Shown here: piece after piece, positions 1 through 64,000 of the stretch
Layout: every line of letters begins with the position of its first letter
Position numbering within the stretch: position 1 is the first letter of the stretch
NCBI RefSeq assembly: GCF_900637055.1
Contig: NZ_LR134338.1
Location: 5,424,501 to 5,488,500 of the forward strand
Direction of reading: 5' to 3'
DNA: 64,000 nt
Source of the DNA: Brevibacillus brevis
GTDB taxonomy: Bacteria; Bacillota; Bacilli; Brevibacillales; Brevibacillaceae
Made by a program: the position numbers and the translations under genes
Notes under the pieces: model-generated
What the model was told of the DNA's origin: nothing
Seen by the model: the letters and a program-made list of their open reading frames with translations, nothing else
The model's database searches: none

Positions 1-141
1 CGGAACGATCAAATTGCGCAGCATTTGCTTATCTCAGGGGGAACCGTCAAGACGCATATCCATCGGATTTTGCAGAAAATGGGCGTAGAAGATCGTACAC
101 AGGCAGTTGCCAAGGCGATCCGGTATAAAATCGTGAAGTAA
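1..141 (+). CDS. LuxR-type response regulator, C-terminal fragment (cut by window edge)
   Basis: The first 46 codons are the end of a gene that starts before the window. They encode the second half of a LuxR/NarL-type helix-turn-helix, with the family pattern IAQHL, then TVKTHIHRILQKMGV, then DRTQAV. This is the DNA-binding recognition helix and the last helix of GerE-type domains. The receiver domain, if there is one, is outside the window, so the signal and the partner kinase cannot be read. The gene converges with the acetyltransferase gene that follows. Confidence 0.85.
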   Translation, partial: RNDQIAQHLLISGGTVKTHIHRILQKMGVEDRTQAVAKAIRYKIVK

Positions 142-145
142 TGTA

Positions 146-166
146 GGAATAGACTGCAGCTATTCC
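146..166. terminator. small hairpin between convergent genes
   Basis: A 7-bp perfect stem (GGAATAG/CTATTCC) with a 7-nt loop lies just after the LuxR stop and overlaps the stop of the opposing gene. It has no clear T-run on either strand, so it is only a possible weak terminator. Confidence 0.35.
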
Positions 167-636
167 ACACCCCGTACCTTTCCGATCTCCACTTCCAACA
201 ACGGCAATTTTCTGCCTGGGAAAACGGTAGACACGATTTCTCCTACTCGCTTTGCCCCTCTCGACAAGTAAAACGGTTCTGCGTACGGGTCGCTGTGGAT
301 GGTGATGACTGGGATATCCAGCTTTTGTGCCACCTCCACCATATGCTGCCACAGAGCCTTTCCGTAACCTTTTCCAACTGCCTCTGGTTCCATGAACAAA
401 AAGCCTAATAGCCATTGCTCTTGCTCTGCATCCTTTTCCAGACTCATGAAGCCTTTGATGCTGCCCTCATCCTCTAACACATATACTTCATGCGTCTCGA
501 TATACGCAGGTGATAGCGTCAGGTCGTCACGACAGGACTCCATGAATTCATCACTGTATCCCCAATAAGCTTTGGAGCGATACGCTAGCTCGCTCAGTTC
601 ACTTGCTTCTTGTCCTTTAGCTCTGCGGATGTTCAT
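160..636 (-). CDS. GNAT family N-acetyltransferase
   Basis: This 158-residue protein has the GNAT core. The acetyl-CoA pyrophosphate-binding loop AVGKGYGKAL lies near residues 87-96, following the beta strand LLGFLFMEPE. The later segment PFYLSRGAKRVG is typical of the last strand and helix of the fold. It should transfer an acetyl group from acetyl-CoA to a small amine or a protein N-terminus, but the substrate cannot be told from sequence. The start overlaps the end of the upstream MBL-fold gene by 20 bases. An AAGGAGG about 12 bases upstream supports the ATG. The overlap suggests that the two genes are co-transcribed and translationally coupled. Confidence 0.85.
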   Translation of the reverse strand: MNIRRAKGQEASELSELAYRSKAYWGYSDEFMESCRDDLTLSPAYIETHEVYVLEDEGSIKGFMSLEKDAEQEQWLLGFLFMEPEAVGKGYGKALWQHMVEVAQKLDIPVITIHSDPYAEPFYLSRGAKRVGEIVSTVFPGRKLPLLEVEIGKVRGVE

Positions 637-1318
637 TTGAGTCCATGCCCTCCTTTTCTACGATATCCGATAGACGTTGTTTGATACCCCCTGTACAAAC
701 ACCACCATGATAGGCAATCACAGTCTCTATGTCGAACGCGAGCAGTTTGCGGATCGATTGCAGAGCTGTCGTTTGATCTGGCGTGAATTCGGGATTGAAA
801 GGCATCACTACCCCATCTTGTGCTGTGAGGGCGTCACCTGAAATCAACGTCTTGCTCGGAATATGATACAAAGAGATGTGATCTGGGGAATGACCGGGGG
901 TATAAATCACCTGGATACCGCCACAGTAAGGGAGAACATCGCCATCCTGTACGGCATGATCCACTTTTACCGGAGGAGCCAGTAGCCCGCTTTTAATTAA
1001 AGGTGTTTCTCCAGCCAGATACGGAATCGCTACCTCGTGAGCAACCACCTGTACGCTTCCTTCCGCTGCTGCTATCATTTCAGGCAAGCTGCCGATATGA
1101 TCCCGGTCTTGATGGGTAATGATGATTTTCGTCAATTTTTCAAAAGGAATCGCTTCTTGCGCCAGTACGTTCTGAATCAGCTCCAATTGTCCGGGGATGC
1201 CTGTATCCACAAGAATGGCTTCATTCTCATCCCATAGCACTGCGGTGTGGACGACGAATGGATTGCCTCCTACGTTCATCTCCAGTTTGATCATTTTGAT
1301 TCCTTCTGTTTGGGTCAA
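617..1318 (-). CDS. MBL-fold metallo-hydrolase
   Basis: A 233-residue metallo-beta-lactamase-fold protein. The metal-binding motif reads ITHQDRDHIGS, the HxDxDH variant seen in many YflN-like hydrolases. It is followed by a histidine in VVAHE, by TPGHSPDHISLYH, by SGDAL and by a final YHGG, so all the usual ligands are present. The reaction is probably hydrolysis of a thioester, lactone or similar ester; the substrate is unknown. I chose a TTG start because GGAGGTG lies 6 bases before it. ATG codons at 1336 (no good binding site) and 1294 (AAGGAA upstream) are alternatives. The gene precedes and overlaps the GNAT gene. Confidence 0.85.
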   Translation of the reverse strand: MTQTEGIKMIKLEMNVGGNPFVVHTAVLWDENEAILVDTGIPGQLELIQNVLAQEAIPFEKLTKIIITHQDRDHIGSLPEMIAAAEGSVQVVAHEVAIPYLAGETPLIKSGLLAPPVKVDHAVQDGDVLPYCGGIQVIYTPGHSPDHISLYHIPSKTLISGDALTAQDGVVMPFNPEFTPDQTTALQSIRKLLAFDIETVIAYHGGVCTGGIKQRLSDIVEKEGMDSNEHPQS

Positions 1319-1425
1319 GTCTGACACCTCCAGCATTTGCTCGAATTTGAATCGTATGAATTATTCCTCAAAGGCAGACTAGAATCCTTTCCCGACCTAT
1401 TCTGTCAGCAGATTCGTTTGCTCAC

Positions 1426-1459
1426 AAAAAAAATGGTCATCGCAATGGACGACCATTTT
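1426..1459 (-). terminator. rho-independent terminator of the amidohydrolase gene
   Basis: The arms AAAATGGTC and GACCATTTT form a hairpin just after the amidohydrolase stop. On the minus strand it is followed by a run of T. Confidence 0.8.
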
Positions 1460-1465
1460 CCCCTC

Positions 1466-3187
1466 TTATTTTGCTTCCTTTTGACGATAGACTTCCTTCC
1501 CTTCAACCAAGGTCAGCACGACTTTCGCATCCTTGATTTGAGTGGCCGGAATTTTAAACAAGTTTTTATCGAGCACGATGAGATCTGCCTTCTTGCCTAC
1601 TTCGATCGAGCCTGTGATGTCGTCCACGTGGTTGACGTAAGCACCATCAATCGTGAAGCTGGCGATCATTTCCGCAAGTGTCGCACGCTCGTCCAGGTTG
1701 GCAATTTTGCTCGGATCGGTTACACCGTCCTCGATCCGGGTAATGCCTTGTTGAATGCCGTGTAATGGATTGAATTCTGGCGTTACGATGTAATCAGACG
1801 AAGAAGCTACATGCACCCCTTTATTCAGGAAGCTCTTCATCGGGTATTCTTTTTCTGCGCGTTCGCGACCCAAGTACGGTACTTCGATCTCATCGTAGTA
1901 TCCCTCTTCCTGCATAAACCAGAACGGCTGCACGATTCCGACTGCACCCAGCTTTTTGAAGCGCTCGATATCTGTTTCATTGACCAGTTGCAAGTGAACG
2001 AGCGAGTGGCGAGCATCGTGCTTGCCATTTTGTTTTTCAGCGAGCTCCATACCGTCCAGTGCAATGCGGGTAGAAGCGTCCCCGATGGAATGGACGTGCA
2101 ATTGGAAGCCTGCCTTGTCTACTGCGGCAGCTGTTTGATTGTAAACCTCTTGCTTCCAGATTAATTCTCCGTTTGTTTCCTTATGGGCATACGGCTTTTC
2201 CAAGTAAGCTGTAGCGCCTTCTACGACACCATCCAAGAAGATTTTGACAGCGTTCACCTGGAATAGCGGGTTTTGATTGCGCTCACGGATTTTTACGAAT
2301 TCTGCGACCTGCTCAGGTCCTTTTTCCGGATTCGCTGTCAATGCATTGCGGAAGCGGATGGTCAGCTTGTCTTCTTTCGCGAGCTCCTCGTATGCTTCCA
2401 GTACGTTCGGATAGCGCAGCATATCCGGGTCGCGCACTGTAGTTACACCGCGTTCAACCGCTTTTTCTTGGTAGGCTTCAATTCCGGATTTGTATTGCTG
2501 TACGGTGTATCCGCCGATTTTTGCCAGCACCAGATCCATTGCGCTTTCACGCAACGTTCCAGATGGTTCTCCTGTTTTCGGATCGCGCTCGATAATGCCG
2601 CCCTCAGGGTTTGGCGTGTCCTTCTTGATTCCGGCCAGCTTCAGTGCGGCAGAGTTCACCCACAATGAATGTCCATCATCCGAGGTCAACGCGATTGGCG
2701 TCGTTGGAACGATTTTATCCAATACTTCCTTGCGCGGACCGATGCCAGGCACTACCGGATTGCTCCAGCCGCGTCCTTGCAATGTTGGTTCGTTTGGATG
2801 CTCTTTTACGAATTTTGCGATGGTCGCAACGTATTCCTCAACCGAGCCTCCGTCAAACAAATCAATGGAGTAAATAAGTCCCGTCGTTTTGCTCGCATGC
2901 GTATGGCTGTCAATAAAGCCCGGCAACACCATTTGGCCTTTCAGATCGATTACTTTCGTATCCTTGCCGATGTGTGCTTTCGCATATTCATCTGCGCCGA
3001 CAAAGACGATTTTATCACCGCGAATGGCCACTGCCTCTGCCCAGCTGTTCTTTATGTCCACTGTGTAGACCGCGCCGTTGGTTAACACGACATCTGCTGG
3101 CTGTTTCGTCCCTTGCGCTGCAAAAGCAGACATCGGGCTCATCAGCGCTGTGGCTAGCAATGCGCTGGTTAATTTTTTCCCAAACAC
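1466..3187 (-). CDS. secreted amidohydrolase, YtcJ type
   Basis: This 573-residue protein begins with a Sec signal peptide (KK, hydrophobic core, then SAFA before AAQGTK), so it is probably exported. The mature part is an Amidohydro_3 metal-dependent hydrolase. It has GFIDSHTHAS with the HxH metal pair near residue 90, LHVHSIGDAS and HSLVHLQ with further histidines, and SSSDYIV with the catalytic aspartate. These enzymes cleave C-N bonds of amides, N-formyl groups or ring compounds; the substrate is open. The GTG start has AGGTGGG upstream. The gene is divergent from a MarR/EmrB pair, so they may share a control region. An export signal is not usual for cytosolic YtcJ proteins. Confidence 0.88.
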   Translation of the reverse strand: MFGKKLTSALLATALMSPMSAFAAQGTKQPADVVLTNGAVYTVDIKNSWAEAVAIRGDKIVFVGADEYAKAHIGKDTKVIDLKGQMVLPGFIDSHTHASKTTGLIYSIDLFDGGSVEEYVATIAKFVKEHPNEPTLQGRGWSNPVVPGIGPRKEVLDKIVPTTPIALTSDDGHSLWVNSAALKLAGIKKDTPNPEGGIIERDPKTGEPSGTLRESAMDLVLAKIGGYTVQQYKSGIEAYQEKAVERGVTTVRDPDMLRYPNVLEAYEELAKEDKLTIRFRNALTANPEKGPEQVAEFVKIRERNQNPLFQVNAVKIFLDGVVEGATAYLEKPYAHKETNGELIWKQEVYNQTAAAVDKAGFQLHVHSIGDASTRIALDGMELAEKQNGKHDARHSLVHLQLVNETDIERFKKLGAVGIVQPFWFMQEEGYYDEIEVPYLGRERAEKEYPMKSFLNKGVHVASSSDYIVTPEFNPLHGIQQGITRIEDGVTDPSKIANLDERATLAEMIASFTIDGAYVNHVDDITGSIEVGKKADLIVLDKNLFKIPATQIKDAKVVLTLVEGKEVYRQKEAK

Positions 3188-3332
3188 GTTAAAATCCCAC
3201 CTATCTATTTATCTAAGATGAAAAGAATGCCAAAACTGATTGTAGCATCGCAACTCTGAAAATTCCATGAAATCCGGTCGAAATCGATCACATAATGACC
3301 ACCTGAATTGGTCAAATTGGTAAAAGGTTAAT

Positions 3333-3362
3333 TTGACTCTCCTCCATGAGTCGATGTATACT
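3333..3362 (+). promoter_or_regulatory. sigma-A type promoter of marR-MFS operon, with inverted repeat
   Basis: TTGACT (-35) and TATACT (-10) are separated by 18 bases, about 70 bases before the marR start. The spacer contains GACTC and GAGTC as an inverted pair, a plausible autoregulatory MarR site. That role is inferred. Confidence 0.6.
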
Positions 3363-3431
3363 CATAATTGTTTTAGGGGGTAAACATTTAACTCCATATA
3401 TAATTAAGCAATAAAAACAGGAGAGGGTACT

Positions 3432-3881
3432 ATGCAAAGCCAAGTCAATTTTGAAGAACTTTATATACAACTCCAACGAAAAGTTTCGGCTGAGTCACAC
3501 AAGCGTCTAGACCCGCTCGTGTCAGGATCACAAGCCATGCTTTTGCGAATTTTAGATATGAACGGTCCGCAGAAGGCATCTTCTATTGCAGAACGTATGA
3601 ATATTACCCCCGGAGCCGTTACGAGTCTCGCTGATAAATTGATTGCTTGCGGCTATGCCACGAGAAACCGTGACAGTACGGATCGCCGCGTCGTGCAACT
3701 GGACATAACCGATCAAGGAAAAGACATCCTGCGGCAATACAAAGCCGTGGTGAGGAGCACGATTGAACAGTTTTTTGCAGGCGTATCTGATGAAGACAAG
3801 CAACACTTAGTCCGCATCTATCACCAGGTTCTGAAGAATATAGAGCAACAAAGAGAGGAGCATCAAGATTGCAACAACTGA
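3432..3881 (+). CDS. MarR family transcriptional regulator
   Basis: A 149-residue winged-helix regulator. The recognition segment SIAERMNITPGAVTSLADKLIACGYATR and the wing DSTDRRVVQLDITDQG are classic MarR features. The ends are helical, as expected for the dimerisation interface. It overlaps the following efflux gene by 13 bases. It therefore probably represses its own operon and is released by a compound that the transporter exports. The start has GGAGAGGG upstream. Confidence 0.92.
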   Translation: MQSQVNFEELYIQLQRKVSAESHKRLDPLVSGSQAMLLRILDMNGPQKASSIAERMNITPGAVTSLADKLIACGYATRNRDSTDRRVVQLDITDQGKDILRQYKAVVRSTIEQFFAGVSDEDKQHLVRIYHQVLKNIEQQREEHQDCNN

Positions 3882-5488
3882 CAGAGAAAAAGAAAGTGAC
3901 GATCATGATCGCGATTATTACAGCCATGTTTTTCGCTGCGATCAACCAGACTATTATCGGGGTTGCCATGCCGCGTATTATTTCAAAACTCGGTGGCATG
4001 GATTACTATTCGTGGGCGATTACGATTTATTTGCTTACCTCAACTGTCGCTTCGGTGCTGGTTGGGAAGCTCTCCGATATCTATGGAAGAAAACCATTTA
4101 TTTTGACGGGTATCGGTTTGTTTAGTATCGGGGCCTTGTTATCCGGGTTTTCCACCGATATTTTTCAACTGATTACGTATCGTGGTATTCAAGGGGCGGG
4201 TGCCGGGATCATCATGTCCACTGCTTTTACCGCCATGGGTGATCTGTACGAACCTCGCGAGCGCGCAAAATGGGGTGGAGTCATGAGTGCCGTCTTCGGC
4301 GTATCCAGTGTGCTTGGTCCTCTGATGGGCGGCTATATCGTCGACCATCTCGACTGGCACTGGGTGTTCTGGATCTTCTTGCCGATTGGCGTAATTGCCT
4401 TTCTGTTGATCATGATTCATTTCCCGAAGGTACCGAAGCAAGAAGGAGAGTCTGTCGACTACTTCGGCTCGCTGTTCCTGACGCTTACCATCGTACCGAT
4501 GCTGCTCGCCTTCTCATGGGCGGGTAATGGTCCGGGCAAATACGCTTGGGGCTCGTGGCAAATCATTGGTTTGTTTGCCGCCACCATCGTTTCGTTGATC
4601 GTGTTTATTATGATTGAGATGAAAGTAAAAACGCCTGTACTTCCGCTGGGTTTGTTCAAAAACAGTATTTTTACTGTCTCCAATCTGGTCGGATTCTTCC
4701 TCAACGCGGGGATGATGGGCGCAATCATTTATGTGCCGTTCTTTGTCCAAGGGGTCAAAGGCATCTCTCCGACGATGGCTGGTTACGTGGCGATGCCGAT
4801 GTCTATCGCCTTGCTCGCGACCTCCGCACTCGCCGGACAAATCATGACCAAGACGGGAAAATATAAAAAGATGGCACTGGGCGGACTTCTCGTCATGACC
4901 TTGGGCATGGTGCTGATGTATTTCATGTCCCCAGCTACACCGATTTACTTGCTCGTGATCTACATGATCATTCTTGGATTGGGGATCGGGATTGCGATGC
5001 CAGTTTTCTCCTTGACGGTGCAAAATGCAGTCGCACCACAGCAACTAGGTGTCGCTACAGCAACATCGCAGCTCTTCCGCAACCTCGGTGGGACCATTGG
5101 AATTGCTGTCATGGGAACCGTCATGAGTGCCAGCATGTCTGCGAAAATGACGCAACTGTCGGGAGCCATGGGCCAAGGGAACAATCCCGCAGCAGCCGAC
5201 CCTGCTCTGGCAGAGAAGCTGTCGCTCTTTACGAATCCGCAAAATTTGTTGGATCAGCCGAAAATTGAAGCCACGCTGGCTAGTCTGCCACCGGATCTGC
5301 AGCCTCTGTTTACTCACATGCTGGATATGATCCGGGAAGCGATGAGCTATGGGATTACGACTACGTTTTTGACTGGGGCGATTGTAGCGGGAGTCGCTGT
5401 CATCATCGCGCTGTTCCTGAAGGAAATTCCACTGCGTAGTGGGAAGGACATGGGGAAAAAGCCGGAGGGCGAAGCAGGAAAGGCGTAA
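3869..5488 (+). CDS. MFS drug exporter, DHA2 (EmrB/QacA) type
   Basis: A 539-residue, 14-helix transporter of the DHA2 family. Motif A reads GKLSDIYGRKP near residues 66-76, and the antiporter motif C region reads VLGPLMGGYI near residues 150-160. The long extracellular loop before the last helix, rich in Ala and Gln, is typical of this group. It should export hydrophobic or cationic toxic compounds in exchange for protons. Translation starts at TTG, 8 bases after GAGAGGAG inside the end of marR, so the two genes are translationally coupled. The substrate is not readable. Confidence 0.92.
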   Translation: MQQLTEKKKVTIMIAIITAMFFAAINQTIIGVAMPRIISKLGGMDYYSWAITIYLLTSTVASVLVGKLSDIYGRKPFILTGIGLFSIGALLSGFSTDIFQLITYRGIQGAGAGIIMSTAFTAMGDLYEPRERAKWGGVMSAVFGVSSVLGPLMGGYIVDHLDWHWVFWIFLPIGVIAFLLIMIHFPKVPKQEGESVDYFGSLFLTLTIVPMLLAFSWAGNGPGKYAWGSWQIIGLFAATIVSLIVFIMIEMKVKTPVLPLGLFKNSIFTVSNLVGFFLNAGMMGAIIYVPFFVQGVKGISPTMAGYVAMPMSIALLATSALAGQIMTKTGKYKKMALGGLLVMTLGMVLMYFMSPATPIYLLVIYMIILGLGIGIAMPVFSLTVQNAVAPQQLGVATATSQLFRNLGGTIGIAVMGTVMSASMSAKMTQLSGAMGQGNNPAAADPALAEKLSLFTNPQNLLDQPKIEATLASLPPDLQPLFTHMLDMIREAMSYGITTTFLTGAIVAGVAVIIALFLKEIPLRSGKDMGKKPEGEAGKA

Positions 5489-5496
5489 AAAGGGAA

Positions 5497-5528
5497 AGGA
5501 AGAGGCACTTGTCCTCTTCCTTTTTTTC
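5497..5528 (+). terminator. rho-independent terminator
   Basis: AGGAAGAGG pairs perfectly with CCTCTTCCT around a 7-base loop and is followed by seven T residues, directly after the efflux gene. Confidence 0.9.
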
Positions 5529-5556
5529 ATGGTGTATGAATGCACAGATCGCCATA

Positions 5557-6306
5557 CTACAGCTCCGCTCTTCCCGTTCGGATCGCATACGCATAGTCTC
5601 TGCGCCCGTTTTCCTCTGCTTTTCTGGCTGCCTGCTCGAAATCATACGGAACCAATACGTGCTCGACCAGCCACGAGCCACCTTGTGGTTTTACCGTGAC
5701 GTACTTGGCATGGGGCGTCTTCGATTCCATCGAATGCGGGTACGGCGCTTCCTCAAAATAAGCTGGCAGCCCGACACTCCCCGGGTTTACCACGAGCTTG
5801 CCATCTGGGAGCCATACAGATTTGGGCACATGAGAGTGTCCGCAAAAAATGACTTTCTGCTGGATGCCTGTCAGCTCGATCATCAAAGCGTTTGGGCTTT
5901 TCTCGTCAATCCCGTACGGAGCCACACACTCCAATAAATACACATCATCAGCAAAAGGAGTTCCATGGCAAAACAACAGATCGTCATACGTCCACTGCTT
6001 TTGGAATGACCCGATCCAGCTGAGCATTTCTTGTGTCAGCAGTGGCTTCACGTATTCGAAGGTGACGGACTCCATTTGCTCTTCCAGTAAATATCTGTCA
6101 CAATTACCCATGATGTGGGTGATATGAGATCGCTCCATTAAGAGCTCTGCCGTCTTGATCGGATCAAGCGGTCCAAATAAGGTGTCGCCCAAATTCACAA
6201 TGGTTTGAATGCCGCGGGAATCAATGTCGCGCAGCACTGCTTCCAATGCATAGGCGTTGCTGTGTATGTCGGAGATCACCGCGATCGTATGGTTGATAGG
6301 GTTCAA
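5557..6306 (-). CDS. metallophosphoesterase, YfcE/ApaH-like
   Basis: A 249-residue calcineurin-like phosphoesterase with the full set of metal motifs: ISDIHSN at the N-terminus, NLGDTLFGP, MGNCDR, LLFCHGTP, CGHSHVP and NPGSVGLP. It therefore probably hydrolyses a phosphomonoester or phosphodiester with two bound metal ions. The exact substrate is not evident. Translation starts at TTG with AAGGAG 10 bases upstream. The gene stands alone and converges with the MFS gene; no clear terminator was seen on its own strand apart from the shared hairpin. Confidence 0.9.
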   Translation of the reverse strand: MNPINHTIAVISDIHSNAYALEAVLRDIDSRGIQTIVNLGDTLFGPLDPIKTAELLMERSHITHIMGNCDRYLLEEQMESVTFEYVKPLLTQEMLSWIGSFQKQWTYDDLLFCHGTPFADDVYLLECVAPYGIDEKSPNALMIELTGIQQKVIFCGHSHVPKSVWLPDGKLVVNPGSVGLPAYFEEAPYPHSMESKTPHAKYVTVKPQGGSWLVEHVLVPYDFEQAARKAEENGRRDYAYAIRTGRAEL

Positions 6307-6414
6307 GGTCGTTTACTCCTTTTCGAATTCGAAAGCATGTATTCTTATAGTATTACCGCAAAATTATGTAGATTTCCTGCTCCAAACTTATAATGACAGC
6401 ATACATGCAATCCA

Positions 6415-6454
6415 AGAGGATGCCCTTCTTTATGTACAGCGGGGCATCCTCTTC
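6415..6454. repeat. 12-bp perfect inverted repeat in an intergenic region
   Basis: AAGAGGATGCCC and GGGCATCCTCTT form a perfect 12-bp stem with a 16-base loop between two divergent genes. Neither strand has a T-run after it, so it is not a standard terminator. It could be a leader structure or a relic. Confidence 0.6.
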
Positions 6455-6484
6455 CTGTACAAATTTCCATTTTCATAAAAAAGT

Positions 6485-6516
6485 TTGAGAGGGGTCCCCT
6501 CTATTCATCGTCTATA
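6485..6516 (+). promoter_or_regulatory. possible ECF-sigma promoter (autoregulation)
   Basis: CGTCTATA lies about 58 bases before the sigma-factor start and resembles the CGTC-type -10 element of ECF promoters. The -35 region (around TTTGAGAGGGG) is not a clear match, so the call is tentative. ECF sigma genes are commonly self-activated. Confidence 0.35.
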
Positions 6517-6573
6517 GTAATGAACACCAAAAAGGAAAGCTGCGCAGCACCTTTTTGCAAGGAGGTAACAAAC

Positions 6574-7131
6574 ATGCAGGACGATCGAGAGGTCATTGCG
6601 GAGGTTCTTCAAGGAAATAAAGAGGCTTATGCTCTGATCGTCAATAAATACAAGGGAAAAGTCGCTTCGATTCTTGGGCGCACACTCCACCATGCTCATG
6701 ATGCCGAGGACATGGTGCAGGAGGTTTTTATCAAGGCGTACTACAGTCTGCCAGATTATAAACCCAACTATTCCTTCTCTGCCTGGCTGTATCGGATCGC
6801 AATTAATCGCGGGATTGACGAGTTGCGGAAACGAAAGCGGATGCCCTCTGTAACAGAGATGGATGTCGAGGTAAAAGACGAGTGTCCGATCCCGGAGGAA
6901 GATTATCTGGTAAAAGAACAGCAACAGGCGCTGCGACAGCAGATGATGGCACTGGGCAAGGACTACAGGAAGATTCTCGATCTGCATTATCTCCAGCAGT
7001 TAAGCTACCGGGAGATTGGCAACAAACTATCTTTGTCCGTAGATACCGTGAGAATGCGCCTTTCCTATGCCAGGAAAAAGCTGCGAGACCAGCTAAGCAA
7101 GCCGGAGAAAAAAGGGGGTACCCCACTTTGA
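6574..7131 (+). CDS. RNA polymerase ECF-type sigma factor
   Basis: A 185-residue sigma factor. Region 2 runs from YALIVNKYKGKVASILGRT through HDAEDMVQEVFIKAYYSL to the region 2.4 segment FSAWLYRIAINRGIDELRKRKR. Region 4 contains the helix-turn-helix LSYREIGNKLSLSVDTVRMRLSYARKKL. It directs core polymerase to a specific promoter set. The start used here has AAGGAGGTAACAAAC before the ATG; an ATG 54 bases further upstream lacks a binding site. The stop overlaps the start of the anti-sigma gene, which implies coupled translation and a paired role. Confidence 0.93.
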   Translation: MQDDREVIAEVLQGNKEAYALIVNKYKGKVASILGRTLHHAHDAEDMVQEVFIKAYYSLPDYKPNYSFSAWLYRIAINRGIDELRKRKRMPSVTEMDVEVKDECPIPEEDYLVKEQQQALRQQMMALGKDYRKILDLHYLQQLSYREIGNKLSLSVDTVRMRLSYARKKLRDQLSKPEKKGGTPL

Positions 7132-8873
7132 ATTGCCTTACGCAAAGACAGCTGATCGCCTACATGGAAGATCGTTTATCACCAGTGAACAAAAGAAATA
7201 TCGAAAATCATCTCGAGCATTGCACAAACTGCCAGCACCAGCTGGAGCAATGGATCGATGAGCTGCACCAAACGGAAGAACCAATGTGGGAAAACTCCCT
7301 CTCAGCAAATATGGATCAAAAGATTATTCAGATGCTCTCCCCTCATCCCGTGAGAGTATTAAACCCTGCTACCCCTTCACACCAACCACCATCGTGGAAA
7401 AAAAGGAGTATCACCATCATGAAAAGAATGAGTATAGCCGCCGCTGCATTAACCATCGTTGTTTCGGGAGGAATGCTGATCTCCCCAACCTTTGCTGGAT
7501 ATGTCAATGCCGCTTTTACCAACAACCCGCTCGCCAAGACTGAGCCTGTAGCGCCTGTGAACAACAGCTTTTTGCAACAAATAGCGGACAAAGGAATTGC
7601 TCAAGCAGCCAAGAATGGGTTTGCTCAGTCCGTTGATGTAAGTGCGACAGATCAAGGCCTCACTTTTACCGTGCATGAAGTGGTGGCTGACCCGTTGCGT
7701 ATTAGCATAGCAGCTTCTTTAAAAGACAAGAACGGCAAGGCATTAGACAGCTTCATGTCGGAAATGGTGAGTAGATCTATCAGAGAGCCACTTATCACCA
7801 TTAAAGACAAACAAGGGAACATCCTTACACCCTCTGAGGAAAAAAATGCTCAATACCCCAACAAGCCTTGGCACGTTTCCATGTATGCCGAGCAAGGTGT
7901 CATGAACTTGGATCGCGAGCTGCGAAGCTATTTTGATGATATAAGCAAGGTTCCAGACGAGCTGATCGTAGAGTTTAACATCAAGCAATTAGACGACATC
8001 AAGGGGAATTGGAATCTGTCCGTACCTGTAGATATGAAAAAAGCAAAAGCTGCAATGAAGACGCATGAAATTAACAAAGCCTACACGACCCCGCAAGGAC
8101 TCAAGCTGAACGTCAAACAGATTACGTTTGCGCCAAGCGGAGTGGAGATGGTCATTGATCGAACCCTTGCTCCTAGCGAGAAAAACGCATACAGCTATGA
8201 GCTGGTAGACGAAAAGGGCAAAGTGGTAGCTGCTTGGGATTCGACTTCGATTATTCATGAAGCCAGCAAACGAAACAATTTGATCAATGATGTGAAATGG
8301 GAACATACCCAATCCACCAAAAGTGGAGCAAGAGACTTCCATTACTTCTATCCAATCGACGAAAGCCAAAATCTCACCTTCAAGCTCGGGTCTGTATATA
8401 CAGAGGAAGCCGCTGAGCTGAACGCGAAATTGGACACCAATCGCCTCGAGAAGAAAGAAGTCATCACAGCGGAAGACCAGGGAGATCAGTTTACTTTCAA
8501 AAAATATCAAAAGGATCCAAACGCGGTCGTTGATTTTGAAGGCTATGACGGGTATCACCGCGTAAATGACGATGGGTCTACCACCAAAGTGGAGGGCTAC
8601 CACCTGACATTCGAGGCAACTCTCTCTCCAGATACTGCAGCTATGGGTCCCTATCAATACTGGACCATTACAGACGAGGCTGGGAAAAAGTACGAAGACG
8701 CCAACTACTTGATCGACAAGACTGAGTATGAAAATGGACGGGCGATTTTTGGCGGTTCCATCTTCTTGGAAAACCTCACATCCCTGCCTAAACAACTGAT
8801 CATTACTTCCGAGAAGCGCATGGTTGAACACAAAAATGTAGAGTGGGAAGTACCGATTTACGCCGGAAAATAA
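7128..8873 (+). CDS. membrane anti-sigma factor with DUF4179/DUF5643-type extracellular part
   Basis: The 581-residue product starts with a zinc-finger-like anti-sigma domain (HLEHCTNCQ, the HxxxCxxC pattern) near residues 25-35. A single membrane segment follows near residues 100-125 (AAAALTIVVSGGMLI). The remaining roughly 450 residues form a large extracytoplasmic beta-rich region resembling the DUF4179 and DUF5643 families. It should hold the sigma factor inactive at the membrane until an envelope signal is sensed. The TTG start overlaps the sigma stop (TTGA) and has AAGGGGG upstream. The signal sensed is unknown. Confidence 0.88.
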   Translation: MNCLTQRQLIAYMEDRLSPVNKRNIENHLEHCTNCQHQLEQWIDELHQTEEPMWENSLSANMDQKIIQMLSPHPVRVLNPATPSHQPPSWKKRSITIMKRMSIAAAALTIVVSGGMLISPTFAGYVNAAFTNNPLAKTEPVAPVNNSFLQQIADKGIAQAAKNGFAQSVDVSATDQGLTFTVHEVVADPLRISIAASLKDKNGKALDSFMSEMVSRSIREPLITIKDKQGNILTPSEEKNAQYPNKPWHVSMYAEQGVMNLDRELRSYFDDISKVPDELIVEFNIKQLDDIKGNWNLSVPVDMKKAKAAMKTHEINKAYTTPQGLKLNVKQITFAPSGVEMVIDRTLAPSEKNAYSYELVDEKGKVVAAWDSTSIIHEASKRNNLINDVKWEHTQSTKSGARDFHYFYPIDESQNLTFKLGSVYTEEAAELNAKLDTNRLEKKEVITAEDQGDQFTFKKYQKDPNAVVDFEGYDGYHRVNDDGSTTKVEGYHLTFEATLSPDTAAMGPYQYWTITDEAGKKYEDANYLIDKTEYENGRAIFGGSIFLENLTSLPKQLIITSEKRMVEHKNVEWEVPIYAGK

Positions 8874-8888
8874 GAGCTCTTCATACGC

Positions 8889-8928
8889 AAAAAGCTGGTG
8901 GTACCCTTCGTACCGCCAGCCTTTCTTT
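8889..8928. terminator. bidirectional terminator
   Basis: GCTGGTGGTAC and GTACCGCCAGC form an 11-bp stem with one wobble pair and a 5-base loop. A-rich and T-rich flanks lie on both sides, between convergent genes. Confidence 0.85.
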
Positions 8929-9462
8929 TCACGAGATATATTCCTGCTGCAAAATCCCCATGTGCACGAGATCATGCCATTTTCCCTCGCGAAACAAAAA
9001 CTGCCGCGAGATCCCCTCTTGCTTGAAACCGAGCTTCTCATACAGCTTGATCGCCTTTTCGTTAAAGGAAAAGACGCGAAGCGATACCCGATGCAAGTTC
9101 ATTTCCAAGAACGCATAATCCAGCAGCAGCTTCAGCGCTTCTCCTCCATACCCCTTTCCCCAATACTCTTTCTCCCCAATATCGATGATACATTCCGCAT
9201 TGCGGTTTTTCAGGTCGATTTGGATGAGAGAGGTAATCCCGATCGGTCGATTGGTTTGGCTGTCTACGATCATGTAGCTCTTCGAGGAGCTTGCATGCAG
9301 GATGACCTGATTCACAAACCCGTTCGTATCGTCCCACGTAAAGACATCCATGGACGGGCTCGTTGTCCGCATGACTTCCACGTCATTTCTCCACGTGTGG
9401 TAGACGTCCACATCCTCCCCCGTCATTTTTCTCAGATTGATTCTCTCTGATTGAAACAACAT
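8929..9462 (-). CDS. GNAT acetyltransferase, RimJ/RimL type
   Basis: A 177-residue GNAT protein of the RimJ/RimL/SpeG-like branch. The opening SERINLRKMTGEDVDVYHTWRND is typical. The acetyl-CoA loop is EYWGKGYGGEALKLLLDYAF, and the end NEKAIKLYEKLGFKQEG is the hallmark of the branch. It probably acetylates an N-terminus or a small amine. It lies 12 bases after the TetR stop on the same strand and has AAGGAGGGGG before its ATG, so it is probably in the TetR operon. Confidence 0.9.
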   Translation of the reverse strand: MLFQSERINLRKMTGEDVDVYHTWRNDVEVMRTTSPSMDVFTWDDTNGFVNQVILHASSSKSYMIVDSQTNRPIGITSLIQIDLKNRNAECIIDIGEKEYWGKGYGGEALKLLLDYAFLEMNLHRVSLRVFSFNEKAIKLYEKLGFKQEGISRQFLFREGKWHDLVHMGILQQEYIS

Positions 9463-9474
9463 TCTTCCCCCTCC

Positions 9475-10092
9475 TTATTGTACCGGTCCCAGCATCGCTC
9501 TCAATGAAAACAACAGTGCTTCCATCTGCACAGACACCTTCGTTTTCTCTGGGCCCAAATGCGCGGTATCCAGCATCAGTCCATCGATAACCGAGATGAG
9601 ATAGCGAGCGATCGCCTCGGGTGGAAGCTGTGGCTTGAACTCACCTGTCGCTGTCCCATGCGCGAAGAAAGCTGCCAACACATCGACCATTTTTTCATAG
9701 CGAGTCGTGATGTATGGATAGCTCTGTTGCTTTTGTTGATCTTTCAGTGACAGGAAAAATTCTGAGTTGGCTTGGGACAGTGTTTGTTCGATTTTCTCGA
9801 TCTCGGCTTGCTGTTTGTAGACCCATTTGTTGATTTGCTGCCAAGACGTTTCGCCAGCAACAGGCGCGAAAAACTGTACATCCTGTTGATCCTCGAATTG
9901 CAGCAGCTCCAAATATAAGTGCTCCAGGTTATCAAAGTAGGCGTACAAGGCTCCCCGCGATACACCAGCCTCGTCCATTACGTCTTGCATGGTGGCCCGT
10001 GTATAGCCTTTTGTGATGAACACTCGTTTTGCCGCTTGCAGCAGTTCGATTTTCTTTTTGGTTTTGTATTCGTCGCTTACTTTTGGGGCCAA
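9475..10092 (-). CDS. TetR/AcrR family regulator
   Basis: A 205-residue regulator. The N-terminal helix-turn-helix reads AAKRVFITKGYTRATMQDVM followed by DEAGVSRGALYAYFDN, which is the TetR signature. The C-terminal helical part is the ligand-binding and dimer domain. I chose the TTG start at 10092 because AGGAGGTG lies 9 bases upstream of it. A longer reading from TTG at 10113 lacks a site and would have that Shine-Dalgarno inside the gene. Two operator-like palindromes sit directly upstream, which suggests self-repression. The acetyltransferase gene follows at once. Confidence 0.9.
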   Translation of the reverse strand: MAPKVSDEYKTKKKIELLQAAKRVFITKGYTRATMQDVMDEAGVSRGALYAYFDNLEHLYLELLQFEDQQDVQFFAPVAGETSWQQINKWVYKQQAEIEKIEQTLSQANSEFFLSLKDQQKQQSYPYITTRYEKMVDVLAAFFAHGTATGEFKPQLPPEAIARYLISVIDGLMLDTAHLGPEKTKVSVQMEALLFSLRAMLGPVQ

Positions 10093-10120
10093 GGGTTCAG
10101 CCACCTCCTCCAATCAAAAA

Positions 10121-10180
10121 AATGTACATGATTGTCGTTTTTATTTAATAGCACAATTATAAACGACATTCTTGTCGTTT
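10121..10180. promoter_or_regulatory. paired TetR operator-like sites
   Basis: AAACGACATTCTTGTCGTTT at 10161-10180 is a perfect 8+8 inverted repeat with a 4-base centre. A second, degenerate copy (AATGTACATGATTGTCGTTT) lies exactly 40 bases away at 10121-10140. The position just before the tetR start fits autoregulation. Confidence 0.7.
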
Positions 10181-10189
10181 TTCAACGAA

Positions 10190-10235
10190 TAAAAATGAAA
10201 AAGCATCCAACTACTCATGAGAGTATGCGGATGCT
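10190..10235 (-). terminator. terminator after the DUF6933 gene
   Basis: AGCATCC and GGATGCT pair around a 20-base loop. On the minus strand the stem is followed by a T-rich stretch. It lies about 50 bases after the stop codon. Confidence 0.6.
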
Positions 10236-10282
10236 CGCCGTTCTTCCGATGCCTATATAAAAGCTGCTAATAAGTCTTCCAT

Positions 10283-10807
10283 TTATGTGTTAACCATCGA
10301 TAAATTTTCTAACGCGTGTTGCATCGCATCACGTGGAAATATTTGCGGTAATTTAGACATGGGATATTGATTCGACAGTCGATTGATTTGATTCAATTCC
10401 TCTACCCCGATTTGCCTTATGTTATTATCCATATCGTATCTTGCCAGGTAAATCATGTCGTTTAATTGACTAATAATGCTTCTATCACTTGTCTGTGTGA
10501 AAGTAGCCTCACTAGCATGGCGCAAATACTTCTGAATTAACGATTGCTCTATGCCATCTGCAATAAGATTCTCAGAGATTTTTTCCAAAAATATTTGATC
10601 GAATCTCGTAAAGTCCGCTTTCTTTAACCCATAGATGATAAAATTGTACCTGGTCACATTATTCATCACCGCTACACACTTCCTGCGATTCAGTAAAATC
10701 AGGTGAGCATGCCACCTGTATAATGGCTGTGAAACCATTTTCTCCTTATCGGATAACGTTACGGGTAGTTCCTCTGCAAGCTTTTTGGTGCATTGGATAG
10801 TAATCAT
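10283..10807 (-). CDS. DUF6933-type protein of unknown function
   Basis: A 174-residue protein. Its N-terminal half resembles the DUF6933 family: ITIQCTKKLAEEL, then LYRWHAHLILLNRRKCVAV, then NVTRYNFIIYGLKKADF. No catalytic motif is known for this family, and no signal peptide or membrane segment is seen. Its ATG overlaps the stop of the hybrid sensor kinase gene (ATGA), so its translation is probably coupled to the kinase. That raises the question of whether it acts in the same signalling route. The family assignment comes from memory of the consensus and is fairly, not fully, certain. Confidence 0.75.
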   Translation of the reverse strand: MITIQCTKKLAEELPVTLSDKEKMVSQPLYRWHAHLILLNRRKCVAVMNNVTRYNFIIYGLKKADFTRFDQIFLEKISENLIADGIEQSLIQKYLRHASEATFTQTSDRSIISQLNDMIYLARYDMDNNIRQIGVEELNQINRLSNQYPMSKLPQIFPRDAMQHALENLSMVNT

Positions 10808-13800
10808 GCCTGTTCACCTCGATGTTTTTCAGTTAACGCCTGATCCGGTATAACAAACGACACCGTCGTTCCCTCCCCCGGCTTACTAGTGATGCACAAG
10901 CCCTTCCCATACATTTGCGTCAGTCTCCGATTCGTGTTGGACACTCCAATTCCGCCTCTTTCCTTCTTAGACAAATCGAGAATTTGTCGCACAGTCTCCT
11001 CCTCCATTCCGACACCCTCATCCTTCACCTCAAAAAGGGTGCCATTATTTTGCCGGATGATACGGATATGGAGAATTCCCCCCTCTATTCGGGTAAGAAG
11101 ACCATGATGGATAGCATTCTCAACCAACGGCTGAATGGTCAGTGGCGGGATGAGAAGATCGATACCAGGCTCAACCTCCCACACGATCTGTAACCGCTCG
11201 CCAAATCGTTCTTTTTCAATGTAAAGATACGCTTGGACGAGCTCCAGCTCATGGGAGAGTGCAACTTGTTTTCCTGTATTCAAAAAGTCAAAGCTGATAT
11301 GCAAGAAGGCGGTAAACGCATCCCCGAGTTTACGCATCTTCTCTGTATCAATGTCGCTCAACGCCATAATCGAGCTAAGTGTGTTGAACAAGAAGTGCGG
11401 GTGAATCTGCGCCTGCAAGTAGGCAGCCTCCATGCGCAGTCGTTCATCGACCGTTTGCTTGAGCATCGTCAACGACCAGACACGATATTTTAGCTCCATA
11501 CCATCGACTGGTTTGCATACATAGTCATTCGCGCCTGACAAATACCCGGTGTATACATCCTCAGACTGGCTGCGTGCCGTTAAGAGCAAAATCGGAAGCT
11601 CGGAAACAGAGAAATGCTCCCTGACCTTTTGCGTCAACTCGTAGCCCGACATGTGCGGCATCATGACATCGATGATAAGCAAGTCCCACTGCTCAGTAAA
11701 AAGCAGATCGAGCGCGTCTCTTGGCGATGTGCACGTAGTGATTTGATAATATGAGGATGAGAGCATTCGATCCAGCACCCTTAAGTTAACCGGGTCGTCA
11801 TCGATCGCTAATATTTTCGCCTTTCTTTCTACAAACGCATGTGCAGCCGTTTGCTGAAAAGCCAAAATATCTGGCGCTTCACTATGCCTCATCTGGTTGA
11901 TAGCCGTCACTTGATTGCTCTTATCTATCTGCTCCGCATATTGGCTCTCTGCTGCTTTCATCTCATCTGTACTAACCACGGGCAGCCAGAAGCTAAATAC
12001 CGAACCTTTGCCCGGTTCAGAGTCGACTCTCAGCTCGCTATCATGCAGCTCGACCAGCTGTGTACAAATAGCAAGACCGAGGCCGATTCCTCCACCACCG
12101 TTCGTTGCTTGAGCTCCCTGCTCATACGGCAAAAATATACGTGCCTTGGTATGCTCATCCATCCCGATTCCTGTATCGGATACATAGATCGCCAACTGTT
12201 CGTCTACGATGTCAGCGGAAACGACGACAGATCCTTCTTCCGTGAACTTCAGTGCGTTGTGAACAAGATTGAATAGAATCTGGACGAGCCGCTTCTCATC
12301 TGCCAAGATGGGCGGGATGGACTCTGGTATGTCCATTTTCAGTTGAACAGGCTTGCCTTCTACCATGTAAGTGAGCATGCCGATGATACCGGAAACAACC
12401 GATTGAATATGCAAAGGCTTCTTCTGCAACACGATATGCTTGTCCTGCAACCGTACGACATCTAGCAAATCGTCCAGTAAATGCGACATTCTGCGGCTGA
12501 TCGTGATTAACAGCTCCATATCCTGCGTGCTGCGACCACCCATGACATGCTTTTCATTGTTGACGACAGTCTGGGCGATATTCATGATGCCGTGCAATGG
12601 CGTTCTCAGTTCGTGCGAGGTATGGGCGAGAAACTGGTCTTTGAGCTTGTCCGCTTCTTTCAATTGCTCCGTTAGCTTTGCCTTTTCCTCTGCATTGCGA
12701 AAGAATAGCTTAAACCAATAGGCAGAAAAGCTGACAAGAGCAGCAATCATATCGAGCGGATAAAACACGTACTTGATATCGATGATTTGATATTCCATGA
12801 CTGCGGACCATATGACATTGGAAAAAATACTCGTTGCAGCAATGAGCAAAAACACAGCGTCATGCTTGTTTTGCATGAGCATGCGGCTGATTCTGAAAAT
12901 AAACAATAGCAACGGGCCAAAATAAATCATGACCAAAAATGGCGTTCCAGCTAATATATACACCCATTGTGCCGTTCCCAGTACGATGACTGCCGAATAA
13001 AGACTGAGTATGGAAAGATACGCGCTGAACGGTTTTGTATATTCTTTCTCCCCCTGTTCCGTCAGGCTTCTCACCAATACGATCATCAGCAAAGGCTGCC
13101 ATATGTAGGCGAGCACTTCTACCTTGATTGCCCATGTATAATCGATGGGGAGCCAAAGCAACAGCAGGTTGTCATAATCAGATACAGTCTTTATCCCCAC
13201 GCAGGATAGCAACAGCAAAAACACCAGAAACTCTTTGTGACGGGCATTCAATATGTACAGGATGCCGGCATACAAGCCATGTAGCGATAAAATGAGGAAG
13301 GTTGTCATCTGGAAGCCGATAGAATACCAACGATCGGTGTCAATAGCGGCCTGCGACCCGAAGTAAATCGATCTGACGATGCCCCCCTCTATTGGATTAT
13401 GAAAGTTGGCCGTTCGGACAAGCACTTCAATGACCTTTGCATCACCTGCAACGTACGTAACCGTGAAGGATGACTTCCGCGGTGTGTACGCTTCCGCTGT
13501 TGCCGCAGGCATTCCGATTCTGGCCAAAATCTCTCCGTTAACCTCTACGGTAGAAGATGCCTCCACTTGCGGTAACCATAAGGTGTATGGCTGATGTAGC
13601 GGTTGATCGACCAAGATCCGTAAACGGTATGTTCCATAGCCAAGCGATGACGGAGAGTCCTTGGAAAAAGCGCTGCTCCAATTGCCAGGTACTTGAACGT
13701 ATTGTCGTTCGTAATTCGATGATTGCTGGAAATCTTCATGTGTGATCAAAGAATCAGGAAAAAACTCCCACTCCCCGTCCAGTGAAATAGACGGGGAATT

Positions 13801-13995
13801 TTCAAAGTCCCACCCGCGCATATCAAGAACCCCTTGAACCACAGGCGGATGCTCTGGAAACGCATGAAACGAAAACCAGAACATCCGAAGCCCTAGCAGA
13901 AATGCTAAAAACAAGAGAAGAATCAAAAGATACTTACTTATGAGTGCTTTTGAATGACTCCGATTATGGTTGCTTCGCTTTATCATAGTATGCAT
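10804..13995 (-). CDS. hybrid sensor kinase: 7TM sensor, HisKA kinase, receiver, second LytS-type kinase
   Basis: A 1063-residue membrane protein with an unusual order of parts. A membrane anchor lies near residues 20-42. An extracellular jelly-roll-like domain follows (about 55-205, with LDGEWEF and GTYRLRI), then a seven-helix 7TMR-DISM-like region (about 225-430). Next come a HisKA domain with the phospho-acceptor in HTSHELRTPLHG near residue 461 and its ATPase domain. A receiver domain follows, with the phospho-aspartate in LLIIDVMMP near residue 774. Last is a LytS-type kinase module with QIHPHFLFN near 866 and VENAIHHG near 959. It senses an external signal, but no output DNA-binding domain is present. 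The start lacks a strong binding site. The DUF6933 gene follows with an overlap. Confidence 0.9.
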   Translation of the reverse strand: MHTMIKRSNHNRSHSKALISKYLLILLLFLAFLLGLRMFWFSFHAFPEHPPVVQGVLDMRGWDFENSPSISLDGEWEFFPDSLITHEDFQQSSNYERQYVQVPGNWSSAFSKDSPSSLGYGTYRLRILVDQPLHQPYTLWLPQVEASSTVEVNGEILARIGMPAATAEAYTPRKSSFTVTYVAGDAKVIEVLVRTANFHNPIEGGIVRSIYFGSQAAIDTDRWYSIGFQMTTFLILSLHGLYAGILYILNARHKEFLVFLLLLSCVGIKTVSDYDNLLLLWLPIDYTWAIKVEVLAYIWQPLLMIVLVRSLTEQGEKEYTKPFSAYLSILSLYSAVIVLGTAQWVYILAGTPFLVMIYFGPLLLFIFRISRMLMQNKHDAVFLLIAATSIFSNVIWSAVMEYQIIDIKYVFYPLDMIAALVSFSAYWFKLFFRNAEEKAKLTEQLKEADKLKDQFLAHTSHELRTPLHGIMNIAQTVVNNEKHVMGGRSTQDMELLITISRRMSHLLDDLLDVVRLQDKHIVLQKKPLHIQSVVSGIIGMLTYMVEGKPVQLKMDIPESIPPILADEKRLVQILFNLVHNALKFTEEGSVVVSADIVDEQLAIYVSDTGIGMDEHTKARIFLPYEQGAQATNGGGGIGLGLAICTQLVELHDSELRVDSEPGKGSVFSFWLPVVSTDEMKAAESQYAEQIDKSNQVTAINQMRHSEAPDILAFQQTAAHAFVERKAKILAIDDDPVNLRVLDRMLSSSYYQITTCTSPRDALDLLFTEQWDLLIIDVMMPHMSGYELTQKVREHFSVSELPILLLTARSQSEDVYTGYLSGANDYVCKPVDGMELKYRVWSLTMLKQTVDERLRMEAAYLQAQIHPHFLFNTLSSIMALSDIDTEKMRKLGDAFTAFLHISFDFLNTGKQVALSHELELVQAYLYIEKERFGERLQIVWEVEPGIDLLIPPLTIQPLVENAIHHGLLTRIEGGILHIRIIRQNNGTLFEVKDEGVGMEEETVRQILDLSKKERGGIGVSNTNRRLTQMYGKGLCITSKPGEGTTVSFVIPDQALTEKHRGEQA

Positions 13996-14053
13996 CTTTC
14001 GACATACTTCGGATTATCCCTTGTCAAATTGCAGTTCCACAGTCCTATTTTTC

Positions 14054-15202
14054 TCACACAAACTGTCTACTATCGTTATTTCGCCCAAACCGATAAATGG
14101 CGATCAAGGCAAAAACCGTAGCGAATGCGAGCAAAATGGCCATGTTCAAATACAAGCTCCCAAGACTGTACCCTTGTTGAAGCTTATTCACCGTATCGAG
14201 CAACCAATGCTGAGGCAAGAATGTTGAAATTTTGCGCACAGTGTCCGGCATGATTTCCATTGGAAAGAAGCAGCCAGCCAGGAGGCACGTCGGTACAATG
14301 ATCAGGTTGGAAATCGCTCCGGCACCTGCTCTACTCTTCGCAAAGGCAACGGTCATCAGAGAAAGGGCGATTGCCCCTAGCGCGAACACGAACAACGGCA
14401 GAATCATTTGACTATACGCGACGCCTGCATCTATGCCGAAGACGGTTTTCATGACGAGCAAGGTCACGATGATTTGCAGCAGTAAAATAAACATGCTGAC
14501 GATAATATTCGAGAATACATAGGATCTGGCCGACATCGGCGAAGAAAGGAGTCGCAAAAAGGTGCGATTCCCTTTTTCTTTTAAAATGATCTCTGACATG
14601 TCCACCGCTGAAAACATCATGAACATAATAAGGAATCCAATCGATTGATTCGTCATACGCGTCACGTTTGAGTTGTTTTGAAGCGTTACCGTACTGAGCT
14701 TGTAGCTTTGCTCGTGGTATGCCTCATACAGCTTCGTGAACTTTGCCTCATCCGCCTGTGCCGCTTTTCCAATCGCGGCAAGATTGCCGATATAACTGTT
14801 CAGCATGGCCTTCACGTAGGCAGTAACCTGCTCACCCTTTACGGATACAATATTCAAGTGCGCTGGCGCCCCTTCCCGAACACTAGCAGCATACCCTGGC
14901 TCGAAAACAATTCCGCTATCCAGTTCACCAGAAACGATTTGTTCACGCATTGTCTGTTCATCGATAACTGTGACCTCAACATGATTCAATCTCTCGATAA
15001 ACCGGATCGAATCCTGCGTGATCACCTGGTCCCCATCCTGATTGATGATTCCTACATGGATCGTGCCGCTGCCTGCATTGCTGTAGATGGTAAGAGACAG
15101 CAGAACCCCTGCGATCGGCAACCCCAAATAAGTGAACCAGCTTTTTTTGCTGCGAAACGTCTCCATCAGCGTTTTCCGAATTAGCCATACCATTTCACTC
15201 AT
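14054..15202 (-). CDS. ABC-2 type permease, LnrM/LnrN-like
   Basis: A 382-residue ABC-2 exporter permease. A first membrane helix near residues 20-40 is followed by a large extracytoplasmic loop (about 45-180) and then by five or six helices ending near the C-terminus. The segment LIMFMMFSAVDMSEIILKEK with RTFLRLLSSPMSARSY is typical of the ABC2_membrane_3 family. The ATG at 15202 has AGAGGGGG upstream and overlaps the stop of the other permease. It is the last gene of the five-gene set that resembles lnrJKLMN of Bacillus subtilis, which exports polyene antibiotics such as linearmycin. The substrate here is inferred only. Confidence 0.87.
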   Translation of the reverse strand: MSEMVWLIRKTLMETFRSKKSWFTYLGLPIAGVLLSLTIYSNAGSGTIHVGIINQDGDQVITQDSIRFIERLNHVEVTVIDEQTMREQIVSGELDSGIVFEPGYAASVREGAPAHLNIVSVKGEQVTAYVKAMLNSYIGNLAAIGKAAQADEAKFTKLYEAYHEQSYKLSTVTLQNNSNVTRMTNQSIGFLIMFMMFSAVDMSEIILKEKGNRTFLRLLSSPMSARSYVFSNIIVSMFILLLQIIVTLLVMKTVFGIDAGVAYSQMILPLFVFALGAIALSLMTVAFAKSRAGAGAISNLIIVPTCLLAGCFFPMEIMPDTVRKISTFLPQHWLLDTVNKLQQGYSLGSLYLNMAILLAFATVFALIAIYRFGRNNDSRQFV

Positions 15203-16329
15203 ACAAAAACCCCCTCTCGTCTGCGCATCGTGATAACAGAAAAGATGATGAACGACGTGGCAATGCTCACATTCATCGCAATCGCAAACCATGCGCCTGT
15301 CGGATTGTCTGTGTAGATCATTTGCAGCAGACCTGTATTTACCCAGTGAAGGGGAGAAAGATTGGACAGGAGGCTGAAGAAGCCATCCGATTGATCAATT
15401 GGAAAATAGGCACCCCCTGCAAAGGAGGCGACTTGCGTAAAAATATTGTTGATTGCCCTTACCCCTTCGCCTTTGAAAAGAAAGCTAATACCGAGGCCCA
15501 AGCTGACCGCAAGCAGCACCTCTGTCAAAAGCACCAGGATAACCATCCCGTAATGGCTGCCCCAATCCGCTTTGAACACGAACTTGCTGAATAAGAACAC
15601 AGCTAGTACGAAAAACAGGTTGATCACCGTACACCCGATCACTTTTCCGGTAAAAATGGCACCTTTGCTTACAGGCGCTGCCATTAATCGAATGGCCGTT
15701 TTTTTCGTTCGCTCTCCGCTGAATAAATAACTGGCATTGAACATCGCGTAGAGCCCAATCATCGTGGTCATTGCCATCGCGTAATAGTCGATGGAGCCCG
15801 GTTTTTTATTCGGATTCAAGGTCGTTTCGCGAATAAATTCATTGTTTTGTCCGGCAGCTGAAAGAGTAGCCGCAGCAGTCTCTGGGTCTACCTGAAAGGC
15901 TGCGGATGCGAGCGAGTAGCGATCTGCAAAAGCAGTTAGCATCCCGGCAAGGATATTGCTTCCGATCGCATTCTCACTGCTTCCATAAAACTCAATCCCT
16001 TCATCACTGACAACTGCGTACCCCGTATAGCGATTCGCTCTTATTTCCTCATGCCCGTCTGTGCCTGATTCCGCTTCAACGACCTCGACTCCATTTTTTC
16101 CGATAGTTTCTATAAAAGCGTTCCACCCCGTCGATATTTGCGCGTTCGTCCAGTTGCTTTTATACAACAGGCGCATGTCATCCACAGTCCTCGTGTCATC
16201 GAATGCATTGGATAGGGCGGAACCTAATATCAGCATCAAGATGATGGGTAGTGCTAGCATAAACATAAACGTTCTCTTTTCGCGAAGGCTGGACTTGATT
16301 TCTTTTACAGCGATACTCCATATATCCAT
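15199..16329 (-). CDS. ABC-2 type permease, LnrM/LnrN-like
   Basis: A 376-residue permease with the same layout as its neighbour: an N-terminal helix (MFMLALPIILMLILGSALS), a large external loop (about 45-185), and then five or six helices including ALFNASYLFSGERTKKTAIRL-type sequence before helix 3. The two permeases are homologous in plan but divergent in sequence and should form a heterodimer. The ATG follows GAGGAGGGG. It lies 15 bases after the ATPase gene and overlaps the next permease gene, so the three are co-translated. Confidence 0.87.
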   Translation of the reverse strand: MDIWSIAVKEIKSSLREKRTFMFMLALPIILMLILGSALSNAFDDTRTVDDMRLLYKSNWTNAQISTGWNAFIETIGKNGVEVVEAESGTDGHEEIRANRYTGYAVVSDEGIEFYGSSENAIGSNILAGMLTAFADRYSLASAAFQVDPETAAATLSAAGQNNEFIRETTLNPNKKPGSIDYYAMAMTTMIGLYAMFNASYLFSGERTKKTAIRLMAAPVSKGAIFTGKVIGCTVINLFFVLAVFLFSKFVFKADWGSHYGMVILVLLTEVLLAVSLGLGISFLFKGEGVRAINNIFTQVASFAGGAYFPIDQSDGFFSLLSNLSPLHWVNTGLLQMIYTDNPTGAWFAIAMNVSIATSFIIFSVITMRRREGVFV

Positions 16330-16344
16330 GGCAAAGCCCCTCCT

Positions 16345-17283
16345 CTAGTCTCGCAAGTTTCGACCGGTTAAGGTCAAGAACACAGTCTCCAGATTCGGCG
16401 CTTGCTCTTCAACGGAGCGGATTTCTACCTGATCCTTGATTAATTGTTGAATGATTCGGTTCAGGTTGTTGATCTCCGTTTTGGAAACGATTTTGATCGT
16501 ATTCTCTTCTTGAAGCACCGCATCCACACCAGCAATCGCCTTTAGAGCTTCGCGGTTTAACGGTTCATCTGCTCTGACGCCAATCCAAATTTCCTTCGCG
16601 TCAGTAATAATCGCTTTTAACTGCTCCTTCGATCCTTCTGCGATGACTTTTCCATGGTCAACGATGGCAATGCGAGTGCAGATTTCTTCGACTTCCTCCA
16701 TGTAATGGCTCGTATAGATGATCGTGCAGCCCATGTCGTTCAGCTTGCGTACCGAATTCAAGATATAATTGCGTGAATGAGGGTCAATCCCGACAGTAGG
16801 TTCGTCCATGATGATCAGCTTCGGCCGATGGGCAATGGCGCAAGCGATGTTTAACCGACGCTTCATCCCGCCAGAAAAGTTTTTGGGAAAGCTAGTCGAT
16901 TTGTCACCGAGACCTACGAATTCAAGCGCCTCTTCCGTCCGTTCGCGAAGCAGTGATCCACGCAGTCCGTACAAGCCAGCAAAAAACCTCACGTTTTCAT
17001 AGGCAGTCATATCCTCGTAGATGGCGATATCTTGTGGCACGATGCCGATGTTCATTTTGGCGAATTTGCTGTGTTTCTCAATGTTTTTTCCCAGCAAGGT
17101 AATCTCGCCCTTTGTTACGCGCAACAGGGAGGCGATCATGTTGATGGTCGTGCTCTTTCCCGCTCCGTTGGCCCCCAAGAAACCAAAGATTTCTCCTTCA
17201 CGCACGTTCAGAGACATATTGTCGACGGCGACGAAATCACCGAATTTTTTCGTTAATTGACGAATTTCCAATACATGACTCAC
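16345..17283 (-). CDS. ABC transporter ATP-binding protein, LnrL-like
   Basis: A 312-residue ATPase. Walker A is GANGAGKST, the Q-loop is GIVPQDIAIYED, the signature is NFSGGMKRRLN, Walker B is KLIIMDEPTVGID and the switch histidine is in YTSHYMEEVE. The C-terminal roughly 80 residues match the extension found on drug-export ATPases of this type. It powers the two downstream permeases. I chose GTG at 17283 because GGGAGTG lies 6 bases before it; a GTG nine bases earlier is too close to that site. A promoter with a palindromic site lies upstream, after the sensor kinase gene. Confidence 0.92.
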   Translation of the reverse strand: MSHVLEIRQLTKKFGDFVAVDNMSLNVREGEIFGFLGANGAGKSTTINMIASLLRVTKGEITLLGKNIEKHSKFAKMNIGIVPQDIAIYEDMTAYENVRFFAGLYGLRGSLLRERTEEALEFVGLGDKSTSFPKNFSGGMKRRLNIACAIAHRPKLIIMDEPTVGIDPHSRNYILNSVRKLNDMGCTIIYTSHYMEEVEEICTRIAIVDHGKVIAEGSKEQLKAIITDAKEIWIGVRADEPLNREALKAIAGVDAVLQEENTIKIVSKTEINNLNRIIQQLIKDQVEIRSVEEQAPNLETVFLTLTGRNLRD

Positions 17284-17313
17284 GTGACTCACTCCCTTCG
17301 TGACTATGTCTGC

Positions 17314-17391
17314 ATTGTAATAAAAAAGGATGCCCCTATGTCAGTGCATAAGTTCATCCCTCGGTATGAGAATTCTCATGTTGTTTCTCAT
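17314..17391 (-). promoter_or_regulatory. promoter and palindromic regulator site before the ABC genes
   Basis: On the minus strand CTGACA (17339-17344) and TACAAT (17314-17319) form a promoter with a long 19-base spacer. Upstream lies the perfect palindrome ATGAGAATTCTCAT (17366-17379), plus a third ATGAGA half-site at 17386-17391. This arrangement fits activation by the response regulator encoded upstream. Confidence 0.6.
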
Positions 17392-17399
17392 GATCTTTT

Positions 17400-18515
17400 T
17401 CATTCGTTGCGATAAGGCAGCAGTGTGGTCACGCTAAAGCCTCGCGTACCGTCTACAATCACTGTTCCACCAGCGGAAGCAGCTCTCTCCTCCATCCCGA
17501 GAATGCCAAGCCCTTTTACAACCTTTTCTGCGCCGGCACCATTGTCTGTGACCACTGCTTTTATGAAAGTGTTCAGCACCCGTACCTCTAGAGAAATCGC
17601 TGTCGCCTTTGCATATTTGAGTGCATTCGTGACCGCTTCCGTTGCATTTTGCTGGATGATTTTCCACTGAATCGGTGTAATGACGTCAATGTCTCCATCA
17701 AAAGTAAGCGTGGCTGTCACTGTCTCTCTCGCAGACAGCTCATCAACAAACAACCGGAGCCGATTGATCCCCAGCTCCTCTGGCCGTGGCTTCACATCCT
17801 TGAGTGTCACTCTGATTCGCTCCAGCCCTTCCTTCGATATGGCGATCGCATTGCGAAGCAGCTCGGATGCCTTGTCCTGATCAGTCGCCATCAGCAGTCG
17901 CGACGCTTCCATCTGAATGAGCGCACCTGCCACCGCATGCCCTACATCGTCGTGAATTTGTTGAGAAAGGCGATTGCGCTCCTCCAGTTGAATCGTATAA
18001 GTCGACTGGCGGAAGTATTCGCTGCTCTCGTTCAAGGAGCGGGTCAAGCTTTGTAAATCCTCTCTCATCTTCTCCCGTTCAGCCTCTAATCTGCGAAGCT
18101 TGTCAGTTAGCATGTTGCCACTCCTATACAGCAAATAGCTAAGAAAGGCCGTCAGTAAATACAAGGGCATCCATTCAGGTAAAACAATGAATAAAGGCAA
18201 CAGCATACATCCAAATACGACCAACCTCTGCATAATCGCCAAGAACGCGAGCTCCAAAATGTGGACTGGCAAGAGCAACACAAATAACGGGTCCAACACA
18301 AGTGTACTTGCTACCACGAACACGATGGATAGCCCCATAAACAATTGCTTATGATTCCTCTTTTTCACAATGAGAATAGTGAGATTAATAGCCAAATACA
18401 ACAAGTACACAAGCATTTGCCAAGGGTCAATTTCAGAAGTAGGATGAGCAAGAAAAGAAGTCACGATGATAAATCCAAGCACCGCTGCCTTATTAGCCAT
18501 TGTCCATAACTCCAT
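17400..18515 (-). CDS. sensor histidine kinase, NarL-partner type (HisKA_3), LnrJ-like
   Basis: A 371-residue kinase. The first 145 residues hold about five or six membrane helices with very short loops, so the signal is probably sensed within the membrane. A coiled region follows (LEAEREKMREDLQSL). The HisKA_3 phospho-acceptor is in QQIHDDVGHAVAG near residue 187. The ATPase domain has the N-box QNATEAVTNALKYA and the G-boxes VTDNGAGA and GLGILGMEERA. The ATG has AAGGAGG upstream. It lies 16 bases after the response regulator gene, its evident partner, and before the ABC exporter genes that the pair probably controls. Confidence 0.9.
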   Translation of the reverse strand: MELWTMANKAAVLGFIIVTSFLAHPTSEIDPWQMLVYLLYLAINLTILIVKKRNHKQLFMGLSIVFVVASTLVLDPLFVLLLPVHILELAFLAIMQRLVVFGCMLLPLFIVLPEWMPLYLLTAFLSYLLYRSGNMLTDKLRRLEAEREKMREDLQSLTRSLNESSEYFRQSTYTIQLEERNRLSQQIHDDVGHAVAGALIQMEASRLLMATDQDKASELLRNAIAISKEGLERIRVTLKDVKPRPEELGINRLRLFVDELSARETVTATLTFDGDIDVITPIQWKIIQQNATEAVTNALKYAKATAISLEVRVLNTFIKAVVTDNGAGAEKVVKGLGILGMEERAASAGGTVIVDGTRGFSVTTLLPYRNE

Positions 18516-18531
18516 CGGTGGTGGCCTCCTT

Positions 18532-19233
18532 TCAATCAGACATGTTCGTTTCGCCCGTCAAATAATAGATAGCGATCTGCGTACGGTGTTCCAGCGCTGT
18601 TTTATTCAAGATGGAAGTAATGTAATTCGCAACTGTTCCCTCGGAAATAAACAGCTTCTTCGCGATTTCTTTGTTCGATAGCCCTTTGGAGATCTGCTTC
18701 ATGACATCGAGCTCGCGTTCCGTAAATAAGCTTTGGTCAATTTTGCTTTCGGTAGGGATGGCTGCTGTCGCTTTGGAAGGAGCAGTAGTGGACACAGTAT
18801 CCGCAGCGTTACTCCCTGCATTCAGGTTCATTTTGATCTTATCCAGGACGACATCCTGCAGCACATGATGGTTGTTATAGACACTCTTGATGGCATCTCG
18901 AATACGGTTGGGATCATTGTTTTTCAATAAATATCCGCGTGCCCCCGCTTGAATGGCCTCGAGGACAAATTCATCATCGTCGAATGTGGTCAAAATGAGC
19001 GGTTTGACCGTAGTATCGGCAGTCAGCACACGAGTCGCTTCCACTCCATTCATGTTCGGCATCCGAACGTCCAAGAGTGCTATGTCTACCTCGTTCTGTT
19101 TACAAAACGTCACCGCTTCTACCCCATCCTCTACACTCCCCACTACTTCAAACTCCTCGAAGCTCGTCAGGATGATTTTCATGCCTTCCCGTATAAACGA
19201 ATTGTCGTCTGCGATCAACACTTTGATTTTCAA
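18532..19233 (-). CDS. NarL/LuxR-type response regulator, LnrK-like
   Basis: A 233-residue regulator. The receiver domain begins KIKVLIADDNSFIREGM, has the phospho-aspartate in ALLDVRMPNMNGVE near residue 53 and ends in YLLKN. A linker rich in Ala, Thr and Ser follows. The GerE-type helix-turn-helix is LFTERELDVMKQISKGLSNKEIAKKL... with TVANYITSIL. I chose the TTG start at 19233, with GGGAGG 9 bases upstream; the longer open frame adds 31 residues with no place in the fold. It is the first gene of the signalling and export cluster. Confidence 0.92.
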   Translation of the reverse strand: MKIKVLIADDNSFIREGMKIILTSFEEFEVVGSVEDGVEAVTFCKQNEVDIALLDVRMPNMNGVEATRVLTADTTVKPLILTTFDDDEFVLEAIQAGARGYLLKNNDPNRIRDAIKSVYNNHHVLQDVVLDKIKMNLNAGSNAADTVSTTAPSKATAAIPTESKIDQSLFTERELDVMKQISKGLSNKEIAKKLFISEGTVANYITSILNKTALEHRTQIAIYYLTGETNMSD

Positions 19234-19399
19234 AACAGCTTGCCTCCCGTCGAACAAACCCTCGACCGCATAAAGAGCGGACGTATCTATTTTTCCCAAT
19301 ATTACCACTGTCCCGCTTTGCTTCACAATTGTAGAATCTCGCCCCTAATCGTCCTCACTTTCAGGTCACGCATGGAAAAATTAACACTTCGAAAATGTA

Positions 19400-19428
19400 T
19401 AGACACGAATGCGCTGTGTCAGTATGAT
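19400..19428 (+). promoter_or_regulatory. promoter of the methyltransferase gene
   Basis: TAGACA and TATGAT are spaced by 17 bases, about 75 bases before the methyltransferase start. GACAC and GTGTC flank the spacer as an inverted pair and could be a regulator site. Confidence 0.5.
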
Positions 19429-19501
19429 AAATTACCTAAGCCCTCGTAACCAACATACCGAGGCCAATTTTTTGAATGGAATACTCTATGGAGGGGAATT
19501 T

Positions 19502-20287
19502 GTGGAAACAGCACAACTAAATAAATCGGCTTGGAACACTGGGGCTTATCAAGCGTGGCTGAAACGCTTTGGAACACCTGCTGAGGCAGCGGTCAAAATT
19601 AAAGAAGACCCCCAAAAGCGAATCGGTAAAGTATATGAGCACATGGGGGATATTCGCGGCAAAAAGATTATCAATTTACTCGGTTCAAATGGAAACAAAG
19701 CCGTTGCACTCGCCTTGCTAGGTGCCGACGTGACCATCGCCGATTTCTCTTATGAGAATGAGCAGTACGCCAAAGAACTGGCTGCAGCTGCCGATGTTGA
19801 CCTGACTTACATCGTATCGGATGTATTGCGGTTACCTCCAGATGTATTGTCTGGTGAGTATGATCTCGTTTTTATGGAATTCGGTATTCTTCATTACTTT
19901 TTGGATTTAACCGAATTATTCCAGGTGGTCAACTCGCTCCTGCGAAAAGGCGGCGTGCTCGTCCTCCAAGATTTCCATCCGGTATCCACAAAACTCATCT
20001 CCTCACGCGGAACGACTGCTAATATCCGCAAACATAAAGTAACAGGCGATTATTTCGATACCTCGCTTGAGGAAAAGGACATTGCTTTCTCCAAATTCCT
20101 TTCGAACGGGATGAATGACACTGAATCAAAAGTATTGTTACGCAATTGGACATTAGGGGAAATTGTTACGTCCATTGCAAGCAAAGGGCTGTGCCTGAAA
20201 ATGCTGGAAGAGCTCCCGAATCTTTCATCGGAAGTTTTTGATAAAGGAATCCCGAAAACCTTCACGATTATCGCCGAGAAATTATAA
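19502..20287 (+). CDS. SAM-dependent methyltransferase, class I
   Basis: A 261-residue protein with the Rossmann methyltransferase plan. The glycine-rich motif I is IINLLGSNGNKAVALALLGADVTIADFS, followed by the acidic residue that binds the ribose. The post-motif region reads YDLVFMEFGILHYFLDLTELF, and the next strand is GGVLVLQDFHP. It transfers a methyl group from S-adenosylmethionine to an unknown acceptor, probably a small molecule. I chose GTG at 19502, with GGAGGGG 6 bases upstream; the longer open frame adds residues unrelated to the fold. A terminator follows. Confidence 0.87.
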   Translation: METAQLNKSAWNTGAYQAWLKRFGTPAEAAVKIKEDPQKRIGKVYEHMGDIRGKKIINLLGSNGNKAVALALLGADVTIADFSYENEQYAKELAAAADVDLTYIVSDVLRLPPDVLSGEYDLVFMEFGILHYFLDLTELFQVVNSLLRKGGVLVLQDFHPVSTKLISSRGTTANIRKHKVTGDYFDTSLEEKDIAFSKFLSNGMNDTESKVLLRNWTLGEIVTSIASKGLCLKMLEELPNLSSEVFDKGIPKTFTIIAEKL

Positions 20288-20328
20288 CGAACGTTTGCCA
20301 TTATCTTCATAAATTCCTACTACCGAAT

Positions 20329-20356
20329 AGAGGAGGCTCTCCCTCCTCTTTTTCTT
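20329..20356 (+). terminator. rho-independent terminator
   Basis: AGAGGAGG and CCTCCTCT form an 8-bp stem followed by five T residues and CTTTC, after the methyltransferase gene. Confidence 0.85.
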
Positions 20357-20369
20357 TCACGCACTGATA

Positions 20370-20384
20370 GACTGACGGTCAGTC
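20370..20384. promoter_or_regulatory. TetR operator (perfect palindrome)
   Basis: GACTGACGGTCAGTC is a perfect 7+7 inverted repeat around one G, 50 bases before the tetR start. It is of the TGACTGAC type commonly bound by this TetR/AcrR branch. Confidence 0.75.
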
Positions 20385-20433
20385 ATATGGTAATCTTTAT
20401 TCAACCACTTACTGACAATCGGAGGAGGCGCCG

Positions 20434-21045
20434 ATGAAAAGAATCGTGAAAGACCCCACAACACGGCGAGCAGAAATATTGGAAGCCGCCGGGGAGCTGT
20501 TTCGAAATCAGGGTTATGTCCATACAACCGTGGATGCAATCATTCAAAAAGTGGGCGTAGCGAAAGGAACCTTTTATTACTACTTCAAATCGAAGGAAGA
20601 GATCCTCGAAGCATTTGTCCAGTCCATGGTCGATACACTTTGCGAAGAATATAAAAAAATCGCAGATGACTCTACCTTACCTGTCATGGAGAAGGTTCGC
20701 CAGATGCTGCGCAGCCAGAGCCACCCCATCGACAAGCAAGCCGAATGGATGGAAAGCTTGCATCGCCCTGAAAACAGAGAGCTTCACGAGCGTCTGAACA
20801 TCGCTATTATCGTAAAAATTGCCCCTGTCCTTGCGCAAGTCATTGAACAAGGAAATAAAGAAGCTGTCTTTCATGTCGAGAATGCCTTGGAGACCGTTCA
20901 GTTTCTCCTCGCTGGCTCGCAATTTTTGTTGGAATCAGGCATTTTTCATTGGGAGCAAGAGGAACAGACAAAGCGTCTACAAGCCATGCAGGTAATTATT
21001 GAAAGATCACTGGGAGCTGCGCCGGGGTCCTTCTCGTTTTTGTAA
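20434..21045 (+). CDS. TetR/AcrR family regulator
   Basis: A 203-residue regulator. The helix-turn-helix reads RRAEILEAAGELFRNQGY, then VHTTVDAIIQKVGVAKGTFYYYFKSKEEI, the TetR signature in residues 9-52. The rest is the helical ligand domain. The GGAGGAGG before the ATG is strong. A perfect palindrome lies 50 bases upstream, so it probably represses itself and the efflux gene behind it. That efflux gene is wrecked here, which leaves the regulator without an obvious nearby target. Confidence 0.92.
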   Translation: MKRIVKDPTTRRAEILEAAGELFRNQGYVHTTVDAIIQKVGVAKGTFYYYFKSKEEILEAFVQSMVDTLCEEYKKIADDSTLPVMEKVRQMLRSQSHPIDKQAEWMESLHRPENRELHERLNIAIIVKIAPVLAQVIEQGNKEAVFHVENALETVQFLLAGSQFLLESGIFHWEQEEQTKRLQAMQVIIERSLGAAPGSFSFL

Positions 21046-21067
21046 TGGATGAAAGGGAAGAAAGACA

Positions 21068-21814
21068 ATGAACGCTCATGATAAAGCCTTTCGCAGATTC
21101 CTGATCATTTGGTCAGGGCAGCTGTTTTCAGCGATCGGAAGTTCTAGTCATGCTGTCCGGTCGAATGGAATTATGGCACATCTATTTGGGGGTCGGCATC
21201 AGCTCGATCTCTGCCGCTATTCTAAGCCCAGCCTTTAAAGCAGCCGTCTCCGATCTGGTTTCGGAAGAGCGGTACTCACAGGCAAGCGGGCTCATCCAAC
21301 TGGCAAGTTCGGCTCAATATCTTATTTCTCCACTGGTTGCAGGGTTTCTTCTCAGTGCTTTTGATATCCAGCTCGTCTTACTCATCGATATGATGACCTT
21401 CCCTCTTGCTGTGGGCGCCGTGCTGATAATTATGAAACAGGATGCCACTCCCCAGAAACATGACAGACAAAGCTTTTTTTGCGAAATGTCTGAAGCCTTC
21501 CGCTATCTTCTTTCCAAGACGCTCGGTATCGCCCTTTCTGTATCTGCATCGGGCATGCTCGTCAGCAGTCTTTTGATCGGACTTTTCGGTATGGGAAAGA
21601 GCAAGGTACTCATGCTGTCCTTCTCTCTCGTACTTGCTGATGGCTGGGTCAAACGGTCGGGCAGATCATCGGAACGGGAGCGGGCAGAGGGATTGGCTTT
21701 CCGTTTGTTCTCTCTGGCGTACTTGTTGCCATTCTCGGAATTGTGATCGGGCGTGTGAGAAAGATACGGGATTTGGAAGGAATGTCACTGAAAGGTATCC
21801 ATTCGAACAAATAA
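21068..21814 (+). pseudogene. broken MFS transporter (macrolide-efflux type)
   Basis: The start (MNAHDKAFRRFLIIWSGQLF) is a normal MFS N-terminus. After about 28 codons the frame is lost, and the coding reappears in another frame at about 21150 as RMELWHIYLGVGISSISAAI and the middle helices. After GLFGMGKSKVL another break occurs. The C-terminal tail (VIGRVRKIRDLEGMSL) appears in a third frame, ending at 21814. About 250 codons remain of the usual 400 or more, so segments are deleted as well as shifted. The gene follows tetR by 22 bases, the usual regulator-exporter pair, but it cannot make a working transporter. Confidence 0.85.
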
Positions 21815-21909
21815 AAATATTTTCTCAAAACCTATGCAACCTATTCATATTTTCTTCCGTCTTGAATGTCGAGTTCATGAGACTTACACCTAGAAGGAGG
21901 AAGATTCAA

Positions 21910-22770
21910 ATGAAAAAAGCGATATCTACTTCGTTGGTTGCTATTCTACTCGCAACCAGTGTACCTGCTGCTCTGGCGGCTGACCTGGAAGGCAAAGGAA
22001 AAGGGAACGGCAAGCCCGAAGTAAAGGCAGAAGCAAAAGATAAATCGAAAGAAACTTCTGTCAAAGAATCTGATACCGATACAGATAGCGACGATGAGGA
22101 CTCAACCGAAGCTAGCACAGAACCCAACATCAAAGACGTAAAATTGAAAAAACAGCTGATCGAGCTTCGCCAAGAGCTCAAGCATACGGCTGAAATCACA
22201 GAAGATCAAAAAGCGAAATACGAGCAACTGGTAGCTGAACTGGAAAAAACCACTGACAAACGTGGAGCTTTGGACGTACAGCTTGAGCTTCTTCAGCGCA
22301 CGTACCAAAAAGGAGATCATACACCATTCAAAAAGCTTGGAGAACTCCTTGAGGAAACAGGCTCAACAGAAGTGAAAGCATTCGTGGATGGACAACAGGT
22401 ACAAGCTGACGTAGCACCGTTTGTACAAGGTGGAAGAGCTTTGGTGCCTGTACGTGCTATTAGCTCCGCATTGAAAGCGGAAGTGAACTGGAAGCCGGAG
22501 ACTCGTACAATAGAAATTACGCGTGGCGAAAAATCTATCACGCTGTACCTCGATAAAAAAGAAGCAACTGTAAACGGGAAAACCATTTCTCTGGACACTG
22601 CACCTGTACTGAAAAATGGACGTGTATTCCTGCCTCTGCGCTTCATCAGTGAACAACTGAGCGCGGAAGTAAAATGGCAAGAAGAAGGCAAAATCGTCAT
22701 CATTGACGACATGCAAGCCTCTAACGAATCCGAGCAAGATACAGACTCTGACGATACATCTGCAAAGTAA
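21910..22770 (+). CDS. secreted protein with copper amine oxidase N-terminal-type domain
   Basis: A 286-residue exported protein with a signal peptide cut after PAALA. The next 40 residues are extremely charged (Lys, Glu, then a run of Asp, Ser and Thr). A coiled region (about 75-130, LIELRQELKHTAEITEDQKA) follows. The C-terminal roughly 110 residues are a Cu_amine_oxidN1 (PF07833) domain with two related halves: VPVRAISSALKAEVNWKPETR and LPLRFISEQLSAEVKW. This domain is a wall-associated stalk module in Bacillota, not an oxidase. The tail is again Asp and Ser rich. AGAAGGAGG precedes the ATG. It is not part of the broken MFS gene before it. Confidence 0.88.
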   Translation: MKKAISTSLVAILLATSVPAALAADLEGKGKGNGKPEVKAEAKDKSKETSVKESDTDTDSDDEDSTEASTEPNIKDVKLKKQLIELRQELKHTAEITEDQKAKYEQLVAELEKTTDKRGALDVQLELLQRTYQKGDHTPFKKLGELLEETGSTEVKAFVDGQQVQADVAPFVQGGRALVPVRAISSALKAEVNWKPETRTIEITRGEKSITLYLDKKEATVNGKTISLDTAPVLKNGRVFLPLRFISEQLSAEVKWQEEGKIVIIDDMQASNESEQDTDSDDTSAK

Positions 22771-22777
22771 TACAGGC

Positions 22778-22807
22778 AAAAAGCCCTCAGCTATATGAGG
22801 GCTTTTT
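22778..22807 (+). terminator. rho-independent terminator
   Basis: AAAAAGCCCTC and GAGGGCTTTTT form an 11-bp perfect stem right after the stop. Confidence 0.92.
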
Positions 22808-22858
22808 GCCGTAAGTTCTACCTTTGCTCGTCTGAAAACAAGAGACGTTTTGCCTTTG

Positions 22859-23734
22859 TTACGCTCCAAACCGCTGGCGATATCCACATCTTCTGCATAA
22901 TTCCTCAACAGCTTCCCTGCGAGAAAATCCTTCTACCAGATTATTGGCCCGCTCGCCATCCACAATATCAGTGAAAGAGGTCTGATTGATATTCCCTAGA
23001 TTAATAACTCCTTCCCCATCGAGACAGCACGGCACAACGGTTCCATTTTCAAGAATCGCCGCTTGCGTGCGCAGTCCATGGCAAAAGCCTTTTCCATCAT
23101 CCTCAGGCGCTGTCAGACTCGGCCACTGGAATTCGTAATCTTGGTTCAAATAAACACGGTCATCGATTTTTACCCCGCTGCCCGGCACTACTTTTTCTTC
23201 AATTCGATAGTCCAGCCCAAATTCTTTCTCAATCACTTCGAGCGTCTGGCGGTTTCTACTCTTTTGAATGTTCGTAGCGTTATCCTGTGTCAAATTCCAC
23301 AGACGGAAAGAAAAAATCACTTGATGCTCCTGAGCTTCTCGAACAAAGGAAAGAATCTCCCGCAAATAACCTTCGCGGTCGGTTGAGCCGATATGTCCGT
23401 CAAAGCTGTGAAGCGAGAAGTTCATTTGTCGGAGCGCAGGCTTGCCCAGCAATTTATGCCGATTTTTCGCGATCAGCGTCCCATTTGTGGTGATGTTGAC
23501 CTTGAAGCCTTTCTCATGACTGATATCGAGCAGCTCATCAATTTTGGGATGGAGAAGCGGTTCCCCTTTGACGTGCAGGTAAATGTAATCCGTGTGCGGT
23601 TTGATCTCATCCAGCCTTTTCGCAAAGTCTTCTACTTTAATAAAACTTTTACTGCGCTCCGTTGGCGGACAAAAGGTACAGGCGAGATTGCAAACACTGG
23701 TGATTTCTATATAGACTTTCTTAAAGGTTTTCAA
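22859..23734 (-). CDS. radical SAM/SPASM domain protein
   Basis: A 291-residue enzyme. The radical SAM cluster motif CNLACTFC lies near residue 16, in EITSVCNLACTFCPP. The barrel follows with LHVKGEPLLHPKIDEL and ITTNGTLI. The C-terminal part is SPASM-like, with cysteines in VVPCCLDGEG and LCRRCGY, which would bind extra iron-sulfur clusters. Such enzymes modify peptides or sugars, or act as anaerobic maturases. No peptide substrate gene is evident nearby, so the role is open. I prefer TTG at 23734 because the motif then sits at the usual distance from the N-terminus; an ATG at 23794 adds 20 residues. Confidence 0.87.
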   Translation of the reverse strand: MKTFKKVYIEITSVCNLACTFCPPTERSKSFIKVEDFAKRLDEIKPHTDYIYLHVKGEPLLHPKIDELLDISHEKGFKVNITTNGTLIAKNRHKLLGKPALRQMNFSLHSFDGHIGSTDREGYLREILSFVREAQEHQVIFSFRLWNLTQDNATNIQKSRNRQTLEVIEKEFGLDYRIEEKVVPGSGVKIDDRVYLNQDYEFQWPSLTAPEDDGKGFCHGLRTQAAILENGTVVPCCLDGEGVINLGNINQTSFTDIVDGERANNLVEGFSRREAVEELCRRCGYRQRFGA

Positions 23735-23956
23735 GATGTTTTCCCCATTCCCGATGCCTATGAATTTGTGGCAGTCGTTTGTAGCTACAAACATAGTAAC
23801 ATAGGAATGCTCAGATTAGAGCAATATGCGATTCTGTCTAATAATTCCTATTCGGCAAAAAACAAACCTCTCCACTCACGAATTGTGAAGGCTGAGATTT
23901 GTTTTCTGATACAATAACTTCATCCAATACGAGTTGGAATGATTGGAGTGATAAGG

Positions 23957-24352
23957 ATGAAAGGTGAAAACCAAATCTACACTGATTTTGGGAAAATGTA
24001 CTATGATATTGATGAAGCAGCCAATAACTACTACCGTATCTTCTTACAGGAATACCTGATGAATGGAAGATTCCCAGAAATATATACATCTGAACATACG
24101 GCAAACGCATCCTGCGCCAAACAACTTCTCAATCATTTGCAGTTTGAATGGAATCCCGTTCGCTTATTAGCTTTACTATCTACACTTGGCGCTGCCTTAG
24201 GAATGGAACGCCCTGTACCCGCTTTAGATTTTTGTACGATGATTGAAGGACAATCTCTTATTTGCTCTCCATATGTTGATTACTATCTAGATAAAAAAGA
24301 TATTCTTCTAGCAACATTAGAAATGTTTGCAAAGGACGAAGAAGAGTCGTAG
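23957..24352 (+). CDS. hypothetical protein
   Basis: A 131-residue soluble protein that I do not recognise. It has an aromatic, acidic N-terminal half (KMYYDIDEAANNYYRIF) and a central hydrophobic helix (WNPVRLLALLSTLGAALGM). There is no signal peptide or known motif. The ATG at 23957 has GGAGTG in reach; the frame also opens 18 bases earlier. It converges with the FGE-like gene, with a gap of only 7 bases and no terminator between them. Confidence 0.6.
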   Translation: MKGENQIYTDFGKMYYDIDEAANNYYRIFLQEYLMNGRFPEIYTSEHTANASCAKQLLNHLQFEWNPVRLLALLSTLGAALGMERPVPALDFCTMIEGQSLICSPYVDYYLDKKDILLATLEMFAKDEEES

Positions 24353-24359
24353 TTCCATT

Positions 24360-25184
24360 CTACTCGATCTTTATTACACGCCTTGCATAGACATCACAAT
24401 CAAAATTCCCATCGCTGCAAACGAGCTCCTTAATTCCTTCATCTCTATAATGGGGAGACAGCGGCACCACGCCCAACATATAATATCCGCCATGTGCAGC
24501 TGCTCCCCCATCTCCACCTTTTGTATAGCACGGGGAATCTACGAGCTCATACAGATATGGATCGTATGCGATATACACACCAAAGCCATTCGGTTTCTCC
24601 AAGTCTGCGTCATAGTAATACCGTTTTTCCATACCGATATCCTCTAAAAGACCCTGATCAAGATGTTCACTGAAAATCCGCTTAGTTCCTGCCCCACATA
24701 TGTACTCCCATTCATCCTCTGTCAGTAACGAGAAGCCTTGCTGGTCAAACTCCTTGATAACCTCCATGAAGTTAACCAAACGCCCATCCGCATGGATGAC
24801 TTGCTGTACATTTCTTTCCACAAGCATCGGGGGAATCTCTACTTCTCTTACTGGCGAAAATACGCTTGAAAGATAGTCGAGGGCATCCTGTTCAAAACCA
24901 GCGATCTCAAGGTCGCTCTGCATCGCAGACAAAATGAATTCATCTTGTTCCACTAGCTGATTCCATCCCAATCTCACTTTACCGCCTGGTACGAATACAA
25001 ACTCGCAGCCGTCCAGCTCGTAGATGCCAGTTGCCAGAGTTAGTTTGCCTGAAGGAAAGCTCTCTACGGTTTTGAATGTAAAGGCATGACCTTTATAATC
25101 TTCGAAGGACTTGAGCCATTCTTTTTTCAACACCAACTCCATAGATAGCCAGTTGTTCATTTGCAGGTCGTTTATGGATTTCAT
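24360..25184 (-). CDS. SUMF1/FGE-like protein of unknown role
   Basis: A 274-residue protein. The middle and end resemble the formylglycine-generating (SUMF1) fold: CEFVFVPGGKVRLGWN, VNFMEVIKEFDQQGFSLLTEDEWEY, GAGTKRIF, PNGFGVYIAYDPYLYELVDSP and a final DVYARRVIKIE in place of the usual GFRV end. The paired catalytic cysteines of true formylglycine enzymes are not evident, so oxidase activity is doubtful. Such folds often serve in ligand or peptide binding. The ATG at 25184 is chosen. It lies 8 bases after the GNAT stop on the same strand, and the two probably form an operon. Confidence 0.65.
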   Translation of the reverse strand: MKSINDLQMNNWLSMELVLKKEWLKSFEDYKGHAFTFKTVESFPSGKLTLATGIYELDGCEFVFVPGGKVRLGWNQLVEQDEFILSAMQSDLEIAGFEQDALDYLSSVFSPVREVEIPPMLVERNVQQVIHADGRLVNFMEVIKEFDQQGFSLLTEDEWEYICGAGTKRIFSEHLDQGLLEDIGMEKRYYYDADLEKPNGFGVYIAYDPYLYELVDSPCYTKGGDGGAAAHGGYYMLGVVPLSPHYRDEGIKELVCSDGNFDCDVYARRVIKIE

Positions 25185-25192
25185 CCGATTTT

Positions 25193-25771
25193 TCACCCAC
25201 TTGCTTTTTCGTAGTCCTCTTTTAGCATTCCGTAAATCTCTAGATCCACGATTCCTTTGCCCGACCATAGCGTTGCTTGTCTGAGCGTTCCTTCCTTCAT
25301 GAAGCCATTCTTCAACAATACTTTCTTGGAAGTCTCATTCGGAGGCATCACTTCCGCCTGTATTCGGTTGACATTGACATCCATGAACAAAAAGTGGAGC
25401 AAGATATTTACCGCTTCCGTCGCAATCCCTTTTCCCCAATGCGATTCGGACAAGAAGTAGCCAATCGTCACCATGTTTACCTTTTGCTGAAAGTCGAAAG
25501 CTTCGATAATGCCAAGCAAGTGATCGGGGTTATCATTGGCGAAGATCCCCCATTTGATCCTGGATTTTTTCAAATAGTCTCTCTCAAAATGCCCAATCAT
25601 GCTTTTCACTGTCGCTTTATTATGCTTGGGGATAATTCCGCAGTATGCAAATACGTTGTCATTACTGTAGATTTCAAATACTTCGTCCACATGCTGCTCT
25701 TCGATTTTCTTCAAGGTGAAACGATCTGATTTTAAAATGGGAAACTGGTTAAACAGTACGTCAACGTTCAT
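25193..25771 (-). CDS. GNAT acetyltransferase, RimJ/RimL type
   Basis: A 192-residue GNAT protein. The segments are SDRFTLKKIEEQHVDEVFEIY, the acetyl-CoA loop ESHWGKGIATEAVNILLHFLF and NETSKKVLLKNGFMKEGTLRQ, which is typical of the RimJ/RimL branch. The ATG at 25771 with GGAG upstream fits the fold; the longer frame adds 16 residues. The FGE-like gene follows 8 bases later. The acceptor is unknown. Confidence 0.87.
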   Translation of the reverse strand: MNVDVLFNQFPILKSDRFTLKKIEEQHVDEVFEIYSNDNVFAYCGIIPKHNKATVKSMIGHFERDYLKKSRIKWGIFANDNPDHLLGIIEAFDFQQKVNMVTIGYFLSESHWGKGIATEAVNILLHFLFMDVNVNRIQAEVMPPNETSKKVLLKNGFMKEGTLRQATLWSGKGIVDLEIYGMLKEDYEKASG

Positions 25772-25806
25772 GATTTCAGCTCCATCTTTTGAGAATTCCT
25801 TACTTC

Positions 25807-25998
25807 TTACTTTTTCCAAAGTGACTCTTTTTCCTCCTGATCCAATCGATAGTCATGTCTCGCATAGCCCCCCTTAACAAGGAATCGGTAACCATGATGC
25901 GATGATCCAGTTAGAGGTACCATCTGTAAAACATGGATTAACGAAGTCAAGTGAATCCACCTATTAATGCCAGAAATATTTTCAATCAACTCTTTCAT
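25807..25998 (-). CDS. small hypothetical protein
   Basis: A 63-residue frame with a weak site (TTAGGA) close before the ATG. The product has a hydrophobic N-terminal half (WIHLTSLIHVLQMV) and a charged end (DYRLDQEEKESLWKK). I do not recognise it. It lies 35 bases before the GNAT gene on the same strand and could be a short gene, the remnant of a longer one, or a chance frame. Confidence 0.35.
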   Translation of the reverse strand: MKELIENISGINRWIHLTSLIHVLQMVPLTGSSHHGYRFLVKGGYARHDYRLDQEEKESLWKK

Positions 25999-26056
25999 TT
26001 CCTAATATTTCCTTTTATAATAAAAATGTAAATAAATTACAGGTGGAGGTCTTGAA

Positions 26057-26698
26057 ATGAAAAAGTTGTACAGCCTATTTCTTGCCATTTGTTTAATGGT
26101 AGTTTTCAGTGTCCCTTTTGCTTCTGCGGCAGAAGTCAATGAGAAAGCCACACCTATACACAATGAAAGAGTTATCAGTATCTTAAAGAAAAACAATATT
26201 GACTTTAAAATTGCAGATGGTAATTTAAAGTTAGTCGAAACATCACCTGAATCTATAGCTAAGGTCAATAAATTGCTTGTCTCAGAGTTCAAACCCAGCC
26301 TTAAAGCTGCTGTTTCTTATCCAACTCCCTATGTGCATATGAAATTGCATGACATTAAAACCTCACAGAAATTCATCGCAGCAACAAAAACAGCTTTGGC
26401 AGCAGCAGTTATTGAATGGGCAAAAAATAAAGGAGTACCAGATCCACGTAAAATTGGTGTAGCCGCTGCTGGTGGATTCGCTGCCTATTATTTCATAAAC
26501 ACTGATAAAGAAGACTTGTATTTTTATATTAAATACTCCTACAGAGAATTGTCGGCAGGTAAATTTGATATGAACGGGAACTTTATTGGAGACTATGAAA
26601 TCAAAAAAGAAATAAGAGTTACAAAAAACTCAAATTATACTGGTGGTAATCTTGAAGTAGATGTAAGAAAATCTTCTATATTAGACCCTTGGTTCTGA
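26057..26698 (+). CDS. secreted protein of unknown function, possible toxin precursor
   Basis: A 213-residue protein with a clear Sec signal peptide (KKLYSLF, hydrophobic core, SVPFASA before AEVNEKA). After a soluble helical section there is a central hydrophobic and Ala-rich part near residues 110-150 (TALAAAVIEWAKNKG and GVAAAGGFAAYYFI). A beta-rich tail follows. I do not recognise a family. The gene is more AT-rich than its surroundings. Eleven bases later comes a 56-residue membrane protein gene. A secreted precursor with an internal hydrophobic stretch next to a tiny membrane protein recalls toxin/immunity pairs such as SdpC/SdpI, but no homology is claimed. GGTGGAGG precedes the ATG. 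Confidence 0.7.
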   Translation: MKKLYSLFLAICLMVVFSVPFASAAEVNEKATPIHNERVISILKKNNIDFKIADGNLKLVETSPESIAKVNKLLVSEFKPSLKAAVSYPTPYVHMKLHDIKTSQKFIAATKTALAAAVIEWAKNKGVPDPRKIGVAAAGGFAAYYFINTDKEDLYFYIKYSYRELSAGKFDMNGNFIGDYEIKKEIRVTKNSNYTGGNLEVDVRKSSILDPWF

Positions 26699-26709
26699 GA
26701 TGAGGTGAG

Positions 26710-26880
26710 ATGATTAAAACTTTAGGATACTTTATTACCTTCATACTCAACTTGATAGTAGCTTACTTTATATACGATCAATCCAGCTATGTTAAACCTC
26801 TATTGCAATCTATTTTTATAGTTGCTTTGATCGTTATAATGGATTTAATTACGAAAAAAAAGAATGAAAAGCACAAATAA
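26710..26880 (+). CDS. small membrane protein, possible immunity partner
   Basis: A 56-residue product with two membrane helices: YFITFILNLIVAYFIY and LLQSIFIVALIVIMDLI. A charged lysine-rich tail (KKKNEKHK) follows. GAGGTGAG lies a few bases before the ATG. It follows the secreted protein gene by 11 bases and ends just before a strong terminator, so the two form one transcript. Confidence 0.65.
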   Translation: MIKTLGYFITFILNLIVAYFIYDQSSYVKPLLQSIFIVALIVIMDLITKKKNEKHK

Positions 26881-26889
26881 GAACCAACT

Positions 26890-26931
26890 AAACAGCCTTA
26901 GTCCATATTTCTATCGGACTAAGGCTGTTTT
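26890..26931 (+). terminator. rho-independent terminator
   Basis: AAACAGCCTTAGTCC and GGACTAAGGCTGTTTT form a 15-bp stem after the small membrane protein gene. Confidence 0.93.
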
Positions 26932-27111
26932 AAATATGTCCTCTTACTCATTGGAAGCGTTGGTTAAACTACGTCTTCCTCTCGGTGATACATACAGACA
27001 AATAGGGGACAAGATCTTGGTGACAATATGCATGCTACAATGTACCCGGATTCTCCTGAGTGGAGCGAAGGGTTCGGGACTTACACCCTAAAGCTATCGC
27101 CTGGGCGCACT

Positions 27112-27145
27112 AAAAAACGAGGGCATGGATCACTCCAGCCCTCGT
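27112..27145 (-). terminator. terminator of the nupC operon
   Basis: ACGAGGGC and GCCCTCGT pair. On the minus strand a run of T follows. It lies 20 bases after the nupC stop. The stretch from 26932 to 27111 holds no gene I can support. Confidence 0.85.
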
Positions 27146-27165
27146 ACTTATTTCTACTAATTCAT

Positions 27166-28380
27166 CTAAATGAGCATCCCCGCAATCGCTGCACTCAACA
27201 GATTCGCCAAGGTTGCCGCAACTACTGCGCGCAAGCCCATCTCCGCAAGGTCTGATCTTCTTGAAGGAGCAAAGCCGCCCAAGCCGCCAATAACCATAGC
27301 CAGCGCAGCCAGATTGGCAAAGCCGCAAAGGGCGAAGCTGATGATCACAACACTTTTTTGCGACAAATTCGCAATCTCAGGTGCAAAAGCCGTGTACGCG
27401 ACAAATTCGTTGAGGACAATCTTTTGCCCGATGAAAGAACCGGCTTTTAGCGCTTCCTCCCACGGAACCCCGATCATAAAAGCAATCGGCGCGAACAGGT
27501 AGCCTAAAATGTGCTCAAGCGTCAACGCTTGTACTCCCACTAACCCGCCAAGCCAGCCAATAATCGAGTTCAGCAAGAAAATCAACGAGATAAACGCGAG
27601 CAACAGCGCACCGACACCAGCAGCCACTTTTAGCCCGTCCGAAGCTCCGCGAGCAGCCGCATCAATAACGTTTCTAGACTCCGTATCTTTCATGACTTCC
27701 ACATGTTCCACTCTGTGTGGCTGTTCTGTTTCCGGCATCATAATTTTCGCAAGCAACAGACCACCTGGCGCTCCCATGAATGCTGCGGCCAGCAAATACT
27801 CAATGGGAACACCAAGCATCGCATACCCACCGATAACCGAACCCGAAACGCACGCCAGTCCGCCTGTCATGACAGCAAACAGCTCGGACTTGGTCATTTT
27901 CTCAATATAAGGCTTTACGACAAGTGGCGCCTCAATCGGACCCAAGAAAATATTTGCAGAGGCTGACATGGATTCCGTTTCGCTCGTTTTGAGCACCCGA
28001 GACAAAAATCCACCAATAATTTTCGTCGCCCACTGCATGATTCCGAGATAATACAGGACCGAAATCAAGGAAGAGAAGAAAATAATGATCGGCAATACTT
28101 GCAGGGCAAACGTAAAGCCTGCATTTTGTGCACCCAGTATCCCGCCAAACAAGAACTGAATTCCGGCATTCGTCGAATCGATGATGCTTTGAACGATCGA
28201 CGCCAAGTACTCCAGAAGCTTTTTCCCAAAATCCCATTTCAGTACGACTAAAGCAAAAATAAACTGAATCGCAAACGCACCAATGACCGTCCTCGGATGA
28301 ATCGCTCTGCGATTTTTCGAAAACGCAATGGCTATGATTAAAATTCCCAGGATGCCGAGAACTCCCCAAATGTATTGCAT
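27166..28380 (-). CDS. nupC: NupC-type concentrative nucleoside transporter
   Basis: A 404-residue inner-membrane protein of the CNT family. About ten helices are seen. Family marks include [10 protein letters not shown] near residue 72, the helix [20 protein letters not shown], and [16 protein letters not shown] followed by [12 protein letters not shown], which forms the nucleoside and sodium or proton binding core. It imports nucleosides. ATG at 28380 is chosen because AAAGGA is 7 bases upstream; an ATG 6 bases earlier is too close. It follows a nucleoside hydrolase gene by 57 bases, which makes an uptake-and-cleavage operon. Confidence 0.93.
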
Positions 28381-28437
28381 GAACATATCCTTTCTGTATC
28401 GCCAGCTGTGTCGATATCTAAGATGACTTGCTTTGTT

Positions 28438-29379
28438 CTAGATCGCTTTTTTCGCTAATTCTGTCATGTAATCAAAGAATGCATCACGATCTACGTCATA
28501 AACCACATGTACCGGGCGTCCGTCAGCCGTCTCAACGGTTCGGCCTTGGCTTGCCCCTTCTGTAATGACGATGCTGTTAACCGTTTGCACCTTTACAAGA
28601 TCACTATTGCCAACAAATGCTGTGGTTAATACATCCCACAGGTAGTAAGTCGAGTTGGTCGAGAAGTGTACGAGCGGCGGCACCATTGCATAGCATTGAC
28701 CCAAGAAATCGACACCGATATGCTTGCGCTCTTTTGCCCAGCGCTCACGAACATCCAGTGTCAGTGGGACCTGGTTCGTGCTCTCCAGTGCGACCAAATC
28801 AATCTCCATTCCGCTTTCCCATACGCGAGCAGCCGCATCCGGGTCCCAGAATACATTCCACTCTGCGGTTCCATCGTGCTCAGGCTCATGCACGTTTCCT
28901 TCTTCGCGGAATGTTCCGCCCATCCACACTAGGCGCTCTACTTTTTCTTCGATGGTCGGATCGATATCCAATGCACGCGCAAGGTCAGTCAAAGGACCGG
29001 TAAACAGCAAGGTTGTTTTTCCTTCCGTTGCACGCAGCGTTTCAATCATGTGAAGATGAGCAGGTTTGTCTGCTACTGGCGTAATCACTTCTCCTGCTTC
29101 ATTGAGCAAGGGCAGTGCGTCTACATAAAATGCATGCATGCGCCAGTCCTTTGGAAAAGGATTTTTCCCGCGGGAATTGGACTCTGCTACATCCAAACCG
29201 CCGTTACCGAAACGATCAATGATTTTCCGGCTGGCAAACATCGCTGGTTCCAAGTAGCAATCCGCTGGAATGACGGATACCCCCGTCAGATTCACATTGT
29301 CCATTTGGAGCAGCAAGAATAAAGAAATTAAATCATCAACGCCGCCATCATGGTTAAAGTAAATGTTTTTCTTCATCAT
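28438..29379 (-). CDS. inosine/uridine-preferring nucleoside hydrolase
   Basis: A 313-residue IU-NH family enzyme. The N-terminal calcium and ribose site reads NHDGGVDDLISL, close to the usual DxDxGxDD. TLLFTGPLTDLARAL, VWMGGTF and AEWNVFWDPDAAARV are standard blocks of the family. It cleaves the N-glycosidic bond of a nucleoside to ribose and a base. An asparagine replaces the first aspartate of the usual motif, worth noting since that residue is normally a ligand or base. ATG at 29379 follows GGAG by 7 bases. It shares an operon with nupC. Confidence 0.92.
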   Translation of the reverse strand: MMKKNIYFNHDGGVDDLISLFLLLQMDNVNLTGVSVIPADCYLEPAMFASRKIIDRFGNGGLDVAESNSRGKNPFPKDWRMHAFYVDALPLLNEAGEVITPVADKPAHLHMIETLRATEGKTTLLFTGPLTDLARALDIDPTIEEKVERLVWMGGTFREEGNVHEPEHDGTAEWNVFWDPDAAARVWESGMEIDLVALESTNQVPLTLDVRERWAKERKHIGVDFLGQCYAMVPPLVHFSTNSTYYLWDVLTTAFVGNSDLVKVQTVNSIVITEGASQGRTVETADGRPVHVVYDVDRDAFFDYMTELAKKAI

Positions 29380-29403
29380 TATTATCTCCAATCTCATACA
29401 TGA

Positions 29404-29422
29404 ACTTGTAAGAAGTACAAGT
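29404..29422. promoter_or_regulatory. inverted repeat in the leader of the nucleoside operon
   Basis: ACTTGTA and TACAAGT form a perfect 7-bp inverted repeat with a 5-base centre, about 25 bases before the nucleoside hydrolase start. It is a likely regulator binding site; the regulator is unknown. No purine riboswitch core was seen. Confidence 0.5.
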
Positions 29423-29564
29423 AAACCACTATTATTTGGAACCCTTCAAAAAATAATACTAAAGTTTCACTAAAAAATATACAATCATTATGAACAAGCT
29501 GTGGACGATAAAGAGACTATCCTCCAGTAGAAAAATCTACTTTCGTGACAGCCTCTATGCCCCT

Positions 29565-30731
29565 TTATTTGTTTAACAGATGGAAAACTTGCTCTACGTC
29601 TTTGTCACCTCGTCCTGAAAGATTAACAATCAGGATCTGCTCCGGTGAAAGAGTGGGAGCCAACTGCAAGGCATACGCAATGGCATGTGCGCTTTCCAAG
29701 GCAGGAATGATTCCTTCTGTTCTCGATAATTCTTGATAAGCAGCCAACACTTCTTCATTCGTCACCGTGTAGTATTCCGCTCGTCCACTTACTTTTAGCT
29801 GGCTGTGCTCTGGACCAATACCAGGATAGTCCAACCCCGCAGCAATCGAATACGTTTTTTGCGGTTCCCCATTTTCATCCAGCAATACGAGGCATTTAAA
29901 ACCATGGATGACGGCTGGAACTCCTTTGGTCAAGGTAGGTGCCTGATCAGGCTCAACACCAATCAGACGTACGGATGGTTCCTCTATATAATGGGCAAAA
30001 GCCCCAATCGCGTTACTGCCGCCGCCAACAGCAGCGATGACCGCATCCGGCAAACGCCCTTCTTTCTCCAAGATTTGTCGCTTGGATTCTTCACTGATAA
30101 TCGATTGGAAATACTTTACCATCGTAGGGAAAGGATGCGGCCCAACCGCAGATCCCAATAGATAGAACGTGTTTTGATAGTTTTGAACCAAATCATTCAG
30201 CGCTTCATCAACCGCATCCTTCAATCTTCCTTGTCCTTTGGACACCGCTACCACTTTTGCGCCTAAAAGCTCCATTCGAAACACATTCAGGGCTTGCCTT
30301 TTCGTATCCTCCGCTCCCATATAGATCACGCATTCCATGCCAAACATCGCGCAAACAGTCGCGGTAGCAACTCCATGCTGTCCTGCACCCGTCTCGGCAA
30401 TTATACGATGTGCACCCATTCGCTTTGCCAGAAGGATTTGACCGATGACATTATTGATCTTGTGGGCACCGGTATGGTTTAAGTCTTCCCGCTTTAGATA
30501 AATTTTGGCACCGCCGAGTTTTTCCGTTAAATGACGAGCAAACGTCAACGGATTTTCCCGACCTATATATTCTTTCAGATAATACTTGTACTCTTCGATG
30601 AATTCCTCATCATCTTTATATCTTTCGAATTGTTCAGCCAAATAGTCCAACACTTCCTGCAATTGTGGAGGGACAAAGCTTCCTCCGAACTCCCCGAAAT
30701 ATCCCTTTTTAGTCTGTTCTGTCAACGACAT
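29565..30731 (-). CDS. trpB: tryptophan synthase beta chain, stand-alone copy
   Basis: A 388-residue TrpB. The pyridoxal-phosphate lysine lies in HTGAHKINN near residue 85. The phosphate loop is [11 protein letters not shown], the substrate loop is [10 protein letters not shown], and the C-terminal SGRGDKD is intact. It joins indole with serine to give tryptophan. The alpha subunit and other trp genes are not adjacent. This copy is therefore an orphan and may work on free indole or with a trpA elsewhere. ATG at 30731 has GGAG 8 bases upstream; an ATG six bases before it is too near that site. A divergent esterase gene lies upstream. Confidence 0.95.
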
Positions 30732-30948
30732 GCTCATCTCTCCTCAGCTATAGCTAGTCCTCAATCCTTCCTTGCATTTTATAAGATCAAAAGAGAGTGT
30801 GTCAATTTAGTTTTATGATTATTCAGAATTCGTTAGTTTGTTGGTAAGTTTTACAAAACCATCATTTTAGCTTCATATTTCCCCAATATAGATCGGGTAG
30901 TCTAACAAAAGCAGTTCACTACGTCGTTTTTTCATTCGGAGGGGTATG

Positions 30949-32271
30949 ATGAAGGTTCGCTTTCAAAAGAAAGGCTTTCTGATCGCAACAATTGCGGCTC
31001 TAACATTGATCGGTACACAAGGAGCAGGTGCAGCACAAAATGTAACGGGAGCACCCGTTGTAACCGAAATTCATGAGTGGAAAAATCCTCCTGCGCTCGC
31101 TGAAGGTATTAAAGAAGGCGGCTTCTCTGGTCTGGTGCATCTTCCTAACGACCCTCCTTCTATCTTTTATACATTGGCTGACCGTGGACCCAATGGGCAA
31201 TACGGCAAGGACGAGCTACGTACGTTCCCTGACCAAAACTACACACCACGCTTGTACAAAATCAAAGTGGAGAATGGAAACATTCACGTTTTGGAAACCA
31301 TCAAACTGCGTTTGCCACAGGGCAAGATCAACGCTTTTACGAAAACGAACGATATCAGCGGATTGCCGAATCTCGCTGGCCCTGATGAAGTTCCCTACGA
31401 TGTAACGGGAACAAAAAAGATTAGTTACGATCCAGACGGTTTGGATTTGGAAGGCATCGCTTACAATCCAGTCGACGATACTTTTTGGTTGTCCGACGAA
31501 TACCGCCCATCCATCATCCAAGTAAAACGTGACGGCACAATCCTGGGCCGCTATGTGCCAAAGGGCACCAAAGAAGCCTTGGTTGCCGCGGGCGCAAAGA
31601 TGGAGATTTTTGATACTTTGCCAGCCGTCTATTCCAAACGCATTGCAAACCGTGGCTTTGAAGGTATCACCGTCTCGCCAGACGGCAAGTTCTTGTACAC
31701 TTCCATTCAAAGTCCGATGGCACTCCCTGATAAAAAGACAGGCGAATCTTCCCGTAATTTGCGCATTTTAAAGATGGATCTCGCCACCAAAAAAGTCGTA
31801 GGCGAGTACATGTACATCGCAGAGAACGCAAAAGATTTCGTGAAAGTGAAACAGAAAGACGTCGTTATCAGTGACTTGGCCGCACTCAGCCAGGATGTTT
31901 TACTGATTGACGAGCGAGACAAAAATGCCGGGGCAGACGTACAGCTTAAGCGTATTTACAAAGCAGATTTTTCGAAAGCAACCAATTTACTCGGTACGTC
32001 AACAAGTGAGCATGACTTCGAAAAACTCACCGTTGCCCAAGTGAAAGAGCAAGGAATCGTGCCTGTTTCCAAGGAATTGCTGGTGGATGTAGCCAAGCTG
32101 AATTATCCGCATGAAAAGCTGGAAGGCTTGGCGATTGTGGATAAAAACACGATTGCCATTGTGAATGACAATGATTTCGGCGTAGATGGCTATGACGAGA
32201 AGGGTAAGATTAAAATCAACAGCAATCCAACGCAGATGTATGTGATTAAAGTAGGTAAGGATTTGAAATAA
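30949..32271 (+). CDS. secreted esterase-like/phytase-like protein
   Basis: A 440-residue exported protein with signal peptide RFQKKGFLIATIAALTLIG and cleavage near GAGAAQN. The mature part matches the esterase-like activity of phytase family (PF13449): GGFSGLVHLPNDPPSIFYTL, LADRGPNGQ, DPDGLDLEGIAY, FWLSDEYRPSI, EGITVSPDGKFLYTSIQSP and KLEGLAIVDKNTIAIVNDND. These are beta-propeller blades with acidic loops. The family hydrolyses phosphate or ester bonds outside the cell; the substrate is not fixed. ATG at 30949 sits after GGAGGGG. A terminator follows. Confidence 0.9.
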   Translation: MKVRFQKKGFLIATIAALTLIGTQGAGAAQNVTGAPVVTEIHEWKNPPALAEGIKEGGFSGLVHLPNDPPSIFYTLADRGPNGQYGKDELRTFPDQNYTPRLYKIKVENGNIHVLETIKLRLPQGKINAFTKTNDISGLPNLAGPDEVPYDVTGTKKISYDPDGLDLEGIAYNPVDDTFWLSDEYRPSIIQVKRDGTILGRYVPKGTKEALVAAGAKMEIFDTLPAVYSKRIANRGFEGITVSPDGKFLYTSIQSPMALPDKKTGESSRNLRILKMDLATKKVVGEYMYIAENAKDFVKVKQKDVVISDLAALSQDVLLIDERDKNAGADVQLKRIYKADFSKATNLLGTSTSEHDFEKLTVAQVKEQGIVPVSKELLVDVAKLNYPHEKLEGLAIVDKNTIAIVNDNDFGVDGYDEKGKIKINSNPTQMYVIKVGKDLK

Positions 32272-32281
32272 GAAGGAAAAG

Positions 32282-32325
32282 AAGAAGTCCTGCGCTTCAA
32301 AAAAGTGGTGGGACTTCTTTTTTTC
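32282..32325 (+). terminator. rho-independent terminator
   Basis: AAGAAGTCC and GGACTTCTT form a stem followed by a long T-run after the phytase-like gene. Confidence 0.88.
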
Positions 32326-32424
32326 CTTCATTGTTGAAATAGAAATATCCACGTGAATGTAAGAAATGTTATTAAACCACTTTTAGTTGGAACTTCAAAT
32401 ACAGTCGGTGTAAATAGTATAAGG

Positions 32425-32461
32425 AAAAGCCTCGCGGTTGATTTATGTCCGCGAGGCTTTT
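32425..32461. terminator. strong hairpin terminator
   Basis: AAAAGCCTCGCGG and CCGCGAGGCTTTT form a 13-bp perfect stem. It ends the SMI1-type gene on the minus strand and may also stop readthrough from the plus strand. Confidence 0.9.
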
Positions 32462-32483
32462 AACTAGTCATTCGTATTTTTAA

Positions 32484-32984
32484 TTAATACAACTTCGATA
32501 AAAATTCAGTAAATGTTGAAGCGATTGGGGTGATGGCTTCTCTTTGCCATTCTTCTAGGGATTTTTCTTCTAGTTCTTGCTCGTCCAGGTCTCTTTCCGA
32601 AACCAAATATTCGTGGTCAGCAAAAACAACAATTGGTTCAGCATGCTTCCCATTGACATAATCAAAGCAGATAGAACCACCTCCTGCATCGTATCCGATA
32701 GGAATCACTCCATCAGGCAAAGAGTCCTTTGTTTGCTCATATGCTAGCAATATACGGTAACTCCCCACCTTTCTACTAAGGCTAAAGAATGAATTAAACA
32801 CTTTTCCTTCTACTCGTCCGTAATCAAATCGGCATGGAACTGGAGCTCCTGCATTATTCTCAAGCATACACTCTACGAAATCTTTCGGAAAGCGTACTCC
32901 TATTGCAAATTCAACTTCTTCGATATCTTGAATGTCTATTTTTTCTGTGCAGCATTCAAATGTTACCTGCTTTGGAATTGTCAT
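32484..32984 (-). CDS. SMI1/KNR4 (SUKH) family protein
   Basis: A 166-residue protein. The N-terminal segment DIEEVEFAIGVRFPKDFVECMLENNAG is the SMI1/KNR4 hallmark. Later segments PIGYDAGGGSICFDY and GKHAEPIVVFADHEY fit the same fold. Many SUKH proteins neutralise polymorphic toxins; others have no known role. No toxin gene lies next to it, so an immunity role is only a possibility. AGGGAG precedes the ATG. Confidence 0.85.
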   Translation of the reverse strand: MTIPKQVTFECCTEKIDIQDIEEVEFAIGVRFPKDFVECMLENNAGAPVPCRFDYGRVEGKVFNSFFSLSRKVGSYRILLAYEQTKDSLPDGVIPIGYDAGGGSICFDYVNGKHAEPIVVFADHEYLVSERDLDEQELEEKSLEEWQREAITPIASTFTEFLSKLY

Positions 32985-33062
32985 ACCATTGCTCCCTGTT
33001 AATAATTTCGATCCACTTTACTAATATCGGAAATTCTTACATTTCATTGAAACAAAAAAAAA

Positions 33063-33082
33063 GAAGGGGCATGATCCCCTTC
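33063..33082 (-). terminator. rho-independent terminator
   Basis: GAAGGGG and CCCCTTC pair around a 6-base loop. On the minus strand a run of about ten T follows, just after the HEAT-type gene. Confidence 0.88.
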
Positions 33083-33114
33083 CTTTGCCACTCATTCGAT
33101 TTCTTCTGCTCTTT

Positions 33115-33549
33115 CTATAACGACTCCCAGGTGTTTTCCAGCCACTGATCAAAATCAGCACCTTTTTCTCCCTCGTACGTATCATAGATATCGCTTCTCA
33201 TTTTTTGCAGTTTCTCTTTGAATTCCTCGAACGTATGACCTTTTGGCAAGCTTTTCTTAATTCTTACCAGGGCTTTCGTTGCTCCTTTGATCAAGTCGCC
33301 TTTTTTCTGAACAGGTAATCGAACACCTTCCCCAAATGCTTTCAGTTTTTGAAAAGCAGTCTCTTGCACTTTGTACACCGTATCGTTTTCCATCATTCGC
33401 GTCAGTAATTGAATCGTTTGCTCATGCTTCCACTGCCCTAATTCTTCAACAGCCTCTAAGCGCTCTCTCCAATTCGATGTTCGATTGGCTGCTTTCTTTA
33501 ATTCCTCAAAGTTTAGAGGAAGCTCGTTTTTGATTACAGGTTTATTCAA
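33115..33549 (-). CDS. HEAT-repeat-like small protein
   Basis: A 144-residue helical protein. The segment WRERLEAVEELGQWKHEQTIQLLTRMMENDTVYKVQETAFQKLKAFG resembles two HEAT-like repeats (shown here in part). The remainder is charged and helical. It should serve as a small scaffold or adaptor; no enzyme motif is present. The start is TTG with AAGGAG 10 bases upstream. No operon partner is evident. Confidence 0.72.
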   Translation of the reverse strand: MNKPVIKNELPLNFEELKKAANRTSNWRERLEAVEELGQWKHEQTIQLLTRMMENDTVYKVQETAFQKLKAFGEGVRLPVQKKGDLIKGATKALVRIKKSLPKGHTFEEFKEKLQKMRSDIYDTYEGEKGADFDQWLENTWESL

Positions 33550-33737
33550 TCAAATCTATCTCCTTCTGACTATCATCCTTCTATTATGACACTACGCCAC
33601 ACGAATAACACCACCTGCTCACATATAAATTTCTCGAACAACTAGGTCTGTTCCCGTCACCTCATGAATAAAATGAACGGTATTTCGCCAGTTCCCCTGT
33701 CGTCTATACATTGAGAGGAAAAAGGGAGGGTTGCCTA

Positions 33738-35051
33738 TTGTTAGCAGTCAGGAAGAAGAAAATATCCCTTTGGGTGATCAGCGTAATGATGCTCTCTGCC
33801 ATCCTGTTGCTCTTTGTGCCATCCGTAGAAGGGGCACAGGGCAAGGGATCTGAAGCATCCACAAACACAAATGTTTTAGCCGCAGCCAAAGTCGCACCAA
33901 AGGGCTTTTATGCAAAATGGGAGATGGATGTAGGTGGAACACGAGGATGCTCCACCTTGTGCTGGGAGTATTTTTACTTCATCAACGATAAGCAGGTGGC
34001 AACCACTTTCCCAGATGGCGGAATAGATGCACTCAATTGCAGTAAAGATAAATGTCTGACGTATCAAATCAAAGGGAACAAACTCACGCTCAGTAACGGA
34101 AAATCGTATACGTTCAAAGTCAAATCAGCAAACGAACTGGAGATCAATGGTGGAAAATTTATCAAATACGCCCCCTCTACTGGGTTGAAGCTTCAGGGTA
34201 AGTACGAGTCTTTCAGCTATTCCTCCAACGTTCTTGGTACTGGCTATGCAAGCTCAATCACCTATGTATTCAATAAAGACGGTACCTTTGTGGACAGCAG
34301 CCTCGTGGGCGTCATCACAGATGGTTCCAGTACAGGAGATAATTCGGGCACTTCTACTAGCGTCGGATCGGAGTCCCAAGCATCTGGAACCTACCAAATT
34401 ACAAACTATACCATCACTCTGACCTATAAGGATGGCAAAACGAAAAAGCTCCTATTTTTCCTCCCTGAACAGCCAAGTCCAAAAATGCTGCGCATCGGTG
34501 GTCGCGACTTTTTGCTCGCGGATGGAAACGCCTCTAAGCCTCAGCCCCCTGAACCGCCTTCTGCAGATTTTCTCACAACCAAAAAAGTAGCAAAAAAACA
34601 AGTACTCTTTACCTTCAAGCCAGACAAGAGCGATCAGTATGACAACATCAAAATTACCCTGCAAGGGTACCAGTGGGCAAAGCTGACGATTGAGCCAGCT
34701 TATGTCAATTCTTTTAAAGGATTCGGTGATAAGGGGATTGTCGCGCTAACGGCAAAATATCGTATCGATAATGGGTCAGCTCAAACGGTTAAAGTCAACA
34801 GCTTGCAAGTTGCGCTTGATTTGCCTGATTCCAAAGCCAGTGTAAAAGCCGCAATCGGATTGACCCCTACAGTCAAGGATGAGTTAAAAGCAGGTGAAAG
34901 CGTGGAGAGCATGCTGGTCATTTTGGTTCCAGCGGAGCATTTTGACAAGAACAAGGATTTCAAGCTGTGGTTTGGTCCATTGCTCAACCTGAAAGGCCAA
35001 GATGTGTTTCAAGAGGAATGGCCCAACTTCAACATTTGGAAGAAACTATAG
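33738..35051 (+). CDS. secreted protein of unknown function
   Basis: A 437-residue exported protein. A basic start (RKKK), a hydrophobic stretch (LWVISVMMLSAILLLFV) and a site near VEGAQ form a signal peptide. The mature part has two beta-rich sections. Residues about 50-260 contain four cysteines (GCSTLCWEYF, ALNCSKDKCL), probably two disulfides. The second part, from about 285, resembles a DUF4352-like immunoglobulin fold (KGIVALTAKYRIDNGSAQTVKV). A Ser/Thr/Gly-rich loop separates strands near residue 205. TTG at 33738 is chosen, with GGGAGG 8 bases upstream. Function unknown. Confidence 0.75.
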   Translation: MLAVRKKKISLWVISVMMLSAILLLFVPSVEGAQGKGSEASTNTNVLAAAKVAPKGFYAKWEMDVGGTRGCSTLCWEYFYFINDKQVATTFPDGGIDALNCSKDKCLTYQIKGNKLTLSNGKSYTFKVKSANELEINGGKFIKYAPSTGLKLQGKYESFSYSSNVLGTGYASSITYVFNKDGTFVDSSLVGVITDGSSTGDNSGTSTSVGSESQASGTYQITNYTITLTYKDGKTKKLLFFLPEQPSPKMLRIGGRDFLLADGNASKPQPPEPPSADFLTTKKVAKKQVLFTFKPDKSDQYDNIKITLQGYQWAKLTIEPAYVNSFKGFGDKGIVALTAKYRIDNGSAQTVKVNSLQVALDLPDSKASVKAAIGLTPTVKDELKAGESVESMLVILVPAEHFDKNKDFKLWFGPLLNLKGQDVFQEEWPNFNIWKKL

Positions 35052-35055
35052 TCAA

Positions 35056-35097
35056 AAAAGCTTCTTGCCGCTCATGATGATGAGGCAAGAAGCTTTT
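35056..35097. terminator. bidirectional terminator
   Basis: AAAAGCTTCTTGCC and GGCAAGAAGCTTTT form a 14-bp perfect stem between two convergent genes. Confidence 0.92.
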
Positions 35098-35102
35098 CAT
35101 TT

Positions 35103-36320
35103 TTAATTCAGCACGGAATACAAAGACATGATACGTCTTGCTGCTTCTTGGTATCCGCCAGCGTTACGCAAGGAGTCCCCTACCTGTATCGCACGCTCTT
35201 TATAGGTGGATTCGTTCAACACTTTCAGCAAAGCATCCTTCAAAGCTGTCGGTGTAAGCTGCCCTCTATCTAACATAATACCCGCTCCTAACTCCTCCAC
35301 CCGCTTCGCCACAATCGGCTGATCGGAGCTTAATGGAATCATGACGAGGGGCACATGAAAATAGAGAGCCTCACTTGTACTGTTCATGCCCGCATGTGTA
35401 ATAAAAGCATCGGCTTGCTGGAGCACTTCCAGTTGCGGAACGTACGGCTCAACAATGAAGTTTGGCGGAATATTATCACCCAGCGACTCCAGCTCCGTGT
35501 CTTTTCCGCAAGACAGTACAAATTGAGCCGGGATATCTTGAAAGGCCTCAAAACACAGTTTGTAAAGCTCCACATCTTTGGTCAAAATACTGCCCATGGA
35601 AATGTATACGACCTTATCGTGTGGCGAGCGGAGCTTTTCAAACGGAAAAGAAGGAGCATCAGGACGCGATGTAATCGAAGGTCCTGTAAATATATAACTA
35701 TCGTCCAGCTTGTCAGCATCTGGCTGGAATTCACGACTGGTAAAGACAATCTTCATGTCCCCATACTGGCGGGTAATATCTTCAATGGCAGGTACGGCTA
35801 CGTTGCATACACGAGCGATGCTCTGTGCAGTCTGCGTCACTCGTTCATAAAGTGCATCCACATCTACAGCATCGCTTGCATCAAACACTTCGACAATCTT
35901 GCTGAGTGGTTCAGCAAATGCCAGGTTGGTTACGGAGCAGATCGTCGGGATTCCTAACTTCTCCCCTAAAATCGCCCCTCCCCACCCAAACAAGGAGTCA
36001 AAAATCAGGTAATCAAATGATTCGTTTTGTATCTGCCGGAGAATCTCGGGAATGCGGGGTTCAATAATGCCTCGGAGCATAAAATCAGTGAAATGAAGAG
36101 GGTGTTTGAATTCTGTTGGGTTAAAGCCTAGGTCGCGAAAGACTTGTTCATCCAATTGATAAGCGCGGAATTGTGCCCCAGTCTGGGCAAGCCTATCCCG
36201 ATATTCTTCTGAGCACATATAGACGACTTCTTCTCCGTTGCCGACTAGCTGCTTCACCAATCCCAATGTAGGATTGACGTGACCTTCTGCTGGAATCGTA
36301 ACATACAGTACGCGTGCCAC
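35103..36320 (-). CDS. macrolide-type UDP-glycosyltransferase (MGT/YjiC family)
   Basis: A 405-residue GT-B enzyme of family GT1. The N-terminal acceptor domain starts VLYVTIPAEGHVNPTLGL. The donor domain has KVVYISMGSILT, FIVEPYVPQLEVLQQADAFITHAGMNS and PLVMIPLSSDQPI, the family C-terminal signature. It should transfer glucose from UDP-glucose to a hydrophobic or macrolide-type acceptor and so may inactivate toxic compounds. Translation begins at GTG with GGAGGTG 7 bases upstream. It stands alone between terminators. Confidence 0.92.
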   Translation of the reverse strand: MARVLYVTIPAEGHVNPTLGLVKQLVGNGEEVVYMCSEEYRDRLAQTGAQFRAYQLDEQVFRDLGFNPTEFKHPLHFTDFMLRGIIEPRIPEILRQIQNESFDYLIFDSLFGWGGAILGEKLGIPTICSVTNLAFAEPLSKIVEVFDASDAVDVDALYERVTQTAQSIARVCNVAVPAIEDITRQYGDMKIVFTSREFQPDADKLDDSYIFTGPSITSRPDAPSFPFEKLRSPHDKVVYISMGSILTKDVELYKLCFEAFQDIPAQFVLSCGKDTELESLGDNIPPNFIVEPYVPQLEVLQQADAFITHAGMNSTSEALYFHVPLVMIPLSSDQPIVAKRVEELGAGIMLDRGQLTPTALKDALLKVLNESTYKERAIQVGDSLRNAGGYQEAARRIMSLYSVLN

Positions 36321-36460
36321 TCACTCCACCTCCAAAAGAATACCTAATTAGAAAATGTTTCCATTTCATTATAGGCTAGATGGGTGGTGAAAATGGTTAA
36401 AATCCAAATATTTCATAATTTGTTCAATATTTTAAACGAAGATGTTTATTATGTTGGAAG

Positions 36461-36508
36461 AAAACACAAAAATCCCTCCAGCCATCATTTCTCCATGTGA
36501 AGGGATTT
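36461..36508 (-). terminator. terminator of the family 8 glycosyltransferase gene
   Basis: AAATCCCT and AGGGATTT pair. A T-rich stretch follows on the minus strand, after the GT8 gene. Confidence 0.7.
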
Positions 36509-36550
36509 CCATCCATTTTATTTAATTAGGAAGCCCCAAAAGTCCAAAGC

Positions 36551-37345
36551 CTACAAGTCGTTTAACTTCTTTACTTTTTTGAGGTATTTAAAATATTCCT
36601 CTCGAAGCGGGTGCTTTTTACTCAACCACGGTTTACTATCTTCCCCTGTGTAGTGAATTATGGCCGGATCTATTCGCAGGTTGCTTTTATAAAGATGTTT
36701 GGACTGATAATTCCACTTTGTGTCAAGCTGAAGCCAATTATCATGAAGAATCGCATTCATCGGATCTTGACTGGGATAACGAATAATACTTTGGTTCTTT
36801 TTCATGTAATCCATAATCTTTTTTGTGATGTTATGCTCTCTCCATTTTTTCAAATTCATGACTAATACTCCTGCATTAAAGTAATCACAGTCATCCGGAA
36901 TAGCTAGGTCTGCATGTCTTAACTTGTTTACCCCTTGCCATGAATCCATCACCGCTGCAAGGAAATATTCATCAACTTTTGTGTTCCATAATGGAGTGAT
37001 GTCCTTTTTAATCACGATATCACTGTCCAAATAAATCACTTTTTCCACTTCTTTGTCCAACAGGTCTGGAATAGAAATTCGATGATAGGTTTCCTGCGTA
37101 AGATGATCACGAACAAGGAATCCATCATATAGGGTCGGATCAATAGTTACATATTTGATTTGAGCATGGAATCGTTTCACAGTTTTCGTTAAGATGGATT
37201 TATTTTTCCCTGAGACTTGACTGTCAATAACGTGAACGATGACTGGGTTTTTCGAAACCTTATTTTCAAAAAGGGAATATAACATGACTGCGAGATGTAT
37301 AGCAAAACCATCATTAACGGCTGTTACAATATGAATCGTGCCCAC
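36551..37345 (-). CDS. glycosyltransferase family 8
   Basis: A 264-residue GT-A enzyme. The first strand is GTIHIVTAVNDGFAIHLAVML. The metal-binding DxD is in VEKVIYLDSDIVIKKD near residue 100. The acceptor-side block DYFNAGVLVMNLKKWRE and the end IIHYTGEDSKPW are family 8 signatures. It transfers a sugar from a nucleotide sugar, probably to a surface glycan or lipid. GTG at 37345 with GGGAG nearby fits the fold; the longer frame adds 14 residues. It is divergent from a second glycosyltransferase gene. Confidence 0.88.
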   Translation of the reverse strand: MGTIHIVTAVNDGFAIHLAVMLYSLFENKVSKNPVIVHVIDSQVSGKNKSILTKTVKRFHAQIKYVTIDPTLYDGFLVRDHLTQETYHRISIPDLLDKEVEKVIYLDSDIVIKKDITPLWNTKVDEYFLAAVMDSWQGVNKLRHADLAIPDDCDYFNAGVLVMNLKKWREHNITKKIMDYMKKNQSIIRYPSQDPMNAILHDNWLQLDTKWNYQSKHLYKSNLRIDPAIIHYTGEDSKPWLSKKHPLREEYFKYLKKVKKLNDL

Positions 37346-37670
37346 TATTCTCCCACCCCATATCCTTATTGAGCTATATATACACACTATTCATGGACAG
37401 CGCTGGTTTGTGTGATGAAAATACCCAATTATTTCTAGATGGGAGCACAAATCACAGCTGCAGACTTCCGCTAATGCCGCTTTTTTCTGTGATCGTGAAG
37501 AAAACCGTTATACGACTAGAGCATGTTCCATCCATCCCCATAAAATATATAAGCTGAGAGAACGACTCGAATTCGGCAATGACCTTATCCCATCAGTCGC
37601 GGTATGGGGGTAACTTGTCCAAGCTCCAGACAGGGAACAAGAAAGTACCTATTTAAAAGGGTGATGAAAT
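37346..37670. other. 325-base gap between divergent glycosyltransferase genes
   Basis: No gene, tRNA or known riboswitch could be supported here. The stretch must hold promoters for both genes. AAAATATATAAGCTG at about 37542-37556 could include a -10 region, but no convincing pair was found. Confidence 0.4.
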
Positions 37671-38756
37671 ATGATCTCCTTTGTGGTTGGCAGAGGTATG
37701 GGCCATCTCGGTAGATGCATTAGCATAACCGAAAAATTGCAGCAACACCATCTTCCCATTCACGTGTTTGCCTTTCGGGAAACACATGGCTATTTATCGA
37801 AAAACCTGCACAATGACGTCCAATTGAAAGCCTTTAAATCCAAGAAATTTGAAGATGGTAAACAAACCACACTATTAATAAATGATTGGCGTTCCGATGT
37901 GCCTCGATTTCGCAGTGAGGGGAAAGTCGGTGGAAACACAAAGGTCGTGACCCTCTATCACAGTGACTTTATCATCGAAAAAAATGATTCAGCTCCGATG
38001 CAGGAATACAAAAATCGCATTGTAGAAATCGCCAATCAATCCGATATCTTTCTGCATATGAATCTTATACCGCCTAAGCAGACCCAACCGCAAATGAACT
38101 GCATCTATATCCCCATTCCTTTAATCACCAGGGAAATCAGCCAGTCACCGGAAGAAGTACGACGCATGTTAGGCCTTCAGCAGAACGAGTCGTTTATTCT
38201 GGTTCACATGGGTGGCGGACTCGCTAACCGTTATGAACAGATCGTGAAGTGGTATGATCAAATAAACTCGCTTGCCGGCCGCTATCGATTTGTTGTGGCA
38301 GGACAATTGGCAGATGAAGATTACCAATTCGATGAAAGGATCATCAAAGCCCCTCTTATCCCGAATGGCAAAAATCTTGTAAAGGCGGCCAGTCTGGTCA
38401 TTAGCAAACCGGGCATGGGCATTTTAGGAGATTGCATCTCCACTGGAACCCCATTGCTTTTCCTTCCGCCAGATGATGCGGAACGCGAGCAAAAAATAGA
38501 TATGCTGCGAGAAATAGCCAATAGTGATAGGATATCGATCCAGGAACCGGAAGAGATTGTACCAAAGATCGAGTATGCTTTAGCAAACAAAGAGGTCATT
38601 CAAAAAAGATTTAGCCTTATCCCTACCAACGGCGCTGAGGTCGCAAGCAAAATAATCGAAATGGCATACCGAACCCCGCTATCGAAATTGCCAAAAAGAC
38701 AGGAAGATCTCCTGCGCTTGACGCCGTATAGCTCCTTTGGAAATAAGGACGGATGA
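37671..38756 (+). CDS. MurG-like GT-B glycosyltransferase
   Basis: A 361-residue protein that resembles the GT28/MurG group. The N-terminal VVGRGMGHLGRCISI is the glycine-rich acceptor loop, with GRC for the usual GGH-type pattern. The C-terminal half has FILVHMGGGLANRYE, a donor-binding region LVKAASLVISKPGMG and GTPLLFLPPDDAEREQK. It is a likely soluble or membrane-associated sugar transferase; acceptor and donor are unknown. The start has GGTGATG nearby. It is divergent from the GT8 gene, which suggests a joint role in glycan assembly. Confidence 0.8.
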   Translation: MISFVVGRGMGHLGRCISITEKLQQHHLPIHVFAFRETHGYLSKNLHNDVQLKAFKSKKFEDGKQTTLLINDWRSDVPRFRSEGKVGGNTKVVTLYHSDFIIEKNDSAPMQEYKNRIVEIANQSDIFLHMNLIPPKQTQPQMNCIYIPIPLITREISQSPEEVRRMLGLQQNESFILVHMGGGLANRYEQIVKWYDQINSLAGRYRFVVAGQLADEDYQFDERIIKAPLIPNGKNLVKAASLVISKPGMGILGDCISTGTPLLFLPPDDAEREQKIDMLREIANSDRISIQEPEEIVPKIEYALANKEVIQKRFSLIPTNGAEVASKIIEMAYRTPLSKLPKRQEDLLRLTPYSSFGNKDG

Positions 38757-38777
38757 CATTGAAGCAAGCAAACAAGG

Positions 38778-38822
38778 AGGACTGTCTTAGGTAGAAGATC
38801 AATTTCTGCTTAAGACAGTCCT
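38778..38822 (+). terminator. rho-independent terminator
   Basis: AGGACTGTCTTA and TAAGACAGTCCT form a 12-bp perfect stem after the glycosyltransferase gene. The T-run is weak. Confidence 0.75.
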
Positions 38823-38993
38823 CTTACTTTCGCGTTTCGGTATGACTTGTTGATCTATTCCTGAAGCATGATTTTCCATCTATACGTTGAGTATATTTTC
38901 GATTAGAATATATCAGTGCTGTTCTGCTATCCGCAGAATGCCTATTCTTTCACAGGTTTATCCTGATCTCATTGGAGGCTTTTTACTACCATC

Positions 38994-39617
38994 ATGAATA
39001 GTCAACAACATACCAACGTCAAAATCGTCACAGCCGATCCTAGCGCGATCGGTTTATTCGGACTGGCTATCGTTACGTTCGTAGCTTCTTCGCAAAAGCT
39101 TGGACTGACAGAAGGTCTCGGACTCGTGATTCCCTGGGCCATCTTCCTTGGTGCTTTTGCCCAACTCTACGCATCTATCCTCGATGCGAAGCACAACAAC
39201 ACATTCGGGACGACCGCTTTTGGGGCGTATGCGTTCTTCTGGTTCGCGACGGCAAGCAGCTGGCTTGTGAAGCTCGGTGTATTCGGTGAGACACTCGCAG
39301 CTAACGCTGACGGCGCGCAGCTCGGCTTTGCCTTCGCTGGCTATCTCATCTTCTCCATTCTGATGACGATTGGATCGATGGAGACTCATAAAGTATTGTT
39401 CTTTATCTTCGTACTGATCGACGCCCTGTTCGTGGGACTGACCTTTGATGCTTTTGGCATTGCTTCTGGCGTATTCAAACCAATGGCTGCTTATGCTGAG
39501 ATGGGAATCGCTCTTCTCTCCTTCTACGGTGCAGGGGCAGCGGTGCTCAATAATCACTTCGGCAAAGTATTCCTTCCTGTCGGTCGTCCGTTTGGGATTT
39601 TTAAAGCTCGTTCTTAG
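38994..39617 (+). CDS. GPR1/FUN34/YaaH family acetate transporter
   Basis: A 207-residue membrane protein with about six helices. The N-terminal motif ADPSAIGLFGLAIVTFV matches the family mark (NPAPLGL). The sequence FATASSWLVKLGVF and the C-terminal YGAGAAVLNNHFGK-type end fit too. The family exports or imports acetate and other small acids with protons or sodium. The nearest GGAGG is about 15 bases before the ATG, longer than usual, so the true start could be slightly different. Confidence 0.9.
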   Translation: MNSQQHTNVKIVTADPSAIGLFGLAIVTFVASSQKLGLTEGLGLVIPWAIFLGAFAQLYASILDAKHNNTFGTTAFGAYAFFWFATASSWLVKLGVFGETLAANADGAQLGFAFAGYLIFSILMTIGSMETHKVLFFIFVLIDALFVGLTFDAFGIASGVFKPMAAYAEMGIALLSFYGAGAAVLNNHFGKVFLPVGRPFGIFKARS

Positions 39618-39623
39618 GTTGGT

Positions 39624-39664
39624 AGCCGCTCTTTCGCGTTGTTCTGCGAGGGGGCGGCTTTTTC
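39624..39664 (+). terminator. rho-independent terminator
   Basis: AGCCGC and GCGGCT with further pairing in the loop, followed by TTTTTC, right after the transporter gene. Confidence 0.8.
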
Positions 39665-39781
39665 TATGCAACGCTTTCCACATCCACGGATTGGTGTTTG
39701 CTCTATTGAGTGATTTGAAGCGTAACATATCCTCTTCATCTACAATATGATGTGCCTAGAACAATCTAAAGAGGTGAGTCG

Positions 39782-40225
39782 ATGGCAGTCGTAAAAGCCA
39801 GGAAGAATGATATTGACATGTTGGCAAGGTTGCTTCGTGCCGAAGCTGTGGGTGAAGGCGAAATGGGTATGCTCCTTGTGGGAAACGTTGGAATTAACCG
39901 AATCAGAGCGAATTGCTCCGATTTTAAAGGAATACGGACAATTCCCCAAATGATCAACCAGCCGCATGCGTTTGAAGCTCTGCTTCATGGTATGTACTAC
40001 CAAAGGGCTAGAGAGAAAGAACGCCGTCTGGCGCGACGGGTTGTGAATGGGGAGCGGCATTGGCCGGGCAAATTCGCCCTCTGGTATTTTCGTCCGGGAA
40101 CGGCGCAAAATCCCCTGCCTTGTCCACCGACCTGGTATAATCAGCCGCACGTAGGACGATACAAGCTTCATTGTTTTTATGAGCCGACCGCGAAAGAATG
40201 TGAAAATGTATATAATACTTTTTAA
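39782..40225 (+). CDS. cwlJ: spore cortex-lytic cell wall hydrolase CwlJ
   Basis: A 147-residue protein with the full CwlJ/SleB C-terminal hydrolase plan: DIDMLARLLRAEAVGEGEMG at the N-terminus, VGNVGINRIRANCSDF, and FRPGTAQNPLPCPPTWYNQPHVGRYKLHCFY in parts near the end. It lacks the binding domain of SleB and is the short CwlJ type. It breaks cortex peptidoglycan during germination and normally works with GerQ, whose gene is not adjacent here. AGAGGTGAG precedes the ATG. The gene is direct evidence that the organism makes spores. Confidence 0.93.
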   Translation: MAVVKARKNDIDMLARLLRAEAVGEGEMGMLLVGNVGINRIRANCSDFKGIRTIPQMINQPHAFEALLHGMYYQRAREKERRLARRVVNGERHWPGKFALWYFRPGTAQNPLPCPPTWYNQPHVGRYKLHCFYEPTAKECENVYNTF

Positions 40226-40272
40226 CTTCATGGACGAAAACAGCCCAGACATTTCACTATGGGTGAGTTACG

Positions 40273-40307
40273 ACAAGGGGCTTGAACATTAGCCCCTTGT
40301 ATTTTTG
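40273..40307 (+). terminator. rho-independent terminator
   Basis: ACAAGGGGCT and AGCCCCTTGT form a 10-bp stem followed by ATTTTTG. Confidence 0.88.
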
Positions 40308-40327
40308 TAAGTCTGATCAAATCAACG

Positions 40328-40708
40328 TTACGCTCCGAAATCTCCAAAGTCCTCCGGTGACTTATCCTCCAGCAAGATGATATCTTCTCCTTGCTGTTGT
40401 CTTAATTTAATATTTTCTTTCCCCCACGAACACATAACATCAATGATCTTATTCGCTGTAACTCCATATTCCGTGAGACTATATTCGACTTTTGGCGGCA
40501 TTTGCTGGTACACATATCTTTTTACAAGTCCATCCTTCTCAAGTTCGCGCAGCTGCTGGATCAGAACCTTTTGCGAAATGCCGTGAATATTGCGCTGTAA
40601 TTCGCTTGTTCTCTTTCCACCGGACATTAACAAGCATATGATCAGAGCTTTCCACTTTCCGCCGATGATTTCAAGTGTCGCCTCTATGCCTAGATTATAT
40701 TGTTTCAT
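40328..40708 (-). CDS. HxlR family transcriptional regulator
   Basis: A 126-residue winged-helix protein. The signature ATLEIIGGKWKALIICLLMSGGKRTSEL is the HxlR opening, and ISQKVLIQQLRELEKDGLVKR is the recognition region. The cysteine near residue 25 and a second in the tail (VMCSWG) could sense redox or quinone stress as in YodB. It is divergent from a flavodoxin-type oxidoreductase gene, the usual target of such regulators. GAGGTG precedes the ATG. Confidence 0.92.
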   Translation of the reverse strand: MKQYNLGIEATLEIIGGKWKALIICLLMSGGKRTSELQRNIHGISQKVLIQQLRELEKDGLVKRYVYQQMPPKVEYSLTEYGVTANKIIDVMCSWGKENIKLRQQQGEDIILLEDKSPEDFGDFGA

Positions 40709-40787
40709 AGATGAACACCTCGTTCATGCTGATCTTGTAACATCAGTATAAAAATTGATTGTTGCATATTTATTTTTGGGAGTCCAG

Positions 40788-40826
40788 TACACACCTTGAG
40801 GTAACCATCTTACTTTATTGTGTGTA
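40788..40826. promoter_or_regulatory. inverted repeat in the HxlR/oxidoreductase control region
   Basis: TACACAC (40788-40794) and GTGTGTA (40820-40826) form a 7-bp perfect inverted repeat 25 bases apart, between divergent genes. It may be an operator for the HxlR protein. This is inferred from position. Confidence 0.5.
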
Positions 40827-40918
40827 TTTTCTTTTTTTTATGCCTGCAAGATAATGATGATATTCAAAAAAGAGGCAAGGCACTTTGGGGATTTTGGACT
40901 GAGAAGGGAGTTATTATA

Positions 40919-41452
40919 ATGAAAACATTGGTGATTTTGGCACACCCGAACATAGAGGCTTCAAGCGTGAACCAGCGCTGGAAAGAAGAGCTGCTGCAAT
41001 ACCCAAACGATATTACCATTCATGAGATTTACAAAGAGTATCCTGACTGGAACATGGAGGTTCCTAGAGAGCAACGTCTATTAGAGGCATACAACCATGT
41101 TATCTTGCAATTCCCGTTGTATTGGTACAGTTATCCGCCTTTATTGAAAAAGTGGTTTGACGATGTTTTTTCTTACGGATGGGCTTATGGATCAACTGGT
41201 GACAAGCTTAAAGGCAAAAAGGTAGGACTTGCCATGTCCATCGGCGATAAAAAAGAAAATTATTCGCCAGAGGGCTCTGTTTCTTTTACCGTGGATGAAG
41301 TGATTACACCTTTCAAAGCCAGTACAGTACATGTGGGCGCTGTGGCATTACCCTATTTTGCTGTCTTCGGAGCTTCATTTCAAGCGAGCGATGAGGAAAT
41401 CAATCGCAGTGCAAAAGAGTATATCGATTATATCTTTACGTATCAACAATAA
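40919..41452 (+). CDS. flavodoxin-fold NAD(P)H oxidoreductase
   Basis: A 177-residue flavoprotein. It opens KTLVILAHPNIEASSVNQRW, the FMN/FAD-binding start of the Flavodoxin_2 fold. The block VILQFPLYWYSYPPLLKKWFDDVF holds the substrate side, followed by GDKLKGKKVGLAMSIG. It probably reduces quinones or azo compounds with NAD(P)H. ATG at 40919, with AAGGGAG upstream, matches the fold. It is divergent from the HxlR regulator that probably controls it. Confidence 0.9.
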   Translation: MKTLVILAHPNIEASSVNQRWKEELLQYPNDITIHEIYKEYPDWNMEVPREQRLLEAYNHVILQFPLYWYSYPPLLKKWFDDVFSYGWAYGSTGDKLKGKKVGLAMSIGDKKENYSPEGSVSFTVDEVITPFKASTVHVGAVALPYFAVFGASFQASDEEINRSAKEYIDYIFTYQQ

Positions 41453-41680
41453 CCAAGCTCTTCCGTGTTGCTATCCCATCATATCTTTCAGAGAAGCATA
41501 GATCCACTTCCTCTGATGACTACTGTCGCGATCTTTACATACATTTGTTTTTACGATAAATACCCAAAAATTACCAAGACGTGATACAAGCACTGTCACT
41601 TACCTTCCCAACTCCATAACTTACTATCAGGGAGGACAAAACTAATATCTCCCTGCTTTATGGAGAAAGGAAGAGGATAA

Positions 41681-41833
41681 ATGGTAACATTAGTTGTTTG
41701 TGTATTTGAATCTGACGGAAGTTTCTTTTCTGTTGTTAAGCTCAATGGGATCGAAGTTACTGTCCCTATTTCGAGCGAAGTTTATAACCTGCTCAAACTG
41801 ATCGGCGTCCCTAATTGTCCACAAGTCAGTTAA
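41681..41833 (+). CDS. small hypothetical protein, 50 residues
   Basis: AAGGAAGAGG sits directly before the ATG. The product is compact and beta-rich: VTLVVCVFESDGSFFSVVKLNG, then EVTVPISSEVYNLLKL (shown in parts), with one cysteine near each end. It is followed by a good terminator. I do not recognise it; the promoter-to-terminator setting makes a real gene likely. Confidence 0.55.
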   Translation: MVTLVVCVFESDGSFFSVVKLNGIEVTVPISSEVYNLLKLIGVPNCPQVS

Positions 41834-41870
41834 TAGGTAGGAAGAATGAAAGTCTGCTAAATCTTTGCTT

Positions 41871-41898
41871 AGAGGCTGATGCTACATCAGCCTCTTTT
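41871..41898 (+). terminator. rho-independent terminator
   Basis: AGAGGCTGAT and ATCAGCCTCT form a 10-bp perfect stem with a 5-base loop and T residues, after the 50-residue gene. Confidence 0.9.
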
Positions 41899-42080
41899 CA
41901 TCATTGCTATCGTGAACCGACCACACCGTACGAGCCATTTTATTTACCTTCACTCTCGAAATACTACATGACATACCCAATCTTCTAAAAATAGGTATTT
42001 TACGCACGCTGAATGCCTGTACCATTCGCTTTCATCCCTCATATGTTAATCATGATCATAAGAATATGGAGGTATGCAAC

Positions 42081-42515
42081 TTGGCAATTAGCCCACTATG
42101 CCGTAGATTTGCTCAAATTCTGAATGCAGAGGCGACAGTCGTTAATGGTGTTTGTACTGCCCAGACCCTAAGGACCAATATAAGAGCTACGATTCTAGGA
42201 AGACGGTCGAACTCTGCGTTGACCATCCCCCAATTCCACTCTTTTGAGAGCATTAGGGAGAATGGCACTGCACTTTGTCTGGGAGAAACAGTTATCCTTA
42301 CACGTGAGATTAACCCATTTATCTCGCGTCTCCGAAGTCATGGCATAAAGGTTACTGCTTTGCATAACCACTGGCTGTTTACCAATCCAAATCTGTGGTA
42401 TATCCACTATGAAAAGATTGAGAGACCGTTGGTTTTCGCCAGAGCTGTACGCGATGCTCAGGGTGTGTTAACGAAAAGGATTGTACGCCCCGTTGTTCGT
42501 AGAAAAAAAAGATAA
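42081..42515 (+). CDS. DUF1259 (LppY/LpqO-like) protein
   Basis: A 144-residue protein matching one DUF1259 domain: RRFAQILNAEATVVNGVCTAQ at the start, the central GTALCLGETVILTREINPFI and the family end VTALHNHWLFTNPNLWYIHYE. Many family members carry two such domains; this one has one. The HNH-like histidine cluster in LHNHW is conserved, but its role is not known. TTG at 42081 is chosen, with GGAGG 9 bases upstream. No secretion signal is present. The tail is very basic (RPVVRRKKR). Confidence 0.82.
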   Translation: MAISPLCRRFAQILNAEATVVNGVCTAQTLRTNIRATILGRRSNSALTIPQFHSFESIRENGTALCLGETVILTREINPFISRLRSHGIKVTALHNHWLFTNPNLWYIHYEKIERPLVFARAVRDAQGVLTKRIVRPVVRRKKR

Positions 42516-42522
42516 GAAAGCG

Positions 42523-42780
42523 ATGGCGGTTGGTGCTGCCCAGAGAATCCAATATGACCTTGGTTGAAGAAATGCAATTCGCATCGGTTGCGTTATAAAA
42601 AATGGAGTTCATGTAAAAGGCACAATTCTCTCTTCTGATCAAGATCTATGTCCGACGAATCGATCCGGGGGTCCTTTCCCGGAACCTTGGTACCAGCCCG
42701 GGGAAACAAGCGAGATGTGGGCAAGAAAAGAAGATGTCTTTCGAAAAGCCGCTGAATGGTATTATGACAACAATAATTAG
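42523..42780 (+). pseudogene. short reading frame broken by one in-frame TGA
   Basis: An ATG at 42523 starts MAVGAAQRIQYDLG, then TGA at 42565-42567. The same frame continues for 70 more codons to a TAG at 42780 (RNAIRIGCVIKNGVHVKG ... WYQPGETSEMWARKEDVF). The downstream part looks like real coding sequence but lacks its own start with a binding site. It is best read as a pseudogene or a sequence error. It sits 7 bases after the DUF1259 stop. The family is not recognised. Confidence 0.5.
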
Positions 42781-42836
42781 GGGTAGATCAATATTTTGAC
42801 CGTTTTATACGCTGGCCCACCTCACATGTTGAGCTT

Positions 42837-42872
42837 AGGAATCCGATCTTGTATCGGATTCTTCTTTTTTGT
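42837..42872 (+). terminator. rho-independent terminator
   Basis: GAATCCGAT and ATCGGATTC form a 9-bp stem followed by TTCTTTTTTG. Confidence 0.88.
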
Positions 42873-43115
42873 TGTTCTTTGGTCCCTAAAAATTATAGAT
42901 TTTTATCTGTTAAAAATTCGTTCGTTTGAGTGCAAAGGCTTTCGAGTGATTGATTCACTTTTTAAACAATTTAAGCAAGTGTAAGGCTTTTTCCAAAAAG
43001 CAAAAAAATTTCTTAGAGGTGGTTGTATTTTACTTTGTTTTTTTACCTACAAGGGTGAAGGCGATGAGTTGAGCGCTCAAAATAGTCGCTAATAACAATA
43101 CAAAGGAGTGTTATT

Positions 43116-43715
43116 ATGTCAAATTTTTCTTTAGGCACAGGTGGAGCAAACCTTATCAAAAAACATGAGGGATTTTCCTTGAAATTTTATGGAGATCCTT
43201 ATGGGTATCCAACAGTTGGATGGGGACATTTGATTACAAAGACTAAAACATATACTAAAAATACAACAGGTAATCCAAATGATTCTCTTCTATCCCAAGT
43301 ACAAGCTGATGCTCTATCAAACTCTTTAAATCTAGGTTATACTTCACCAATTTCTCAGTCTAAGGCAGATTCTTTTTTTACTAGTGATACTGCAAAGGCT
43401 GTAAAGGCAGTAAATGATTTAAAACTTCCTACAGGTTGTCAATTTACACAATCTCAGTTTGATGCACTTGTTTCGTTAGCTTTTAATGCAGGTCCTGGGG
43501 TGCTAACAACCGATGATGTAGAAGCTATGCTTGCCCATGCGTTGATATATCCTTTTATTGGCCCACTTACACCAGCTCAAAGTGATACTTGTTCAAAATT
43601 AGTCAGCAAAGCATTTTCATATGATAAAAATTTGAAAACAAGAAGAAATGAAGAAGCAACTTTATTTTGTAAAGATATGAAATATACTCACAAATATCCA
43701 GTATATACACTATAG
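43116..43715 (+). CDS. phage-type lysozyme, GH24 family
   Basis: A 199-residue soluble enzyme. The catalytic glutamate is in LIKKHEGFSLKFYGDPYG near residue 18. It is followed by the family segment YPTVGWGHLI, with the threonine of the GxxTxGxG region. The later part FTQSQFDALVSLAFNAGPG is the GH24 helical hallmark. It should cut peptidoglycan between MurNAc and GlcNAc. There is no signal peptide, holin or other phage gene next to it, so it may be a relic of a prophage or act inside a lysing cell. The gene is AT-rich, and AAGGAGTG precedes the ATG. Confidence 0.9.
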   Translation: MSNFSLGTGGANLIKKHEGFSLKFYGDPYGYPTVGWGHLITKTKTYTKNTTGNPNDSLLSQVQADALSNSLNLGYTSPISQSKADSFFTSDTAKAVKAVNDLKLPTGCQFTQSQFDALVSLAFNAGPGVLTTDDVEAMLAHALIYPFIGPLTPAQSDTCSKLVSKAFSYDKNLKTRRNEEATLFCKDMKYTHKYPVYTL

Positions 43716-43737
43716 TTTAATCGTTTTACGACATTAA

Positions 43738-43771
43738 CAAGAAAGGTCAGCCTAAAGGCTGACCTTTCTTG
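43738..43771 (+). terminator. rho-independent terminator
   Basis: CAAGAAAGGTCAGCC and GGCTGACCTTTCTTG form a 15-bp perfect stem with a 4-base loop after the lysozyme gene. Confidence 0.93.
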
Positions 43772-43882
43772 TTTAAAAAATTATATTCACAGGCATTTTC
43801 AGAATCGCTTATAGGATATCCTTACCTTCCTGGATAATTTCTATTCTATTAGCCCAGAACTTATTACATAACCTTCATTCAT

Positions 43883-44479
43883 TTAATCAGTAATTTTTTT
43901 AAGCTCAAAAATAGTTGCCTCTGATAACAAGATAAGCCTATCGTTATTAACAACAAAAAAACCTACACTTACAGGTATGCTCATTTTTGTAGAAGGGTCA
44001 CTTATATCTATTACTTTTACTACATCATTTATATTTAAGTCTGGGATATCTATTTTATATAATCTATAAAAAGAGTCAGAGTTATAGCATGTCGCTGTAA
44101 ACTCATATAATGGATTTTTTAGTTCATATTGATATTTCTTATAGTTTTTAAGTCCTTTTGATGAAAAAAAGTCTTTTTTGATTATAATTTCATCTCCAAT
44201 AAATTTTTGCCCTGTTGGATATTCAGAAGCATCATTATATGAATTTGCAAATCCTAAAAGCTTCTCAACTTTCCAAGTTCCATAGAAATATTTTTCAGTT
44301 TCACTATCCAAATTTATACGTTCTACAGTACAATCGGATGTGTTTTTTGGAATAATAGACTCATCCGTTTCAGATTTAGGCTCACTAGAAGTATTTGGAT
44401 TTGATGTCATTTCAACATTTCCACAAGCCGATGCTAGCATCAACATGATCATGATACAAACCAATAATATTTTTTTCAT
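43883..44479 (-). CDS. lipoprotein of unknown function
   Basis: A 198-residue protein with a lipoprotein signal: KKILLVCIMIMLMLASACG, with lipobox LASAC. It is thus predicted to be anchored outside the membrane by the lipidated cysteine near residue 19. A Ser/Thr/Pro-rich linker follows, then a beta-rich domain (FYGTWKVEKLLGF and FIGDEIIIKKDFFSSKG). The TWKVEKLLG pattern is found in lipocalin-like lipoproteins of Bacillota. Ligand unknown. AAGGAG precedes the ATG. The gene is AT-rich. Confidence 0.82.
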   Translation of the reverse strand: MKKILLVCIMIMLMLASACGNVEMTSNPNTSSEPKSETDESIIPKNTSDCTVERINLDSETEKYFYGTWKVEKLLGFANSYNDASEYPTGQKFIGDEIIIKKDFFSSKGLKNYKKYQYELKNPLYEFTATCYNSDSFYRLYKIDIPDLNINDVVKVIDISDPSTKMSIPVSVGFFVVNNDRLILLSEATIFELKKITD

Positions 44480-44537
44480 ATTTCACACTCCTTTTTATTT
44501 TTTTGATTGTGTCACAATCTCTTCAGACATCATATGG

Positions 44538-44752
44538 CTATTTACTGCGTATAATTTTTTTGCGGTGATAGTAGGATTCAATATGCCAAAACACTGCCGT
44601 ACGCACTTCATTGGCGTATTTTGAAAAGCTTACCATTAAGCCATTATTGCTTGGCTTTGCCCAAAAGCTCTCCATTGGAGCGTTATCCCAACAGTTCCCT
44701 TTCTGGTCCATGGAACACCGATAGCTAAACATCCTTTGATAATCGTTTGAGC
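44538..44752 (-). pseudogene. remnant of an IS3-family transposase (OrfB end)
   Basis: The minus strand encodes about 70 residues of the OrfB C-terminus: YQRMFSYRCSMDQKGNCWDNAPMESFW, then NEVRTAVFWHIESYYHRKKI. It contains the last acidic residue of the DDE triad in APMESFW. The rest of the transposase is missing and no ends are seen. It is a decayed fragment unrelated in detail to the intact IS nearby. Confidence 0.85.
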
Positions 44753-44904
44753 ACTATCGGCTCACTACGTTTATGATATTCACCTGTTATGACGTCTTGG
44801 CATACTAAAAAGTTCCAGGGATTTTTTCCTAAATATTTTCGGGTTCTCAAGCTCCGTCTCTGCTATTCCTTCGCATTAATTCGCTTCTGCTTAAGCAAGC
44901 ACAC

Positions 44905-44931
44905 AAAAAAGGCCCTCGCATTAGCGAAGGC
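44905..44931 (-). terminator. hairpin terminator abutting the IS left end
   Basis: GCCCTCGC and GCGAAGGC pair with one mismatch around ATTA. Six T residues follow on the minus strand. The IS element starts 3 bases beyond it. Confidence 0.6.
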
Positions 44932-45029
44932 TATGGGGACTGACCCCATAACGTGAAACAAATCAAAACACCTTCAAGAGAATGCGACCATGTCGTAAGA
45001 TATGGGGACAACTTGGAGGTGTTTTTTCT

Positions 45030-45371
45030 GTGTCAACGAGAGTAAGTTATCCAACGGAAATCAAATTAAAGGCTGTTGAAATGAGGCTGAGAGGCCAATC
45101 AGTGAGAGAAGTAATGGAACAACTTTGTATCAAGAACAAAACGCAAGTGGAAACATGGTTACGTTGGTATAGAAACAGGGAAACTCATCGCTTTGAACAA
45201 CCGGTAGGTAAACAATACACCTATGGGAAAGGACCAGAAGTTACATCTGAAGTTGAAAGGTTGAAACAGGAAAATCGCTTCTTAAAGCAACAATTGGATG
45301 TCTTAAAAAAGTACAAGGAGTGGGAAAGGAGGTGTCGCCAGAAGCAGCAGTCCGATGGATGGATTCCATAA
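45030..45371 (+). CDS. IS3-family transposase OrfA
   Basis: A 113-residue protein. It carries a helix-turn-helix at the N-terminus (YPTEIKLKAVEMRLRGQSVREV, then NKTQVETWLRWYR) that binds the IS ends. A leucine-zipper-like region follows (VERLKQENRFLKQQLDVLKKY). The GTG start has an AGGTG about 12 bases before it. The frame overlaps orfB by 52 bases, and a slippery A AAA AAG lies in the overlap. Confidence 0.9.
   Translation: MSTRVSYPTEIKLKAVEMRLRGQSVREVMEQLCIKNKTQVETWLRWYRNRETHRFEQPVGKQYTYGKGPEVTSEVERLKQENRFLKQQLDVLKKYKEWERRCRQKQQSDGWIP
45305..45311 (+). promoter_or_regulatory. programmed -1 frameshift site A AAA AAG
   Basis: The heptamer is in phase with orfA (tta aaa aag). A shift of -1 moves ribosomes into the orfB frame (next codon gta) and would make the OrfAB fusion transposase. 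AAGGAG follows just downstream. The motif is the standard IS3-family signal. Confidence 0.8.
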
Positions 45372-46177
45372 AAGGAGGGGTCTCAATACAACTAGCGTGT
45401 CAATGGCTGGGCATTGCTCGTTCCACCTATTATCGCTGGAAACATCAAATGAATACACAACAGATTTCGAATCCAATAGTGACACGTATTCGGGAGTTGT
45501 GCCTAGCACATAAATTTCGCTATGGATACCGCAAAATTACAGCGCTTTTACGCCGAGAGATGCAAGTGAATCATAAACGAGTGCAACGGATCATGAGAGA
45601 AGAAGGCTTGCAATGTCGAGTGAAAGTGAAAAAACGAAAGGGAACCGGACAACCGTTCCAGGTTGCTGATTATCTTTTGAAACGTGATTTTCGTGCGGAA
45701 CAGCCATTGCAAAAGCTAGTTACGGATATTACTTACCTGCCTTTTGGTAAGAAAATGTTGTATTTGTCTAGCATCATGGACTTGTACAACGGTGAGATCA
45801 TCGCATACAGTATTGGAGACACACAAGATACAAATTTGGTTTTAGATACGTTGAACCAGTTGCCTGCAGTGGAGCGCTGCATGCTACATAGTGATCAAGG
45901 TTCCGTTTATACATCCAATGCGTATCAACAGGCTGTAAAGGAAAAAGGCATTACCATGAGTATGTCCCGTAAAGGTACACCTGCTGATAATGCCCCCATA
46001 GAATCGTTTCATTCCACACTAAAGTCTGAAACGTTCTATCTCGAAGATTTTACCTGTACAACGACGGCCATCGTTGTACAGATCGTTCGAAACTACATTT
46101 ATTACTATAACGCAATTCGCATTCAAACGAAACTAAACAACCAGTCACCGATTGAATATCGACAATTGGTTGCTTAA
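45320..46177 (+). CDS. IS3-family transposase OrfB (DDE integrase domain)
   Basis: A 285-residue catalytic part. An HTH-like N-terminus (QLACQWLGIARSTYYRWKHQ) is followed by KFRYGYRKITALLRREMQVNHKRV. The integrase core has the first Asp in KLVTDITYLPFG, the second in LHSDQGSVYTS and the Glu in NAPIESFHSTLK. All three DDE residues are intact. The active enzyme is most likely OrfAB made by frameshift at 45305-45311; OrfB alone could start at GTG 45320. No frame damage is seen, so the element may still be mobile. Confidence 0.93.
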   Translation: MGKEVSPEAAVRWMDSIKGGVSIQLACQWLGIARSTYYRWKHQMNTQQISNPIVTRIRELCLAHKFRYGYRKITALLRREMQVNHKRVQRIMREEGLQCRVKVKKRKGTGQPFQVADYLLKRDFRAEQPLQKLVTDITYLPFGKKMLYLSSIMDLYNGEIIAYSIGDTQDTNLVLDTLNQLPAVERCMLHSDQGSVYTSNAYQQAVKEKGITMSMSRKGTPADNAPIESFHSTLKSETFYLEDFTCTTTAIVVQIVRNYIYYYNAIRIQTKLNNQSPIEYRQLVA

Positions 46178-46488
46178 TTTGCAATGGTGTTTTGATCCCT
46201 GTCCTACGGATAGGGGTCAGTCCCTAGTTTAGAAGTTAGGAGTTTTATACAGAGTTTTTTCAAACCCCTAAAAAATCCCCTAGAAATTATTTTGATTTCT
46301 AAGGGATTTATTTTTATTTAATATAAACGTATTTGAAATATCAACTATATAAAATAAAAGTTATCTTTTTCATTTTAAAAAATCATACTTTATATTATTT
46401 AAAATAATATTGTGTTTGGGGTTACAAATTATATTTAATAAAATTCTCATCAAATCATAGGTTATATGTCTCAATGCTAATCTCTCCT
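46178..46488. terminator. intergenic stretch with a hairpin terminator
   Basis: No gene is supported here. AAATCCCCTAGAAAT and ATTTCTAAGGGATTT (46273-46309) form a long stem with one mismatch and a following T-rich run. The rest is AT-rich spacer after the IS end. Confidence 0.65.
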
Positions 46489-46857
46489 TTATCTTTTATC
46501 CACTGTGTTAAAAAAGTTGGACATAGCTTCTTCTTCCGAGAATCCCTCAACCTCCCTAGGTATCAATACAATGTTTAACTCTAATGCCATCACAAGTTTA
46601 TAAAACGTATCTAATTTTGGAATCGAATCTCCTACTTCAATCCGTGCTAAAGTTGATTGGGTAATTCCGATTTTTTTTGCTAAGTCTACCTGGGTTAATT
46701 TAAGTTGTTTTCTTCTCATCACTAAACTACCAATTATTTTTGCAAATAAATCATTCTTTATTTGTGTTTCATTATTTATGAAATCACTCCGAATATCCGA
46801 CCAATGTACAAATCCACTTGAATTTGTTAACGAGTGATAGCTCCTTTCTTTTGTCAT
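46489..46857 (-). CDS. higA: HigA-type antitoxin, XRE helix-turn-helix
   Basis: A 122-residue protein with an XRE/Cro DNA-binding domain in its second half: RRKQLKLTQVDLAKKIGITQSTLARIEVGDSIPKLDTFYKL. This is the HTH_3 signature. The N-terminal 40 residues carry the toxin contact in HigA proteins. The order here is toxin first, antitoxin second, as in HigBA. AAGGAGG precedes the ATG. The gene lies 72 bases after the toxin gene. It should bind the palindrome upstream of the pair and block toxin activity. Confidence 0.88.
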   Translation of the reverse strand: MTKERSYHSLTNSSGFVHWSDIRSDFINNETQIKNDLFAKIIGSLVMRRKQLKLTQVDLAKKIGITQSTLARIEVGDSIPKLDTFYKLVMALELNIVLIPREVEGFSEEEAMSNFFNTVDKR

Positions 46858-46929
46858 CTATATCCTCCTTATTTACAGGCATCAAGCTCTTCCTCCTGTT
46901 GGGGTAGAGAGGGGAGAAGCCCCCTAACT

Positions 46930-47262
46930 CTACCTTTGCCCGTAGCGTTGAATCCAGTCACTGTACCTTGCCTTAGCTAATTGTTTTTCCGACTCAGGAG
47001 TTTTCTGTCCCTTTTTTCGGAAAGCACTTGTGGCTACCATTTTATTGCCCCAAATGAAGAAAAGAATACGGTAATTGCCGGGGCGTAGTTCCCAAATCTT
47101 CCCATCAACGTGGTCAACATATGGTGCTCCGATACGTGTACCATGCTCTTCTAAGATGCTTATGTATCGGTCAATTTTGTTTTTCTCCTTTCCGTTTAAT
47201 TTCGATAAATAATCAGTGACAGGGAAGTAACCACGGGCATCATTAAAGAGTAAGAACTTCAC
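46930..47262 (-). CDS. higB: HigB/Gp49-type mRNA-cleaving toxin
   Basis: A 110-residue RelE-superfamily protein. The segment KIWELRPGNYRILFFIWGNKMVATSAFRKKGQKTPESEKQLAKAR is the Gp49/HigB signature (quoted here in parts). It has the basic active-site residues and the KKxQKTP tail helix. It should cleave mRNA at the ribosome when free of its antitoxin. GTG at 47262 is chosen because GGAGGG lies 7 bases upstream; ATG at 47277 reads through that site. It pairs with the downstream XRE gene. Confidence 0.88.
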   Translation of the reverse strand: MKFLLFNDARGYFPVTDYLSKLNGKEKNKIDRYISILEEHGTRIGAPYVDHVDGKIWELRPGNYRILFFIWGNKMVATSAFRKKGQKTPESEKQLAKARYSDWIQRYGQR

Positions 47263-47305
47263 GATGATGCCCTCCATACTATATAGTTATCTAACGCGAA
47301 TCATA

Positions 47306-47341
47306 ATATACTTCGCAACATAAATATAGCGCGAAGTATAT
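47306..47341. promoter_or_regulatory. operator of the toxin-antitoxin operon
   Basis: ATATACTTCGC (47306-47316) and GCGAAGTATAT (47331-47341) form an 11-bp perfect inverted repeat with a 14-base spacer, about 45 bases before the toxin start. This is typical for HigA autoregulation. The rest of the gap to 47650 holds no gene I can support. Confidence 0.75.
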
Positions 47342-47650
47342 AATTAGTCAATCCCATTTTAATCAATATAAGTACACGAGGTCTTGATAATACGTTTTCA
47401 AATAGCATTTAATCATCAAAATTCAAGCATTTCGCATCGCTTTCGGTGATTAACTTTTGGGGTTAGGGGACAAGTTTCTATCTTCCTGTATAAATTCGAT
47501 GCAAAATATAGTAACTACTTTTTAATTATCTAATTTTCCGTCTGTTCTGTGTATTCGATTACCTTAGTTGCATTCAGAATTAACAGATTGTAGTCTCTAG
47601 GAATTGAAAACAATTTTAAACCTATAAAATCCATTTTTTGTTATTAAAAA

Positions 47651-48304
47651 TTAGCGAGGACTAGCTAGCTGAGAATTTTCTAGTCTTATCTTTTCTAGAT
47701 CCTTCCCAAAAAGCTTTACTTCCGCATGTTTAAATATATCATCGTATATATATTTAACAATTTGATCATTTAATAATTTTATTGGTCTTGAACCTATCCC
47801 CGATTTAAAGTCAATGTGTAACTGACTCGTAGAAAACCCATATTTATTGAGTATAGGCAGTAAATCAATCAAACAGCCAGTTTTATCTTGCGGTTGAAAA
47901 CTTAATTCTTGATCAGCCTTTAGAGTATACCTTCTTCTTCGTTTGTACGGGTGATCAATAGGTATATGATAATAATGATCATTATAAGAATGTAAATTAT
48001 CAACCAACTCATCTGTTGGATCTATATAATCCTTATTTTCCCAATATATTTTACTTTTGACAACAAAAATCAGATCACAATAAAGTCTATTAAAATAAGG
48101 GAAAGAGTCTCCAGAAACCCAAAAATTTATCTGTCCAGGCTCTGTACGCATTTGAGTAATATGGCATGTTGAATGCAGAAATTGTTTATTCCAAATATAA
48201 GGGTCCTGATTGTGTTTTGGCTGGTCAAAATGAACTATGGTCCCCTTAAAATTAGAACTACATCTTCCGGGATGATATATAAGATATCCTACAGGCATTT
48301 TCAT
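47651..48304 (-). CDS. hypothetical protein in the island
   Basis: A 217-residue soluble protein that I do not recognise. The first third is aromatic and His-rich (GYLIYHPGRCSSNFKGTIVHF and STCHITQM). The block FWVSGDSFPYFNRLYCDLIFVVKSKIYW recalls, weakly, Nmad-like nucleotide-modification domains, but I would not assign it. The second half has a basic patch YKRRRRY and a helical end. AAGGGGG precedes the ATG. It lies between the toxin-antitoxin pair and a decayed nuclease gene, on the same strand as the large defence-type protein. Confidence 0.6.
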   Translation of the reverse strand: MKMPVGYLIYHPGRCSSNFKGTIVHFDQPKHNQDPYIWNKQFLHSTCHITQMRTEPGQINFWVSGDSFPYFNRLYCDLIFVVKSKIYWENKDYIDPTDELVDNLHSYNDHYYHIPIDHPYKRRRRYTLKADQELSFQPQDKTGCLIDLLPILNKYGFSTSQLHIDFKSGIGSRPIKLLNDQIVKYIYDDIFKHAEVKLFGKDLEKIRLENSQLASPR

Positions 48305-48441
48305 ATTATTACCCCCTTGTATGAGTGATACCGTATAAGAAAATAATAAAACATACCTTATGTTTTTCTTGTGTGCTAAATAACAGTTTTTTTCACTTTG
48401 AAATTAGTTTTTACATTTGGTTACTTTGAAATTATATCTCT

Positions 48442-48961
48442 CTACTCTAATATTCTAATTATTTCTTCCTCTTCATTATTGTTTAGTTTATCTCTTAACC
48501 CCCTTTCAAACTCTATATCCCTAGTTTTCTTTATTAGTTCATTTAATCTAGTCTCTTTGTAAGGAAGTATTACACTATCACGGTATTCTATTGCTTCCTC
48601 AACTGTTTATAGACTGTTTCATCAAAAATATTAGTATGAACTTTAAATCCATAAACACTTTCACCATTTACTTTATTTATCTGCGGATAATTAAATGCAA
48701 ACCTTCATCTGCATATTTACTTCGTACATTAGTAGAATTCAATTTGCTATTATATATCCTAAAATTCGCAATTCTATTATCTAACGGATTATTATTTAAT
48801 GGCCAATAGTGTTTTCAATGATATTTATGCAAATAATTTTTCCAAGTCTCTACACCTACAATAACTCCAACCTGGTTTTTTCCACCTGTAACGAATTCGA
48901 TACATTTTTTGTTGCCAACCTGTTTGACTACAAAATTATTTAAAGCACGCGAATTCTGCAT
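48442..48961 (-). pseudogene. decayed HNH/AP2-like endonuclease gene
   Basis: Read on the minus strand from an ATG with AAGGGGGAG upstream, 48 codons end in TGA (48815). The frame then goes on with KHYWPLNNNPLDNRIANFRI, an HNH-type block. After two further frame changes it reads INKVNGESVYGFKVH and VEEAIEYRDSVILPYKETRL, a layout typical of phage HNH/AP2 homing endonucleases. So at least one stop and two shifts are present. The product is not functional. The gene is a marker of past phage or intron mobility in the island. Confidence 0.7.
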
Positions 48962-49048
48962 TTAAACTCCCCCTTAAAATAAAGTTCAGTATATTAAATC
49001 AAAAACCCCTCCACATATGGGAAGGGCCTGCACTGATTCATCTTAATA

Positions 49049-49155
49049 TTATTCTTTTCTCACCAACAGTGAGCAACACTCCACATGTGTAGATTGCGTA
49101 AAATTGACTGCCTTGATGCGACCGAATTTACTTGTTTTAATGTTTTTAACCTTTT
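49049..49155 (-). pseudogene. fragment resembling the rlmD C-terminus
   Basis: The minus strand encodes KFGRIKAVNFTQSTHVECCSLLVRKE and stop. The end HVECCxLLVR matches the end of the RlmD-type protein encoded at 52991-54421 (HVECCVLLVRE). The 29 bases at 49059-49087 align without gaps to 52998-53026 with about 21 identities, including an 11-base perfect block CACTCCACATG. No start or upstream domain exists. It looks like the displaced or copied 3' end of an rlmD gene. Confidence 0.6.
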
Positions 49156-49211
49156 TAATCTATGGGCTTTAAACGCCCTAGCCAAAAACCACACTCTAAT
49201 TCCTTATTAAT

Positions 49212-52200
49212 TTAACTAACAAATTTGCAGAGCTTCATATATTTTTTGAAGACTCTCTGAGCAGATTTATCTATTTCTAATTCCGAAATTATCTCTATGT
49301 TCTCTAATCGTCCAAAATTAATACGATATATCTCTCTTTCTCCTTCCCGGATTATTTCAAAATTTTTAGCTATATAATTCATTTGCTCCTCTGAGAAATT
49401 ATAAGGGACCAAGTCAAAAATGTATCCAATATCAAGACTTTCAATGACTCTCCACACTGGAGGAACAGACGTCTGATCACCAACATTTTCACCATCTCTA
49501 TTAATGTCAATCGTGAATTCCAAATTCTTAAGAACAATTGCAACTGTCTCTATGTCTGTATCCCTTTTTACTTCCTGGAAATAAGTATGAGTCATCGGTA
49601 TCACGTAATATTCAAGATAATCAGCCTGATCGAACTCAAAGAACATCTTAAAAAACACTCTTTCCCAATCAGTGTTTTGAAAATAATAGAATCCTATATC
49701 TGCTGTATAAATGTTACCCTCCACTGCACTTGTTTTCTTTTTCCTAACTCGTAATACTGGCCCTTCTTTTTCCAGATTCATTGAATTATAATAATCAATT
49801 TTTTCCTCCTGTTCCAAATTTGCGATAAACAAACTAAACGGCATCATAACAAGAAGGATATTGACTAATTCGTACCATTTTCCTTGTTCAACAAACAATC
49901 CGCATTTTACTAATTGCTCAAAAAATTGTTCCTCATCTTCAAAATGTATTTTGTATGCTTCTGTCGACATTATTTCTTCTTTGGTTAACATTGCACTTCC
50001 GCGATACATAATATCTGGACAAATCTCTATAAGAAATCCAATTAATTGTTGGTTGGGTATATCACTACAGGATGACATATTGGCGATTAGCTGAAAAGTA
50101 AACAACATTGCATTCTTATATAACACTCCCTCGTCAATTAAGTTTCGTTCTAGAAACAAAAATGACATTTCATCTTTTAAAAATTCATGAATATACCAGC
50201 ATTCATCCTTTTCTTTTAATTCTAACAGTTCATTTTTTAAAGACTCACTTAATACACTATTTCGAATATAATCTTGTAAATCTTCTTCCCAAAAGAAAGG
50301 CTTTTCGCCAAAAATATCGTTTTTGAAAATATTAACTACTTCATTATAGGCTAATTCTGATTCTCCAACTTGATTCTCTTCTTGATAATCATCACATTCT
50401 TCTACTACCGCAGCAGCTTCATCCAATGCCCCCAAATATTCTTCAATTATTGATTTAAACTCCGAAGTATATGCAAGTCCGTAAATATCCAACTGCTTTG
50501 GAATTTCGGAACATAAATATTTGCAATACGAAACATCATCCATTTCCAAATAATAATACAGCTTGTCAATATAATATTCTTCCAAATAAGTTTTAATTTT
50601 CTCTCTATAGTCTTTGAGGAAAACTTGATACTCCTCGGGAAAAACCCCCTTAAAATCAATGATGTCTAGAAACCGATTTCCATAACAAATTCTATCATAA
50701 TAAGCTTTGATTATATTTAAACCACTAAAGGAAATTCCAATGGAAATACACTTTTTTATCACATGAGGATAAATATCAAGATCTTCATCTTCAATTACCA
50801 GGTCGAAATTTCCTAATTGGCTACTGAATTTTTTTATATACTTTTCAAAAAAAGCTTGATACTCGCTTAGCTTCCTAATTCCATAACAACATATCAAATC
50901 ATAAAATTGATGAAATGTACTATTTCCATTTATTTTAGCCTCGAAGTATTCAAACTCATTATCATCTAAAAAATCCATAAAATTTTTCGTAATCCGAGGC
51001 ATTGATTCAAAATTATCAATACACTTCTTAAATACTATTCTATATTTCTCATCTGATAGGTCATTAGAGAAATCAGTTAATAAATATACTAATTGATTGT
51101 AATAACACATTCCATGTAATAAAATTTCAAAATAATGATCTATATGATGATGAAAGTAACTATGTAAAAATTCTTGTACTGAAGGATTTTGAAATTTGAT
51201 AATAATGGTACTCTCTTCTTCAAAAGCTAGTGATTTAATAACCGTTCTCTCTAATTCTGCAATGCATTCCTGAAAACTCTTTTTTTCAATTACATTATCC
51301 ATTTGTTTCAGGCATCTATTATACATTTCCTTTAGATTATTACTCTGGATAGGTATTGGTGAAATTAATAAAATTATAGATAATAACTTTGCCTCTGTTG
51401 ATAGATTATTAAATATAGCTTGCCAAAAATTTTCAGGGAGCTCCAAATAATGCCAAAAGTTCTCCACAATTTCTTGGGGATGTTTTTCTATATCAACATT
51501 CCGTAGAAACATTTCAATGATTCGTGGATTATAATTGGCATGTTTTACTATTTTTTTGTGTTCGTGAAACATTACTTCTGTTTGTTGCCAAGTTAATTTT
51601 GACTGTTTTAAATGCCCAAAAAAAATCTTTACTTTTTCAACATCTCTATATTCATCCAATCTACACTCAAGCTTATACTTTTCAACAACCTCTTTAAGGT
51701 CTGCATGCTTTTTAAAACCTTGTTTTAAAATATATTCTCTAGTCGTTAATATTAAGACGCTATTTTTGTCGTCTTTTATTCGTTCAATAATTTTTGCCAA
51801 TCGCTGCTCATCTTTTCCAGAAACTGAACTCTCTTGAAAAATACTTCCCCAAAAATCATCAAATACAATGACTTTTTTTCCTTCACTTCTTAATGCTACA
51901 TAAATATCATCTACCGATTTAACCCAATAGAAAGCTGTATATCTTTTGCTTTGAATAAAATATATTCCCAATTGATATGCAATTGAGGTCTTCCCTACTC
52001 CAGGTTCTCCTGAAATAAGAACAACTTTCTTTTCCTCAAGTTTTCTCAGTGCATTATTGTATGGTTTCGTCTTCACGAATACTTCCGCTCTTCTCAATGC
52101 TTCCTCAAATTCTATTGCGGATTCATATAACAACACACCGTTTTGCGTGCTATTTAACAAATTTTGCAAAACATTGGTACTTGGCATCCATAACTTATAG

Positions 52201-52616
52201 TAGTTTTTTTCTATCGATTTATACTTGTCTTGCCCAAGCAAATTATTAAAATCACTTTCACAAAGAATGTCATCGCTACTTTTAATATAAGGATGAAATA
52301 ATTCTTTAATTTTTTCTTTTTCTAGCCGAGAAAGATCCATTGCTATCGCCAAAATATACCTATCAGGATTTAATTTTTCGACTTTTTCTCTTTCAACATT
52401 TTTGAGATGTCTATATAGGATTCTATAATCGCACTTCCATCTTTTCGCTTGAAAAATAATCGTACTACCTTGGTGAAAGTAGCCTCCATCAATCCCTTGA
52501 TCCTTTCCTTCTTTATATGACTCTAAAAAAATATTGTCTCTCATTTGTATGACATCTCTTGAGAATTTTTGAAACTCCATAGGTTCTAATAATTTGTGAT
52601 AGTTATAATTAACCAA
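49212..52616 (-). CDS. Mrr-like nuclease plus nSTAND-type NTPase, probable anti-phage effector
   Basis: An 1134-residue protein. An N-terminal restriction-endonuclease-like domain (about residues 1-110) has the PD-(D/E)xK marks: the acidic residue in DQGIDGGYF near residue 43 and QAKRW (Gln and Lys) near residues 56-59. An NTPase of the nSTAND3 kind follows: Walker A in ISGEPGVGKTS near 200-208, Walker B in KKVIVFDDFWG near 251 and a sensor-like LILTTREYIL near 290. The remaining 750 residues are helical and very acidic, as in target-sensing domains of Avs-like STAND proteins. TTG at 52616 has GGAGGG 6 bases upstream. It is strongly AT-rich and stands alone; an abortive defence role is inferred from architecture. 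Confidence 0.82.
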   Translation of the reverse strand: MVNYNYHKLLEPMEFQKFSRDVIQMRDNIFLESYKEGKDQGIDGGYFHQGSTIIFQAKRWKCDYRILYRHLKNVEREKVEKLNPDRYILAIAMDLSRLEKEKIKELFHPYIKSSDDILCESDFNNLLGQDKYKSIEKNYYKLWMPSTNVLQNLLNSTQNGVLLYESAIEFEEALRRAEVFVKTKPYNNALRKLEEKKVVLISGEPGVGKTSIAYQLGIYFIQSKRYTAFYWVKSVDDIYVALRSEGKKVIVFDDFWGSIFQESSVSGKDEQRLAKIIERIKDDKNSVLILTTREYILKQGFKKHADLKEVVEKYKLECRLDEYRDVEKVKIFFGHLKQSKLTWQQTEVMFHEHKKIVKHANYNPRIIEMFLRNVDIEKHPQEIVENFWHYLELPENFWQAIFNNLSTEAKLLSIILLISPIPIQSNNLKEMYNRCLKQMDNVIEKKSFQECIAELERTVIKSLAFEEESTIIIKFQNPSVQEFLHSYFHHHIDHYFEILLHGMCYYNQLVYLLTDFSNDLSDEKYRIVFKKCIDNFESMPRITKNFMDFLDDNEFEYFEAKINGNSTFHQFYDLICCYGIRKLSEYQAFFEKYIKKFSSQLGNFDLVIEDEDLDIYPHVIKKCISIGISFSGLNIIKAYYDRICYGNRFLDIIDFKGVFPEEYQVFLKDYREKIKTYLEEYYIDKLYYYLEMDDVSYCKYLCSEIPKQLDIYGLAYTSEFKSIIEEYLGALDEAAAVVEECDDYQEENQVGESELAYNEVVNIFKNDIFGEKPFFWEEDLQDYIRNSVLSESLKNELLELKEKDECWYIHEFLKDEMSFLFLERNLIDEGVLYKNAMLFTFQLIANMSSCSDIPNQQLIGFLIEICPDIMYRGSAMLTKEEIMSTEAYKIHFEDEEQFFEQLVKCGLFVEQGKWYELVNILLVMMPFSLFIANLEQEEKIDYYNSMNLEKEGPVLRVRKKKTSAVEGNIYTADIGFYYFQNTDWERVFFKMFFEFDQADYLEYYVIPMTHTYFQEVKRDTDIETVAIVLKNLEFTIDINRDGENVGDQTSVPPVWRVIESLDIGYIFDLVPYNFSEEQMNYIAKNFEIIREGEREIYRINFGRLENIEIISELEIDKSAQRVFKKYMKLCKFVS

Positions 52617-52990
52617 CGATATCCCTCCGTCCACACAAGTTCATGCTAATAGAGAAATAAAAGCATCAAATATGTAGATCTCCCTATGCACATCAAAAGC
52701 CATAGTAGATTTATTATACAGAAATTTCCTCCTTTTAAATATAAATCAATTACATACATGACGATAGGGATTTGAAGGTTAGGGATAAAAATAACAGGGT
52801 AAAAAATCTAGAAAATTTGATAAAACTAGGGGTCGAAGCTCTCAATTTGGAGTCGCAAGAGGAAAAGAAGGATAAAGAGCCGAACGAAAATCAGGGTACA
52901 TGCCTGAAATTCGGTCGACTCAACGGTCAACTTATTTTGTTAAGTAGCAGATTTTGTACGGCAGCTGCGGACTATTTTTGTTTTCTGCAA
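52617..52990. other. 374-base gap between the defence-type gene and rlmD
   Basis: It must hold the promoter of the large gene on the minus strand, but no clean -35/-10 pair is called. A plus-strand frame from 52772 (KVRDKNNRVKNLENLIKLGVEALN) has no good binding site and runs across the rlmD end, so I do not call it a gene. It could be a remnant. Confidence 0.4.
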
Positions 52991-54421
52991 CTATTCCCTC
53001 ACCAGTAACACACAGCACTCCACATGCCCCGTATGCGGAAACATATCCACCGGCTGCACTTCCTTCACCTCATACCTCTCCGCAAGCACCTTCAAATCCC
53101 TCGCCAACGTAGAAGGATTACAAGAAACATAAACCACTCTCTCCGGCTGCATCTCCAAAATCGTCGTCAACAACGCCTCATCACAGCCTTTGCGCGGCGG
53201 GTCAACGACAATCACATCCGCCCGTATGCCCTTCTCCTTCCAAGCAGGAATGACAACCTCCGCAGGCCCTGCCTCAAACGTCGCATTCTCCACGCCATTC
53301 AACTGCGCATTCCGATTCGCATCCGCAATCGCTTCCGGCACTATCTCTACACCGTATACATGCTTGGACTTCTGCGCCAAAAAGAGCGAAATCGTCCCGA
53401 TACCACAATACGCATCAATCACCGTCTCCGTACCAGTCGCACCCGCATATTCCAGTGTCTTGTTATACAGCACCTCTGTCTGCGCAGGATTGACCTGATA
53501 AAACGACCGCGCCGAAATGGCAAACTTGATCGGACCGATATAATCGTAAATCACATCACTGCCCCAGAGCGTCACGGTCTTTTTGCCAAAAATAACATTG
53601 GTCTTATCCGGGTTGATGTTCTGCACGATACTCGTCACGCCAGCGACTTGTGCGCGAATCGCATCCACCAGCTGATTACGCTGCGGAATCTGCTCCTCTG
53701 TCGTTACGAGCACGACCATGACTTCCCCCGTCTTGACGCCAACCTTAACAACCACATGTCGCAGCAAGCCCGAATGGCGCACTTCGTCATAGGCCGTGAT
53801 ATTCAGCTTGGTCGCCGCCTGCTTCACGGCTGCCACTGCTTCATCATTCGCCTGATGCTGAATGAGGCATTCGTTCATGTCGATGATCGAGTGGGATTTC
53901 TCCGCGTAAAAGCCGCCGACCAACGCCCCGTTTTCCTCGCCGATCGGTACCTGAGCCTTGTTGCGGTAACGCCACGGATCACTCATGCCAAGTGTCGGAT
54001 GAACGGTAACGGCCCCTTCTCCTTCGACCTGGAAACCACCAATGCGCCGCAGGTTGTCCCGCACGATTTGCTGCTTGTGTCGCAGTTGCTCCTCGTATAC
54101 GAGATGCTGCAACGAACAGCCACCGCAACGGTCGTACAGCGGACAGGGCGGCTGGAAGCGATGGGTACTCGCTTCTACTACTTCTGTCAACTTGGCAAAG
54201 CCGAAGTTTTTCTTCACATGATCGACGCGCGCATGAACTCGCTCTCCTGCAAGCGCGCCATCTACGAACAGTGTATATCCTTCAATCCGGCCGACTCCTG
54301 CTCCTTCGTGGTTCAGTCCGGTTATCTCCACTTCCACGGTTTGTCCGACACGTACAGGGACGTCCAGCTCCACTTTGGCTGTCGGGTGCGGACCGCGCCG
54401 CTTCTTTGTTGTTTTCGCCAC
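52991..54421 (-). CDS. rlmD: 23S rRNA (uracil-5-)-methyltransferase, RlmD/RlmCD type
   Basis: A 476-residue enzyme of the RumA family. An N-terminal TRAM domain (about 15-80, VGQTVEVEITGLNHEGAGVG) binds RNA. The iron-sulfur cysteines are in PPCPLYDRCGGCSLQH. The SAM-binding part has DAYCGIGTISLFLA, and the catalytic end has VVDPPRKGCDEALL and YVSCNPSTLARDL. It methylates uracil in 23S rRNA. The GTG start has AAGGAG 9 bases upstream. Its C-terminus lies at the right border of the AT-rich island, opposite a fragment of a similar C-terminus. Confidence 0.94.
   Translation of the reverse strand: MAKTTKKRRGPHPTAKVELDVPVRVGQTVEVEITGLNHEGAGVGRIEGYTLFVDGALAGERVHARVDHVKKNFGFAKLTEVVEASTHRFQPPCPLYDRCGGCSLQHLVYEEQLRHKQQIVRDNLRRIGGFQVEGEGAVTVHPTLGMSDPWRYRNKAQVPIGEENGALVGGFYAEKSHSIIDMNECLIQHQANDEAVAAVKQAATKLNITAYDEVRHSGLLRHVVVKVGVKTGEVMVVLVTTEEQIPQRNQLVDAIRAQVAGVTSIVQNINPDKTNVIFGKKTVTLWGSDVIYDYIGPIKFAISARSFYQVNPAQTEVLYNKTLEYAGATGTETVIDAYCGIGTISLFLAQKSKHVYGVEIVPEAIADANRNAQLNGVENATFEAGPAEVVIPAWKEKGIRADVIVVDPPRKGCDEALLTTILEMQPERVVYVSCNPSTLARDLKVLAERYEVKEVQPVDMFPHTGHVECCVLLVRE
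53016..53026. repeat. candidate attachment repeat, rlmD copy
   Basis: CACTCCACATG here is identical to 49077-49087, in the same orientation, flanking the large defence-type gene. It lies within the last codons of rlmD. It could be an att core or simply conserved coding for HVEC. Confidence 0.5.
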
Positions 54422-54539
54422 TATCTATTGCTCCTTTTATCCTGCTCTATAGGTTTTCGTTTTCGCTCCAGGAAGCATGCAGGGATGCACTGCGAAAAGC
54501 GGCATCCCCACGGCTATTGCTATTCATTTTACTATCTTC

Positions 54540-55430
54540 TTACGGGACGAACAACTCGATATGCCCCGGCAACGCTTCCACCACGCAAGGCAGCTGTCCG
54601 CCCAGCTCACCGTCCAGATTGAGCTGAACCTTCTCTCCGCCCGGCGAAGTGGCTTTGATATAATCTGCCTGGAAATACAGGATGTTCGGGTCCTTCAGGT
54701 GCTCGCCGCGAACCGCCTGTGTGGCCAAGCGAATAAACTCCGCGATATTCGTCTTTTTCACGACGATGACATCCAGCTTGCCGTCTGACAAGTCTGCATC
54801 TGGAGCAAGCCAGTCGAAGCCGCCTACGGATCGGCTATTGGCGATGAGGAAAACCATGATTTCTTCATCCAACAGCACCTCTTTGCGACTCTCCAGACGA
54901 ACACGGATCGGGTGCAGCGACGGCAGCTTCTCCAAACCTTTGACGTAATACGCCATTTGTCCAATCAGCGTTTTCAGCTTGCTCGGGACCTCGTAGGTCA
55001 AATTCGTCAGCGAGCCGCCACCCGCTATATTCATGAAATAGCGGTTGTTGATGCGCCCCAGGTCAATGCGTTTCTTCTTGCCCTTGGCGACAATCTCCGT
55101 TGCACGAGTGATCGATTTCGGTATACCGACCGCCCGGGCAAAATCATTGCTCGTTCCGCAGGGGATTATTCCCAGAGATGGACGTGCTTTCTGCTCTGCC
55201 ATCCCATTGACTACTTCATATATGGTTCCATCTCCACCAGCGGCCAGGATGACGTCAAAACCGCGAGCTACTGCACGAGCAGCTTCTTCTGTCGCATCAT
55301 CTTCCCCTCTGGTCGCATAGCATGAAGTTTCATATCCGGCCGACTCCATTAAATCGAGGATTTCCGGCAATCGCCGACGCACGATCTCCCGGCCGGAGCT
55401 TGGATTGTAGATTAATCTGGCTCGTTTCAA
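54540..55430 (-). CDS. dagK: diacylglycerol kinase
   Basis: A 296-residue lipid kinase of the DAGK_cat family. It opens RARLIYNPSSGREIVRRRLP. The ATP-binding loop is ILAAGGDGTIYEVVNGM, and GIIPCGTSNDFARA is the catalytic block. It phosphorylates diacylglycerol to phosphatidate, which recycles lipids left by wall and lipoteichoic acid synthesis. TTG at 55430 is chosen, with AAGAAGGG upstream, and gives the usual family length. An ATG at 55496 has no binding site. It shares a strand and spacing with rlmD, a pairing seen in many Bacillota. Confidence 0.92.
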   Translation of the reverse strand: MKRARLIYNPSSGREIVRRRLPEILDLMESAGYETSCYATRGEDDATEEAARAVARGFDVILAAGGDGTIYEVVNGMAEQKARPSLGIIPCGTSNDFARAVGIPKSITRATEIVAKGKKKRIDLGRINNRYFMNIAGGGSLTNLTYEVPSKLKTLIGQMAYYVKGLEKLPSLHPIRVRLESRKEVLLDEEIMVFLIANSRSVGGFDWLAPDADLSDGKLDVIVVKKTNIAEFIRLATQAVRGEHLKDPNILYFQADYIKATSPGGEKVQLNLDGELGGQLPCVVEALPGHIELFVP

Positions 55431-55572
55431 GGCAGATCCCTTCTTCCTTCCCTCGCTCACGGGGGTACTCTCTTCCATCATATCCTGTATAGCCATTTTT
55501 GGGAATCGCTATGCTCCATATAGCGTGATAAGATAGAAAAAGATGGAAAACAAGGAGATAGGGGAGACGCTT

Positions 55573-56547
55573 GTGAAGAAGATCATCGTGGGAGTAGATG
55601 TGGGTGGCACTGCAATCAAGATGGCTTTGATTACGCCAGACGGCGAACTGGTTACAAAAACGCAAGAACCGACGCCTGTTTCGGACGGCGAGGATGGCAT
55701 TTTGCAAAAAGTCGTAGACATGTCTCATGATCTTCTTGCGCAGCATGACTATTCTCTTTCGCAAGTCTGCGGAATCGGTGTAGGCGTACCCGGCCCCGTA
55801 GATGGCGGGAAAGGAATCGTCTTCCAAGCGGTGAATCTTCACTGGCGCCAACCCGTTTTATTGAAGGAAAAATTGGAAGCCCTTACAGGTCTGCCAGTCG
55901 CGGTCGACAACGATGCCAATGTCGCAGCCCTCGGGGAAATGTGGCAAGGTGCAGGCCAAGGTGCGCAAGACCTCGTTCTCATTACACTCGGCACAGGTGT
56001 AGGTGGCGGCGTCATTTTGAATGGAAAGGTCATCCATGGCATCAACGGTGTGGGCGGCGAAATCGGGCACATTACCATGACCCCGGATAGCGGTGCCCCC
56101 TGCAATTGCGGCAAAACAGGTTGTCTGGAAACATATACGTCTGCGACTGCCATCATTCGTGAAGGGCGATTTGCAGCTACAAACGGATCAAGCCCGGCGC
56201 TTGCTGCTGTACTAGCCACCAAAGGAAACATTGCCGCCAAGGATGTCCTCGAAGCAGCTGTTGCAGGAGACGCAGCAGCTCTCGCGATTATCGATCAAGT
56301 GGCGCTCTATCTCGGCCTGGCTCTCTCTCATTTGGCGAATGTGCTCAATCCCGCGAAGTTTATGATCGGAGGAGGCGTCGCCGCAGCAGGAGAATTCCTT
56401 TTTTCCCGAATCCGTGAATCATTCAAACGCTTTGTTCCGTTCACCTACGTCGTCGAGTCCACAGAGATCGTTCCTGCCGAACTCGGCAATGATGCGGGTG
56501 TATACGGTGCAGGCTGGTTAATCCGTTCACAGATGAACGAATCCTGA
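55573..56547 (+). CDS. glcK: ROK family glucokinase
   Basis: A 324-residue sugar kinase. The phosphate loop is IIVGVDVGGTAIKMALI. GIGVGVPGPVD is the sugar-binding strand, followed by VDNDANVAALGEMW with the catalytic aspartate. GGEIGHITM and CNCGKTGCLE form the zinc-binding ROK motif. It phosphorylates glucose from ATP in glycolysis. GTG at 55573 follows GGGGAG by 6 bases; the longer frame from 55543 lacks such a site. A terminator follows. It is divergent from dagK. Confidence 0.94.
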   Translation: MKKIIVGVDVGGTAIKMALITPDGELVTKTQEPTPVSDGEDGILQKVVDMSHDLLAQHDYSLSQVCGIGVGVPGPVDGGKGIVFQAVNLHWRQPVLLKEKLEALTGLPVAVDNDANVAALGEMWQGAGQGAQDLVLITLGTGVGGGVILNGKVIHGINGVGGEIGHITMTPDSGAPCNCGKTGCLETYTSATAIIREGRFAATNGSSPALAAVLATKGNIAAKDVLEAAVAGDAAALAIIDQVALYLGLALSHLANVLNPAKFMIGGGVAAAGEFLFSRIRESFKRFVPFTYVVESTEIVPAELGNDAGVYGAGWLIRSQMNES

Positions 56548-56566
56548 TCGGGCACATAAAAAAATG

Positions 56567-56609
56567 GACGCTCCTGCACGTGAAGCCTCACAGCTAGAGC
56601 GTCTTTTTT
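56567..56609 (+). terminator. rho-independent terminator
   Basis: GACGCTC and GAGCGTC form a 7-bp stem with a long loop, followed by TTTTTT, after glcK and before the convergent transporter gene. Confidence 0.8.
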
Positions 56610-56618
56610 GGTATGACC

Positions 56619-57521
56619 TTATGAAGAAGCCTGCCTGGGTGCCAGCTCCGGCTCGCCGCCTTTCCCCGAAACAATCAGCGCAGCACCGACGAGCACTGCA
56701 CATCCCCCTAACAGCTGGAGCAGGCTAAATGCTTCGCCAAACAACATCGCAGAAAACCCAAACGTGACAACAGGCTCCAGCGTGCTTAGCACAGACGCTT
56801 TGGTTGACCCGATCAGTTGCAAGCCGCGGAAGAAAAAACTGATGGCGACCACCGTAGAAAAAACAACGATCCCCAGCAGCGCCCACCACCCTTGTACCGC
56901 AAAAGACAGATCAACCCCTCCGTCTTTTAGCGCAATGAAAAAAGTAGAAATGGTAGCAAACAGGGCGATGTACGCAGACGTTACATAGGACGAGACGCCT
57001 TTTACCACTCGATTCCCCACCACAATATAAACGGAGTAAAACAACGCCGCAGCAAGAGCCAGCAATACGCCAACCGGCTGAATCCCGCCAAATGACAAGC
57101 CGAGCACCAGTCCAAGACCAACGAGTGTAATCAGCATGGCGATGACCGTCTTTTTCGTCAACCGCTCCTTCTCGACGAAGTAGCTCAGTATGGCAACAAA
57201 CACCGGAAATGTGTACAGCAGCAAGGCCGCCATTGAGGTCGGGATGTACTGTACCGCAGAGAAAAAGCTAAGGGATTGCAGCGTGTACAAAATCCCTCCG
57301 AGACAAAACATCGCGAGCACCTGTTTTTTATCCAAGCGAAGCGACTCCTTGCGCCAGAGCAACAAACCAAAAAACAGGGCAGTCGCCAATAAAAACCGCA
57401 AAAACAAGAGCGTCGAAACAGACACACCCGCTTCGTATGCGTACACAGCAAAAATAGACATGACGCCAAAGCCAGCAGCCGATCCGAAAATATATAACAC
57501 ACCGACATACAGCGGATTCAC
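56619..57521 (-). CDS. EamA/DMT family membrane transporter
   Basis: A 300-residue protein with about ten membrane helices in two EamA repeats. The first repeat is SAAGFGVMSIFAVYA and onward. The helix segments YTLQSLSFFSAVQYIPTSMAAL and LQLIGSTKASVLSTLEPV, each at the end of a repeat, are family marks. It should export or import a small metabolite. The start is GTG with only a weak GGTGAAA upstream, so the start is less certain. Confidence 0.9.
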   Translation of the reverse strand: MNPLYVGVLYIFGSAAGFGVMSIFAVYAYEAGVSVSTLLFLRFLLATALFFGLLLWRKESLRLDKKQVLAMFCLGGILYTLQSLSFFSAVQYIPTSMAALLLYTFPVFVAILSYFVEKERLTKKTVIAMLITLVGLGLVLGLSFGGIQPVGVLLALAAALFYSVYIVVGNRVVKGVSSYVTSAYIALFATISTFFIALKDGGVDLSFAVQGWWALLGIVVFSTVVAISFFFRGLQLIGSTKASVLSTLEPVVTFGFSAMLFGEAFSLLQLLGGCAVLVGAALIVSGKGGEPELAPRQASS

Positions 57522-57586
57522 AACATTTCACCAGCTTTCTCGAAATGACAGCGACGAGTGACGCGACAGGTCTGAAAATTTTGCGA

Positions 57587-58768
57587 TCAGTGCTTTAACC
57601 CCGCCCCTTCTCTGCGGAATATGCGCGACGCGAGAAAAATAGTGAAGACTACATAGACAAGCAACGAGCCAATCCCCAGGAGCGCATGCACTGGGTCGAC
57701 CTTGCCGTAAAACACTTCCTTGGACAGGGCGACACCGTTGAACACGGGCATCACGTAGTAATGCGCGGGGATGTCGACCGGACTGACTGGCATCAGCATA
57801 TACGACGGGACCATCGCCAAAAATATGACAGCACTCATGTACGTCTGTCCCTCTTTAAAAGACTTGGCAACCGTACTCAAAACAAGCTCCAACCCTGCAA
57901 AAAATGCCGCCAGCAACAAAATCGTCACGATGAGGACCAACAAAGTGACAGGCGAGAAGAAGGCGAGTGTAAAATGATCTCCTTCCGTCCCCATTGGTCC
58001 CAGACGCATGGCCAGCGTGACAGAAATCAGCGATGCCACTGCCCCCATGATGCTCATGGTCATGACAGCCAACAGCTTTGCCGTGAGAATGTGCTGGGCT
58101 GCAATTGGCGCCGTCAGCAGCGATTCAAGCGTTCCCCGTTCTTTTTCACCGGCGACGAGATCATTCGCTGCGGCCATTCCCGCGGATGCGAGCGAGACTA
58201 CCAACATCAACGGAATGATGCCAGCCAGCATCCCTCCCGACTTCCTTTCCTCAGAGGCTGCATTTTGAAAGGTGGAGACAATCGGTTGAATCGTCTGCTC
58301 GGACAAGCCCGCTTGGTTCAACCTTTTCGCTACGACGTCTTTGCTATAAGCCTCAACTGTCTCCTCGATCAACGTACGAGCATAGACAGATTTTTGATTG
58401 GTGGAGTCATAGGCAACCAATAACTGCGCTGTTTTTCCCGCCGCAATCTCTTCATCGAAGCCAGCAGGAATCGTCAAAATGGCGCGCAGCTGACCTGCTT
58501 GCAGTGCCTGCTCCGGATTGGACGGCTCCAGGATTTGAACGGCTGGATTTTTCTGCAAAGCCGTAATCAATGAGGATGATCCTTGAACGGCTAACGGGAT
58601 GTACTCCCTCGCTTCTTTTTCCACATTGCTATAGGACGTTCCCAGCAAAAAGAAGACGAACGGAATGACGAGCAATGGCACCAGGAGCGTCCCCATCCAC
58701 GCCTTGCGATCGCGAAACAAGTCCATCAGCTCTTTTTTCAATACGGTCCAAACGACATGCGAGCCCAT
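57587..58768 (-). CDS. natB: ABC-2 permease, NatB-like
   Basis: A 393-residue membrane protein. The first helix is WMGTLLVPLLVIPFVFFLLG. A large external loop (about 45-180) comes next, and then five or six helices. The segment AAANDLVAGEKERGTLESLLTAP before helix 3 is typical of NatB and CcmB-like permeases. It should pair with the upstream ATPase to extrude sodium or a similar substrate. The start overlaps the NatA-type gene stop (TGATG), which implies coupling. Confidence 0.85.
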   Translation of the reverse strand: MGSHVVWTVLKKELMDLFRDRKAWMGTLLVPLLVIPFVFFLLGTSYSNVEKEAREYIPLAVQGSSSLITALQKNPAVQILEPSNPEQALQAGQLRAILTIPAGFDEEIAAGKTAQLLVAYDSTNQKSVYARTLIEETVEAYSKDVVAKRLNQAGLSEQTIQPIVSTFQNAASEERKSGGMLAGIIPLMLVVSLASAGMAAANDLVAGEKERGTLESLLTAPIAAQHILTAKLLAVMTMSIMGAVASLISVTLAMRLGPMGTEGDHFTLAFFSPVTLLVLIVTILLLAAFFAGLELVLSTVAKSFKEGQTYMSAVIFLAMVPSYMLMPVSPVDIPAHYYVMPVFNGVALSKEVFYGKVDPVHALLGIGSLLVYVVFTIFLASRIFRREGAGLKH

Positions 58769-59496
58769 CAGCCTTCGCTCCCTTCCACGACAGCCATGAA
58801 AATGTCGTCCAGATCCTCTGTCCCAAACTGCTCGCGCAACGCATCCAATCCCCCGGCGAACCGCAGCTTACCCTTGTGCATGAGCGCAACCCTTTTGCAC
58901 AGCTTGTTAATCTCGCCCATGTTGTGACTGGAGAACAGAATCGTCTTCCCCTCTTCTTGCAGCTTTCTGACCATTCTTCGAAAGATTGTGGCAGCCGTAA
59001 CATCCAGCCCTGTCGTCGGTTCATCCAGAAGAATGACATCGGGATCGTGTACGAGCGTCCGGGCAATCGCTACCTTTTGCTTCATTCCCCGGGAAAAGGC
59101 CCCCACTCGCCTGTCTAAAAAAACGTCCATCTCAAGCAGCCGGCTCAAACTATCAATGCGCTCCTCAAGCCTCGCTTGCTCCAATCCATATAAACGACCG
59201 AAGTACGCGATATTTTCCCGCGCTGTCAAACGGTTGTAGAGACCTACATCTCCCCCGAACAAGATGCCAATTCTGCGACGCACTTCAAGCGGTTGCTGTC
59301 GAACGGAAAACCCGCTAATCTCGATGTCTCCCTCGGTCGGGGTCAAAACCGTCGCCATCATGCGCATCGTCGTTGTCTTTCCCGCACCGTTTTCGCCGAG
59401 AAGTCCATATACCTCGCCTGCCTCGACCCGAAACGATACATGCTGGACCGCTGCGATCTCCTTAAATCGCTTGCTGACATCCTTGACCTCAATCAA
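58768..59496 (-). CDS. natA: ABC ATPase, NatA-like
   Basis: A 242-residue ATPase. Walker A is GENGAGKTTT, the signature is AFSRGMKQKVA, Walker B is VILLDEPTTGLD and the switch is SSHNMGEINK. It powers the NatB-like permease. Translation begins at TTG with GAGGAGGGG upstream. It lies 28 bases after a small gene of unknown function. The role in sodium extrusion is by family resemblance; the substrate is not proved. Confidence 0.88.
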   Translation of the reverse strand: MIEVKDVSKRFKEIAAVQHVSFRVEAGEVYGLLGENGAGKTTTMRMMATVLTPTEGDIEISGFSVRQQPLEVRRRIGILFGGDVGLYNRLTARENIAYFGRLYGLEQARLEERIDSLSRLLEMDVFLDRRVGAFSRGMKQKVAIARTLVHDPDVILLDEPTTGLDVTAATIFRRMVRKLQEEGKTILFSSHNMGEINKLCKRVALMHKGKLRFAGGLDALREQFGTEDLDDIFMAVVEGSEG

Positions 59497-59524
59497 CAGC
59501 AGCCCCTCCTCTCCCGTATTTTCT

Positions 59525-59989
59525 CTAGAATCGTACCTTCAGCAAGTACGACGCACGCTTTTCTCCTGTAAACGTCACCTGTACGACACCCGTCCGCCCA
59601 CGCAAAACCCGCGGTATAGCGCCAGTGACATGAAATTCCCGCCGTTTCTCATCGACTCGCGCGACAGACACGGAGCCTGGGGGCGAAAAGACCTTGTCGC
59701 CTTCCAGTGTGTAAAACGAAAGGGTGATTTCTCCCGCTTGCCCGTGGCCTTCTCCCGAAAAACGGATGATCTCCATCATTCCTGACACCGCCGACACTCC
59801 CGTGAGGTCAAACAACGGGTGACGCAGGTTCGCAAGCGTTTGCCCTTTTTTCCAGTCCTGCAAAAACGCATCAAACTCCTGCACAGCAACCATCCACGCC
59901 ACCGAGGAAGTCGTAGGGACATGCGAATGTATTGCACCAAAGACAAGCGCAGAAGACGTCATCACCAGTGGCAGCCAAATAGAAAACAT
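59525..59989 (-). CDS. hypothetical protein with an N-terminal hydrophobic segment
   Basis: A 154-residue protein. The start MFSIWLPLVMTSSALVFG is a signal peptide or a membrane anchor. The rest is beta-rich (EITLSFYTLEGDKVFSPPG and GVVQVTFTGEKRASYLL). I do not recognise it. GGAGGG precedes the ATG; the longer frame adds 15 residues. It precedes natA on the same strand by 28 bases and may belong to the operon. Confidence 0.6.
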   Translation of the reverse strand: MFSIWLPLVMTSSALVFGAIHSHVPTTSSVAWMVAVQEFDAFLQDWKKGQTLANLRHPLFDLTGVSAVSGMMEIIRFSGEGHGQAGEITLSFYTLEGDKVFSPPGSVSVARVDEKRREFHVTGAIPRVLRGRTGVVQVTFTGEKRASYLLKVRF

Positions 59990-60100
59990 GCTAATTCCCT
60001 CCAATAATTGGTTGCCCTTAGCATGCCCTATCAAAAGTTACCCGTATGTGTCTTTGGTGAATCAGAATCTTTTGACTTTAAAAACCGTTTCACTCCTATC

Positions 60101-60439
60101 CTACAGCGGATAACGCTCTTTCCACTTGGTCAAGGAAAAGCCTTCAAACAGCGCGACGAAAGCCTCCGTATCGTTAATATAATGACGGGTTTCTTTTGCT
60201 TCTGGATTTTTTTCCAGAAACAGAGTCGCTACCAAATGGCTGACAGGAACACCTTCTGCCTCTTGATCGTAAATGCCCCGTTCAGCGAGCACTTTGCCAA
60301 AATAACGCACATAGGTGACGGTTATGGTTTTTTCTTGACCGTTTTCTTGCCACGTAGAAATGGAACGATCAAATGTATCAGACGGTGAACCACCTTTTCC
60401 AGGTGCCACACTTTCTCCTGCAACAGAAATGAGCTTCAT
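60101..60439 (-). CDS. hypothetical protein, 112 residues
   Basis: A small soluble protein with AAAGGAGG upstream of its ATG, so probably a real gene. The sequence has a Gly/Pro-rich start (AGESVAPGKGGSPSDTF) and then an alpha/beta part (TITVTYVRYFGKVLAERGIY and HLVATLFLEKNP). It has no known motif or signal. It lies at a distance of about 110 bases from the next gene on its strand and is divergent from the sigma factor gene. Confidence 0.6.
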   Translation of the reverse strand: MKLISVAGESVAPGKGGSPSDTFDRSISTWQENGQEKTITVTYVRYFGKVLAERGIYDQEAEGVPVSHLVATLFLEKNPEAKETRHYINDTEAFVALFEGFSLTKWKERYPL

Positions 60440-60665
60440 GTACTTCCATCCTCCTTTTTATTCCTGTACGTTTCATTATAGGGGAGAGTGGAAATTGTTA
60501 CAAATTGCTTTGTCATCTGCCATTGGAAAACCCACTGCGTTTACTTGTTTGATACACTAAACAGAACGGTTAAAAAACTCCGAAATTTATTTCGCATCCC
60601 GTGTCAGAAAATCCGTGAACCCGAAGTCTACACAGTACATCAACAAATCACGAGGAGTTTTTGCG

Positions 60666-62423
60666 ATGGATCACTTGATAATCAGGCCCAAGACTCATGA
60701 GGAGCACACCCAGATAGAAGACGAGACTTTGGTAGAACAGGCGAAAGCTGGGGATCAAGAGGCGTTTAGCGAGCTGGTCAGGCGCCATCGCTCCAAAGTA
60801 TACGGCTATGCACGGTCGTACACACAAGAAGCCTTTCTTGCCGAAGACATCGTTCAGGATGCTCTCATTCGCGCCTTTTTGCACCTTGGGACGCTGGTGG
60901 ACAGCCGACGTTTCCTTCCTTGGCTGCATCGGATTGTGCGCAACCAGGCCTACACACGGCTTTCGAAGGGTTCGCAAAAAAGGGAAACCGTCTTCTCGAG
61001 TCTGGGCAAACTAACGCATGAGCAGGAACCGACTGACTGGGAGGACCTCGATAGTATCTTGCACAGGCTGGGACGGTCTTGGTCACACTCTGCGCAGAAC
61101 AACAACCCCGAAGAGGTCATGGTGCGTCGTGAACTGTTTGAGACAATCAGGAGCCTGCTGTACTGCCTCAATCCTCGGGAGAGACGCATTGTGGAATCTC
61201 ACTTTTTTGATCATTTGGCCCCTCATGAGATCGCCCACATGTTCCAGATGTCCCAGGCAAACGTCTACCAAGTGCTATCGCGTTCTCGCAAAAAACTGCT
61301 TCAGGAAAAAACTCGTGTCGTTGTTGATCAATACATGAAGACGAGAAAGGTTGCGGGGAGTATGAAACAAGCAGTATTGAACAAACCAGAAGCATTCACG
61401 ATGCCTACTTGGGTTACTTGCGCAGCGGCACTATTCGGATTGGTAGAATCGAGCGAACGCAAAATGTCTTTGCCGATGATACTTGGCTTGAGCGGCCATG
61501 CCTTTCGCTTGACGATCGTGCCTGGAAATATCCATATTGCAGGCCCAACGATGTTTCACTTTCAGCGGGTCTTGCAGCAGGGTTTGAAAAACATGGGCTT
61601 TGAATCTCGTGCCGTCACCTCGTATCATCTATCCTGCGAACCAAGCATCAATGCCAATCAAGTTGCTCCCTCGCTATTGAGCCCGGAGGCACGCGAAAAG
61701 CGCCAGCTGTCTGTCCTCCTGCCAGAAGCATTGGAACTGGTCCACCGCTCCATCGACAAAGGGCATCCTGTGCTTGCTTGGGATCTGTTCATGCCAGAGT
61801 TCGGATTGATCTACGGCTATGATGATGAAAAAAGAGTGTTTTACGCAGGAGACAACTGTCGAAACGACAGTACCATTCCCTATGAAAACTTGGGGCGGGG
61901 TATCGTCGAGGAGTTGTTTGTCCTTGCCATCGACCGTGCGTTTCCGATCGACCAACGCACGATGCTCGCAAATGCTCTCCACTCTGCACTCGTTCATTAT
62001 CGTGGAGAAGAACCGCAGGACCCGAGCTGCGTCAATGGTCTAGCGGCCTATGCTGTTTGGCAGGAAGCCTATGAAAAGGGAACGGTTGAGCCGAATGGCA
62101 ACGCGTATACGACCGTGGTGAACGGGGATGCACGGCGCTATGCCTCTCTTTTCTGGAGCGAAATCGTTGATACGTGGACAGATTCTGTGTTTGATGAGGT
62201 CCGCCCACTGATGAAAGAAGCGGCTAGCGTGTACGGGGCGATTGCCGATGGCTTTGACACGTTAAGCAAGCTCTTCCCATTCCCTGCTGGGGGCGAGCCG
62301 AACGATGCGGAGCAAGGTAGGCAGGCTATTGCGTTGTTGAAGGCGATTGAGCGAAATGAACGTACTGCTGTATCCGTACTGGAACAAATACAGGCGGGGC
62401 TTGAGAATAAAATAGGAAAGTAA
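60666..62423 (+). CDS. sigma-70 family factor fused to a large BtrH-like C-terminal domain
   Basis: A 585-residue protein. The first roughly 215 residues are an ECF-type sigma factor: region 2 FSELVRRHRSKVYGYARSYT, SRRFLPWLHRIVRNQAY, then region 4 with HEIAHMFQMSQANVYQVLSRSRKKL. Most ECF factors end there. This one goes on for about 370 residues with a folded domain: LSLPMILGLSGHAFRLTIVP and LVHRSIDKGHPVLAWDLFMPEFGLIYGYDDE resemble the BtrH/C39-like fold of peptide-cleaving or acyl-transfer proteins. No membrane segment is seen. The ATG at 60666 has GAGGAG upstream. Role: probably a ligand- or signal-sensing sigma factor. Confidence 0.85.
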   Translation: MDHLIIRPKTHEEHTQIEDETLVEQAKAGDQEAFSELVRRHRSKVYGYARSYTQEAFLAEDIVQDALIRAFLHLGTLVDSRRFLPWLHRIVRNQAYTRLSKGSQKRETVFSSLGKLTHEQEPTDWEDLDSILHRLGRSWSHSAQNNNPEEVMVRRELFETIRSLLYCLNPRERRIVESHFFDHLAPHEIAHMFQMSQANVYQVLSRSRKKLLQEKTRVVVDQYMKTRKVAGSMKQAVLNKPEAFTMPTWVTCAAALFGLVESSERKMSLPMILGLSGHAFRLTIVPGNIHIAGPTMFHFQRVLQQGLKNMGFESRAVTSYHLSCEPSINANQVAPSLLSPEAREKRQLSVLLPEALELVHRSIDKGHPVLAWDLFMPEFGLIYGYDDEKRVFYAGDNCRNDSTIPYENLGRGIVEELFVLAIDRAFPIDQRTMLANALHSALVHYRGEEPQDPSCVNGLAAYAVWQEAYEKGTVEPNGNAYTTVVNGDARRYASLFWSEIVDTWTDSVFDEVRPLMKEAASVYGAIADGFDTLSKLFPFPAGGEPNDAEQGRQAIALLKAIERNERTAVSVLEQIQAGLENKIGK

Positions 62424-62430
62424 ACAGAAA

Positions 62431-62461
62431 GAAGTAAGGCGATTTATGGTCGCCTTACTTC
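62431..62461. terminator. bidirectional terminator inside the end of the opposing gene
   Basis: GAAGTAAGGCGA and TCGCCTTACTTC form a 12-bp perfect stem. The minus-strand stop codon of the YcdB-type gene (62444) lies within it, so its last codons are part of the hairpin. Confidence 0.88.
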
Positions 62462-64000
62462 TTTTAGGTTATTGCTCCATTCAAACTTCCCGCTTACTGC
62501 ATCTACGGTTGGCCAGCCCTTATAAGTATCAATTGTATAGACGAGCTGAAGATAAGGGGATTTTTTGCCATTGTAGGTGGGCCAGAAGTAGGACAGCTTG
62601 AGCGGAAGATTCTTTGCTGCCAGATCAGCAGCTTGCTGTGCAGTCACAGATGGTTTACGTACTGGAAGTCCGCCTTCCTCGTTCGGCATAGTTGGAGAGA
62701 AATATACGACTTGGCCGCTCTTCATTTCGATCACGACCCAATAATTGTGATCGAGCACAGGCAGACCATTTTGGAGCCTATGAAACCTGAATGAATAATT
62801 ATCTGTATGTCTTTCCTTAACCTTATTTAATTCCATCATCCAGTCGGCCAACACCGCAGGTTTATATGGATCGAATATCTCTACTTGCCATTCATTAGCC
62901 GAAATCGGAGCATACGATTCAAGGACGGCAATCGCTTTTTTTAGTGCTTCTTCCCTTGTCAATGGAATAGATAGATTTTCCTTTCGTGTCCAATCCATAG
63001 CATTGATAACCTGTCCAGTAGATTCGTCCACCGTAAGGAGAATATCCACCCCACCACGATCTGTCCAAGAATAAACGAAGTCTCCCCAAGTATTCCTTGC
63101 ATCATAGGGCATATTCGTGAGCTTTTTATCTGTTCCAAACAAATTCGTAATAATTTTCTCTGCCTCAGCTCGGTTTGAGACAATCAGTGAGTTCTCTTTT
63201 GGAGTGATCGTAATGTTCTTCACATTGACAGGATTTCGTTTTCCATCGTCTACGATCTCTAATCCGCTAGGCGCTTCAATCTGCTTTCCTGTTACAGCAT
63301 CTATAAATGGTGAAGTTCTCCATGCATATTGTATACTCGGTTTGCCGTCGCTCCCTTCCTGAACATATCCGTAGTCGAAATGATCGGGGGTGAATAACTG
63401 CTCTGTGATGGCTTCTGGTGCCAATGCCGATTTTGGATCAGGAACCTTGGTATCTTCCAAATCAAGTGGATGAAAAGACAAACTTAAAAGATGACCTTCG
63501 TAATCCGTGACCATGTATATGCCTGTCAGGATCCCTCTATCTACTTCCAAACCATTCAGCATAGCAGGATATTCTATGTACCGAAATCTGACTATCTCGG
63601 GACGCTTCTCCTTAATTTGCGATAATTTAGGATTACCTGTCATTTTCCGTTTATCTGACCATTGTACGGCGAGCAAATGTTTTTCTGCACGCTGCAACAA
63701 AATCTCGTCCGTTACTCTCCCTTTAGCATTCCAAATATCCAGGGCTGCGTTATAGTCGAGCATTTCCCCGGTTTCCCTATCAAAAACGAGAGAGGCTCCA
63801 ACGTACTCATCTTTTGGATGACTCATGTACAAGACTACTTCATTACCCGTCCTCAGTTTAACGGTTCGCACTGTCAACGTTTTTAATTCGGGCTCCAGCT
63901 CTTCTAAAGCAGCCACAATTTGAGCGGCGCCTTCTGGGAGGTTGATTTCTTCTGGAGCTGGGGCTGCTGTGCTTTTCAGGAGGATTTCAGGGCTTGCAGC
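62444..64000 (-). CDS. YcdB/YcdC-type (DUF4901) protein, cut by window edge
   Basis: The frame is open to the window end, so at least 518 residues are read and the N-terminus is missing. The visible part has repeated blocks that resemble the YcdB/YcdC (PF16244) family: NEVVLYMSHPKDEYVGASLVFDRETGEML, then TVDESTGQVINAMDW and AIAVLESYAPISANEWQVE. The last part, QAADLAAKNLPLKLSYFWPTYNGKKSPYLQLVYTID, is like the family C-terminal domain. Such proteins are usually secreted and of unknown function. The stop lies in a hairpin shared with the sigma gene. Confidence 0.85.
   Translation of the reverse strand, partial: AASPEILLKSTAAPAPEEINLPEGAAQIVAALEELEPELKTLTVRTVKLRTGNEVVLYMSHPKDEYVGASLVFDRETGEMLDYNAALDIWNAKGRVTDEILLQRAEKHLLAVQWSDKRKMTGNPKLSQIKEKRPEIVRFRYIEYPAMLNGLEVDRGILTGIYMVTDYEGHLLSLSFHPLDLEDTKVPDPKSALAPEAITEQLFTPDHFDYGYVQEGSDGKPSIQYAWRTSPFIDAVTGKQIEAPSGLEIVDDGKRNPVNVKNITITPKENSLIVSNRAEAEKIITNLFGTDKKLTNMPYDARNTWGDFVYSWTDRGGVDILLTVDESTGQVINAMDWTRKENLSIPLTREEALKKAIAVLESYAPISANEWQVEIFDPYKPAVLADWMMELNKVKERHTDNYSFRFHRLQNGLPVLDHNYWVVIEMKSGQVVYFSPTMPNEEGGLPVRKPSVTAQQAADLAAKNLPLKLSYFWPTYNGKKSPYLQLVYTIDTYKGWPTVDAVSGKFEWSNNLKEVRRP

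Follow-up and report, generated by a model that had tools for sequence, protein, structure and literature searches.

An ECF sigma factor of Brevibacillus fused to a BtrH/C39-like pseudoenzyme domain: a predicted autoregulated switch with an intact C39-like gene as partner

In Brevibacillus brevis, an ECF sigma factor joined to a large C-terminal domain probably works as a one-protein switch, in which an autoregulated sigma factor, governed in cis by a pseudoenzyme sensor, controls an enzyme-like protein of similar fold. The gene was analysed within a stretch of 64,000 nucleotides (the window) and by comparison with other genomes. In the handles used below, G stands for a genome, C for a contig, L for a locus, g for a genus and f for a family.

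The ATG-started frame 60666..62423 (+) was uninterrupted for 585 codons (Table 1), and the closest named relatives of its product, from B. formosus, B. fortis and B. porteri, were 93-95% identical. The NCBIfam model TIGR02937 (sigma70-ECF) spanned residues 32-214 with an E value of 5e-27, and the presence of Sigma-70 regions 2 and 4 together with the absence of regions 1 and 3 placed the protein among the ECF (group 4) factors. The initial annotation had stated that the sigma domains are complete by about residue 215 and that no anti-sigma gene is adjacent. Both statements agreed with the Pfam results, in which region 4 ended at residue 211, with about 370 residues after it, and neither flanking gene was recognisable as anti-sigma. 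One flank is a divergent 112-aa gene with no significant Pfam match. A convergent YcdB/DUF4901-like gene of 490-518 residues (window 62444-64000, -), with PepSY similarity below the threshold towards its end, continues past the end of the window.

Table 1. Positions of the fusion gene, its predicted promoter and its parts in the window
Feature	Position	Strand	Basis
Predicted self-recognised ECF promoter TGTCAGAA-N15-AGTCTA, 35 nt from box to ATG	60602..60630	+	Exact site
Ribosome-binding site GAGGAG	60652..60657	+	Sequence reading
Complete fusion gene (585 aa) encoding an ECF sigma factor with a BtrH-fold pseudoenzyme domain	60666..62423	+	ORF, Pfam, conservation
Sigma-70 region 2, residues 37-101	60774..60968	+	Pfam PF04542, E 8.3e-15
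Sigma-70 region 4 (Sigma70_r4_2), residues 160-211	61143..61298	+	Pfam PF08281, E 1.8e-6
Linker, residues 212-240, helical in low-confidence model; G393 gene split near linker end	61299..61385	+	
Predicted sensor: C-terminal domain of the BtrH/CtaG fold (residues 241-585)	61386..62420	+	Model and VIA
Thr251, place of catalytic Cys	61416..61418	+	Column counts; placement from borderline hhalign
Glu378, place of catalytic His	61797..61799	+	Column counts; placement from borderline hhalign
Asp396, probable third catalytic place, kept in 23/26	61851..61853	+	Placed by eye

The C-terminal part was found in 24 of 26 Brevibacillus genomes and lay within one open frame of 586-778 codons in all 24, so that the fusion is not an annotation artefact. 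The two exceptions in the genus were G010, which gave no match to the C-terminal part, and G020, in which the gene is broken; in this relic (L132, G020:C55:24000-31000) the promoter box at 3472 on the reverse strand is intact. In a wider class sample, the domain was held, fused or alone, by 53 of 398 genomes, and domains of about 345 residues were recognisable at 32-94% identity to that of the window. At L051:6100-7830 (reverse strand), the sigma part and the domain are in different frames, through either a real frameshift or a sequencing error.

Pfam and NCBIfam gave no match of its own for the C-terminal part at E <= 1, and beyond the sigma regions PADLOC, Pfam and NCBIfam returned nothing convincing for the domain or the whole protein. 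BtrH_N (PF14399, gathering score 29.7) did not match the window domain and matched one of 26 relatives at E 0.17. The SnoaL-like domain of ECF41 and ECF56 was absent from the C-terminal part (no Pfam match at E <= 1); the TPR repeats of ECF42 gave no match in the window protein, one of 26 relatives matching TPR_6 at 0.087, and no related enzyme was detected when the domain profile was searched against PDB sequences. Because the domain has no Pfam or NCBIfam match, the term BtrH/C39-like rests on fold comparison. The AlphaFold2 model of the domain alone (9 sequences) had a pLDDT of 69.8 and a pTM of 0.75, and that of the full-length fusion (9 sequences) a pLDDT of 49. With the domain model, Foldseek returned three AziU2-U3 chains (E 4.6e-4 to 9.8e-4), and VIA-align gave Z scores of 15.8 with AziU3/U2 (258 residues, rmsd 4.8, 12% identity), 13.3 with CcbD and 12.1 with CtaG, on a scale where, according to the tool, a Z of up to 13 is possible by chance for helical bundles. 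These three enzyme groups filled the top ten rows, and their matches cover the whole domain, all spanning approximately residues 11-351 of the 357 model residues. The comparison with the model of the domain alone supports a BtrH/C39-like overall fold, as the initial annotation had named it.

CcbD and CtaG are papain/C39-fold enzymes of antibiotic pathways that form acyl and amide bonds, and their fold is alike over nearly the whole domain. AziU3/U2, which we take to belong to azinomycin biosynthesis, is the closest structural match, but it is a biosynthetic complex with only 12% identity and no regulator. In the available part of PMC10318531, BtrH is described as an ACP:aminoglycoside acyltransferase and BtrH_N is positioned beside peptidase families C39 and C70.

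The upstream DNA of 21 fusion genes was aligned, and TGTCAGAAA and AGTCTA stood a constant distance apart, with a spacer that had diverged among the genes. A near-invariant box preceded all 27 fusion genes examined from Brevibacillus (24) and three near relatives (G031, G034 and P. chibensis). Among 42 systems comprising an ECF factor and the domain, 27 had this main box, 9 had a second form and 6 had neither. The second form, TG[TA][AT]AGA[TA]-N14-GCATC, occupied the same place in its 9 systems; this count is descriptive, as the pattern was widened after G393 and G074 had been viewed and the L051 site was located by its own letters. Five of the six box-less systems are g33 genes whose upstream C39-like gene bears the box, and the sixth is L054. 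Two TGTAAGAT-N-GCATC sites in G373 were rejected, being inside a sugar-binding protein gene. An autoregulated bipartite promoter, a usual but not universal trait of ECF factors, is well supported for the fusion gene by this comparison of sequences.

The motif was not enriched genome-wide, and its significance therefore rests on position and conservation. At up to two mismatches the own genome contained 19 sites versus 39 for the reversed pattern, and over 26 genomes the loose motif had at least 165 sites versus at least 273 for the reversed control. Five of the 19 own-genome sites had at most one mismatch and 14 had two. The sites 2497888- and 6717989+ (at most one mismatch) were dismissed as targets, both lying inside coding frames, and so was the exact TGTCAGAA-N15-AGTCTA site G000:C1:4601589-4601617 (+) (L066:1501-1529), which overlaps the 3' end of an opposite-strand NadR-like gene. 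Nearly the same spacer was found at the NadR-like antisense site in at least 11 Brevibacillus genomes; its preservation suggests another constraint, and the site may be an antisense promoter.

Of the five own-genome boxes in this class, one precedes by 42 nt a gene of 310 codons, approximately 470 kb away from the fusion (G000:C1:5014774-5015703, -); it has at most one mismatch. The product starts MLPYIGSGAYCYANSS and has weak BtrH_N similarity (E 7e-4), with a score of 20.3 bits against the gathering score of 29.7, which is below the cut-off. Its Cys-His-Asp set is intact (Cys11, His122 and Asp138). In a set of 11 such C39-like proteins, Cys11 was present in 10 and His122 and Asp138 in all; 9 of the 11 matched BtrH_N at E <= 1 (best 1.2e-6), and the g33 copy L144 had no BtrH_N match at E <= 0.01. 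NCBIfam gave one DarH_acyl match (BtrH-related) at 0.01 and one GapS2 match at 0.089 among the 11, and their profile retrieved AziU3-type chains from the PDB sequences at E 0.018-0.019. In the C39-like protein of L158 (G135), Ser replaces the catalytic Cys, and no fusion was detected in that genome.

The C39-like gene was found in 9 of 26 Brevibacillus genomes at 86-100% identity, the other 17 being without it. The class sample held 22 clear relatives, or 24 with the two weak matches in G302 and G373, which were excluded from the co-occurrence test. A box (12 of 13 positions) occurred 70-89 nt before the aligned start in 15 of the 22 genes, belonging to 9 Brevibacillus genomes, 5 g33 genomes and G031, and every one of these genomes has the fusion; in G031 the two genes are on separate contigs. 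The 7 unboxed genes came from 6 genomes with no detected domain and from G306. In the random control, which covered one strand of 12 loci, of which L007 and L033 at least contain true sites, 941 of 960 windows of 250 nt scored 7-9, and two control scores of 13 are probably true sites of the sampled loci. G005 and G018 each had an additional exact box, followed by a degraded second target gene.

Adjacency was observed as well. In genera g33 and g119 the C39-like gene directly adjoins the fusion: it was just upstream on the same strand in all five g33 genomes (from coordinates; G182 and G061 in detail), and in G306 the two genes overlap at the 3' end of the fusion. Genus g33 and family f4 may be Paenibacillus or its kin. 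Sixteen of the 22 genomes with a C39-like gene also held the domain (2.9 expected, P 4e-11, uncorrected for kinship), and both occurred within one genome in 4 of 9 genera (0.87 expected, P 0.005); g69 was not counted here, its domain and its C39-like gene being in different genomes (G156 and G135, respectively). The shared promoter and the adjacency of the genes thus indicate the same partner in separate lineages. Of the 15 boxed targets, 9 are from closely related Brevibacillus genomes, 5 from closely related g33 genomes and one from another genome, and because the genomes are related these counts overstate independence, promoter plus target representing three lineages and adjacency two. That the sigma factor would switch on both itself and the intact C39-like gene is well supported on this comparative basis. 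Intact-triad C39-like genes were also seen near an AraC-GyrI regulator at L159:638-2439, L162:1495-3430 and L163:1474-3735, where no ECF fusion was found; such fusion-less genes adjoin the regulator in G036 and G309 and are one gene apart from it in G303 (L163 likewise).

Thirteen further genomes, 12 of them Brevibacillus lacking the C39-like gene, were searched at up to one mismatch, giving 23 sites versus 9 control sites. Each of the 12 had one box of its own fusion, and together they had 9 other sites: 2 antisense to the NadR-like gene, 4 in long frames, 1 with no gene after it and 2 before plausible starts. With these sites so placed, no conserved second target is known in most Brevibacillus. 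Since most Brevibacillus have the fusion and not the C39-like gene, the conserved function must include something further. A one-mismatch box lies 73 nt before a thioredoxin-like gene (L177, G024:C21:158430-158458) and another 53 nt before a 283-aa gene (L184, G015:C43:115306-115334), each a possible target in one genome. In the f30 genomes and G156, an exact-match search retrieved only the own site.

The two parts of the fusion also occur as separate genes. At two loci of G393, 11-12 nt separate a sigma gene from the domain gene downstream of it, and genes of the GyrI-like, glyoxalase and Cass2-like kinds come next. The corresponding gap in G074 is 37 nt, and the domain gene there has a weak Cass2-like part at its end (E 3e-4, which does not reach the Pfam cut-off). 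These sigma factors were 47% (G393) and 43% (G074) identical to that of the window, whereas none of the 24 other sigma matches in its own genome exceeded 34%. A domain gene directly after the sigma gene is the order of classic ECF/anti-sigma operons; unlike the products of such operons, the window fusion has no predicted membrane segment (maximum hydropathy 1.3 over 19 residues) and no match to an anti-sigma family in Pfam. The initial annotation had proposed that the extra domain replaces the anti-sigma protein as a built-in sensor. The position of the domain gene in G393 and G074 agrees with the replacement, and sensing and inhibition are kept here as predictions. According to the initial annotation, the proposal would fail if the domain also existed on its own and left sigma activity unaffected. 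Stand-alone versions do occur, but a regulator gene adjoins 11 of the 13 such loci examined (sigma in 3, WYL-type in 7 and AraC in 1).

A recurrent unit of three genes, with an HTH/WYL-type regulator ahead of two domain genes in tandem, was seen in f4 at L056, L057, L058, L059, L063, L064 and L065. Of the five regulators scanned, those of L058, L064 and L065 passed the Pfam WYL cut-off and those of L056 and L063 were just below it; the remaining two (L057 and L059) were assigned to the WYL type by eye. In G341, the domain gene follows an AraC-GyrI regulator. Judged from gene order, the placement beside WYL-type or AraC-GyrI regulators at 8 of 13 loci would count for a sensor role. In AraC-GyrI/Cass2 regulators a small-molecule module is likewise coupled to a transcription factor, but the fold and the class of transcription factor differ from those of the window.

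The architecture, the self-promoter, the promoter or adjacency of the target, the split systems and the loss of catalytic residues described below were all established by comparison of sequences, and from them we infer the following course. The catalytically dead BtrH/CtaG-like domain would, most likely, bind a small molecule or an acyl or peptidyl carrier typical of such enzymes. The ligand-free domain would keep sigma-2 and sigma-4 inactive in the manner of an anti-sigma factor, and ligand binding would free the sigma part. The active factor would then transcribe from TGTCAGAA-N15-AGTCT promoters, its own among them, which would give positive feedback. Where present, the separate C39/BtrH-like protein with its intact Cys-His-Asp set would also be transcribed and, as a presumed active enzyme, act on the same compound.

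The shared promoter or location of the fusion and the C39-like gene would also be expected if the domain were a platform for protein interaction, with the sigma factor switched on or off, in a feedback loop, by contact with the C39-like protein or an acyl or peptidyl carrier protein instead of by a free small molecule. Structurally the domain comes closest to a chain of AziU2-U3, a complex of two proteins; tandem domain genes accompany the WYL-type regulator in f4 genomes, and, according to the entry title, the CcbD structure was solved with a bound PCP domain. We give this account a minor share of the probability, as 17 of 26 Brevibacillus genomes have no C39-like gene, most of these having the fusion, and the GyrI, Cass2 and glyoxalase neighbours indicate small molecules. 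A reversed sign is comparably improbable: the domain would then be an activator needed for activity, which a ligand or partner raises, as in the TPR extension of ECF42, which the available part of PMC8999054 describes as essential for activity. The domain is always fused in Brevibacillus, in keeping with such a need, but the split pairs, which have it in the usual anti-sigma position, speak against an activator.

The conserved residues of the C-terminal part, which the initial annotation had marked for inspection, were compared in 26 domains. The column of the catalytic Cys contained Ser in 17, Thr in 7, Ala in 2 and Cys in none, and that of the catalytic His contained Glu in 22, Gly in 2, Phe in 1, Gln in 1 and His in none; the Asp at position 396 was kept in 23. 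Cys occurred at the adjacent position 252 in 5 of the 26, and the domain also has a conserved strip, PEFGLIYGYDD. The hhalign comparison of the domain set with the C39-like proteins gave a probability of 54% (E 1.3e-4) with more diverse sets and of 0.6% with smaller alignments (26 fused-type domains versus 3 C39-like proteins), so that homology between the two is borderline and the Cys and His placements could shift by a residue. By its sequence the domain is not an active BtrH/C39-like enzyme, lacking both Cys and His in 26 of 26. BtrH, CcbD and CtaG have these catalytic residues, whereas the window-type domain does not and is instead fused or adjacent to transcription factors; PDB entry titles list the CtaG variants C11A, H128A and D144N and the CcbD mutant C19S.

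It is nevertheless conceivable, at a low probability, that the domain is still an enzyme, for example an acyltransferase with a Ser or Thr nucleophile, and that the fusion merely couples its expression to the sigma factor. The Ser or Thr that 24 of 26 domains have instead of Cys, and the retained Asp, would fit such an enzyme. So would the lone domain gene of G032 and G027 (L030:5626-6633 and L031:5714-6727), which lies with no adjacent regulator in a biosynthetic cluster of KASIII-type, ATP-grasp and PLP (ornithine/DAP) decarboxylase-like genes; the genes scanned were those of G032. This cluster resembles the butirosin side-chain pathway, but its domain has neither the catalytic Cys nor the His; the missing His in all 26 domains and the regulators beside 11 of 13 stand-alone loci also speak against catalysis. 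Control by the factor's own transcription alone, with the domain as a structural tail receiving no signal, is very improbable: the self-promoter is strong and conserved and such control exists among ECF factors (PMC8999054, available part), but some 345 residues stay recognisable and the pairing recurs with three classes of regulator.

ECF factors with regulatory extensions are already known. In the part of PMC8999054 available here, the extensions described are SnoaL, TPR, WD40 and Cys-rich or zinc-finger/TM types, none of them BtrH/C39-like as in the window. The window protein has in common with these factors the ECF core, the absence of an adjacent anti-sigma gene and a regulatory extension in cis, soluble or membrane-bound. 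Neither a BtrH/C39-like ECF extension nor a link to an intact C39-like protein was found in the literature searched, whose journal coverage was partial. Saccharibacillus sacchari, which we take to belong to Paenibacillaceae, is the source of the type of one further group. This group, ECF264, has an extension with another mechanism (PMC8999054, Table 2) and, as known here from that table entry, could be the same group as the fusion.

In summary, the one-protein switch with an inhibitory sensor in cis is the account we favour. As a wider and more tentative proposal, with somewhat less than even support, a retired enzyme fold may have become a general ligand-sensing domain in Bacilli, coupled to ECF sigma, WYL and AraC regulators, and the ECF form may switch on its intact fold relative upon sensing the compound on which that relative acts. 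This would close a sense-and-modify loop, and the compound might be an antibiotic of the peptide or aminoglycoside type. ECF factors rank among the major signal transducers of bacteria; according to the available part of PMC8999054, 15 of at least 26 ECF groups with extensions remain to be studied. The question of an in-cis sensor is directly testable here because there is an exact promoter prediction, a named target, natural split versions and target-free genomes. Should the domain prove to be a pseudoenzyme that binds a ligand, it would add a sensor family that occurs beside several classes of regulator and would indicate that these Bacilli have a modifying protein under inducible control.
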